From Candidatus Uhrbacteria bacterium (GTDB lineage Bacteria > Patescibacteriota > Patescibacteriia > UBA9934), in contig CALRGY010000013.1 of assembly GCA_943358395.1 (NCBI GenBank), positions 1-33,242 on the forward strand: DNA of 33,242 nt, given 5' to 3'. The position numbers and the translations under genes are program-made. The notes under the pieces are model-generated. The model did not search any database. It was not told the origin of the DNA and worked only from the letters and a program-made list of their open reading frames with translations. This document shows positions 1-33,242 of the stretch, one piece after another. The stretch's first letter is position 1. The number at the start of each line of letters is the position of its first letter.

Positions 1-2351
1 GGCGTTCCCGTTACTTGAATAATGGCATAGCCGGTATACGTATAGAGCGCACAATCACCGGAAAGAGCGTACCCACGCAAATCAATTGCCGTTGCGTCGC
101 TCGAGAAGAAGGCGAGCAATGCGGATGTTGATGCACCGGTTCCAGAACCCTGACGTGCATAAAAAGAATAGGTGTACTCCGCACCCTGTGAAAGAGGAAT
201 GCCAGACTGAGAATAATACCCGGTTGCCCCAGGGTTCACCGCAGCTGCACCATCGAGCATTGCCGATGAGTCCTCGCTGTACGCCGCCGTCGCACCACTC
301 ACGAGCCACCCATCCGGCACGCCGTTATCGTCAGCATCTGTTTCCAGTGATGGATTATTCACCATGTTGAGCACGGTGCCGTCGGTACGCCCTACCAATT
401 CACGGCATCCAGCGTCTTCAGCGTCACACTCTTCGACCTCTGCCGTGAAGTAGATCCGATTACGATAAATATCCGATGATGCCTCCGCTGCGGCGAAATC
501 GGTGGACGATGTGTAATTTGCCCAGTCGAATGCACCGGTGCCGTCGTCTTCCTTTTGCGTGGCATACCACAAGCAGCCAGCACTATCTGTTGTACAGTTA
601 TCGGAATTGGTGGTGTTCGACAAAAAGTCTACCGACGTTCCTTCAGGATTCTCGTACGACGTACACGATGCGTAATACTCTGGGCACGATTCACCCCGGA
701 AGCGCCACGTATTCTCTTCGCGCACGCAGTAACCATAGCCTCCTGTGCAATTCCCCTCCGAATCTTCATCAATACAGCTTGGCATATCTACACACACCTC
801 TTGCCGCTCATCGGCAACGGATGAGGTGAGCTGTTCGCCAAACACCTCTGCCTTACATTGCGTGAACGGATATTTCAGCACCCAATCTGGATCGATCAAA
901 TGGCACCACGGGTAATTCGCATCCAGTTCCCCTTGCGCATTACAGTCATGAAACGCGCTCACCACCTCATTCAATGTGACGGGATCATTCTCGCTGTTTG
1001 CGGCGGATTCTGCAGCAAGCTCCCAGCCCGTGGAAAGAATACGCGCCTTACGCAGCTTGACGATGTTGCCGTGGCAATACCCGTATGAATAGCAGAATGT
1101 GTCCTGATCCCGAGCGTGATCGGAAGAAGGAATCAGCGGCCATGAACCGTTCAATAATCCTTCCTCAATAGCCTCTGCGATGGTGAGTGGCGCACCAGCA
1201 TCGGCACGCGCCACTGCAGTAATTAAATCCGTATCCGCAACGCAGTTATACAACCCTTTCCCAGAAGAAGGGCACGCACCAAAGTCTCCCAACTGACTAA
1301 AGTTATCAATCGACAGTGGCGATGCCGTCAAAAAAGCACGGAATGAGTCTCGAGCATCTGCAGCCGTGCTCGTGCTTGATCCATTCACATTGAATGGATC
1401 GATGTTGATTTCACTCAAGTTGCCAAAAAGCCCGTCGTAGAGTTTTTGAGTCACCCGGGAAAGCAACGTGTTCGTAAACATGGATCCACTATGTTTCGCG
1501 AGCTGCATCCACACATCTTTATCCCCCAACGCCGAAATCATTATTTTTTGACGCACTTCTAAAGGCTCATCAACAGCCTTCTGCAACCTATGTTGAATTA
1601 ATTCTGCTGGTGTTTCCACTTTTCCATTAATGAAATTCGTCTTATCCTTAAAGAATCCCCCAAACATGGTTCGAAGGGTTTCGTTCACGGCATCGGTCTG
1701 CGCCTTATTCAAAATATCGCTGTACAACTGAATACCAATTGAAAATTCATTCTCTTTTGGGTCGTACATGTTTGCCAATTTTGTGGTGATAAGGGAGTTT
1801 TTCCCAAAAGGATCCTTCCCCGTTTCCGCAACCTGGCTTATAAAGCCACCCCAATTATCTTTAATATCATTCCATTCACAGCCTGGCATTGGCCGATTAA
1901 ACGCGCTTTGAATACCAAGCTTAAACGCCAGCTCGATAGCAGAACTTGGCCGACAGAGGCTGAAATTTCCAAAAATATGCGTATCATCAATGGCGCTCAA
2001 TGCCTCACCCGCAACCGAAGCCCCATAATCACGGAAGTATTCAGCCGCGGTACGATTTTCGAATAATGGATCATCAGCATTCCCACCAGAAGAAATATAT
2101 ACAGCAGCATCGTACGCTAACCGATCCGTTGCGTACGTAATGGTATTGATGAACGCCGTTGAGAGCGAAGAAAGAATTGCCCTCCCAGCAACTTCTGCAA
2201 TTTTCGCCAATCGTTCTCGTACTGTCGCTGGAGCATCAGCAACCACCGCAACAGTATCTGGCGCAACATTTGCAGCAAAAGTTGATGATGGAATGCACAC
2301 GGTTCCCAGCAACAGCGTGATTGCGAAGATTTTTTGGAGAGAGCCTTTCAT
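1..2351 (-). CDS. Large secreted Cys-containing surface protein, C-terminus off the window
   Basis: An uninterrupted frame runs from ATG at 2351 to the left edge (about 783 codons, no stop), so the 3' end lies outside the window. The first 26 residues form a signal peptide (MKGS then a hydrophobic run ending in TFA). Residues of about 30-450 are helical-looking with no domain I recognise; short pieces such as LAYDAAVYISSGG resemble N-terminal segments I associate with large Patescibacteria surface proteins (recollection, not a search). Residues of about 480-660 are rich in paired cysteines, suggesting disulfide-stabilised extracellular modules. From about residue 660 the sequence NPSLETD...DGVPDGW is typical of the first strand of a carbohydrate-binding jelly-roll of the CBM4/9 kind. 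The gene starts 6 bases after the upstream membrane protein, so the two are probably cotranscribed. Export and surface display are well supported; the ligand is unknown. Confidence 0.8.
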   Translation of the reverse strand, partial: MKGSLQKIFAITLLLGTVCIPSSTFAANVAPDTVAVVADAPATVRERLAKIAEVAGRAILSSLSTAFINTITYATDRLAYDAAVYISSGGNADDPLFENRTAAEYFRDYGASVAGEALSAIDDTHIFGNFSLCRPSSAIELAFKLGIQSAFNRPMPGCEWNDIKDNWGGFISQVAETGKDPFGKNSLITTKLANMYDPKENEFSIGIQLYSDILNKAQTDAVNETLRTMFGGFFKDKTNFINGKVETPAELIQHRLQKAVDEPLEVRQKIMISALGDKDVWMQLAKHSGSMFTNTLLSRVTQKLYDGLFGNLSEINIDPFNVNGSSTSTAADARDSFRAFLTASPLSIDNFSQLGDFGACPSSGKGLYNCVADTDLITAVARADAGAPLTIAEAIEEGLLNGSWPLIPSSDHARDQDTFCYSYGYCHGNIVKLRKARILSTGWELAAESAANSENDPVTLNEVVSAFHDCNAQGELDANYPWCHLIDPDWVLKYPFTQCKAEVFGEQLTSSVADERQEVCVDMPSCIDEDSEGNCTGGYGYCVREENTWRFRGESCPEYYASCTSYENPEGTSVDFLSNTTNSDNCTTDSAGCLWYATQKEDDGTGAFDWANYTSSTDFAAAEASSDIYRNRIYFTAEVEECDAEDAGCRELVGRTDGTVLNMVNNPSLETDADDNGVPDGWLVSGATAAYSEDSSAMLDGAAAVNPGATGYYSQSGIPLSQGAEYTYSFYARQGSGTGASTSALLAFFSSDATAIDLRGYALSGDCALYTYTGYAIIQVTGT

Positions 2352-2357
2352 ACGCAA

Positions 2358-3086
2358 CTATTCAGTGGTTTGAGGAGTTGGAGTCGCGGTATCCGATTCT
2401 GGATCAGGAGCAGGATTTGTAGAGCCATCGTCAGCGCCGACGTCAGTTCCAGGAGTATCCATTTGCGCCAATGCCGCTGTTAATACAGCACGAAGCTCTT
2501 CTTCGGTGAGTGCATTAATCTGTACAGGATCGCCGCCAGCATCCACGAGAATCTTCCGCAGTTCCTCCACGGTCATTTGCGCGAAGGCTGTGGCAACGTC
2601 GGCAGGGGTTGCTGCAGGAGCGGCACTTGCTCCAGCCTCTACCGCAACGTCTTCTGCAAACGTTCCCTGCAATGTTTCTGGGGTAACGGCATCAACCGCA
2701 AGCGTGGCGCATGGCATGCTTGGGGCACAATTTGGATCTTGCCCTTGAGCAAGTTCAATATTGTCTTCCGTGCCGTCACTATCCGAATCCTTCAAGTATG
2801 GGCTTGTTTTGTACACGTATAGCTCACGATAATCGTCGATACTGTCGCTATCTGTATCTTGCTTTTTCAAGGTTTCCATCTTTTCCTTCTCTGCATCGTC
2901 CCCTGTTAAAAACTTTGGCCCCACATAGGAAATAACAAACGGTGAGGCAATATGCTTCCACAAATAAAACGGTCCAAATATCAATGCAAGCGCCCCAAAG
3001 GCTGCGATCATGATGAACCCCGCCTTCTGCTGGCGATTCAAAACATTTTTCTTTCGTGTGATGTAAACCCTTTCGCCCTCCGCCAT
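2358..3086 (-). CDS. Membrane-anchored protein with thrombospondin type-3-like calcium repeats
   Basis: One hydrophobic segment near the N-terminus (AGFIMIAAFGALALIFGPFYLW) is followed by an extracytoplasmic part. That part carries two Asp-rich repeats, DTDSDSIDDYREL and DSDSDGTEDNIEL, the calcium-binding pattern of thrombospondin type-3 repeats. Then comes an Ala-rich stretch, a short helical section (MTVEELRKILVDAGG, LTEEELRAVLTAAL) and a Pro/Thr/Asp-rich tail. The start is uncertain: an in-frame TTG at 3113 gives nine more residues, and ATG at 3086 is preferred here; neither has a clear ribosome site. An extended -10 lies at 3131-3139. It is followed after 6 bases by the large surface protein, suggesting the two work together at the cell surface. 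Function unknown. Confidence 0.75.
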   Translation of the reverse strand: MAEGERVYITRKKNVLNRQQKAGFIMIAAFGALALIFGPFYLWKHIASPFVISYVGPKFLTGDDAEKEKMETLKKQDTDSDSIDDYRELYVYKTSPYLKDSDSDGTEDNIELAQGQDPNCAPSMPCATLAVDAVTPETLQGTFAEDVAVEAGASAAPAATPADVATAFAQMTVEELRKILVDAGGDPVQINALTEEELRAVLTAALAQMDTPGTDVGADDGSTNPAPDPESDTATPTPQTTE

Positions 3087-3130
3087 AAGAAACGCGCAAA
3101 CTTTATCCCTCAAGAGGAAAAGTTACGCCA

Positions 3131-3139
3131 AGTATATCA
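3131..3139 (-). promoter_or_regulatory. Extended -10 promoter element, TGATATACT
   Basis: Read on the minus strand this is TG-A-TATACT, an extended -10 with no recognisable -35 at 17 bases. It sits between the rsmA stop and the membrane protein gene and would start transcription near 3124. Confidence 0.4.
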
Positions 3140-3180
3140 TTAGAAGCGGCGCGAATACTTCTGTTGTACACACAAAAGTT

Positions 3181-4032
3181 TCATCGAACAGAATTGTGTT
3201 CATCTCCAAGACGTGAGTGCAATTTTTCCCAATCGTTTGTGCTCAACTCTTGGGGGCGAACGGTTTTCTGGTGCCCGATCTCTTCAAGTGCACGATCGAT
3301 AGCTGCAAGACTAGCAACCTTTGCTTGCGCGAGAGTCTGGCGAAGCTGTTTGCGACGGTGGGTGAAACCGAGTTTGGCGAGTGCGATGATGCGTTCGCGA
3401 TCACCATCGCGGCTGCAGCCCCCTCCGACTCCCCCATAAATGGGGGAGGGTTCACGTTTCACGGTTAATCGGAGAACCATTGAATCTACTTTTGGGGGTG
3501 GAGTGAAGGCGCCGGGTTTGACGATGAAGAGGCGTTCGACGGCGCAATAGATCTGGGTGGCAACAGAAAGAACACTCATGTCCCCAGGCTGTGCAGTCAT
3601 ACGCTCCCCCACTTCTTTTTGCACCATAATCACCAATTGCCGCGGAGGATTCTTTGATGTGAGCACCTTTTCAAGGATGGCGTTCCCAGCGTTATATGGG
3701 AGATTGCTGACAAAAACCCATGATCGATCGTTGGTAATCGCATCATAATCCACCCGTGCCGCATCGGCGTGGATGAGTTGTGCGGAGGGAAATGTGGTGT
3801 GAAGTGAAGGGAGAAGATCGCGGTCGGCTTCGATGAGCACAAGTCCGCTCCTAATCTCGACCCCCTCCTTACTCCCCCTTTGCAGGGGGAGGGTACACAA
3901 CTGATTCGTCAGCGCCCCGGAACCGGGACCGACTTCAATGAGCAGCTCGTCGGGCAATACCTCAACAGCATCAACGATTTTTTTGATAATGTTGGCATCA
4001 TGAAGGAAGTGTTGACCGTAGGACTTTTTCAC
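3181..4032 (-). CDS. rsmA: 16S rRNA (adenine1518/1519-N6)-dimethyltransferase RsmA (KsgA)
   Basis: RsmA dimethylates two adenines in helix 45 of 16S rRNA with SAM during late small-subunit assembly. The N-terminal KKSYGQHFL is the family signature. EVGPGSGALT (residues 33-42) is SAM motif I, and NLPY (110-113) is the catalytic N-L-P-Y motif. The start is chosen at GTG 4032, where it shares GTGA with the stop of the upstream epimerase gene; the longer frame from GTG 4059 adds nine residues before the conserved KKS. Two in-frame insertions are unlike the family: residues 47-60 (LPLQRGSKEGVEI) between motif I and the acidic strand of motif II, and about residues 194-206 (SPIYGGVGGGCSRDG) at the start of the C-terminal domain. 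Both are encoded by GC-rich palindromes (repeat entries at 3856-3894 and 3416-3451). The core motifs are intact, so the enzyme is probably active. Confidence 0.95.
   Translation of the reverse strand: MKKSYGQHFLHDANIIKKIVDAVEVLPDELLIEVGPGSGALTNQLCTLPLQRGSKEGVEIRSGLVLIEADRDLLPSLHTTFPSAQLIHADAARVDYDAITNDRSWVFVSNLPYNAGNAILEKVLTSKNPPRQLVIMVQKEVGERMTAQPGDMSVLSVATQIYCAVERLFIVKPGAFTPPPKVDSMVLRLTVKREPSPIYGGVGGGCSRDGDRERIIALAKLGFTHRRKQLRQTLAQAKVASLAAIDRALEEIGHQKTVRPQELSTNDWEKLHSRLGDEHNSVR
3416..3451 (+). repeat. Family A palindromic element, copy inside rsmA (A1)
   Basis: It reads CAGCCCCCTCCGAC, then CTCCCCCATAAATGGGGGAG, a near-perfect palindrome. It is almost identical over about 33 bases to the intergenic copy at 4977-5013, which lies in the opposite orientation. 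Here it is translated in frame as part of RsmA and lengthens a loop before the C-terminal domain. Confidence 0.8.
3856..3894 (+). repeat. Family A palindromic element, second copy inside rsmA (A2)
   Basis: It reads CTCGACCCCCTCCTTA then CTCCCCCTTTGCAGGGGGAG and GGT. The two CTCCCCC/GGGGGAG arms and the CCCCCTC block match the other family A copies; the loop differs. It encodes TLPLQRGSKEGVEI in RsmA. The same TLPL...EGVEI frame is used by the copy in valS. Confidence 0.8.
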
Positions 4033-4961
4033 ATGCCGCGAACGTGCTCCCGATACCACGCAATCGTCTCACGAATTCCCTCTTCAAGATCTACCCCCGA
4101 TTTCCAAAACATTGCCTTTGCAATGGCGGACGTATCAAGGCTCATTCGCTTCACTGCATCGGTCACTTCTGGGCGAGGAGTCGCTGCACGATCGGTTCCA
4201 ATTTCTTTTGCGATCATCGTAAAAAGCTCTAGCGTCGATACTTCTTTTCCCGTCCCCACGTTATACACACCGCTCTGCGTGCCCGATTCTGCCGCAATCA
4301 ACGCCGCAACCACGTCGAGTACAAAAACGTAATCACGCGTGGTGGAACCATCACCATTGAGAAACGGAGATTCATTTTTCAAAAGCTTCTCGGTAAAGAT
4401 CGCAATGGCGCCAGATTCTTTATTCCCGTATTGCCGTGGGCCGTACACGTTTCCGAAACGTAAGGAAACGGTGTGCATGCCGTGCTGGGTGGTATAGGCA
4501 GAAAGATACGTTTCTGCAGCAAATTTTGAAATGCCATACGGCGTTTGTGGCTGGGGCCTCATCGATTCCATCATCGGAACCGACTCTTGCAACCCGTACA
4601 CTGCACAGCTTGATGCAAAGATGATCGACGTTGCCCCAGCACGTTTTGCTGATTCAAACACATTGATCGATCCAAGCTCATTATGTTCGGCATTCATCAT
4701 CGGGTCGAGGACGGATGCACGGTCGTCGATGTGAGCAGCAAGGTGAAAGACGCTTTGCGGAGCAATAGCAGCAATCCGATCCTCTAATTGACGATCGCGA
4801 ATATCACAAAGCACATACGTCGCAGCCTCATTCTTCCGATCAGCCAACGGCTCCACCCAATCAATAACCGTCACTGCATCCCCACGATGAATCAGCGCAT
4901 CCACAAGATGGGAACCAATAAACCCACACCCACCCGTCACAATTGTTTTTCGTTGTGTCAT
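4029..4961 (-). CDS. NAD-dependent epimerase/dehydratase (extended SDR, nucleotide-sugar type)
   Basis: An extended short-chain dehydrogenase of the UDP-glucose 4-epimerase class. TGGCGFIG (residues 9-16) is the NAD-binding glycine motif. SSCAVYG (117-123) supplies the catalytic Ser, and YGISK (142-146) is the Tyr-xxx-Lys pair. RFGNVYGPRQ and RDYVFVLDVV are typical of this subgroup, and 310 residues is the usual length. It is cytoplasmic and probably interconverts or dehydrates a nucleotide sugar for cell-surface glycans; the exact substrate cannot be read from sequence. It overlaps rsmA by GTGA at 4029-4032, so the two genes are translationally coupled. No Shine-Dalgarno sequence precedes the ATG. 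The gene ends in TGA, showing that UGA is a stop here. Confidence 0.9.
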   Translation of the reverse strand: MTQRKTIVTGGCGFIGSHLVDALIHRGDAVTVIDWVEPLADRKNEAATYVLCDIRDRQLEDRIAAIAPQSVFHLAAHIDDRASVLDPMMNAEHNELGSINVFESAKRAGATSIIFASSCAVYGLQESVPMMESMRPQPQTPYGISKFAAETYLSAYTTQHGMHTVSLRFGNVYGPRQYGNKESGAIAIFTEKLLKNESPFLNGDGSTTRDYVFVLDVVAALIAAESGTQSGVYNVGTGKEVSTLELFTMIAKEIGTDRAATPRPEVTDAVKRMSLDTSAIAKAMFWKSGVDLEEGIRETIAWYREHVRGM

Positions 4962-4976
4962 AGAAGTGATCTAGAG

Positions 4977-5013
4977 ACCTCTCCCCCATTTATGGGGGAG
5001 TCGGAGGGGGCTG
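4977..5013 (-). repeat. Family A palindromic element, intergenic copy (A3)
   Basis: On the plus strand it reads ACCT, CTCCCCCATTTATGGGGGAG, TCGGAGGGGGCTG, the reverse complement of the rsmA copy A1 with only a few differences. It fills nearly the whole gap between the epimerase start and the prfB stop. No T-run follows on either strand, so it is not a standard terminator. Confidence 0.8.
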
Positions 5014-5027
5014 AAGCCGAAATTAAG

Positions 5028-6140
5028 CTACCGATTCCGTTTCTCCGCATCATTCCGTAAAAACGCTTCAATGAACGGAAGTATCTTACCATCGAGTACG
5101 CTCTCTGTGTCTGATGTTTCCACATCGGTGCGGTGATCCTTCACCATTTTATACGGGTGCAACACATAACTCCTGATTTGGTTCCCCCAGGCAGCCGTTT
5201 TATGCTCGCCCTTAATATCCGAAAGCTTTTCCGCGCGCGCCGTCACCATTAACTGAAACAGTCGTGCTTTCAGCACATTGAGCGCCGTTTCCTTGTTTTG
5301 TAATTGGGAACGTTCATTTTGACAGCTCACCGCCATTCCGGTTGGAAGGTGCGTAACGCGCACTGCGCTATACGTAGTGTTCACGCTTTGCCCACCTTTG
5401 CCCGACGAAAGGAACGTGTCGATGCGCACGTCGTCCATGTCTAGCTCCACTGCCGCAGCATCCATGGCATCAAATTCTGGCAGTACCTCGATAAGGGCAA
5501 ACGTGGTGTGTCGCATTTTCTCCCCATCAAATGGCGAAATACGCACGAGGCGATGCACTCCAGCCTCCGAGCGAAACCATCCGTACGCATACCGGCCACG
5601 CACAGCGATGGTCACGCTCTTATACCCCGCTTCTTCGCCACGGGATTCATCTAAAATATCGCACGTAAAGCCCTTTTGCTCCGCAAACCGCATAACCATC
5701 CGCAGCAACATCGCCACCCAATCATTCGCATCTGTTCCCCCGGCGCCGGCATGAAACGAAATAATCGCATTGCGCTTATCGTATTCTCCAGAAAAAAGCA
5801 TCTGAAATTCCATTGCCGCGAATCGTTCCTCGCAATTAGCGACGAGACGGTCTGCTTCCTGTTTGTCTTCTGCCGATCCTTCCGATTCTGCCATGGTTAC
5901 AACATCCAACGTATCCGCAATCTCCTTCCCTATAGCATCCCACGCCCCAATCTCTTTCTTTAAATCCGCCAGCTCCTGCGACACCTTCCTTGCCCGCTCC
6001 TGATCCCCCCAAAACCCGGCATCACTCATTAATACCTCTAACTCCCCCACCCTTTCCCGAGACTCCCCAATCCCAAGCGCAAGCACCGCCAAGCCATGGC
6101 GATGCTGAAGATTAATAAGTTTGTCGGAAAGGAGGGACAT
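5028..6140 (-). CDS. prfB: Peptide chain release factor 2 (RF2)
   Basis: RF2 releases the finished protein at UGA and UAA stop codons. The tripeptide anticodon SPF is visible in VRISPFDGEK, which identifies RF2 rather than RF1. GKGGQSVNTTYSAVRVTH carries the catalytic GGQ (residues 249-251); the usual His after GGQ is Ser here. ATG at 6140 starts with MSLLSDKL; an in-frame start at 6188 would add 16 residues but would run into the groEL terminator hairpin. The coding frame is continuous, so the autoregulatory +1 frameshift found in many prfB genes is absent. RF2 plus TGA stops in neighbours imply a standard genetic code. The gene is downstream of the groEL terminator and no promoter was recognised. 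Confidence 0.95.
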   Translation of the reverse strand: MSLLSDKLINLQHRHGLAVLALGIGESRERVGELEVLMSDAGFWGDQERARKVSQELADLKKEIGAWDAIGKEIADTLDVVTMAESEGSAEDKQEADRLVANCEERFAAMEFQMLFSGEYDKRNAIISFHAGAGGTDANDWVAMLLRMVMRFAEQKGFTCDILDESRGEEAGYKSVTIAVRGRYAYGWFRSEAGVHRLVRISPFDGEKMRHTTFALIEVLPEFDAMDAAAVELDMDDVRIDTFLSSGKGGQSVNTTYSAVRVTHLPTGMAVSCQNERSQLQNKETALNVLKARLFQLMVTARAEKLSDIKGEHKTAAWGNQIRSYVLHPYKMVKDHRTDVETSDTESVLDGKILPFIEAFLRNDAEKRNR

Positions 6141-6166
6141 AGGAAAAATACTGCACAAATAGTAGC

Positions 6167-6204
6167 AAAAAAACGGATTCGATGCCATGAAGACATCGAA
6201 TCCG
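6167..6204 (-). terminator. Rho-independent terminator after groEL
   Basis: On the minus strand the stem CGGATTCGATG pairs perfectly with CATCGAATCCG across a 9-base loop and is followed directly by seven T residues. It lies just past the groEL stop, so it ends the groES-groEL transcript. Confidence 0.9.
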
Positions 6205-6235
6205 CTTTATGTTCTCACCGATGGTGAATCGATGA

Positions 6236-8178
<1,943 letters not shown>

Positions 8179-8209
8179 AGAGAAAAAAATAAAAGATCTT
8201 ACGGGTTGC

Positions 8210-8238
8210 AGTTTACGGAATTAGCACTCATGGGTCAA
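8210..8238 (-). promoter_or_regulatory. groES-groEL promoter (-35 TTGACC, -10 TAAACT)
   Basis: On the minus strand TTGACC (8233-8238) and TAAACT (8210-8215) are exactly 17 bases apart, a sigma-70-like promoter. The -35 hexamer lies in the spacer of the CIRCE element, so a bound repressor would block RNA polymerase. Transcription should begin near 8203, about 25 bases before groES. Confidence 0.8.
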
Positions 8239-8247
8239 GAGTGCTAA
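8221..8247 (-). promoter_or_regulatory. CIRCE operator (HrcA binding site)
   Basis: A perfect inverted repeat TTAGCACTC-N9-GAGTGCTAA, the classic CIRCE sequence. It marks groES-groEL as an HrcA-repressed heat-shock operon. hrcA itself is not in the window. Confidence 0.97.
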
Positions 8248-8261
8248 CTGGGGACGGAAAT

Positions 8262-9563
8262 CTATTCGCCGAGTCTTACCGTCATCGCGCACACAAATGC
8301 ACATAATGCCAAGCCCGACCACGACGACCATAGATAGTGATCAAAAAAGGAAATGGTGACGAGAACGGTTCCCATACCTAAGGCATACGTGGCATTGCGA
8401 TGTGGAAGATGGGTAAACAATGTTCTACCCGCCATAATCATGAAGCAAAGCATTCCGATGAGACCGAGGAAACCGATTTCGGCGAGCATCAATAAAGGGA
8501 CGTTGTGAATCGGTTGATATTCAAAGGCATTTCTTCCGGGCTGTTGATCGGAAAAGGAAAGGACGTACGATCCGATTCCGTGTCCGATGACGGGATTTGT
8601 CTGCGCCATGAACGGAATGAATTCCTGATACAACGCCGCGCGATCTGCTAACGACCGTTCTTCGTTGACTCCCCCGCCCCGAATGCTTGCTGCAAGATCT
8701 GGCGCCGCAAACGACGCTGCCATCGATCCGCCAATGGCGAGCACGCCGATCATAACGAGCGCTATAGATGTTTTTGAAGTCTTTTTCAGGATCTTCGCGC
8801 AAATCATCAGCACAATACCGATAGTCACACCTAAAAACGCCGATCGTGAACCGGTCAGCATCATTCCCCCGAGAAGAACTGCCGTTCCCACAATCGTAAG
8901 CCCTCGATGAACATACACAGACCGTATACGCTTCACCTGTGCCATAAACGCCCACCAGGCAAACACCCCCACTCCCAAAAATCCGCCAAAGATATTCGGA
9001 TGAGAAAAGCTGCCGTATGCTCGCAAAATTCGCTCTCCGTTCTGCACAAATACGGATTCGCCAAGCTGCGTAATGTCTCGAGCTGCGAGCCCGAGCCACG
9101 TCACCGCCGGGGACGCTCCAATGAACACCTGAAACACTCCGAGCATCATCGGCGCAAGCAATGCAGCAACATATGCGCCAAGTGCGTGTTTTGTACTCAC
9201 ACGTTCATCGACGAGCGCCACAAAAAGCCCGTATGCCAGAAGGATATGCACCGACATTGCCGAGGAAAAGAGCGGGCGATCTGCGAAGATTATACTGAGC
9301 ATTACCACCATCACCGCGATACCGCCCAAACCAACCACACGCCGATTGCGGTGCGCAACGGCGAGCCGTCCGCGATTGAACACCATCATCATAAGCACAC
9401 CGAACACCAAAAGAATTTCCGTAGCATACACGCTCATGACACCAAATTCCGTATGCGCTCCGGCAATGGATGCCTCGCTATACATCCACCGCGTTTGCCA
9501 TGGCAGGAGGAAGAGCACTGTCATGAGCACTCCTGTGATCCCGTTGAGCAAGAAGCGTTTCAT
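8262..9563 (-). CDS. O-antigen ligase/polymerase-like membrane protein (Wzy_C family)
   Basis: A polytopic membrane protein with roughly ten or more hydrophobic segments over 433 residues. The motifs GSFSHPNIFGGFLG, MLTGSRSAFLG and, near the C-terminus, YQPIHNVPLLMLAEIGFLGL are characteristic of the O-antigen ligase/polymerase (Wzy_C) superfamily. Such enzymes transfer or polymerise undecaprenyl-linked glycans on the outer face of the membrane. It is the last gene of the nusA operon and follows the nucleotidyltransferase-like gene, whose 3' end overlaps it by 86 bases. The first transmembrane segment starts near residue 7, so the long overlap is probably real, although ATG at 9524 would shorten it. 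The precise glycan substrate is unknown. Confidence 0.85.
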   Translation of the reverse strand: MKRFLLNGITGVLMTVLFLLPWQTRWMYSEASIAGAHTEFGVMSVYATEILLVFGVLMMMVFNRGRLAVAHRNRRVVGLGGIAVMVVMLSIIFADRPLFSSAMSVHILLAYGLFVALVDERVSTKHALGAYVAALLAPMMLGVFQVFIGASPAVTWLGLAARDITQLGESVFVQNGERILRAYGSFSHPNIFGGFLGVGVFAWWAFMAQVKRIRSVYVHRGLTIVGTAVLLGGMMLTGSRSAFLGVTIGIVLMICAKILKKTSKTSIALVMIGVLAIGGSMAASFAAPDLAASIRGGGVNEERSLADRAALYQEFIPFMAQTNPVIGHGIGSYVLSFSDQQPGRNAFEYQPIHNVPLLMLAEIGFLGLIGMLCFMIMAGRTLFTHLPHRNATYALGMGTVLVTISFFDHYLWSSWSGLALCAFVCAMTVRLGE

Positions 9564-10431
9564 AGGCGTTGAGAATATCTTGTCGGCGATCGTTATGATG
9601 GAATTTTAGCATGCTGTCCGTCACGATGACCCGCGTATCCCTATTCATCATGTCCCGCAACGCTGCGGGGAATTTTGCGCGCTGGATTCGTTCTGCCGCA
9701 TGCTCAAACCACCCAATGTCTGGCAGTGTTCTTCCCGGAAGAACGCTGTACCATGAGGCACGACGAGCCGTGCTTACGCGAGGAATGACGGGACGTATCC
9801 ATCCGTTTGCTGCATGGAGCTTGGCACAAATACCACCTGTATCCATCACCGGCGACAACGTTGTGATCCAATAGGCAAGGTACGGATCGCTGGCGCCAAT
9901 CTTGATGTCTGAAAAATCCAACCGATCTTCGGTGGCAAAAAAGCTTAAACAGATTGGATCATGTTTTCGCTCCCCCGGCCGCGCACGCATACAGGCCAAC
10001 GCACCTGTTAAGAGCAATCGCGTCGACCACATTCTTCCCCGTGTGGTGACGATGAAAAGATCAATATCGCTCTCGCTACTCGTAAAAGAAAAGGCAAGCG
10101 AATTGCATACTGCAATCATTTTTACCCACGGCAATCGCGATGCCGTGCGCACAAAACGCTCAGCACGACGAGATTTTCGCAACGCATCCGTTACACGCGC
10201 CATTCGTTCCGCCTGCCACTGTGCGGCATCGCCAAGACCAAAGAACCCGGAAGCCTCTCTGCATCCCCAGTCCCGAAGCAACGCTGATGATTCCAACACC
10301 TGTTCAACATCACTCACGGTAACGCTCTGAAGATCGCACCATTTCCAACATTCAAACGGGGTGAGTGGAAATCGAAAATACGCAAAATACGCCAGCACAC
10401 GAAAAAGTGATTGTTCCAGTGGCGTGGGCAT
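9478..10431 (-). CDS. Nucleotidyltransferase-fold protein (Pol-beta superfamily)
   Basis: The central segment CNSLAFSFTSSESDIDLFIVTTRGRMWSTR matches, in two pieces, the Pol-beta nucleotidyltransferase signature: a small turn followed by S-D-I-D-L with the two metal-binding Asp residues. In most family members the turn is Gly-Ser; here the Gly is Asn (NSLA), which may alter activity. The N-terminal 100 residues resemble a winged-helix-like region and the C-terminal part is rich in Arg and His. Its substrate is unknown. It lies between a lipid-flippase-like gene and an O-antigen-ligase-like gene, 6 bases after the first and overlapping the second. A role in surface polymer modification is only an inference from this context. 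Confidence 0.65.
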   Translation of the reverse strand: MPTPLEQSLFRVLAYFAYFRFPLTPFECWKWCDLQSVTVSDVEQVLESSALLRDWGCREASGFFGLGDAAQWQAERMARVTDALRKSRRAERFVRTASRLPWVKMIAVCNSLAFSFTSSESDIDLFIVTTRGRMWSTRLLLTGALACMRARPGERKHDPICLSFFATEDRLDFSDIKIGASDPYLAYWITTLSPVMDTGGICAKLHAANGWIRPVIPRVSTARRASWYSVLPGRTLPDIGWFEHAAERIQRAKFPAALRDMMNRDTRVIVTDSMLKFHHNDRRQDILNAYETLLAQRDHRSAHDSALPPAMANAVDV

Positions 10432-10437
10432 AGTGCG

Positions 10438-11451
10438 CTACCGCATCTTTTTCAGCGCCCATCCGGTGCCCGTACGAATCATGTGGAAAATACCGAATAC
10501 AATAAATACCGCATCACGCAAACGAATCATCAACGCAAACGCCAAAGGATTCATCGGCACACTCAACGCCGCAAACACTGCTGCAAATCCCCCTTCAAAC
10601 ATTCCTATTCCACCAGGAATGGGAAGAAGAAGCGCAAGCCCCGGCAACGAACTGACTAAAAATGCCTGGGTAAAATTCAGCGTGACGCCAAACCCCCAGG
10701 CAATATAAAATGTTTCCACCACACGAAATGCCACCATCACCATGGAAAGCGCAGAGATACCAAGCACAATGCTCCGCCCACCCGCAAAAAAGCCTCGCAT
10801 CAAGCCCTCTGTTTCTTCTAACCAGTGCTCAACGCCACGAAACCGCGCAATACGATCAAGTCGCAAACGGTGAAATATCGGCTTCGCAATGGATCTGCCG
10901 GTGCTCAGCGCGGTAAAAAAAGCCACCAACGCTGCCAGTGCCAACGCAAGCCCCACTGCCATTATGACGAGTGTTGACGTGCCACTTTGATGCCCCGCAA
11001 GCGCGAATATTACTCCTAGTGCAATAAACACCACATAGGAACACAACTCGAATGCAATATCTAGCGTTGCCGAAGCCACAGCGCTTTGCGCAGGAACCCC
11101 GTCTGCCATTAAAAGCGCAACACGCACCGGCTCCCCGCCCGCTTGATTGAGCGGCGTAACATACCCCACCGCATACCCCGTCATACGGTGCCAATACATG
11201 CGCCAGAGCGAAAGTTTGTGCGCTGGTTCAGTTACTTGCCGATGTAAAATAATCTTCCACCGCAGGCTATACAGCACAAAGTTCGCCATGGAAATACCAA
11301 CCAGCCCCACAAATGGCCACGCACCAAATGCCCGCATATTGCCCCACACGTTCTCAAAACCCTCTTGTGCGAGCAACGCATACAGCACGCCAGCACCCAA
11401 TGCTCCGCCCGCAATCACGCCAAAAGCGCGAAAAGGAAAACGGAAAGCCAT
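10438..11451 (-). CDS. Flippase-like integral membrane protein (UPF0104/LPG synthase TM region)
   Basis: About 8 hydrophobic segments in 337 residues, with the family signature TPLNQAGGEPVRVALL (GGEPVR) and PIPGGIGMFEGGFAAVF near the C-terminus. This is the lysylphosphatidylglycerol synthase transmembrane region/UPF0104 family. Members move or handle lipid-linked compounds; no soluble acyl-transfer domain is present, so it is only the membrane half. The start follows the yidC stop by one base (TGA-T-ATG), indicating tight coupling. No Shine-Dalgarno sequence. Confidence 0.85.
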   Translation of the reverse strand: MAFRFPFRAFGVIAGGALGAGVLYALLAQEGFENVWGNMRAFGAWPFVGLVGISMANFVLYSLRWKIILHRQVTEPAHKLSLWRMYWHRMTGYAVGYVTPLNQAGGEPVRVALLMADGVPAQSAVASATLDIAFELCSYVVFIALGVIFALAGHQSGTSTLVIMAVGLALALAALVAFFTALSTGRSIAKPIFHRLRLDRIARFRGVEHWLEETEGLMRGFFAGGRSIVLGISALSMVMVAFRVVETFYIAWGFGVTLNFTQAFLVSSLPGLALLLPIPGGIGMFEGGFAAVFAALSVPMNPLAFALMIRLRDAVFIVFGIFHMIRTGTGWALKKMR

Positions 11452-11452
11452 A

Positions 11453-12175
11453 TCACTCTTTTTTCGGGCTCAAGAACAGCGCGTACATCGCATACGTGAA
11501 TGCCGTACTCACAAAAATATATAACGTCACGCCACCAACAAGAGTTGTCACGCCGAGAACAAGCATCATCACCGGTAGCCCGTACACCATCATCTTATTC
11601 ATCATCGCCGTCATGTCTTCATCCATAGCCGGGCTGGTGCCGCGTGCCACCGCTGGTGGGCGACGAGTAATCATCTGTTTTGCCTGGAAGTACTGGCACA
11701 CCGCCGACAATACCGCTAATGGAATCGAAATTTTACTCAAATCCATGCCAAGAAACATAGGCGACATGGTTCCGGGACTGGAAACGAAGCTATACAAGAT
11801 GGAAGGATCAATCGTGTGAATGCCCGCCTCTAATGCCTTATACAGCGCAATAAACACAAACAATTGAATGATCGTTGGCAAGCACGACGCAAACGGATTC
11901 ACGTTGTGCGCCTTGTATACGCCCATCAATTCCTTTGCCATTCCTTCCTTGTCGTCCTTCATCCGTTCCTTAATTTCTGCAATCTTTGGCTGAAGTTCCT
12001 GAAGCTCTTTCTGTGCCTTCATTGACTTGTACGTGAGCGGCAAAACAATTCCCTTCACCAGAATGGTCATGAGAATGATTGCAAGACCAAGTCCGCCCCA
12101 CGGTGCCAACGTGTAGATGAACACGAGTAAGTTGTAGAGCGGCTGATAGAGAATGGTGAAAAAGAAGGATGCCAT
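11453..12175 (-). CDS. yidC: Membrane protein insertase YidC/Oxa1
   Basis: A 240-residue short-form YidC. The first segment is TLAPWGGLGLAIILMTILVKG, followed by LPLTYKSMKAQKELQELQPK, whose conserved Arg is replaced by Lys in this stretch, and the charged coiled region IKERMKDDKEGMAKEL. The hallmark NPFASCLPTIIQLFVFIALY follows. The protein inserts and folds membrane proteins, with or without SecYEG. It lacks the large periplasmic domain of Gram-negative YidC, as in Gram-positives and CPR bacteria. It sits 3 bases after nusA, an uncommon pairing, because yidC is usually with rnpA/rpmH near the origin. The gene ends in TGA. Confidence 0.95.
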   Translation of the reverse strand: MASFFFTILYQPLYNLLVFIYTLAPWGGLGLAIILMTILVKGIVLPLTYKSMKAQKELQELQPKIAEIKERMKDDKEGMAKELMGVYKAHNVNPFASCLPTIIQLFVFIALYKALEAGIHTIDPSILYSFVSSPGTMSPMFLGMDLSKISIPLAVLSAVCQYFQAKQMITRRPPAVARGTSPAMDEDMTAMMNKMMVYGLPVMMLVLGVTTLVGGVTLYIFVSTAFTYAMYALFLSPKKE

Positions 12176-12178
12176 ATG

Positions 12179-13420
12179 TTATTCGGCGATGATGGGAGTT
12201 TCCGCTACTGGAACGTCACTCACGACTTCGCCTACAGGTTCAACTGGAGCAATATCGCCATCGGCGCGCCGCTCTTGAATATTCACCTTCCAGCCCGTGA
12301 GCTTTGCGGCAAGGCGTACATTTTGCCCTCCACGACCAATAGCCAGTGAAAGCTGATCACTCGGCACCACCACAATCGCGGCGTGCTCCGCTTCATCCAA
12401 AATCACTTCGAATACTTTTGCTGGGGAAAGAGCATGCGTAATAAGCTCGCGTGCATTTTCACTCCACTGAACAATATCAATTTTCTCTCCCGAAAGTTCG
12501 CCGGTAATGGTTTGAATGCGGCTTCCACGTTGCCCAATACATGCACCAATCGGGTCGATACCAGCGTCTGTAGATGCGACGGCGATCTTGGTTCGTGCGC
12601 CCGCTTCGCGCGCGATTGCCTTAATAATCACTGTGCCTTCCGCAACTTCTGGAATTTCTACCTCAAACAATTTCTTCACCAACTCTTCGCTTGTTCGCGA
12701 CAAGAGAATCTGTGCCCCACGCGTACCTAACGACACTTCGCGTACATAGAACTTTAAGCGGTCACCGGAGCGATATCGTTCCGTCGGCATCGCATCTTCT
12801 GGCTTAATAATCCCAGCAGTTCGCCCAATGTCGACAAGAATAATGCGACCTTCACGGCGCTGCACCGTGCCGACGATCACGTCACCTTCCACACCCTTAA
12901 ACTCGTTGAAGATAATTTCACGCTCTGCTTCACGTAATTTCTGCGTGATAACTTGCTTTGCAGTCATGGCTGCCATACGGCCAAATTCCACTGCCTGTGG
13001 AAGCTCTGTGCGTAACACATCGCCAACCTTGGCGCCCATCTTCATGAGCTGTGCATCGGAAAGCATGATGTCGGTTTTTGGGTTGAATTTTGGTCCAATC
13101 CGCTCAACAGATGCATCTGAATGCGGAATAAAATCTCCCAGCGCACGCATTGCTTCGCGTCGTGCAGACTCCTCTGCCTCCAGCTTCTTCACCTCCTCCA
13201 TCTCTTCTGCAGAAATATCTTCAACAACGGTTTTGACGTCAAAAATGCGGGCAAGCCCTGTTTCTGTATCAAACGTTGCCTCAAGATTGTGATACTTATC
13301 GCCAAAATCCTTCCGGTACGCTGCAGCTAATGCAGATTCAATCGTTACCATTACACTCTCATAACTCAGCCCCTTTTCGTCACAAATCTGCCGAATTGCT
13401 AACTCAATTGCACTTGCCAT
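12179..13420 (-). CDS. nusA: Transcription termination/antitermination protein NusA
   Basis: NusA binds RNA polymerase and modulates pausing, termination and antitermination. The order is an N-terminal domain (MASAIELAIRQICDEKGLSYE), an S1 domain (GDVIVGTVQRREGRIILVDIG), KH1 (PIGACIGQRGSRIQTITGEL) and KH2 (LAIGRGGQNVRLAAKLTGW), then a short acidic tail instead of the two acidic repeats of E. coli. ATG at 13420 is chosen; TTG at 13438 would add six residues. It heads the operon with yidC, and no rimP or infB is adjacent, unlike the usual arrangement. An extended -10 promoter (13485-13513) and a leader hairpin (13450-13475) lie upstream. Confidence 0.96.
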   Translation of the reverse strand: MASAIELAIRQICDEKGLSYESVMVTIESALAAAYRKDFGDKYHNLEATFDTETGLARIFDVKTVVEDISAEEMEEVKKLEAEESARREAMRALGDFIPHSDASVERIGPKFNPKTDIMLSDAQLMKMGAKVGDVLRTELPQAVEFGRMAAMTAKQVITQKLREAEREIIFNEFKGVEGDVIVGTVQRREGRIILVDIGRTAGIIKPEDAMPTERYRSGDRLKFYVREVSLGTRGAQILLSRTSEELVKKLFEVEIPEVAEGTVIIKAIAREAGARTKIAVASTDAGIDPIGACIGQRGSRIQTITGELSGEKIDIVQWSENARELITHALSPAKVFEVILDEAEHAAIVVVPSDQLSLAIGRGGQNVRLAAKLTGWKVNIQERRADGDIAPVEPVGEVVSDVPVAETPIIAE

Positions 13421-13449
13421 AGAAAGATTGTTCTTCAATTGTTAGAACG

Positions 13450-13475
13450 AAGACCTGGCATTGCGGCCAGGTCTT
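13450..13475 (-). promoter_or_regulatory. Hairpin in the nusA leader
   Basis: AAGACCTGG pairs perfectly with CCAGGTCTT across 8 bases. No T-run follows on either strand, so it is not a standard terminator. It lies between the predicted start of transcription and nusA, within the first bases of the leader, and may protect the 5' end or regulate nusA. Confidence 0.55.
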
Positions 13476-13484
13476 GATGAGAAG

Positions 13485-13513
13485 ATCATAACACACCGCT
13501 CGTCATCGAACAA
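13485..13513 (-). promoter_or_regulatory. nusA operon promoter (extended -10)
   Basis: On the minus strand TGT-TATGAT is an extended -10 at 13485-13492; TTGTTC at 13508-13513 is a weak -35 with a 17-base spacer. Transcription would begin near 13478, about 57 bases before nusA. Confidence 0.55.
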
Positions 13514-14193
13514 CGTAGGAAGGAACGAATGTGAGGGGAGTCTTTGAAAAGGTCGGGAGAGTGAATGGACGCCATCGGCAGAAAAAATTCCGATGTATAA
13601 CCTTATTAAAGAACGAGGGTATTCGATTTCAAACAGGGCATTCTGCTAATGCGAATGATTCGCGATAAGAAACCATTCATCGCTATTCGATGCGACAAGA
13701 AGGCATCGTGATGGGGCGTAGAATCGATGATTCCTCATTGGGGCAACCATGAATCATCTTTTACTGATTCCAACATCACACAGCATTCAAATGAAAAGTT
13801 TTTAAACCCTCAAAAGCCATAGTGTCACTACAAAACACGATGCCCGCCCCCCTCCGACACAACCCATTCAAAGATCACCTTTTCATCTCTTCCATTCACA
13901 ACCCTCCAAAGACTCACCTCCCCCGATCGCGTGCACCCCTTATCCCAACATCGCAGTCTTCAACCCTTAGGGTTGAAACGTGAAGAATTTCATTTTTTCT
14001 TTTAAAAGCTCACAATTTTCTTTCAACCCTTAGCGTTGACCAACCCTAAGGGTTGAATTTACCCCCAAGGGACAAGTTCTGAGCGCCACCCAATCCCAAA
14101 CATTCAAGCTGCGAGTGTCGTACTCCCGAGGGGAGGCACGGAACAGCCTGAATTGTCATTACGCAACCCCTGGACGTAAAAATCCAACAATCA
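13514..14193. other. Largest non-coding stretch, with repeats and strand-biased composition
   Basis: No convincing gene is present. Positions 13560-13770 are dense in GATTC/GAATC/ATTCG words and short palindromes, for example GCGAATGATTCGC (13651-13663) and GAATCGATGATTC (13721-13733). Positions 13805-13960 are strongly C-rich and G-poor on the plus strand. Positions 13980-14022 are A+T-rich. Three CAACCCTTAGGGTTG-type repeats lie at 13959-14057. I see no known RNA family and no DnaA-box cluster. Confidence 0.6.
13959..14057. repeat. Three CAACCCTTAGGGTTG palindromic repeats
   Basis: Copy 1 (13959-13977) is TTCAACCCTTAGGGTTGAA, a perfect palindrome about a central T. Copy 2 (14022-14040) is TTCAACCCTTAGCGTTGAC. 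Copy 3 (14041-14057) is CAACCCTAAGGGTTGAA, the reverse complement of the unit, and directly abuts copy 2. The CCCTTAGGG core also occurs at 17563-17571, just before the dsbA-like start. Confidence 0.7.
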
Positions 14194-14222
14194 TTGCCAT
14201 TAGCCCGTTTTTTTAGTACTAT
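14194..14222 (+). promoter_or_regulatory. Promoter of the EF-hand-like gene
   Basis: TTGCCA (14194-14199), a 17-base spacer and TACTAT (14217-14222) make a good sigma-70-like promoter. The start would be near 14229, leaving a leader of about 50 bases with a small CCCCG/CGGGG hairpin (14230-14245). Confidence 0.6.
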
Positions 14223-14277
14223 CTTTATTCCCCGTCGGTTCGGGGAAGCAAGACAAGCTCCTTCACTCGGTGAACAC

Positions 14278-14649
14278 ATGTCGAACGGCTCATCAGATCA
14301 AGACTCGCGGCTCACGAGGATTATCGCGCGGCTTCACGCCGCAAATACCTCATCTCCGGGTAGCGGGTCGCGGATCGCCGATCTTTTTGAGTGGAACTAT
14401 TGGTGCGCCACTGAAGGGGACGCCTACAACGCATCCCGTCAAGATCGTGGCATCCCGCCCGAGGGCTATCTCGACGATATGGAGGGCAGTGGTGATCTTA
14501 CCGATGAGGAAAGCGGGCGGATCGCCCAGGCAATCTGGGATGTTGATCACGATGGAAATCTCATCGATCCCGTCGATATCTATTTCGGCGCTTCTACGTC
14601 TCCGTACCCATTCCCCAACATCGCCAGCCGTTACGCCGTCATAACGTGA
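14278..14649 (+). CDS. Small acidic protein with an EF-hand-like loop pair
   Basis: A 123-residue protein of unknown family. ATG at 14278 is chosen because it lies behind the promoter at 14194-14222; a longer frame from TTG 14194 would begin inside the -35. Residues 67-78 (DMEGSGDLTDEE) fit the 12-residue EF-hand loop, with acidic or Ser ligands at positions 1, 3 and 5, Gly 6, Leu 8 and Glu 12. Residues 88-99 (DVDHDGNLIDPV) form a second loop that lacks the final Glu. The nine-residue helix between them fits a short pair. No signal peptide is seen. The gene stands alone, with its own terminator (14706-14758), and is opposite in direction to its neighbours. Calcium binding is an inference. Confidence 0.6.
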   Translation: MSNGSSDQDSRLTRIIARLHAANTSSPGSGSRIADLFEWNYWCATEGDAYNASRQDRGIPPEGYLDDMEGSGDLTDEESGRIAQAIWDVDHDGNLIDPVDIYFGASTSPYPFPNIASRYAVIT

Positions 14650-14705
14650 TGCGATAACATTCACCCAAGACCCCTCACGAACATACTTGGATCTGGTACT
14701 AACGA

Positions 14706-14758
14706 GATGCCCGCAGATAACTGGCTCAACGCCGTTGTCTGCGGGCATTATGCTTTTT
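14706..14758 (+). terminator. Rho-independent terminator of the EF-hand-like gene
   Basis: ATGCCCGCAGATAAC pairs with GTTGTCTGCGGGCAT (one mismatch) across 13 bases, and five T residues follow at 14754-14758. The T-run is on the plus strand, which supports the plus-strand gene over the overlapping minus-strand frame. Confidence 0.85.
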
Positions 14759-14772
14759 AAAACATCAACGTT

Positions 14773-15120
14773 CTATACCCCAACAATATGCGTGATTCGG
14801 GGAGGGGTTTGGTCGTATTCGATAGCGATCACATCGATGCGCCACTCCGATCCTCGGTGATCAGACATAAAGTGGTCACCGACAATGGCAATTTTGCGGA
14901 GCTTGGATTTGGTGACGGATTCTTCGGGGTACCCAAATTCATGATCATGACGTGCCTTTACTTCAACCATCACAAATTCTTCCCCCTCTTTTGCAATAAT
15001 ATCAATTTCACCAAAGCGATGCCGATATTGCACGTCCACAATATCGAACCCCTTAGCAACTAAAAACGCAGCGGCATCGCGTTCCGCTGCGTTTCCAAAT
15101 GTTCTCCGGGCGTCTACCAT
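14773..15120 (-). CDS. yraN: YraN/UPF0102 family nuclease-fold protein
   Basis: 115 residues with the UPF0102 layout: an N-terminal G..AE..A..FL..KG (GNAAERDAAAFLVAKG), RFGEIDIIAKEG, and FVMVEVKARHD. The E-D-VEVK arrangement matches the restriction-endonuclease-like active site of YraN; a role in DNA processing is assumed for the family but not established. It is followed, against transcription, by a small membrane protein gene 5 bases upstream, so the two are probably cotranscribed. Short, complete and typical in length. Confidence 0.85.
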   Translation of the reverse strand: MVDARRTFGNAAERDAAAFLVAKGFDIVDVQYRHRFGEIDIIAKEGEEFVMVEVKARHDHEFGYPEESVTKSKLRKIAIVGDHFMSDHRGSEWRIDVIAIEYDQTPPRITHIVGV

Positions 15121-15125
15121 AGCAA

Positions 15126-15542
15126 TTATCGCGAACGCTTTGGGAGATATTTATTCACATCTGCACGGGACTGCTCGCGGTGCTGTAATGCTGGAACATC
15201 CTTTTTGACGTACCGCACAATTGCCAACATTCCCAATACAAGAGCCAAAATCCACAACAAGAGCCAAAAACGAGAACCAAAGAATTGAATTTCTTCAAAG
15301 GTGAAAAAGAACCACACCAGCCCAGCTGCTCCAAACCATGAGCATAACGCGGCACTCTTCTTCAACACAACGCCCCGATACCGATCATTTTTCCCATTCC
15401 GTGCCATCATGCGCAATACGGAACCGCCCAGCAACACCAAGGCAAAAAAGGCAAAGAACAATGCTTCCCACAACGCAGACATACGCGTGGGCGTAAGATC
15501 GAACCAGAAACTCATGCTCCAAAGGGGTGAAAGAAAATTCAT
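15126..15542 (-). CDS. Small integral membrane protein of unknown function
   Basis: Three hydrophobic segments are visible: ALWEALFFAFFALVLLGGSVL, ALCSWFGAAGLVWFFFTF and FWLLLWILALVLGMLAIVRY. The C-terminal tail is basic (DVNKYLPKRSR). I do not recognise a named family, although proteins of this layout are common in Patescibacteria. ATG at 15542 (MNFLSPLW) is chosen, because the 20-residue extension from 15602 would overlap the methyltransferase gene. It is 5 bases upstream of yraN and probably shares its transcript. Confidence 0.6.
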   Translation of the reverse strand: MNFLSPLWSMSFWFDLTPTRMSALWEALFFAFFALVLLGGSVLRMMARNGKNDRYRGVVLKKSAALCSWFGAAGLVWFFFTFEEIQFFGSRFWLLLWILALVLGMLAIVRYVKKDVPALQHREQSRADVNKYLPKRSR

Positions 15543-15577
15543 ATAGGGAAAATGGTACGGGAAGCTCCTGCCTCTGG

Positions 15578-16123
15578 TCAATGCGAATACACACGCCCCC
15601 AATGATGCTGACCAATGTAAAACCGCCCGTCTTCCTTACATCCACCGTCCACAAAAAGCCTACTCATGGCGTGCGGTGCCACACGACGTGCAGCAGGCGG
15701 AGCCACGCCGTTGCGGGTATGTGGCGCCCAATCTATCACAATCATCTGACCATCTGGGCGCAGTAAACGGCGAGCTTCTGCAATCATTTGCGCACGGCTA
15801 CGCAAGAACCACAACGTATTCACAATAAAAATACGATCCAGCGAACCTGGCGCAATATGTGGCACGCCACCAAACCGTTCAATATCTCCCCGCACAACAT
15901 GAAGATTCGTTACCGTACGCAATGCCCGATGCCCCTGCATCACAGACAATGTTCCTGGATGAATATCTATCGCATACACCGCACCGTCGTCTCCAAGACA
16001 TCGCGCCAACGGCAGCACCACGTGCCCTGTGGGCCCAGCACCAAAATCTGCCACCCGCATTCCCGGGTGAAGATTGGCAATTTCTAGAATTACCCGTGCG
16101 TCCAATACAGCGTTTCCAGCCAT
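15578..16123 (-). CDS. SAM-dependent class I methyltransferase
   Basis: 181 residues. VADFGAGPTGHVVLPLA is the glycine-rich SAM motif I, VYAIDIHPG the acidic motif II, and GSLDRIFIVNTLWFL and LLRPDGQMIVIDWAP complete the class I fold. It resembles UbiE/Methyltransf_11-type enzymes, but the substrate cannot be named. Between motif I and II the spacing is normal. It is 9 bases downstream of a small two-helix membrane protein gene and may be cotranscribed with it. ATG at 16123 opens MAGNAVLDARVIL. No Shine-Dalgarno sequence. Confidence 0.85.
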   Translation of the reverse strand: MAGNAVLDARVILEIANLHPGMRVADFGAGPTGHVVLPLARCLGDDGAVYAIDIHPGTLSVMQGHRALRTVTNLHVVRGDIERFGGVPHIAPGSLDRIFIVNTLWFLRSRAQMIAEARRLLRPDGQMIVIDWAPHTRNGVAPPAARRVAPHAMSRLFVDGGCKEDGRFYIGQHHWGRVYSH

Positions 16124-16132
16124 GAATCGTGT

Positions 16133-16366
16133 TTAAAAAATGGAACGAATCAGGCTCCCGATCAACACATCGAACAAATTGAGGGTGACGATGAAACCCA
16201 AAATCATGATCGCGGTTCCCAAGAGCTTATAAAAGAAATTCGTTGTGCCAATATGCTGTTCTGCCCATGCCACCGGACCCAACATATCCTCAAACCACCG
16301 CGTTTTCCACACCATCATCCAGCCCATCGCGGTAATAAAGAGACCAATAAGAATTCTCTGCAACAT
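16133..16366 (-). CDS. Small two-helix membrane protein
   Basis: 77 residues from ATG 16366: MLQRILIGLFITAMGWMMVW forms the first helix, and FFYKLLGTAIMILGFIVTLNL the second, with a short hydrophilic loop between. No named family is recognised; such proteins recur in Patescibacteria. The alternative ATG at 16384 would lie closer to the tRNA-Ala terminator (16390-16412). It is 9 bases upstream of the methyltransferase gene. Confidence 0.6.
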   Translation of the reverse strand: MLQRILIGLFITAMGWMMVWKTRWFEDMLGPVAWAEQHIGTTNFFYKLLGTAIMILGFIVTLNLFDVLIGSLIRSIF

Positions 16367-16389
16367 ATGGAGGTATTTTATCACAAACG

Positions 16390-16412
16390 AAAAAGAAGCC
16401 CGGTCAGGCTTC
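16390..16412 (-). terminator. Terminator after tRNA-Ala
   Basis: On the minus strand GAAGCC and GGCTTC pair across 6 bases and are followed by TTTTTC. It ends the tRNA-Val/tRNA-Ala transcript. Confidence 0.75.
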
Positions 16413-16420
16413 GTTTTCGA

Positions 16421-16496
16421 TGGTGGACCGTATCGGGATCGAACCGATGACCTTCTGACTGCCAGCCAGACGCTCTACCAGCTGAGCTAACGGCCC
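16421..16496 (-). tRNA. tRNA-Ala (anticodon GGC)
   Basis: A complete 76-base cloverleaf with encoded CCA. The anticodon loop CTGGCAG gives GGC, reading GCC codons. The acceptor has the G3:U70 pair, the alanine identity element. The D-arm is GCTCAGCTGGTAGAGC and the T-loop is TTCGATC. It lies downstream of tRNA-Val in the same transcript. Confidence 0.95.
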
Positions 16497-16509
16497 GATA
16501 TTGTTTCTC

Positions 16510-16537
16510 GTCCTCCTTCGCCAAGGCTACGGAGGAC
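16510..16537. repeat. Family B hairpin element (B1) between two tRNAs
   Basis: Arms GTCCTCC and GGAGGAC flank the 14-base core TTCGCCAAGGCTAC. Two other copies share the core (16581-16606 and 25052-25079) but have different arms that remain complementary. Confidence 0.7.
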
Positions 16538-16552
16538 AGCCTTCGCAAAATC

Positions 16553-16582
16553 TTCTGGTGGCATGCCGGTGACCGGCTTGCC
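16553..16582. repeat. GCCGGTGACCGGC palindromic unit between the tRNAs
   Basis: GCCGGT-GA-CCGGC with flanking CTGGTGGCA and TTGCCAG partial arms links the two family B hairpins, so almost the whole 107-base gap between tRNA-Val and tRNA-Ala is built of palindromes. Confidence 0.5.
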
Positions 16583-16606
16583 AGCCGAAGCTTTAGCGAA
16601 GGCTGG
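16581..16606. repeat. Family B hairpin element (B2) abutting tRNA-Val
   Basis: Arms CCAGCC and GGCTGG flank GAAGCTTTAGCGAA, whose reverse complement TTCGCTAAAGCTTC matches the B1 core with substitutions. On the minus strand the first arm begins with the CCA of tRNA-Val, so tRNA and element share three bases. Confidence 0.7.
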
Positions 16607-16680
16607 TGGACGCCGGGGGATTCGAACCCTCGACCCTCTCGGTGTAAACGAGATGCTCTAACCAGCTGAGCTAGGCGTCC
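16604..16680 (-). tRNA. tRNA-Val (anticodon UAC)
   Basis: A complete 77-base cloverleaf with CCA encoded. The anticodon loop TTTACAC gives TAC, reading GUA. The acceptor GGACGCC pairs with GGCGTCC, and the T-loop is TTCGAAT. It is first in the tRNA-Val/tRNA-Ala transcript, and its CCA end overlaps the B2 palindrome. Confidence 0.95.
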
Positions 16681-16694
16681 ATATTGCGACGAGT

Positions 16695-16724
16695 AAAATA
16701 ACATGAATGCAGCGATACGTGCAA
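16695..16724 (-). promoter_or_regulatory. Promoter of the tRNA-Val/tRNA-Ala unit
   Basis: On the minus strand TTGCAC (16719-16724) and TATTTT (16695-16700) are 18 bases apart, with TG one base before the -10. Start predicted near 16688, 8 bases before the tRNA. Confidence 0.55.
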
Positions 16725-16726
16725 AC

Positions 16727-16735
16727 TGGTATACG
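16727..16735 (+). promoter_or_regulatory. Extended -10 before the homing endonuclease gene
   Basis: TGG-TATACG lies 11 bases before the ATG at 16747, so a transcript would carry only about five untranslated bases. It overlaps the spacing of the divergent tRNA promoter; no -35 is seen. Confidence 0.4.
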
Positions 16736-16746
16736 CTTCCCCCCTG

Positions 16747-17421
16747 ATGTATCCTCGAATAATGAGTAAACCGAAGGGAAGAATTCGGATTGAGTGGTCA
16801 GAGAAGTTCGCGTATGCGATTGGTCTCATTGTTACCGATGGGAATCTTTCTCCCGACGGACGTCACATTAGTTTTTCTTCAAAAGATAAAGAATTGATCT
16901 ATCATTTTCTTCTTGCTCTTGAAATTCCAGATCAACGCATCAGAAAAAAGACGAGTGGATACACGGGAAAGACCGACGCATTTGTTATCCAATTCAGTGA
17001 CGTGCTTTTCTATCGGTTTCTCCTTGAGATCGGACTCATGCCAAATAAATCCAAGGTCATGAAGAGGATCATCGTCCCCGATGAATGCTTTTCACATTTT
17101 ATTCGTGGTCTATTTGACGGCGATGGAACTTCATTTTCCTATTGGGATCCTCGCTGGAAATCAAGTTTTATGTTCTATACCGCTTTTGCGTCCGCCAGTC
17201 ATGAGTTTCTTTATTGGCTACGTAACGAAATCTCTTTTCGATATGGGATAATTGGACATATTTCAACATCGCAGGGCGAACACACACGACAGTTACGATT
17301 TGCCAAAAAGTCATCTATCGCCCTTCAAGACGTTATGTATAAAAATGCCAATAATTTTTACCTGAAACGAAAATACTTGAAAATAACCTCGGCTATGTCT
17401 ATAATTCCACCGTTACAGTGA
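16747..17421 (+). CDS. Freestanding LAGLIDADG homing endonuclease
   Basis: 224 residues with two LAGLIDADG motifs: YAIGLIVTDGN (residues 23-33) and FIRGLFDGDG (118-127). Each supplies a helix of the dimer interface and an acidic metal ligand (D31 and D126 or nearby). Such enzymes cut a long DNA site and spread themselves by recombination, usually from within an intron or intein. Here the gene stands alone, between divergent tRNA-Val and the co-directional tRNA-Leu, and its stop at 17421 is only 5 bases before tRNA-Leu. No intron splice features are visible in that tRNA. ATG 16762 is an alternative start. Its target is unknown; a role as a WhiA-like regulator is possible but no HTH region was seen. 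Confidence 0.85.
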   Translation: MYPRIMSKPKGRIRIEWSEKFAYAIGLIVTDGNLSPDGRHISFSSKDKELIYHFLLALEIPDQRIRKKTSGYTGKTDAFVIQFSDVLFYRFLLEIGLMPNKSKVMKRIIVPDECFSHFIRGLFDGDGTSFSYWDPRWKSSFMFYTAFASASHEFLYWLRNEISFRYGIIGHISTSQGEHTRQLRFAKKSSIALQDVMYKNANNFYLKRKYLKITSAMSIIPPLQ

Positions 17422-17426
17422 AATGT

Positions 17427-17512
17427 GCGCGGATGGCGAAACGGTAGACGCGCCACTTTGAGGGGGTGGTAGCCGAAAGGCTGTGGAGGTTCGATTCCTC
17501 TTCCGCGCACCA
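17427..17512 (+). tRNA. tRNA-Leu (anticodon GAG)
   Basis: 86 bases with CCA encoded. Acceptor GCGCGGA pairs with TCCGCGC. The anticodon loop TTGAGGG gives GAG, reading CUC and CUU. The long variable arm (TAGCCGAAAGGCTGT) identifies a class II tRNA. It lies 5 bases after the homing endonuclease gene and before a terminator. Confidence 0.95.
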
Positions 17513-17518
17513 TGATTG

Positions 17519-17543
17519 AGAAGTCCGAAAGGGCTTCTTTTTC
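17519..17543 (+). terminator. Terminator after tRNA-Leu(GAG)
   Basis: GAAGTCC and GGGCTTC pair across a GAAA tetraloop (one G-T), followed by TTTTT. Confidence 0.8.
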
Positions 17544-17575
17544 GTTTCCTTCTTTTTTGATACCCTTAGGGCACT

Positions 17576-18262
17576 ATGGCAAATATGAAATTTGGGCTTT
17601 TTGGGAGAATTTTGACGATACTCGCGGTGATTGTGGCTATTATTGCGGGCATGGCATGGGTTGGCAGCATGCAAGACCGTGCCAATACCCCACAAATGCT
17701 CAAGGCCCCAATCAGTGAAAGCGACTGGTTTGAGGGCGGAAAAGATGCGCTGGTTACTCTTGTAGAATACAGCGACTTTCAATGCCCCACGTGCGCATTC
17801 TATTTTTCCATGACTCGCTCGCTGCTTGAAACATACGGCACCAGTCTCAAAGTCGTCTATCGCCACTACCCCATTACCCAATTACATGCCAACGCCCAAC
17901 TTGCAGCACAAGCAGCAGAAGCCGCGGGAATGCAAGGCAAATTCTTCGTTATGCACGACCTCCTTTTTGGGAATCAACAATCATGGGAAGGCGAAGCAGA
18001 CCCAACAAACACGTTCATTGGCTACGCAACATCTATGGGCTTAAACATTGAGCAATTTACTACCGACCTCACCAGCAAGACCGTCATGAACGCTATCGCT
18101 GATGACGTAAAAAGCGGCAACGCGTCTGGTGTGGGTGGCACACCAACATTCTTCTTGAACGGCGAGCAAATTGTGCAGAATCCACGAACCGTAGAAGCAT
18201 TCAAAGCACTGATTGATGCAGCCCTTCCGCCAACGAACACCGAAGGCACACCAACGCCATAA
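17576..18262 (+). CDS. DsbA-like thioredoxin-fold disulfide oxidoreductase, membrane-anchored
   Basis: 228 residues. One N-terminal hydrophobic segment (ILTILAVIVAIIAGMAWVG) anchors an extracytoplasmic thioredoxin domain of the DsbA/Thioredoxin_4 kind. CPTC (residues 70-73) within YSDFQCPTCAFYF is the redox-active pair, and GVGGTPTFFLNG near the C-terminus holds the cis-proline. It should oxidise cysteines in exported proteins, such as the Cys-rich surface protein at the left edge. It is followed after 3 bases by a VKOR homologue, its likely re-oxidant. The ATG is preceded by TTAGGGCACT, where AGGG could serve as a weak ribosome site, one of few in the window. Confidence 0.9.
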   Translation: MANMKFGLFGRILTILAVIVAIIAGMAWVGSMQDRANTPQMLKAPISESDWFEGGKDALVTLVEYSDFQCPTCAFYFSMTRSLLETYGTSLKVVYRHYPITQLHANAQLAAQAAEAAGMQGKFFVMHDLLFGNQQSWEGEADPTNTFIGYATSMGLNIEQFTTDLTSKTVMNAIADDVKSGNASGVGGTPTFFLNGEQIVQNPRTVEAFKALIDAALPPTNTEGTPTP

Positions 18263-18265
18263 GCT

Positions 18266-18727
18266 ATGCTCGCTTCCCGCTGGTACCCGTTCACCATTCT
18301 TGGCGTAAGCATTCTTGGGTTCTTCGACTCCGTATACCTCACCATTCAGCATTACACCCAGTTCGCTCTTCCCTGCACCATCACCCACGGCTGCGACATT
18401 GTAACGAAAAGTGAATACTCTTCGATCATGGGCGTTCCCGTCGCCCTTCTTGGCGCGATCTACTACCTCACCATTTTCCTTGCCGCATATATCATTATCG
18501 AAACAAAAAAAACGGAATATCTCCGTTTCATCGCCATAGCCACACCGCTCGGTTTTCTCTTCTCCGCCTGGTTCGTCTATCTTCAACTTTTCGTCCTCCA
18601 CGCCATCTGCCAATACTGCATGCTCTCCGCCATCACCTCAACAACGATGTTCGTGGTTTCGATGGTGTATGTGTGGAAGGAGCACCTGAAACACGTCGAC
18701 TCAAAAGGTACTACAAAAATCGACTGA
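18266..18727 (+). CDS. Vitamin K epoxide reductase (VKOR) family protein
   Basis: 153 residues with four hydrophobic segments. The motif pair CTITHGCDIVTKSEYSS (Cys 37 and 43) and CQYC (115-118) are the loop and active-site cysteines of bacterial VKOR, and the following GVPVALLGA is characteristic. It re-oxidises DsbA-like partners by passing electrons to a membrane quinone. The gene is 3 bases after the DsbA-like gene, so the two form an oxidative-folding operon. Its last 17 bases overlap the RIO kinase gene, which is on the other strand. The partner quinone is not known for this organism. Confidence 0.9.
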   Translation: MLASRWYPFTILGVSILGFFDSVYLTIQHYTQFALPCTITHGCDIVTKSEYSSIMGVPVALLGAIYYLTIFLAAYIIIETKKTEYLRFIAIATPLGFLFSAWFVYLQLFVLHAICQYCMLSAITSTTMFVVSMVYVWKEHLKHVDSKGTTKID

Positions 18728-19400
18728 GAACTTCTTCAAAATCAACCGTGATGAATTTTCTAAAATACTTCACAATATTTTTAAGATCACGTTCAAGAAA
18801 TACTCTCGCATCAGGATGAGTTCGTACATCTATCGCCTGTGGAAAGTCGATAATATATGGCTGCGATTTCCACCAGAGAATATTGTATGGAGACAAATCT
18901 CCGTGAACAATGCCAAGATCCCAAAAGATTTTTGTACTTTTCAAAACGGATTGAAACGCCAAAACCGCTTCCTCTCCGCTCAACACCGTGTCAATGAGTC
19001 GGTTTGCGATGACCTCATCGTCACCCAAGAGCTCCAAAAAGAGTGCATTTTCAATGTGAAGGATTGGCTCCGGAATAACCGCGCCCGCTTTGTGCAATTT
19101 CTGTAACATAAAAAACTCGCGCGTAATCCAGCTGTCCTGTTTAAGCCTTCTTCCAAAGGTATTTCCCTTCCCAACTGCCCGTTCTTCAGAGGCTCGTTTG
19201 TAAAATTTTCCGGCAAGGTATGGGTTAGAATTCTGAAAGGCTCTCTCCTCGGGATTTGTATATATTTTTACTGCAACCAAACGCCCATCGAGCAATGCAG
19301 AAAACACCGAAGCTTCTTTTCCTGATTTTATCGACGAAAGAATCTCTACGGTATGACCGAGTTTCTTTGCACAATCCAAAATTATTTGAAATTCTTCCAT
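18711..19400 (-). CDS. RIO-type serine/threonine protein kinase
   Basis: 229 residues. IKSGKEASVF (24-33) is the RIO nucleotide-binding loop, VAVKIY holds the catalytic Lys 45, HGDLSPYNIL (166-175) contains the catalytic Asp 168 and Asn 173, and IIDFPQA (183-189) holds the metal-binding Asp 185, with DFPQ in place of DFG, as in RIO1. In archaea and eukaryotes RIO kinases act in small-subunit ribosome maturation; bacterial members are little studied. It is the last gene of the run from valS, 10 bases after the DAGK-like gene, which would fit a translation-linked job. It overlaps the convergent VKOR gene by 17 bases. Confidence 0.85.
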   Translation of the reverse strand: MEEFQIILDCAKKLGHTVEILSSIKSGKEASVFSALLDGRLVAVKIYTNPEERAFQNSNPYLAGKFYKRASEERAVGKGNTFGRRLKQDSWITREFFMLQKLHKAGAVIPEPILHIENALFLELLGDDEVIANRLIDTVLSGEEAVLAFQSVLKSTKIFWDLGIVHGDLSPYNILWWKSQPYIIDFPQAIDVRTHPDARVFLERDLKNIVKYFRKFITVDFEEVLSRFL

Positions 19401-19410
19401 GACCGCATGT

Positions 19411-20145
19411 TTAAAATTTCCTTCCCTTTCCCGTCACCAATCGGAGCGCCTTCGGAATCACGCGGAACACGAAGTCTTTTCCTTGGAGTGCGTCGCCGTC
19501 CACGCTTGCAGTGATGCTTTTTTCGTAGGCAATGGTCATGGTTTCGAAGGGAATGATGCCGATGTCTGTTTTGTTTTTAAACAGGGAGAACTTTGGTAAT
19601 CGGATGATGAGTGACAGCAAGCCATCGACGGGGTTTTGCACGCCCACATCATCGGGAACGGCGAAATTCCGTACTTCCACGCTGGCTTTCCGGAGCGGAG
19701 TGATGACGTATTGCTTTCCGTGATGAACCGTGAAATGTGCGCCCTCCATACGAACCGACTGCAAAAATCGCTTGCCATTCACGTCGCCAGCATCTAATTC
19801 CTCCACAATACGAGCACTCAACACGTCACACGCCGCAACGCCCACCGGCATACCAAGCAAGCCTGCCATATCGCCTTGTGCGCCAACGGGAAGAAATGCC
19901 ACCACGGTTTTTTTATCGTCTACCGCATCAATCACCCGTCGCAATGTGGTGTCGTTCCCCACGGCAACGATGGTGGTTACTCCGTTGCGAATTTCATCAC
20001 GAATGAGCGCGATGGGTTCGCGAAACAGGGCGAGACGTGCAATTTTGCCCGCAATGCCAAGGTCAGTGAGCCGCGTTTCAATCTGCGCAAGCTCGCGTTC
20101 AAAACGCCGGTCTTGCAACGCTTCATCGTACACGTAGCAATACAC
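19411..20145 (-). CDS. Diacylglycerol kinase catalytic-domain-like protein, degenerate active site
   Basis: 244 residues with the layout of the diacylglycerol kinase/lipid kinase catalytic fold: TTIVAVGNDTTLRRVIDAV corresponds to the GGDGT nucleotide motif, VAFLPVGAQGDMAGLLGMP to PLGTGNDFA, and ASVDGD...FRVIPKALRLV to the C-terminal DGE strand. GGDGT is replaced by VGNDT, so activity is uncertain. It starts at GTG 20145, 2 bases after the bactofilin stop, and is probably coupled to it. Lipid kinase or an inactive regulator are both possible. Confidence 0.6.
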   Translation of the reverse strand: MYCYVYDEALQDRRFERELAQIETRLTDLGIAGKIARLALFREPIALIRDEIRNGVTTIVAVGNDTTLRRVIDAVDDKKTVVAFLPVGAQGDMAGLLGMPVGVAACDVLSARIVEELDAGDVNGKRFLQSVRMEGAHFTVHHGKQYVITPLRKASVEVRNFAVPDDVGVQNPVDGLLSLIIRLPKFSLFKNKTDIGIIPFETMTIAYEKSITASVDGDALQGKDFVFRVIPKALRLVTGKGRKF

Positions 20146-20147
20146 AC

Positions 20148-20531
20148 TTAGGATTCATTTACCGCTTCTGCTGCGCGCTTTTTCCCACCCTTTGCTGTTT
20201 CGACTCCCCCCATGTTTATGGTGCCATTTACGCGTGCACCAGGACCGATTGCGAGCACTTCCGTTACCACATCACCCGTCATTTTTGACGACGGGAACAG
20301 CTCCAACTTGCCGTGCACCGTAATATTCCCACGAATTTCACCGCTCACCACCGCATTCGTTGCCTCGATATTCGCTTCTACCAATGCCTGATCCCCAATC
20401 CGCAAGTCGCCTTTGGTCTTCACCGTGCCATGCACTTCACCTTCGATGACAATATCACCTTCTGCAAGAAGATCGCCCTCAAGCCGTACTCCAAACGCGA
20501 TGATTGTTTCAGGACCAGTTCCTTTTGCCAT
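20148..20531 (-). CDS. Bactofilin family cytoskeletal protein
   Basis: 127 residues. The central region is a repeating right-handed beta-helix pattern: GVRLEGDLLAEGDIVIEGEV, LRIGDQALVEANIEA, VVSGEIRGNITVHGKLEL and AIGPGARVNGTINMGG. This is the DUF583/bactofilin fold, which polymerises without nucleotide. Bactofilins organise cell shape, polar localisation or wall enzymes. The tail is rich in Lys and Ala. It lies between argS and the DAGK-like gene in a long operon, 40 bases after argS. A local cytoskeletal role at the membrane is plausible but unproved. Confidence 0.92.
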   Translation of the reverse strand: MAKGTGPETIIAFGVRLEGDLLAEGDIVIEGEVHGTVKTKGDLRIGDQALVEANIEATNAVVSGEIRGNITVHGKLELFPSSKMTGDVVTEVLAIGPGARVNGTINMGGVETAKGGKKRAAEAVNES

Positions 20532-20571
20532 AGTAAGAGAAATTAATATCGAGATGAGAACGTTCCACCGA

Positions 20572-22278
20572 TCACATTGCCTTCACTACCGAAATTCCCA
20601 GAAGATCCATCGCGTTTGTGAGGGTTGAGCTGACGACATCCGCGAGCCCGAGTCTTGCAGCCGTCAACGATGGCTGTTCTTCGTCGATCATATGCACCTC
20701 GGCATAATATCGTGAGAACATCTGCGCGAGCTCAAAGGCGTACAAACACACCAACGACGGACGCATCTCTGCTCCAGCCTGCGCAACAATACCGGGATAC
20801 TCCGATACTTTCCGGAGCAACTGTACCTCTTGCGGATCCGTCAACGCCGATGCTAACGGGAATGACGCGATTTTTGTCTTTCCGTGCACGCTATTGATGC
20901 GAGCAATCGTATACAGAATATACGGCCCCGTAAACCCATCCGTCGCCATAGCTTCCTCCATGTCGAACACAAGAATCTTTCCAGGGTCTTGCCGTAACAT
21001 CATGAACTTCATTGCCGCAAGCGCAATCGTAAGCGCATTCGCATTCACCACTTTCTCCTTCCATTCTGGGTGACGAAGCTTCGTTGAATCAACAAGCGCG
21101 GTGAACATCGCATCACGAAGCTCGTCGTACCGCACAATATTGCCCTTTCGCGACGACATTGCACCATCTGGAAGCGTCACCATTTCGTACCCAACGTGCA
21201 CAAGCTCCTTATGAAAATCAAGGCGCTTCAATGCCGAAAAGAGTTGCTTCATGTACAGCGACTGCCGCACATCGATGACGAAAATCTGCCTGTCCGGAGC
21301 GTAATCACGATCTTTCTGTAATGCGAGCGCAAGGTCTTTTGTGGCGTACAACGATGATCCATCCGTTTTCAGGATAAGAAATGCGCCAAGATTCTCATCG
21401 GCAAGATCAACAATCGTTGCGCCCTCACTCTTTTTCGCGATGCCGTCGGTGAGCATTTTACGCACAAGCTCTTTCCCCGGCTTTTCAACTTCGCTCTCGA
21501 AATACCACACCTTTGGCTTTACACCGAGTTCAGCAAACACTTTCCGGAATTCGTCGAGGCTCCATTCCCGTGTTTCTTTCCATAACCCAAGCCATGGCTG
21601 CTCCTCCGCCTCAAGCTTTCGTTGAATATCCGAAATTTCTTCCTTCGCCTCAGGGTGGTCGTCGATGTACTGCGTTGCCTTCGTATAGGCATCGCCAAGA
21701 ACTTTCGCACGATCTTCCTTTGCAATAGTCTCATCGCCGTAAAACTTCTTAAATCCCCAAATTGCCTTTGCAACGTGCGCGCCAATATCTCCAATGTATG
21801 CCGCGGCAACGGTGTCGTATCCATTTGCTGTAACAAGATTGACGATGGATTGCCCGTAAATGGCATTACGAAGATGGCCAACGTGGAATTCTTTATGTGT
21901 GTTTGGCTGCGCATATTCCACAAGCACACGTTTCCCCTTCCCCGTTGTTCCTCGACCGTAGCGCTTCTTCGATTTTAGTACATCGTCAAGAACATGAGTG
22001 CCGAACGCCTCATCATCGAATGTGAAATTCACATATGGGCCAGCCGATGAAATCTTTTTGATCATTGTCGACGGCCCGATTTTTGCCGCCAGCTCTGTCG
22101 CAATTTCCGCTGGGTTACGCCCCATGCCTTTCGCGAGCATAAAGCACGCAAACGATAAATCGCCAAGCTCTGGCTTTGGCGGAGCAACAATCATGTCTGC
22201 CTCCAGGGTAAAGGTTTTCCCTAACGCTTTCTTAAGCGCAACAAACGCTTCTTTTTTTGCAATACTTCGTGCGGTCAT
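20572..22278 (-). CDS. argS: Arginyl-tRNA synthetase
   Basis: 568 residues. A class I synthetase: HVGHLRNAIYG is the HIGH motif, and MSSRKGNIVRYDEL takes the place of KMSKS, as in many ArgRS. The N-terminal additional domain (LGDLSFACFMLAKGMGRNPAEIA) and C-terminal anticodon-binding helices (ALTIALAAMKFMMLRQDPGK, LVCLYAFELAQMFSRYY) are both present. It charges tRNA-Arg in the cytoplasm. It starts 1 base after the tyrS stop. No insertion element was seen in this gene. Confidence 0.97.
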   Translation of the reverse strand: MTARSIAKKEAFVALKKALGKTFTLEADMIVAPPKPELGDLSFACFMLAKGMGRNPAEIATELAAKIGPSTMIKKISSAGPYVNFTFDDEAFGTHVLDDVLKSKKRYGRGTTGKGKRVLVEYAQPNTHKEFHVGHLRNAIYGQSIVNLVTANGYDTVAAAYIGDIGAHVAKAIWGFKKFYGDETIAKEDRAKVLGDAYTKATQYIDDHPEAKEEISDIQRKLEAEEQPWLGLWKETREWSLDEFRKVFAELGVKPKVWYFESEVEKPGKELVRKMLTDGIAKKSEGATIVDLADENLGAFLILKTDGSSLYATKDLALALQKDRDYAPDRQIFVIDVRQSLYMKQLFSALKRLDFHKELVHVGYEMVTLPDGAMSSRKGNIVRYDELRDAMFTALVDSTKLRHPEWKEKVVNANALTIALAAMKFMMLRQDPGKILVFDMEEAMATDGFTGPYILYTIARINSVHGKTKIASFPLASALTDPQEVQLLRKVSEYPGIVAQAGAEMRPSLVCLYAFELAQMFSRYYAEVHMIDEEQPSLTAARLGLADVVSSTLTNAMDLLGISVVKAM

Positions 22279-22279
22279 A

Positions 22280-23485
22280 TTATGGAAGAAGCTTTACAAA
22301 GAATCGCTTGCCCTTTTGAAGAATCGCCTCATCAGTGCGTGGAGACACCTGCATCATTACATCGCTCACGATTTCAGATCCGATCTTGACTCCGCCCTGT
22401 TCGATGAGACGTTTTGCCTCACCTTTCGACGGCGCAAACCCCGCCTCAACAAGCACGTCAACGATCGTGAGCGTTCGACCGCCCAGTGCCAGCTCCGCAA
22501 TCTCGTCCGGCATTTCTTTTCTGCTGAACACCTGGAGAAAATGCTCCTTCGCCTCTCCCGCCTTTTGTGCATCGTGGCACATTGTTACCACCGTTTCTGC
22601 TAAACGCATTTTTACGTCACGAGGATTCGTGCCACCGGAAAGCGATGATTCGATTCCTGCGATTTCATCATCGGAAACGTCGGTTGCAAGGCGGAAGTAC
22701 GGAAGAATCATGCCGTCATCCATCGCCATCAGCTTGCCGAACATTTCTTCTGGCGCATCGGTCAGCGCCACCACTCCCCCTTCGCTCTTACTCATCTTCT
22801 TTCCCTCGCTATTCGTTAACAGCGAAATCGCAAGCACAAACTTCTCTTTCTGTTTCATTTCGCGCAATAGCGTCCGACCAGCCAACATGTTAAACGTCTG
22901 ATCGTTCCCGCCAACCTCCAGATCCACATCCATCGCCACCGAATCGTAGCCCTGCATTAATGGATAGAAAAATTCGTGGAGATGAATCGGTTTCCCTTCG
23001 GTAAGGCGCTTCTCGAACATATCCCGCTCCATCATCTGTTGCACCGTAAAATGGCTTGCAAGATCGACGACATCGGCAAAATTCATTGCACCAAGCCATT
23101 CATCGTTAAATTTCAGCTGCGCAGGATTCTCCCCATCGAACCGCAAAAACTTCGACGCTTGCTGCTTATAGCTCTCTGCATTCGCGAGCACATCATCCTT
23201 TGTAAGCTGTTTTCGGGTTGCCAATTTATCTGTTGGGTCACCGATCATTGCGGTAAAGGAACCGATGAGCATGATGACTTCGTGCCCCAGTTCTTGAAAT
23301 TCTCGCAACTTCCGAAGCTGCATTGCATGACCAATGTGCATAAACGGCGCCGTTGGATCAATACCGTTATACAACCGCAATCGCTTCCCACTCATCAAAA
23401 CCTCCCGCAATTTCTCCGCAGTTGGGTACACCATTGCCACACCCCTCGTAAGCAACCGATCAATTTTTTGTTCGTCAATATCCAT
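22280..23485 (-). CDS. tyrS: Tyrosyl-tRNA synthetase
   Basis: 401 residues. A class I synthetase with HIGHAMQLRKL as the HIGH motif and GKKMSKSEGGV as the KMSKS loop. The tyrosine pocket segment VGGNDQTFNMLAGR is intact. A C-terminal S4 RNA-binding domain (EAKRLIEQGGVKIG) binds the tRNA. It is 3 bases after the VOC protein gene and 1 base before argS. The length and domains are typical of the TyrS type with an S4 tail. Confidence 0.96.
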   Translation of the reverse strand: MDIDEQKIDRLLTRGVAMVYPTAEKLREVLMSGKRLRLYNGIDPTAPFMHIGHAMQLRKLREFQELGHEVIMLIGSFTAMIGDPTDKLATRKQLTKDDVLANAESYKQQASKFLRFDGENPAQLKFNDEWLGAMNFADVVDLASHFTVQQMMERDMFEKRLTEGKPIHLHEFFYPLMQGYDSVAMDVDLEVGGNDQTFNMLAGRTLLREMKQKEKFVLAISLLTNSEGKKMSKSEGGVVALTDAPEEMFGKLMAMDDGMILPYFRLATDVSDDEIAGIESSLSGGTNPRDVKMRLAETVVTMCHDAQKAGEAKEHFLQVFSRKEMPDEIAELALGGRTLTIVDVLVEAGFAPSKGEAKRLIEQGGVKIGSEIVSDVMMQVSPRTDEAILQKGKRFFVKLLP

Positions 23486-23488
23486 ACA

Positions 23489-23860
23489 TTATTCGTGATC
23501 TTCATCGAGAATAAATTCGTTCCCGTCAGCGTCAGCAATCACCGCATTCCATCCGCCCCATAGTTGTTCAACCGGTTCAACGATGATTTGTACCCCCTTT
23601 AATCGCAGCTCCTCGATCACGGATCGAATATCATCGACGGCGAGGACAATACCTGTTGCTCCACCGATACGCACTTGATCGAATCCTTTTGCACGTTCGG
23701 GATTCTTTTCCTCTACATACAATGTTCCGCCGTCGATGTGATACTCCGTAAAATGCGGATTCTCTTCAACAAGGCTCAGTCCAAGAATATCCCGATAGAA
23801 CATTTTCGATGCCTCTACGTTTGAGACAAATATGAGATGAGCACCAAGAGAAACCTTCAT
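23489..23860 (-). CDS. Glyoxalase/VOC superfamily protein
   Basis: 123 residues with the paired beta-alpha-beta-beta-beta units of the vicinal-oxygen-chelate fold. HLIFVSNVEASKMFYRDILGL is the typical first strand and helix, and GIVLAVDDIRSVIEELRLKG the second repeat's first strand and helix; ADADGNEFIL ends the fold. A glyoxalase, bleomycin-resistance or related enzyme is possible; metal ligands cannot be assigned with certainty. It is placed between valS and tyrS, 9 and 3 bases apart, which is unexpected for a VOC protein and suggests only cotranscription. Confidence 0.85.
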   Translation of the reverse strand: MKVSLGAHLIFVSNVEASKMFYRDILGLSLVEENPHFTEYHIDGGTLYVEEKNPERAKGFDQVRIGGATGIVLAVDDIRSVIEELRLKGVQIIVEPVEQLWGGWNAVIADADGNEFILDEDHE

Positions 23861-23869
23861 ATATCGGCA

Positions 23870-26602
23870 TTATGACACAAGTGCCTCCTGCTCCTTTTTC
23901 AACGCAGCATACCGTTCCTGCAGATCCGCCAGCTTTTGCCGTTCCCCCGCAATCACTTTTTCCGGTGCACGAGCAACAAAGTCGGTATTCGCGAGCTTGG
24001 ATTCTTGGGCGGCGATGAATTTGGTTGTTGTGGCAATTTCGGATTCGATTCGGGCTTTCTCCGATGCAGCATCGACGGCAGGAAGTTGGATGAAAATCTG
24101 TACACTTCCAACCACAATCGGCGTGATCGATTCAGGACGTTCATTACCAGATCGGACAGATTTTACCTTTGTTAAGCCGCTGATGATTTCAGTTGCACTC
24201 TCTAACGCACCAGCATTCATCACCGTGATCGATTCAACGTCCTTCGGGAGCACCTTATGCTCCGAGAGATAATTGCGAATGGCGATGACAGTTTCCTGAA
24301 CATGCGCAAACGCCGATCCATCGTCTGACGACAATTCGTGTTCGATGACTGGCCACTTCGCGACGATGATCATGTCTTTGTCATCTGCCGCAAAGTTCTT
24401 GTAGATTTCCTCCGTAACGAAAGGCGCAAATGGGTGCCAAAGGATGAGTAAACGCTCAAGAATGTAGAGCAACACGTCGTCTTTGCCTTTCTCGATCTTT
24501 GCGATCTCGAGATACCAATCCGCGAAGTCATTCCACGTGAAATCGCGTAGCACCTCGATTGCCAGCGAGAAATCGTACCGATCGATGAGCGCACCCACCT
24601 TCTTTGCCGTCTCACTGAATCGAGCAAGGATCCAGCGATCGGAGAGGGTCTTCGGAGTTACCGATTCCACATGCCGCGCCCCTCCTGCATTCCCGATGAT
24701 AAACCGCGAAATGTTCCACAGCTTATTCACCAAGTTACGCGAAGCCTCTACTTTCTCTGTGTAATATCGAGAATCATTACCCGGCGTGTTGCCGGAAAGC
24801 ACGCTGATGCGAAGTGCATCGCATCCGTATTCATTGATAACGTCGATAGGATCGATGTTATTCCCCGATGATTTTGAGAATTTCTTTCCGTCTTTGTCCT
24901 TGAGCAACCCATGAATGTACGCATCCGTAAATGGAATTTCATTCAACGCATACGCACTCATCAAAATCATGCGCATCAGCCACAGGTAGCGAATTTCATA
25001 CCCCATCTGAATCCAGCTTGTAGGGTGAAACTGTTCAAGATCGGACGGCTTGCCATCCGTAGCCTCGGCGGAGGATGGCCATCCTAACGTCGAAAATGTC
25101 CAGCTTCCAGAGCTGAACCAGGTGTCGAGAGTGTCCTCATCTTGCGCCCAGCCCTCGCCTTCTGGAGCTGACGTGCCAACAAAAATCTCGACCCCCTCAG
25201 CCCTTCGCTCCCGTGGAGCTTCGGAGCCGCGAGCCGACTCCCCATTCGTCAGGGGGAGAGTTCTCGTCCGGTGCCACGCAGGAATTCTGTGCCCCCACCA
25301 CATTTGGCGCGATAAGCACCAATCGCGAAGATTATTCACGCGATCGAGGTAAAGCTTCGTTTCGCGTTCTGGCGTGATTGTTACCTTTTGATCCGCTTTC
25401 CCCTCGAGTCCGGTTGTTACCGCCTCACGCATGATATCTTTCAGTGACTTCCCCTTCCCTGGAATTTCTTTGTTAACGTCTAGCCACCACTGGGTCATCG
25501 GAATGGATTCGATGACGTCGCTATACCGATCGGATGTGCCGACGTTCTGCACAATATCCTTCGATTCTTGGAGGAGTCCTTGTTCCGAAAGCCATGCCAC
25601 CACGGTTGCGCGCGCCTCTTCCACCGTTTGCCCAGCTACCATCGGTCCTGCTTCCACAGTCATCTTTCCGTCAGTGCCGATGACCTGAATGATTTCGATC
25701 GGATCCTGCCCTGCCTTTTGTGCCTCATACATTCCAAAGTCAATCGGGCTATGAGCAGGGGTTACACCAAGGGCACCGGTGCCGAACGACGGATCAACTT
25801 CGTCACTTGCAATAACCTTGATCGAGAGTTTCGACCCGGCGAATTCAACCTCGAATGTTTTTCCGATGAACGCTTTGTACCGATCGTCGGTTGGATGAAC
25901 CGCAACCGCGGTGTCGCCCACTTTTGTTTCTGGACGCGTGGTGGAAATGGCGATTGGAAAGTCTTTGCTGTATTTGAAGGTATACAACACCGATGGGCGC
26001 TCGATGGTCTCGATCTCGTCGTCCGAACTTGTCGATTGCCCCTTTACCGACCAATTCACCACACGGAACCCGCGATAAATCAGCCCGTCGTTGTACATGC
26101 GGGTGAACAGCTCATTCACTGCCACGTTCCGTTTCTCGTCAAACGTGTACGCCAACCGGCTCCAGTCTGCACTCGTGCCCATCTTTTTCACCTGGTTCAA
26201 AATCGTCGCCTTCGATGCTTCCGCAAAATCTCGAATCTTTGCCACGAGCGCCTCTCTGCCAAGCTCCTGACGTGGATTCTTCATCCCCTCAGCCATCAAC
26301 ATTTTTTCCACCTTGGCTTGCGTCGGCAAAGCGGCATGGTCTGTTCCCGGAATCAGCAACGCCTTTTTGCCAAGCAATCGCTGATACCGAATCATGCTAT
26401 CCATCAACGCATTCTCAAGCGCGTGCCCCAAATGCAGCACTCCCGTCACATTCGGCGGGGGCATAACAACGGTAAACGCCTCGGTTCGTTGATCAGCGTT
26501 TGGAAGATTTTCCGGCGTAAACACGCCAGCATCTACCCACGCCTGATACAAACCATCTTCCACGAACCTGGGCTCATACGCCTTGGGCATTTCATTCGCC
26601 AT
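23870..26602 (-). CDS. valS: Valyl-tRNA synthetase with two in-frame palindromic insertions
   Basis: About 910 residues from ATG 26602 (MANEMPKAYEPRFVE); ATG 26662 would add 20 residues. A class I synthetase: GVLHLGHALENA is the HIGH motif, KKFSKSSGNNIDP the KMSKS loop, and a C-terminal coiled-coil (IATTTKFIAAQESKLANTD) is present. Two segments are unlike the family: about residues 447-472 (TLPLTNGES...EGVEIFVG), inserted after WWGHRIPAW, and about residues 507-519 (PSSAEATDGKPS), inserted after WFSSGSWTFSTLGW. Both lie near the catalytic core, where ValRS normally has short loops, and both correspond to palindromic DNA (25187-25261 and 25052-25079). Otherwise complete and probably functional. 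It heads the seven-gene operon that ends with the RIO kinase. Confidence 0.95.
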   Translation of the reverse strand: MANEMPKAYEPRFVEDGLYQAWVDAGVFTPENLPNADQRTEAFTVVMPPPNVTGVLHLGHALENALMDSMIRYQRLLGKKALLIPGTDHAALPTQAKVEKMLMAEGMKNPRQELGREALVAKIRDFAEASKATILNQVKKMGTSADWSRLAYTFDEKRNVAVNELFTRMYNDGLIYRGFRVVNWSVKGQSTSSDDEIETIERPSVLYTFKYSKDFPIAISTTRPETKVGDTAVAVHPTDDRYKAFIGKTFEVEFAGSKLSIKVIASDEVDPSFGTGALGVTPAHSPIDFGMYEAQKAGQDPIEIIQVIGTDGKMTVEAGPMVAGQTVEEARATVVAWLSEQGLLQESKDIVQNVGTSDRYSDVIESIPMTQWWLDVNKEIPGKGKSLKDIMREAVTTGLEGKADQKVTITPERETKLYLDRVNNLRDWCLSRQMWWGHRIPAWHRTRTLPLTNGESARGSEAPRERRAEGVEIFVGTSAPEGEGWAQDEDTLDTWFSSGSWTFSTLGWPSSAEATDGKPSDLEQFHPTSWIQMGYEIRYLWLMRMILMSAYALNEIPFTDAYIHGLLKDKDGKKFSKSSGNNIDPIDVINEYGCDALRISVLSGNTPGNDSRYYTEKVEASRNLVNKLWNISRFIIGNAGGARHVESVTPKTLSDRWILARFSETAKKVGALIDRYDFSLAIEVLRDFTWNDFADWYLEIAKIEKGKDDVLLYILERLLILWHPFAPFVTEEIYKNFAADDKDMIIVAKWPVIEHELSSDDGSAFAHVQETVIAIRNYLSEHKVLPKDVESITVMNAGALESATEIISGLTKVKSVRSGNERPESITPIVVGSVQIFIQLPAVDAASEKARIESEIATTTKFIAAQESKLANTDFVARAPEKVIAGERQKLADLQERYAALKKEQEALVS
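25052..25079. repeat. Family B hairpin element inside valS (B3)
   Basis: Arms GCCATCC and GGATGGC flank GTAGCCTCGGCGGA, whose reverse complement TCCGCCGAGGCTAC matches the B1 core at 12 of 14 positions. It encodes GWPSSAEATDGKPS in ValRS, in frame. Confidence 0.75.
25187..25261 (+). repeat. Composite family A element inside valS (A4)
   Basis: The ends CTCGACCCCCTC and GACTCCCCATTCGTCAGGGGGAG match family A copies A1/A2. The middle holds another hairpin, TCGCTCC...GGAGCCGCGA, with GAGCTTCGG resembling the family B core, so one element may have inserted in another. It encodes TLPLTNGES...EGVEI in ValRS. Confidence 0.65.
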
Positions 26603-26649
26603 AGTACGCATAAGTGTAGGGGAAAAAGGGGTAATGTGGAAGTTTATTC

Positions 26650-26678
26650 TTGACCCCAGCACCTCAAGCCGATACTCT
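26650..26678 (+). promoter_or_regulatory. Promoter of the DHH-like gene
   Basis: TTGACC (26650-26655), a 17-base spacer and TACTCT (26673-26678) form a plausible promoter for the plus-strand gene at 26706; the -10 is weak. It lies in the divergent interval with valS. Confidence 0.45.
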
Positions 26679-26705
26679 AACCCCTTACCCCTTCCAGCAT
26701 TTCAC

Positions 26706-27842
26706 ATGGCCTTGGCGCTCTTTCAGCAATTTCATGAGGCACTCAAACGGGCAAAAAGCCCTGTCATTCTTCTTTCTGCGCACCCAACAATCGACGACTT
26801 TTGTGCAGCATTCAGCCTGAATGCGTTGTGTAAATCCCTTGGCATTCCCTGTTCTATCGTCACCGAAGGCGGCAGAGCACCGAGTACGCTGAGCTTTCTT
26901 TCATTATACAGCGATATTTCCGGCGATTTGGGCAATATCAATGCCCTCACGTTGCGACTTTCCCTTGCACAAGCAAAAGTGGACGGGCTCACCTATACGG
27001 TGGACGGGAACGATCTTGTGGTTACGATCACGCCCAAAACAGGGGCTTGGCAGCCAAGCGATATCCGCATTGCGCCCAACAGCTATCGCTACGACCTTCT
27101 CTTCATGATTGGCACACCAAACCACGCCAGCACAGGAACACTCTTTTCTACCTACGCCGACTTCTTTTTTCACACACCAACCATCGTCATCGACCATGGC
27201 CCCGCGAATGAACACTTTGGCGCCATCAATATCGTCGACCTTGTCGCAACGAGTGTTTCCGAAGTGTGCTTCGCGCTTTTCACCCATCTGGACGCTGTGC
27301 ACATCGATTCCGCGATGGCAACAACACTTCTCACGGGAATGATGAGCAAAACCAAAGGGTTCCGCACACCCAATGTTACGCCGAGCACTCTCGACATTGT
27401 GCAAAAGCTTATCACTCTTCATGCGAACAGAGAGCAGATTGTGGAGCATTTGTATCGCACGCGTTCCCTTGAAACGCTACGGCTCTGGGGCAGAGCGCTT
27501 GCCCGTTTAAAGGCAGAGGAATCGTGCGGACTTGTATGGACACTCATCACCACACAGGATTTTGTTTCCGCCGGCGCCAATGCGGAAGCGTTGCGTGATA
27601 TCGCCGACGACATTCTGCTGACGTCCCCGTCTGCAAAAATCGCCATCATTCTTTTTGAAACACAGGAAGGCCACATTGCCGGCCAACTATTTGCTCAACA
27701 GCCACACGATGCCCTTGCCCTTGGCTCCCCCTTCCGCGCCACCGGCACCCGCGAATCCGCCCATCTTTCCTTCATCCATACCAACATCGTAGAAGCAGAA
27801 AAAGCCATCATCACGCATTTGAAGTCTATGCTTCAGGGATAG
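26706..27842 (+). CDS. DHH-like phosphoesterase, divergent motif set
   Basis: 378 residues from ATG 26706 (MALALFQQFHEAL); ATG 26583 is possible but overlaps valS and is less like a conserved start. The layout fits DHH/DHHA1 enzymes (nanoRNase/pAp phosphatase type): LLSAHPTIDDFCAAFSLNAL in place of H..PDGDAIGS, DLLFMIGTP, IVIDHGPANEHFG in place of the DHH triad, and ATTLLTGMMSKTKGF for the helical segment. The DHH motif reads DHG, so the metal site is altered. It may break short oligonucleotides or cyclic dinucleotides, but this is not certain. Transcribed away from valS. Confidence 0.65.
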   Translation: MALALFQQFHEALKRAKSPVILLSAHPTIDDFCAAFSLNALCKSLGIPCSIVTEGGRAPSTLSFLSLYSDISGDLGNINALTLRLSLAQAKVDGLTYTVDGNDLVVTITPKTGAWQPSDIRIAPNSYRYDLLFMIGTPNHASTGTLFSTYADFFFHTPTIVIDHGPANEHFGAINIVDLVATSVSEVCFALFTHLDAVHIDSAMATTLLTGMMSKTKGFRTPNVTPSTLDIVQKLITLHANREQIVEHLYRTRSLETLRLWGRALARLKAEESCGLVWTLITTQDFVSAGANAEALRDIADDILLTSPSAKIAIILFETQEGHIAGQLFAQQPHDALALGSPFRATGTRESAHLSFIHTNIVEAEKAIITHLKSMLQG

Positions 27843-27851
27843 TGCTATTAT
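27843..27851 (+). promoter_or_regulatory. Extended -10 promoter, TGCTATTAT
   Basis: TG-C-TATTAT begins just after the DHH-like stop and 30 bases before the signal-peptide protein start at 27881, giving a leader of about 23 bases. No -35 seen. Confidence 0.4.
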
Positions 27852-27880
27852 TAAGAAAGATTCATTCTTTTTAAAGATCT

Positions 27881-28504
27881 ATGAGATATTTCCTCGTTCT
27901 TCTTCTCACCGCAATGCTTCTACCACATGTGGCGAAGGCGGATATAGCACCAGACAACACACACCCCATCAATAATTGCATTGGCGTAGAAAATATTGCG
28001 AACTATCCAGAATACACGTTTGCGTGGACGATTACAGGCTTTCAAAATATTGAGTCTTCGAGAAGAATTACCGATGCAGAACCGGTCTGTGGTGCTTCGG
28101 GAACATACGTATTATTCGCTATAAAGAAGGATAATTTGGACAAAATTACCTACAGTAAGGACGACCCGAAAGCCGAGGGCGGTAATCCTGCTAAACAATG
28201 GATCCAAGACCCAAGAAATGCTGACCTGTTTATTTCTTCGAACTACAAAATAGAGTTTCAAGGAAACGTTCCCGATACTAACTCCACCATAAAGCGACTC
28301 TTTTCCGTTCATATTGATTCAGCAACAGATGCCGGTGTCACTGCTCACATCGCCAGTACACTGAGCATCGATGAAAATGGCAAAGAAACGCTTTCTACCG
28401 CTGAAAATCCCGCAGAAGAATCACTCTCACCCACCGCAAAAATCCTTATCGCTGTTGGGATTCTCGGACTTGGACTTGCAGCGTGTTCATGGAAAAAGAA
28501 GTAG
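27881..28504 (+). CDS. Secreted, membrane-tethered protein of unknown function
   Basis: 207 residues. A signal peptide (MRYFLVLLLTAMLLPHVAKA) is followed by an extracytoplasmic part opening DIAPDNTHPINNCIGVEN, and a C-terminal membrane helix (AKILIAVGILGLGLAAC) ends in a basic stub WKKK. This is the layout of a surface protein held by a C-terminal helix; no LPXTG motif is seen. Two cysteines in the domain (NNCIG and VCGAS) could pair, fitting the DsbA/VKOR system in this window. No family recognised. The stop overlaps the start of the next gene by 16 bases. Confidence 0.65.
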   Translation: MRYFLVLLLTAMLLPHVAKADIAPDNTHPINNCIGVENIANYPEYTFAWTITGFQNIESSRRITDAEPVCGASGTYVLFAIKKDNLDKITYSKDDPKAEGGNPAKQWIQDPRNADLFISSNYKIEFQGNVPDTNSTIKRLFSVHIDSATDAGVTAHIASTLSIDENGKETLSTAENPAEESLSPTAKILIAVGILGLGLAACSWKKK

Positions 28505-28794
28505 CATTTCTTGCCCTTACCATCGCCATCGAACTTCCGGTGGCGATGATTGTTTTTCAAGGGCGTGATTGGCGAAGAATCGTTATCACCGTGGTGTCCG
28601 TGAACATGATCACACATCCGATTGCGTGGCACTTTGCCGCGATGGGGACGTCGATTCTTTTCCTCGAGATCATTATCACCGCGTTTGAATCGATTATCCT
28701 CGCACTCCTTTTCTCGAGAGACCGATTCCGTGCCGTCATCGCCGGGATCGCGATGAATAGTGTTAGTGCCGCAATTGGCATCATCTTCTTTTAG
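28489..28794 (+). CDS. Small polytopic membrane protein
   Basis: 101 residues from ATG 28489 (MEKEVAFLALTIAIELPVAM). Three to four hydrophobic segments fill the protein, with SILFLEIIITAFESIILALLF and AVIAGIAMNSVSAAIGIIFF the clearest. No family recognised. It overlaps the secreted protein gene by 16 bases and is 9 bases before the next membrane gene, so the three are likely cotranscribed. An alternative start at 28483 adds two residues. Confidence 0.6.
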   Translation: MEKEVAFLALTIAIELPVAMIVFQGRDWRRIVITVVSVNMITHPIAWHFAAMGTSILFLEIIITAFESIILALLFSRDRFRAVIAGIAMNSVSAAIGIIFF

Positions 28795-28803
28795 ACGAAT
28801 CGT

Positions 28804-29007
28804 ATGCAAAAAACGCCATGGAAACTTCTTTTCACCCTTGGCGGCGTGCATTTCATTGCCGATGCCATTTCTGGATTCACTGTCACATCAACCGCGATTC
28901 ATTACTCATTTCTCAACATCGCCCTCATCATTCTTTCGTATAACGTCCTCACCTTACGCAGCCCTTACCCGCAGTTTCTTCAATTGCGTGAGTTCATCCA
29001 TACTTGA
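28804..29007 (+). pseudogene. Membrane protein gene cut short by the IS element
   Basis: The frame from ATG 28804 encodes a hydrophobic protein (MQKTPWKLLF...HYSFLNIALIILSYNVL). It enters the IS left inverted repeat at 28948, so native sequence covers only about 48 codons and the last 19 residues plus stop come from the IS (RSPYPQFLQLREFIHT). The original gene was presumably longer. It belongs to the three-gene membrane/surface cluster starting at 27881. Confidence 0.55.
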
Positions 29008-30073
29008 ACGAAGCGCGCTCACATACAGCTTCGCCTTCAGCGCAAAGTGATTGAGTCCGGTCTTGATCTTCATTTTCTCAAGTTTGACAAACGCAACCAT
29101 TGCAGCAAAGAAGTGGTTGATCTGTGTTCTCACAGTCTGCGTTGGAGACTTGGCGAGTCCAGCGTTTGACTTCAGTGATTTGTGATACTCCTCAATACGC
29201 CACCGTTTCTGGTAGCTTTTCGTGATGGTTTCCGCTTCACTCTTCGTATCCGATGCACAGAGGTAAAGAATCCCCTGACTACCGTCTTCGTTCGTGAAGA
29301 CTTGCTTGAGGAGAAGGACGGGAAACAGCACCCCTTCCAGGTAGGCTTCAATGGGAACATTTTCCTCAAATACGAGCGATGCGATATTCGTGAAGTGACC
29401 ACGATGTTTGTCCGTGAGTGATACCGCAATCTTTCGATTGCTCTTGAGTGGGATGATGAAATCCTTTTTGAGCGTTTCTTTGATAAACCGCATGTTTTCA
29501 CAGGAACTAAACCAGGAATCTGCGAGGACAAGAGAAAAGACGAGGTGCATGTCATGTACGCAGGAATGAAGGATTTCCCGCATGGTTTCATTCTTTGTCT
29601 TTTCGCTTCTCCGCACAGTCTTTCCCGTCTTTTCATCCACGACTTCTTTTGTCTTCTTTACGACGTCAAATGACACCGGAAAACTGACACCATTGTTGTG
29701 ATACAGAAAATTGAGAATGTTCACTCCTTTTACATGCCGACCGAGCGCATGGTCGTGATGCCAGGAAATGATGTCATTCTCGTCCGTATACAGCTTTTCT
29801 TCGATGGTGTCATCTACGACGATAACGCCATCCACGGATTCAATTTCACGCACGAGCGGTTTCACAATCTTCCAAAGATCTTTTGGTCCGAAATCTTCTT
29901 TCGACAGCATTCGCGTGAATGCGTCATGGCTCACCGCGCCATCCAGGGCTCTGGAAAGTCCCGTCGCGGTCGTTTGTGAAAATGAGGAGATGAGATAGTC
30001 GGTGTAGAGGTCGAGATGTTTTTCCATACAGCCTCAAGCATAGCAGGAAGAGTGAGGGACTGCGTAAGGTGAG
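28948..30073 (-). mobile_element. IS4-superfamily insertion sequence
   Basis: The ends carry inverted repeats: CTCACCTTACGCA at 28948-28960 and its complement TGCGTAAGGTGAG at 30061-30073, with further similarity inward (CCCTTAC against CCCTCAC). The element is about 1126 bases with one transposase gene on the minus strand, whose stop lies in the left repeat. No matching direct repeat flanks it. Confidence 0.85.
28954..30027 (-). CDS. IS4-like DDE transposase
   Basis: 357 residues. The DDE triad fits VIVVDDTIEE (D72 or D73), VLADSWFSS (D170) and the last Glu within YQKRWRIEEYHKSLK, which is the Y-x2-R-x3-E-x6-K signature of the IS4 group. The enzyme cuts and joins the IS ends. It appears intact. 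GAGG lies 4 bases before its ATG, one of the few Shine-Dalgarno-like motifs here, which fits recent arrival from another genome. Transcribed opposite to the truncated membrane gene. Confidence 0.92.
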   Translation of the reverse strand: MEKHLDLYTDYLISSFSQTTATGLSRALDGAVSHDAFTRMLSKEDFGPKDLWKIVKPLVREIESVDGVIVVDDTIEEKLYTDENDIISWHHDHALGRHVKGVNILNFLYHNNGVSFPVSFDVVKKTKEVVDEKTGKTVRRSEKTKNETMREILHSCVHDMHLVFSLVLADSWFSSCENMRFIKETLKKDFIIPLKSNRKIAVSLTDKHRGHFTNIASLVFEENVPIEAYLEGVLFPVLLLKQVFTNEDGSQGILYLCASDTKSEAETITKSYQKRWRIEEYHKSLKSNAGLAKSPTQTVRTQINHFFAAMVAFVKLEKMKIKTGLNHFALKAKLYVSALRSSMDELTQLKKLRVRAA

Positions 30074-30381
30074 ATGCTAATATAAAAATCTTGCGCATCT
30101 TCATGCGGCGCATGCTGAAATTCGTCTGCTCCCCATCGAACCCCAGTCAATTCACCATAAACCTCAGGTGATGCCGCATGATTCCAAAAGAAATCTTCTT
30201 CGTAAAATGCCCTCCGAAAATTCATGTCCCCCAAATCCCCATTCACACCAACGTGATACCCATACACCTTTACCGCACGATCGCTAAAAAGAAACACTCT
30301 CGACATCGCCGAACGAATAACGCGATCCGGCATCCCGAATCCCGAAACTCGCCCTGCTTCAAATGCGTCAATGAGATTCAT
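30034..30381 (-). pseudogene. Truncated aminoglycoside-phosphotransferase/kinase-like gene
   Basis: The first 103 codons or so (30381 down to 30074) resemble the N-lobe of an aminoglycoside phosphotransferase-like kinase: SRVFLFSDRAVKVYGY holds the ATP-binding Lys, and FYEEDFFWNHAASPEVYGEL a typical second segment. The catalytic half is missing: the frame enters the right IS repeat and ends in IS-derived PYAVPHSSCYA. The family is about 300 or more residues, so most of the protein was lost. It lies 26 bases downstream of hicA on the same strand. Confidence 0.65.
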
Positions 30382-30407
30382 ACCCTACTAACGATGAGCA
30401 TAACTCA

Positions 30408-30593
30408 TTACTTTAATGGCACCCCAAGATCACGACAAATCTTTCTTGCAAGAAACTCGTGAATCTCACTATGACGAGGAATCGATGAAATCTGTTGAGT
30501 GACGGGGTTTATAAAAATCGTGTGATTCCCGCCTTCACGTAAAAATACACAGCCGTGCTTTGCGAGCAATTTCAAAAGCGCAATCCGCTTCAC
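30408..30593 (-). CDS. hicA: HicA family mRNA interferase toxin
   Basis: 61 residues. GCVFLREGGNHTIFINP carries the catalytic His 24, and SSIPRHSEIHEFLARKICRDLGV is the typical C-terminal half of HicA (double-stranded RNA-binding-like fold). HicA cuts mRNA when free of HicB. It starts at GTG 30593, sharing GTGA with the hicB stop, so toxin translation depends on the antitoxin. The order here is antitoxin first. Complete; no mutation seen in the active site. Confidence 0.9.
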   Translation of the reverse strand: MKRIALLKLLAKHGCVFLREGGNHTIFINPVTQQISSIPRHSEIHEFLARKICRDLGVPLK

Positions 30594-30805
30594 ACCGCAA
30601 TAGCAAATCGATGACGAAGCACTCGGCCCTTTGGACGCTCTTTTGCGACGATTGCTCGATTCTCCTCCAAAATCATCGCCAAAGCTTCCTTCAAATTCTC
30701 TTTCACTTCTTTAAGAGTTTTTCCTTGCGAATTCACGCCAGGAACCTCCTCTACCCATCCAATATACCAATTTTTACTCTTTTGAATAACCGCCGTGTAT
30801 TGCAT
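30590..30805 (-). CDS. hicB: HicB family antitoxin, short form
   Basis: 71 residues: MQYTAVIQKSKNWYIGWVEEVPG is the degenerate RNase-H-like strand set, and TLKEVKENLKEALAMILEEN the long helix of HicB. The usual C-terminal ribbon-helix-helix or HTH DNA-binding region is absent; the protein ends RHRFAIAV. It neutralises HicA by covering its active site. The promoter (30814-30822) leaves almost no leader. Overlaps hicA by 4 bases. Confidence 0.9.
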   Translation of the reverse strand: MQYTAVIQKSKNWYIGWVEEVPGVNSQGKTLKEVKENLKEALAMILEENRAIVAKERPKGRVLRHRFAIAV

Positions 30806-30813
30806 ATATGGTG

Positions 30814-30822
30814 ATCATATCA
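30814..30822 (-). promoter_or_regulatory. Extended -10 promoter of hicBA, near-leaderless
   Basis: On the minus strand TGA-TATGAT ends 8 bases before the hicB ATG, so transcription would begin within a few bases of the start codon. A small ATATG...CATAT palindrome (30806-30820) overlaps it and could be an operator. Confidence 0.5.
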
Positions 30823-30830
30823 GAATCTCC

Positions 30831-31154
30831 CTAAATCCCTATAACAAACTTCCACGGCTCAGGAATCAATGTCAGATTCACGGGATGAATACATACAGTC
30901 TCTTTCTTCCATTCGACCAATCGATCTCTGAACAGCCCCAACAAAACATCAACATTTTCAATCTTATGTGCACTCATCGAAACCCAAATCTCGATGGGAT
31001 GAACATTGATCTTAATTTCAGAGGTTCGACCATATACCATAACGTCTTCAATCTTCGTCACTTCTGAGACGATGGTTCGAATGGCCTCAGAGAGAGCTCG
31101 CGCTTCCTCGGAGGAAACTTTTGTATCATCGAATTCGAGATGGATAACCGGCAT
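30831..31154 (-). CDS. Tautomerase/MIF-like protein (tentative)
   Basis: 107 residues opening MPVIHLEFDD, with the Pro directly after Met that serves as the catalytic base in the tautomerase superfamily. The alternation of strand (PVIHLEF), helix (SEEARALSEAIRTIVSEV), and strand (EIKINVHPIEIWVSM) fits one or two beta-alpha-beta units of the fold (CHMI-like). No further motif was recognised. The gene begins 11 bases after the haem-oxygenase-fold gene upstream of it, so the two are probably cotranscribed. Substrate unknown. Confidence 0.45.
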   Translation of the reverse strand: MPVIHLEFDDTKVSSEEARALSEAIRTIVSEVTKIEDVMVYGRTSEIKINVHPIEIWVSMSAHKIENVDVLLGLFRDRLVEWKKETVCIHPVNLTLIPEPWKFVIGI

Positions 31155-31165
31155 AAATGCTGTAT

Positions 31166-31942
31166 TTATTCTTGACCTTGATAAAACTTCTTTCGTGCGT
31201 CTTTAGCGAGCGCGATGCCGAGCTTCACCTTTTCTAACATTGTTTCTGACGATTGAGTCGCGATAACAAGAGCATTCAGCAAGTCTGGAAAGTGACATTG
31301 CGCGTCGTGCACGATGTGATCATCCAGATACAATCGCGCCTTTTGCTTCGCTTCGCGCTGAACCGCATCATCGCCATCGGTATCGACACACTCTTCTCGA
31401 AAGAGCGTATCTCGTCCCTTTTTAAAGGAATTGAATTGACGAGGAATGATTCCCTCAAAAAACAGTAGAGCGCCAGCGACTTTTCCGATATCGCCCTCGG
31501 AAACGAGTTCTGCGATGGCATCAAAGTAGGCTTTTGTTCCCGGGGTTGAAGCGGCGTGATCAATGCGTTCTTCGGCGATACCAATGTGCTGATAAAAGTT
31601 TTTCCGCCATGTGGAATGTGCGAGTTCGACATGATAATTCCCCTCTACATCCATACCGGTTTCGTCACGAAGATTACTCGCAGCCGCAGCCTGAAGTTCG
31701 GGAAATTGTTTTTGCTCAACCAATATTTCAAAGAGACTAAGAAAACTTCTTGTCGCGACAATTTGCTGAATGAAGAAACTCTTTAACCCCTCTCTACCAA
31801 TTTCACCTGATTCGATTGAGTCGAGAATCTTTGTAACAGCTTCATCGCCAAAGAAATTAAAAAATTCTTTGCGAAACGCTTCCAGTAATACAACGCGCGC
31901 GTCCGCAATTTCCGATGCTGATGATTCAAAACTTGCTGCCAT
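31166..31942 (-). CDS. Haem-oxygenase-fold protein, CADD/TenA-like (iron-containing redox family)
   Basis: 258 residues from ATG 31942 (MAASFESSASEIADAR); the frame open further to 32029 runs through tRNA-Leu and is not used. The all-helical sequence has acidic and His residues in the arrangement of CADD-type di-metal oxygenases: NLRDETG followed by HVELAH, GALLFFEGIIPRQF, and DDHIVHDAQCHF near the C-terminus (HxxxDxxxH). CADD-type proteins of Chlamydia make p-aminobenzoate from a self-derived tyrosine; other members are TenA or PqqC enzymes. Which it is cannot be told here. It lies 8 bases after the tRNA-Leu, and before the tautomerase-like gene. Confidence 0.65.
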   Translation of the reverse strand: MAASFESSASEIADARVVLLEAFRKEFFNFFGDEAVTKILDSIESGEIGREGLKSFFIQQIVATRSFLSLFEILVEQKQFPELQAAAASNLRDETGMDVEGNYHVELAHSTWRKNFYQHIGIAEERIDHAASTPGTKAYFDAIAELVSEGDIGKVAGALLFFEGIIPRQFNSFKKGRDTLFREECVDTDGDDAVQREAKQKARLYLDDHIVHDAQCHFPDLLNALVIATQSSETMLEKVKLGIALAKDARKKFYQGQE

Positions 31943-31950
31943 AAATCTTT

Positions 31951-32035
31951 TGGTGGACGAGGAGAGACTCGAACTCTCATGCATTACTGCATATGCTCCT
32001 AAGGCATACGTGTATACCAATTCCACCACTCGTCC
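31951..32035 (-). tRNA. tRNA-Leu (anticodon UAG)
   Basis: 85 bases with CCA encoded. Acceptor GGACGAG pairs with CTCGTCC, and the anticodon loop CTTAGGA gives TAG, reading CUA. The long variable arm (TGCAGTAATGCA) and the T-loop TTCGAGT are present. The only gap to the downstream protein gene is 8 bases, so tRNA processing must release both products. Confidence 0.95.
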
Positions 32036-32046
32036 GTGCGAAAAGT

Positions 32047-32075
32047 ATCATACCGAAGGGGCGGTTTCTTCGCAA
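32047..32075 (-). promoter_or_regulatory. Promoter of the tRNA-Leu/CADD-like unit
   Basis: On the minus strand TTGCGA (32070-32075) and TATGAT (32047-32052) are 17 bases apart. Start predicted near 32040, 5 bases before the tRNA. Confidence 0.65.
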
Positions 32076-32183
32076 AGTAACGAACCCTCTTTCTCCTTTA
32101 TTTTCCGACGACACTTTGTATTCAGCGATTCATGATTCGGAGTTTTCCGAACAAAAATCGCCTATTTATCCCGTGGGTTTTTC

Positions 32184-32212
32184 TTGATGCTGAACACAAT
32201 ATCGGGCACAAT
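32184..32212 (+). promoter_or_regulatory. Candidate promoter before the orphan terminator
   Basis: TTGATG (32184-32189), 17 bases, then CACAAT (32207-32212). The predicted transcript begins near 32219 and at once meets the hairpin at 32225-32268, so it would yield a very short RNA or a regulated leader for the downstream surface gene. Confidence 0.4.
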
Positions 32213-32224
32213 AGCCTTACAAGC

Positions 32225-32268
32225 AACTCCCCACATTCCCTGAATAAGGGCTTGTGGGGAGTTTTTTT
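32225..32268 (+). terminator. Rho-independent terminator or attenuator
   Basis: AACTCCCCACA pairs perfectly with TGTGGGGAGTT across a loop that itself holds a CCCT/AGGG stem, followed by seven T residues in total. No plus-strand gene precedes it, so it may attenuate the surface-protein gene at 32343 or end a small RNA. Confidence 0.8.
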
Positions 32269-32302
32269 GTCGCGGGTACCTGTGTTTATTTCTGCAGACC
32301 GG

Positions 32303-32319
32303 GGCACGTTGGGCCAACG
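32303..32319 (+). promoter_or_regulatory. CACGTTGG-G-CCAACGTG palindrome, candidate operator
   Basis: A perfect inverted repeat of 8-base arms around one base, 24 bases before the lamin-tail protein ATG. The very short loop favours a protein-binding site over an RNA hairpin. No regulator is known. Confidence 0.45.
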
Positions 32320-32342
32320 TGTTTCACTGCGCTTAACCCTTT

Positions 32343-33242
32343 ATGAACCATACATATGCCCTGGGACTCCTCCTCACGCTGTCCATTATGTCTCCTCTAT
32401 CCGCAGTCCGAGCAGCAGAGCCATCACACGTTCTCCTCTCGGAAATTGCGTGGGCAGGATCGGAAAAAAGCACGGCGGACGAATGGCTTACGCTCCGAAA
32501 TACTGGAACAACCCCCGTTGACATAAGCGGATGGTCGCTCACCGGTGCCGGAACCAGCGGAGCCGTGCTCACGATTCCCCCAGACACTGTTCTTTCCGCG
32601 GGGCAAACATATCTCATTGCAAATTACCCCGTTGGCGACAAAAGCACGCTTCTTCTTGCGCCCAACATGGTGACGACGGCCATCAGTCTTCCCAATACCG
32701 GGCTCAACGTTACACTCATCGATTCCAGCGGGAACACCGTTGACGCACTCCTCGATGCCGGTGCACCAGACTTTGGGTCATCTGCCACCTTTGCCACCAT
32801 GAAACGCGATCTTTCAAACGGATCATGGTTCACAGAAGCTGCGTCATCGTATGTTCACGTATCAGCAATACCAACAGAGGACGTTCCGCTATCAGAACCG
32901 GTGATCGAAGTGTTGATCGAGTCATCGGAGCCAATACCGGAATCGGTGATCGAATTACCTCCTGCAGTCATCGAAATAGTCGAGATTCCATCTTCCGATC
33001 CTGTACCGAGCACCGTTGAAGCGACCGTTCCTCCTCTTGTCGCTGAAGAAGCGGTCGCTATTGAAGCAATTCCGATCGTGGAAAGTACAGCACCATCGGT
33101 GCCGCTCGAACCAGTAGTCATCGACTCTGTTACAACGCCGATCATCGACGAACCCGTTCAAAGCGCGATCGATGATACGCCTTCTGCGATCTCGATTCCG
33201 ATCCTCGATACTGAAATCGATCAAACGCTTGCCACAACTCCT
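32343..33242 (+). CDS. Secreted lamin-tail-domain protein, C-terminus off the window
   Basis: 300 codons are visible from ATG 32343 and the frame continues off the right edge. The first 24 or so residues are a signal peptide (MNHTYALGLLLTLSIMSP...RA). Then comes a lamin-tail domain: LLSEIAWAGS, DEWLTLRNTG, VDISGWSLTG, and LSAGQTYLIANY mark its strands. From about residue 165 the sequence is low-complexity and rich in Pro, Glu, Val and Ile (EDVPLSEPVIEVLIESSEPI and onward), a stalk-like region. LTD proteins in bacteria are found at the surface, often with nucleases or wall anchors; the rest of this one is not visible. No Shine-Dalgarno sequence. Confidence 0.85.
   Translation, partial: MNHTYALGLLLTLSIMSPLSAVRAAEPSHVLLSEIAWAGSEKSTADEWLTLRNTGTTPVDISGWSLTGAGTSGAVLTIPPDTVLSAGQTYLIANYPVGDKSTLLLAPNMVTTAISLPNTGLNVTLIDSSGNTVDALLDAGAPDFGSSATFATMKRDLSNGSWFTEAASSYVHVSAIPTEDVPLSEPVIEVLIESSEPIPESVIELPPAVIEIVEIPSSDPVPSTVEATVPPLVAEEAVAIEAIPIVESTAPSVPLEPVVIDSVTTPIIDEPVQSAIDDTPSAISIPILDTEIDQTLATTP

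Follow-up and report, generated by a model that had tools for sequence, protein, structure and literature searches.

The window, the whole 33,242-nt stretch of Candidatus Uhrbacteria DNA that was analysed, carries three copies of a C/G-rich element in and near the rsmA gene:

3181-4059, minus strand: rsmA, a KsgA-type 16S rRNA dimethyladenosine transferase gene holding copies 1 and 2 (Pfam RrnaAD, 2.3e-39; RsmA matches in the PDB)
3419-3448, minus strand (G-rich strand): core of copy 1, with hairpin 3429-3448, linker TCG and mirror tail 3419-3425
3861-3891, minus strand (G-strand): core of copy 2, with hairpin 3872-3891, linker TAAG and mirror tail 3861-3867
4029-4961, minus strand: NAD-dependent epimerase/dehydratase gene, adjoining copy 3 (Pfam Epimerase, 7.3e-51)
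4981-5010, plus strand (G-strand): core of copy 3, intergenic, with hairpin 4981-5000, linker TCG and mirror tail 5004-5010
5028-6188, minus strand: prfB, encoding peptide chain release factor 2, adjoining copy 3 (Pfam PCRF and RF-1)

All three hairpins consist of the palindrome CTCCCCC-6-GGGGGAG, which had no match in 100 dinucleotide shuffles of the sequence. An earlier note on this DNA had claimed these three copies, and each was recovered. Copy 1 matches copy 3 in inverted orientation over 44 nt, with 93% complementarity (3410-3453 against 4976-5019). Copy 3 occupies the 66-nt gap between prfB and the epimerase gene with its G-strand on the plus strand, in agreement with the reverse orientation reported for it before. 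The order prfB-epimerase-rsmA was kept in four congeners, where the prfB-epimerase gap was shorter and held no element.

Both copies in rsmA are translated in frame. Counted from the GTG at 4059, copy 1 yields the peptide EPSPIYGGVGGG at about residues 203-214 and copy 2 yields TLPLQRGSKEGV at about residues 55-67; a peptide near-identical to the latter was found in an HhH-GPD protein (L002). The in-frame translation described in the earlier note stands, with residue numbers that differ from ours and fit a later start at VKKSYGQ. Its statement that the SAM and NLPY motifs are spared was also borne out, as the inserts miss the conserved GQHFL, GxGxG and NLPY. In an AlphaFold2 model of RsmA (mean pLDDT 89.3), both inserts were low-confidence loops outside the conserved motifs, one between helix 48-53 and strand 72-76 and the other between strand 192-199 and helix 216-230. 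The low pLDDT fits flexible loops; alternatively, it could reflect how few aligned sequences have an insert at those positions.

By its RsmA, the source organism belongs with Candidatus Uhrbacteria. Alignment of RsmA with relatives revealed that the loops were empty in G001, G002 and G003 and that the residues there were not conserved; relatives keeping the same residues without the palindrome were not what was seen. In G004, loop 2 was occupied by a variant particular to that genome and loop 1 by a longer insert rich in C and G. The palindrome also turned up, in the opposite orientation, in loop 2 of a distant RsmA (L083; 47-51% identical). G002, G003 and G004 formed one group in a concatenated tree (support 93), so the RsmA history comprises either two gains or a single gain with several losses, both of which are possible.

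The element is abundant in the 0.91-Mb genome. The pattern CTCCCCCN{3,14}GGGGGAG matched 60 perfect palindromes, versus 1 for the reversed pattern used as control. Paired C-blocks numbered 69, a count for which the reversed control is void since this pattern equals its own reverse. The earlier note had looked for more than a handful of copies, and the genome has 60 to 69. The hairpin loop was 6 nt in most copies and 7 nt in some; ATAAAT (20), TTTGCA (13), TTGTAAA (7), TTGGCA (6) and TTCGTAA (4) were loop types among 57 copies, and they occurred with several different linkers. Across 380 genomes sampled from the phylum, 75 had at least one palindrome, with a patchy distribution and a maximum of 66 copies. 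Plasmid and phage collections gave partial, weak matches only, which were uninformative.

The hairpin is followed by a third block. On the G-strand, a linker of 3-4 nt leads to an exact mirror copy of the hairpin G-arm, and arm and tail types vary jointly (GGGGGAG with GAGGGGG, GGAGGGG with GGGGAGG, and GGGGGGA with AGGGGGG). The full 7/7 mirror tail was present in 25 of 27 hairpins of relatives, counted as distinct hairpins from a listing that holds each once per strand. The mirror rule was first spotted in the relatives' sequences and partly tested on those same loci; a cleaner test came from newly fetched loci of nine genomes (six outside the order), selected by hairpin alone with no regard to the tail, where 19 of 21 hairpins had it. 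Viral contigs contained 47 matching stretches, which say nothing on the mirror rule because the search pattern already required the mirror block.

Arm-tail matches were compared with the numbers obtained when tails were re-dealt among arms. Observed matches were 63 versus a mean of 36.5 in the genome's own loci and 24 versus a mean of 10.8 in relatives. In neither set did any of 2000 shuffles reach the observed number, a result that gives no clean probability since related copies are non-independent. With 7-nt arms, a linker of 3-4 nt and a tail on one side, the element has the three blocks of an intrastrand-triplex motif. Inverted pairs were found at about 16 distinct loci (19 scan rows, three pairs being counted twice), 14 of which had a spacer of 30-33 nt with the theme GATGAATCTCGATTGTGAAC. 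The pair scan looked for a hairpin with a near-perfect mirror tail downstream and is therefore no test of the mirror rule. The hairpin had been correctly described in the earlier note, which missed the pairs and the mirror tail that covaries with the arm.

Copies were frequent within conserved genes. Including the two in RsmA, conserved genes of this genome contain no fewer than 20 in-frame copies, the count that the earlier note had proposed to make. Most hosts could be named by Pfam: LepA, IleS (two sites), O-antigen ligase, MnmA, SMC, GreA, a class II aminoacyl-tRNA synthetase, DnaX, a glycosyltransferase, PheT, LigA, ribulose-phosphate epimerase, UvrC, GrpE, a RadA-like protein, an HhH-GPD glycosylase and FemAB. 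Two more host frames had no Pfam match and have homologues in congeners. Copies were chosen from long open frames by a codon score trained on the window genes; the cut-off was set after the ranked list was known, so that the figure of at least 20 is a provisional minimum rather than a full census. In further genomes the element lay within the matched domain in several scanned frames (PolyA_pol, AdoHcyase, IMPDH).

In 53 of 57 copies, four or more of the six frames were open. The in-frame copies used both strands and all three phases, which indicates that what the unrelated proteins have in common is DNA and not a peptide. The inserts are probably tolerated in protein loops, judging from alignments and one protein model; the earlier suggestion of tolerance in exposed loops is supported to the extent that the sites are variable loops.

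Occupancy of the sites differed among species. Many of the insert sites were empty in the four congeners or held another variant. Among recovered same-genus orthologues, MnmA, GreA, UvrC and FemX had an insert in this genome only. LigA carried one arm type in G000 and a different one in G002 and G004, and SMC carried the C5-type element in two genomes (G000, G004) and a CGTC-like palindrome in three (G001, G002, G003). The same bin contains another lepA allele (L209, G000 contig C26, 1-2500), which was without the element and 92% identical to L052 over 2.5 kb; a sister strain is its probable source. Exact insertion junctions and target duplications were unreadable at the sites compared, this LepA pair included, because the pair diverges within the loop. 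The between-species differences and the element-free LepA allele favour the earlier description of the element as mobile, but neither a transposition event nor an enzyme was found.

The CGTC-like palindrome, GTCATCCCCGCG-AGGCGGGGATC, is unrelated to the element, resembles CGTC-type REPs and lies in frame in congeners. It was seen at L186, L187 and L188 (the SMC loop), L242 (GrpE) and L244 (DnaX), encoding HPREGGDPD or VIPAQAGIH. In SMC it uses the same loop as the C5 element of G000 and G004.

These results suggest, with good though incomplete confidence, a dispersed non-coding repeat family of intrastrand-triplex architecture that has multiplied in the lineage and is tolerated in frame in loops. 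The G-strand unit comprises a C-arm of 7-8 nt, a short loop, a G-arm, a linker of 3-4 nt and a third block mirroring the G-arm. As single-stranded DNA it could fold into a hairpin, with the third block lying along it as a purine third strand; such folding may take place in the cell, and the triplex-type unit may be what moves. Multiplication has involved both single units and inverted pairs. Because four or more of six frames stay open in most copies and the encoded peptides are Pro/Gly-rich, in-frame insertions in surface loops could survive selection, which would mostly remove other genic insertions.

Two other readings of the inserts start from the proteins or from a function. The inserts are Pro/Gly-rich and in loops, as ordinary low-complexity loops produced by protein-level convergence would be, with incidental palindromes. 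However, both strands and all phases of the same DNA are read, the element also occurs outside genes, and the palindrome with its mirror tail exceeds chance; convergence is scarcely credible. Retention because of a function, for instance in RNA-level regulation or as nucleoid binding sites, would agree with a stem kept despite changes beside the loop and with the covariation of arm and tail. Many congener sites are nevertheless empty and placement is variable, and the triplex motifs of E. coli neither correlated with gene class nor acted as promoters or terminators (PMC4666352), so that we regard retained function as highly improbable. Tolerated insertion of a repeat remains our preferred reading.

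For the spread of the repeat family, we tentatively favour a single-stranded foldback unit that may be copied into new sites in the course of replication or repair, with no need for a resident Y1 transposase. A transposase acting in trans, lost or undetected, is nearly as likely, and transposase-free copying does not readily account for the conserved spacer of the inverted pairs. That spacer, mostly 30-33 nt at about 16 loci, would be expected of a REP/REPIN family whose mobile unit is the inverted pair, moved in trans by a RAYT (Y1, HUH) now lost or missing from the assembly. Each of the four congeners has one to three Y1 genes, and within the family Y1-bearing genomes are richer in copies (p=0.0008, own genome left out). 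This association is confounded, much of it being driven by one genus without Y1 and without copies, and it is absent in the order outside the family (p=0.57). Moreover, the own genome (97.6% complete, 60 copies) has no Y1 gene or remnant, and no Y1 was detectable in G087 (23 copies), G099 (29), G403 (38) or G429 (54), which are 92-100% complete; detection was by PF01797, which divergent enzymes may escape. The flanks of 20 RAYT loci from relatives, among them all seven in the genus, lacked the element. In view of the confounded association, its absence elsewhere and the unflanked RAYTs, we find mobilisation by a lost RAYT rather doubtful. A resident RAYT as mobiliser was unsupported by the family search, protein query, 20 RAYT flanks and copy-number association. 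More sweeping still would be a self-folding, transposase-free hairpin-triplex mobile DNA whose functional signature would be the mirror block, reshaping loops of essential proteins across Patescibacteria, which we consider improbable.

Four RAYT loci of G007 and G016 had unrelated palindromes of their own nearby; at L277, L280 and L282 these lay on one or both sides of the RAYT-like gene, as in classic REP/RAYT systems. The DDE transposase gene of the window (28954-30027) was rejected as mobiliser, as neither end resembles the element. Just past one end lies TGCGTAAGGTGAG, with its reverse complement at the other, a TIR-like arrangement unrelated to the C5 element.

The Uhrbacteria element behaves as the Rickettsia palindromic elements (RPEs) do and is built as the E. 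coli triplex repeats are. Triplex motifs are defined by a pyrimidine arm, a purine arm and a mirroring purine block, with a stem of 6-15 nt and loops of 1-6 nt (PMC4666352). PIT/TM_ECO of E. coli and the G/C-rich motifs of cyanobacteria share with the Uhrbacteria element the C-arm, loop, G-arm, linker of about 3 nt and mirror block; these motifs are likewise multi-copy and include some inverted pairs. TM_ECO has the layout CCCTCNCCC-N3-6-GGGNGAGGG-N3-GGGNGAGGG (CCCTCNCCCN3-6GGGNGAGGGN3GGGNGAGGG) and 23 copies in MG1655, intergenic without exception (PMC4666352). The Uhrbacteria element, in contrast to this intergenic GGGNGAGGG core, has another core, at least 20 intragenic copies and arm-tail types that switch between species, and accordingly falls outside both the TM_ECO consensus and its intergenic-only distribution. 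Oligonucleotides with the triplex-motif layout fold into stable triplexes in vitro, as shown for TM_ECO (CD, NMR), and loci of this kind display instability in E. coli; the E. coli work found no stable triplex in double-stranded DNA or in vivo (PMC4666352).

Like the RPEs, the Uhrbacteria element places palindromes in frame in unrelated conserved genes as well as between genes, and like the CGTC types it has no known dedicated transposase (PMC2229807, PMC3733652); no CGTC tag was seen on it. RPE-1-type elements measure 105-146 bp (PMC2229807), whereas the Uhrbacteria core measures 31-33 nt, has a mirror tail and resides in Patescibacteria, which sets it apart from the rickettsial family by size and host. 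REPINs and GTAG REPs are also small hairpins, often in inverted pairs with a spacer, with some intragenic in-frame cases on record (PMC3116915, PMC3733652, PMC6006769). The Uhrbacteria element shares the inverted pairs of REPIN/RAYT systems but no cognate RAYT flanked by the repeat was found in this genome or among the 20 loci of relatives, and no GTAG-type tetranucleotide was apparent at the hairpin foot of the listed copies.

The element unites two separately known phenomena, triplex-type repeats that are intergenic and associated with unstable genomes, and palindromes that genes carry as translated sequence, as in Rickettsia. Its setting is the streamlined Patescibacteria, in which extra DNA in essential genes is unexpected; at the title and abstract level, with most subscription journals outside coverage, no relevant literature on such repeats in this group was found. 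Since congeners differ at the same loops, they offer natural with/without comparisons of how proteins tolerate insertions. The Uhrbacteria system also gives a route to test the role of the mirror block in spread, and the architecture recurs in nine more genomes, of which six lie outside the order.

Some copies departed from the basic form. In those at L012, L013, L065 and L071 of the same genome, the loop is long and includes an additional segment of about 35 nt (CCCACTTCGCTCTTCGAGCTTCGAGGGACAGG). At L046 and L013, tandem arrays of the half-unit CCCCCTCCGACTCCCCG precede a full copy, in L046 in frame within an aminoacyl-tRNA synthetase. Elsewhere in the window, a LAGLIDADG-type ORF (16747-17421) is flanked by tRNA-Val (16604-16680) and tRNA-Leu (17427-17512).
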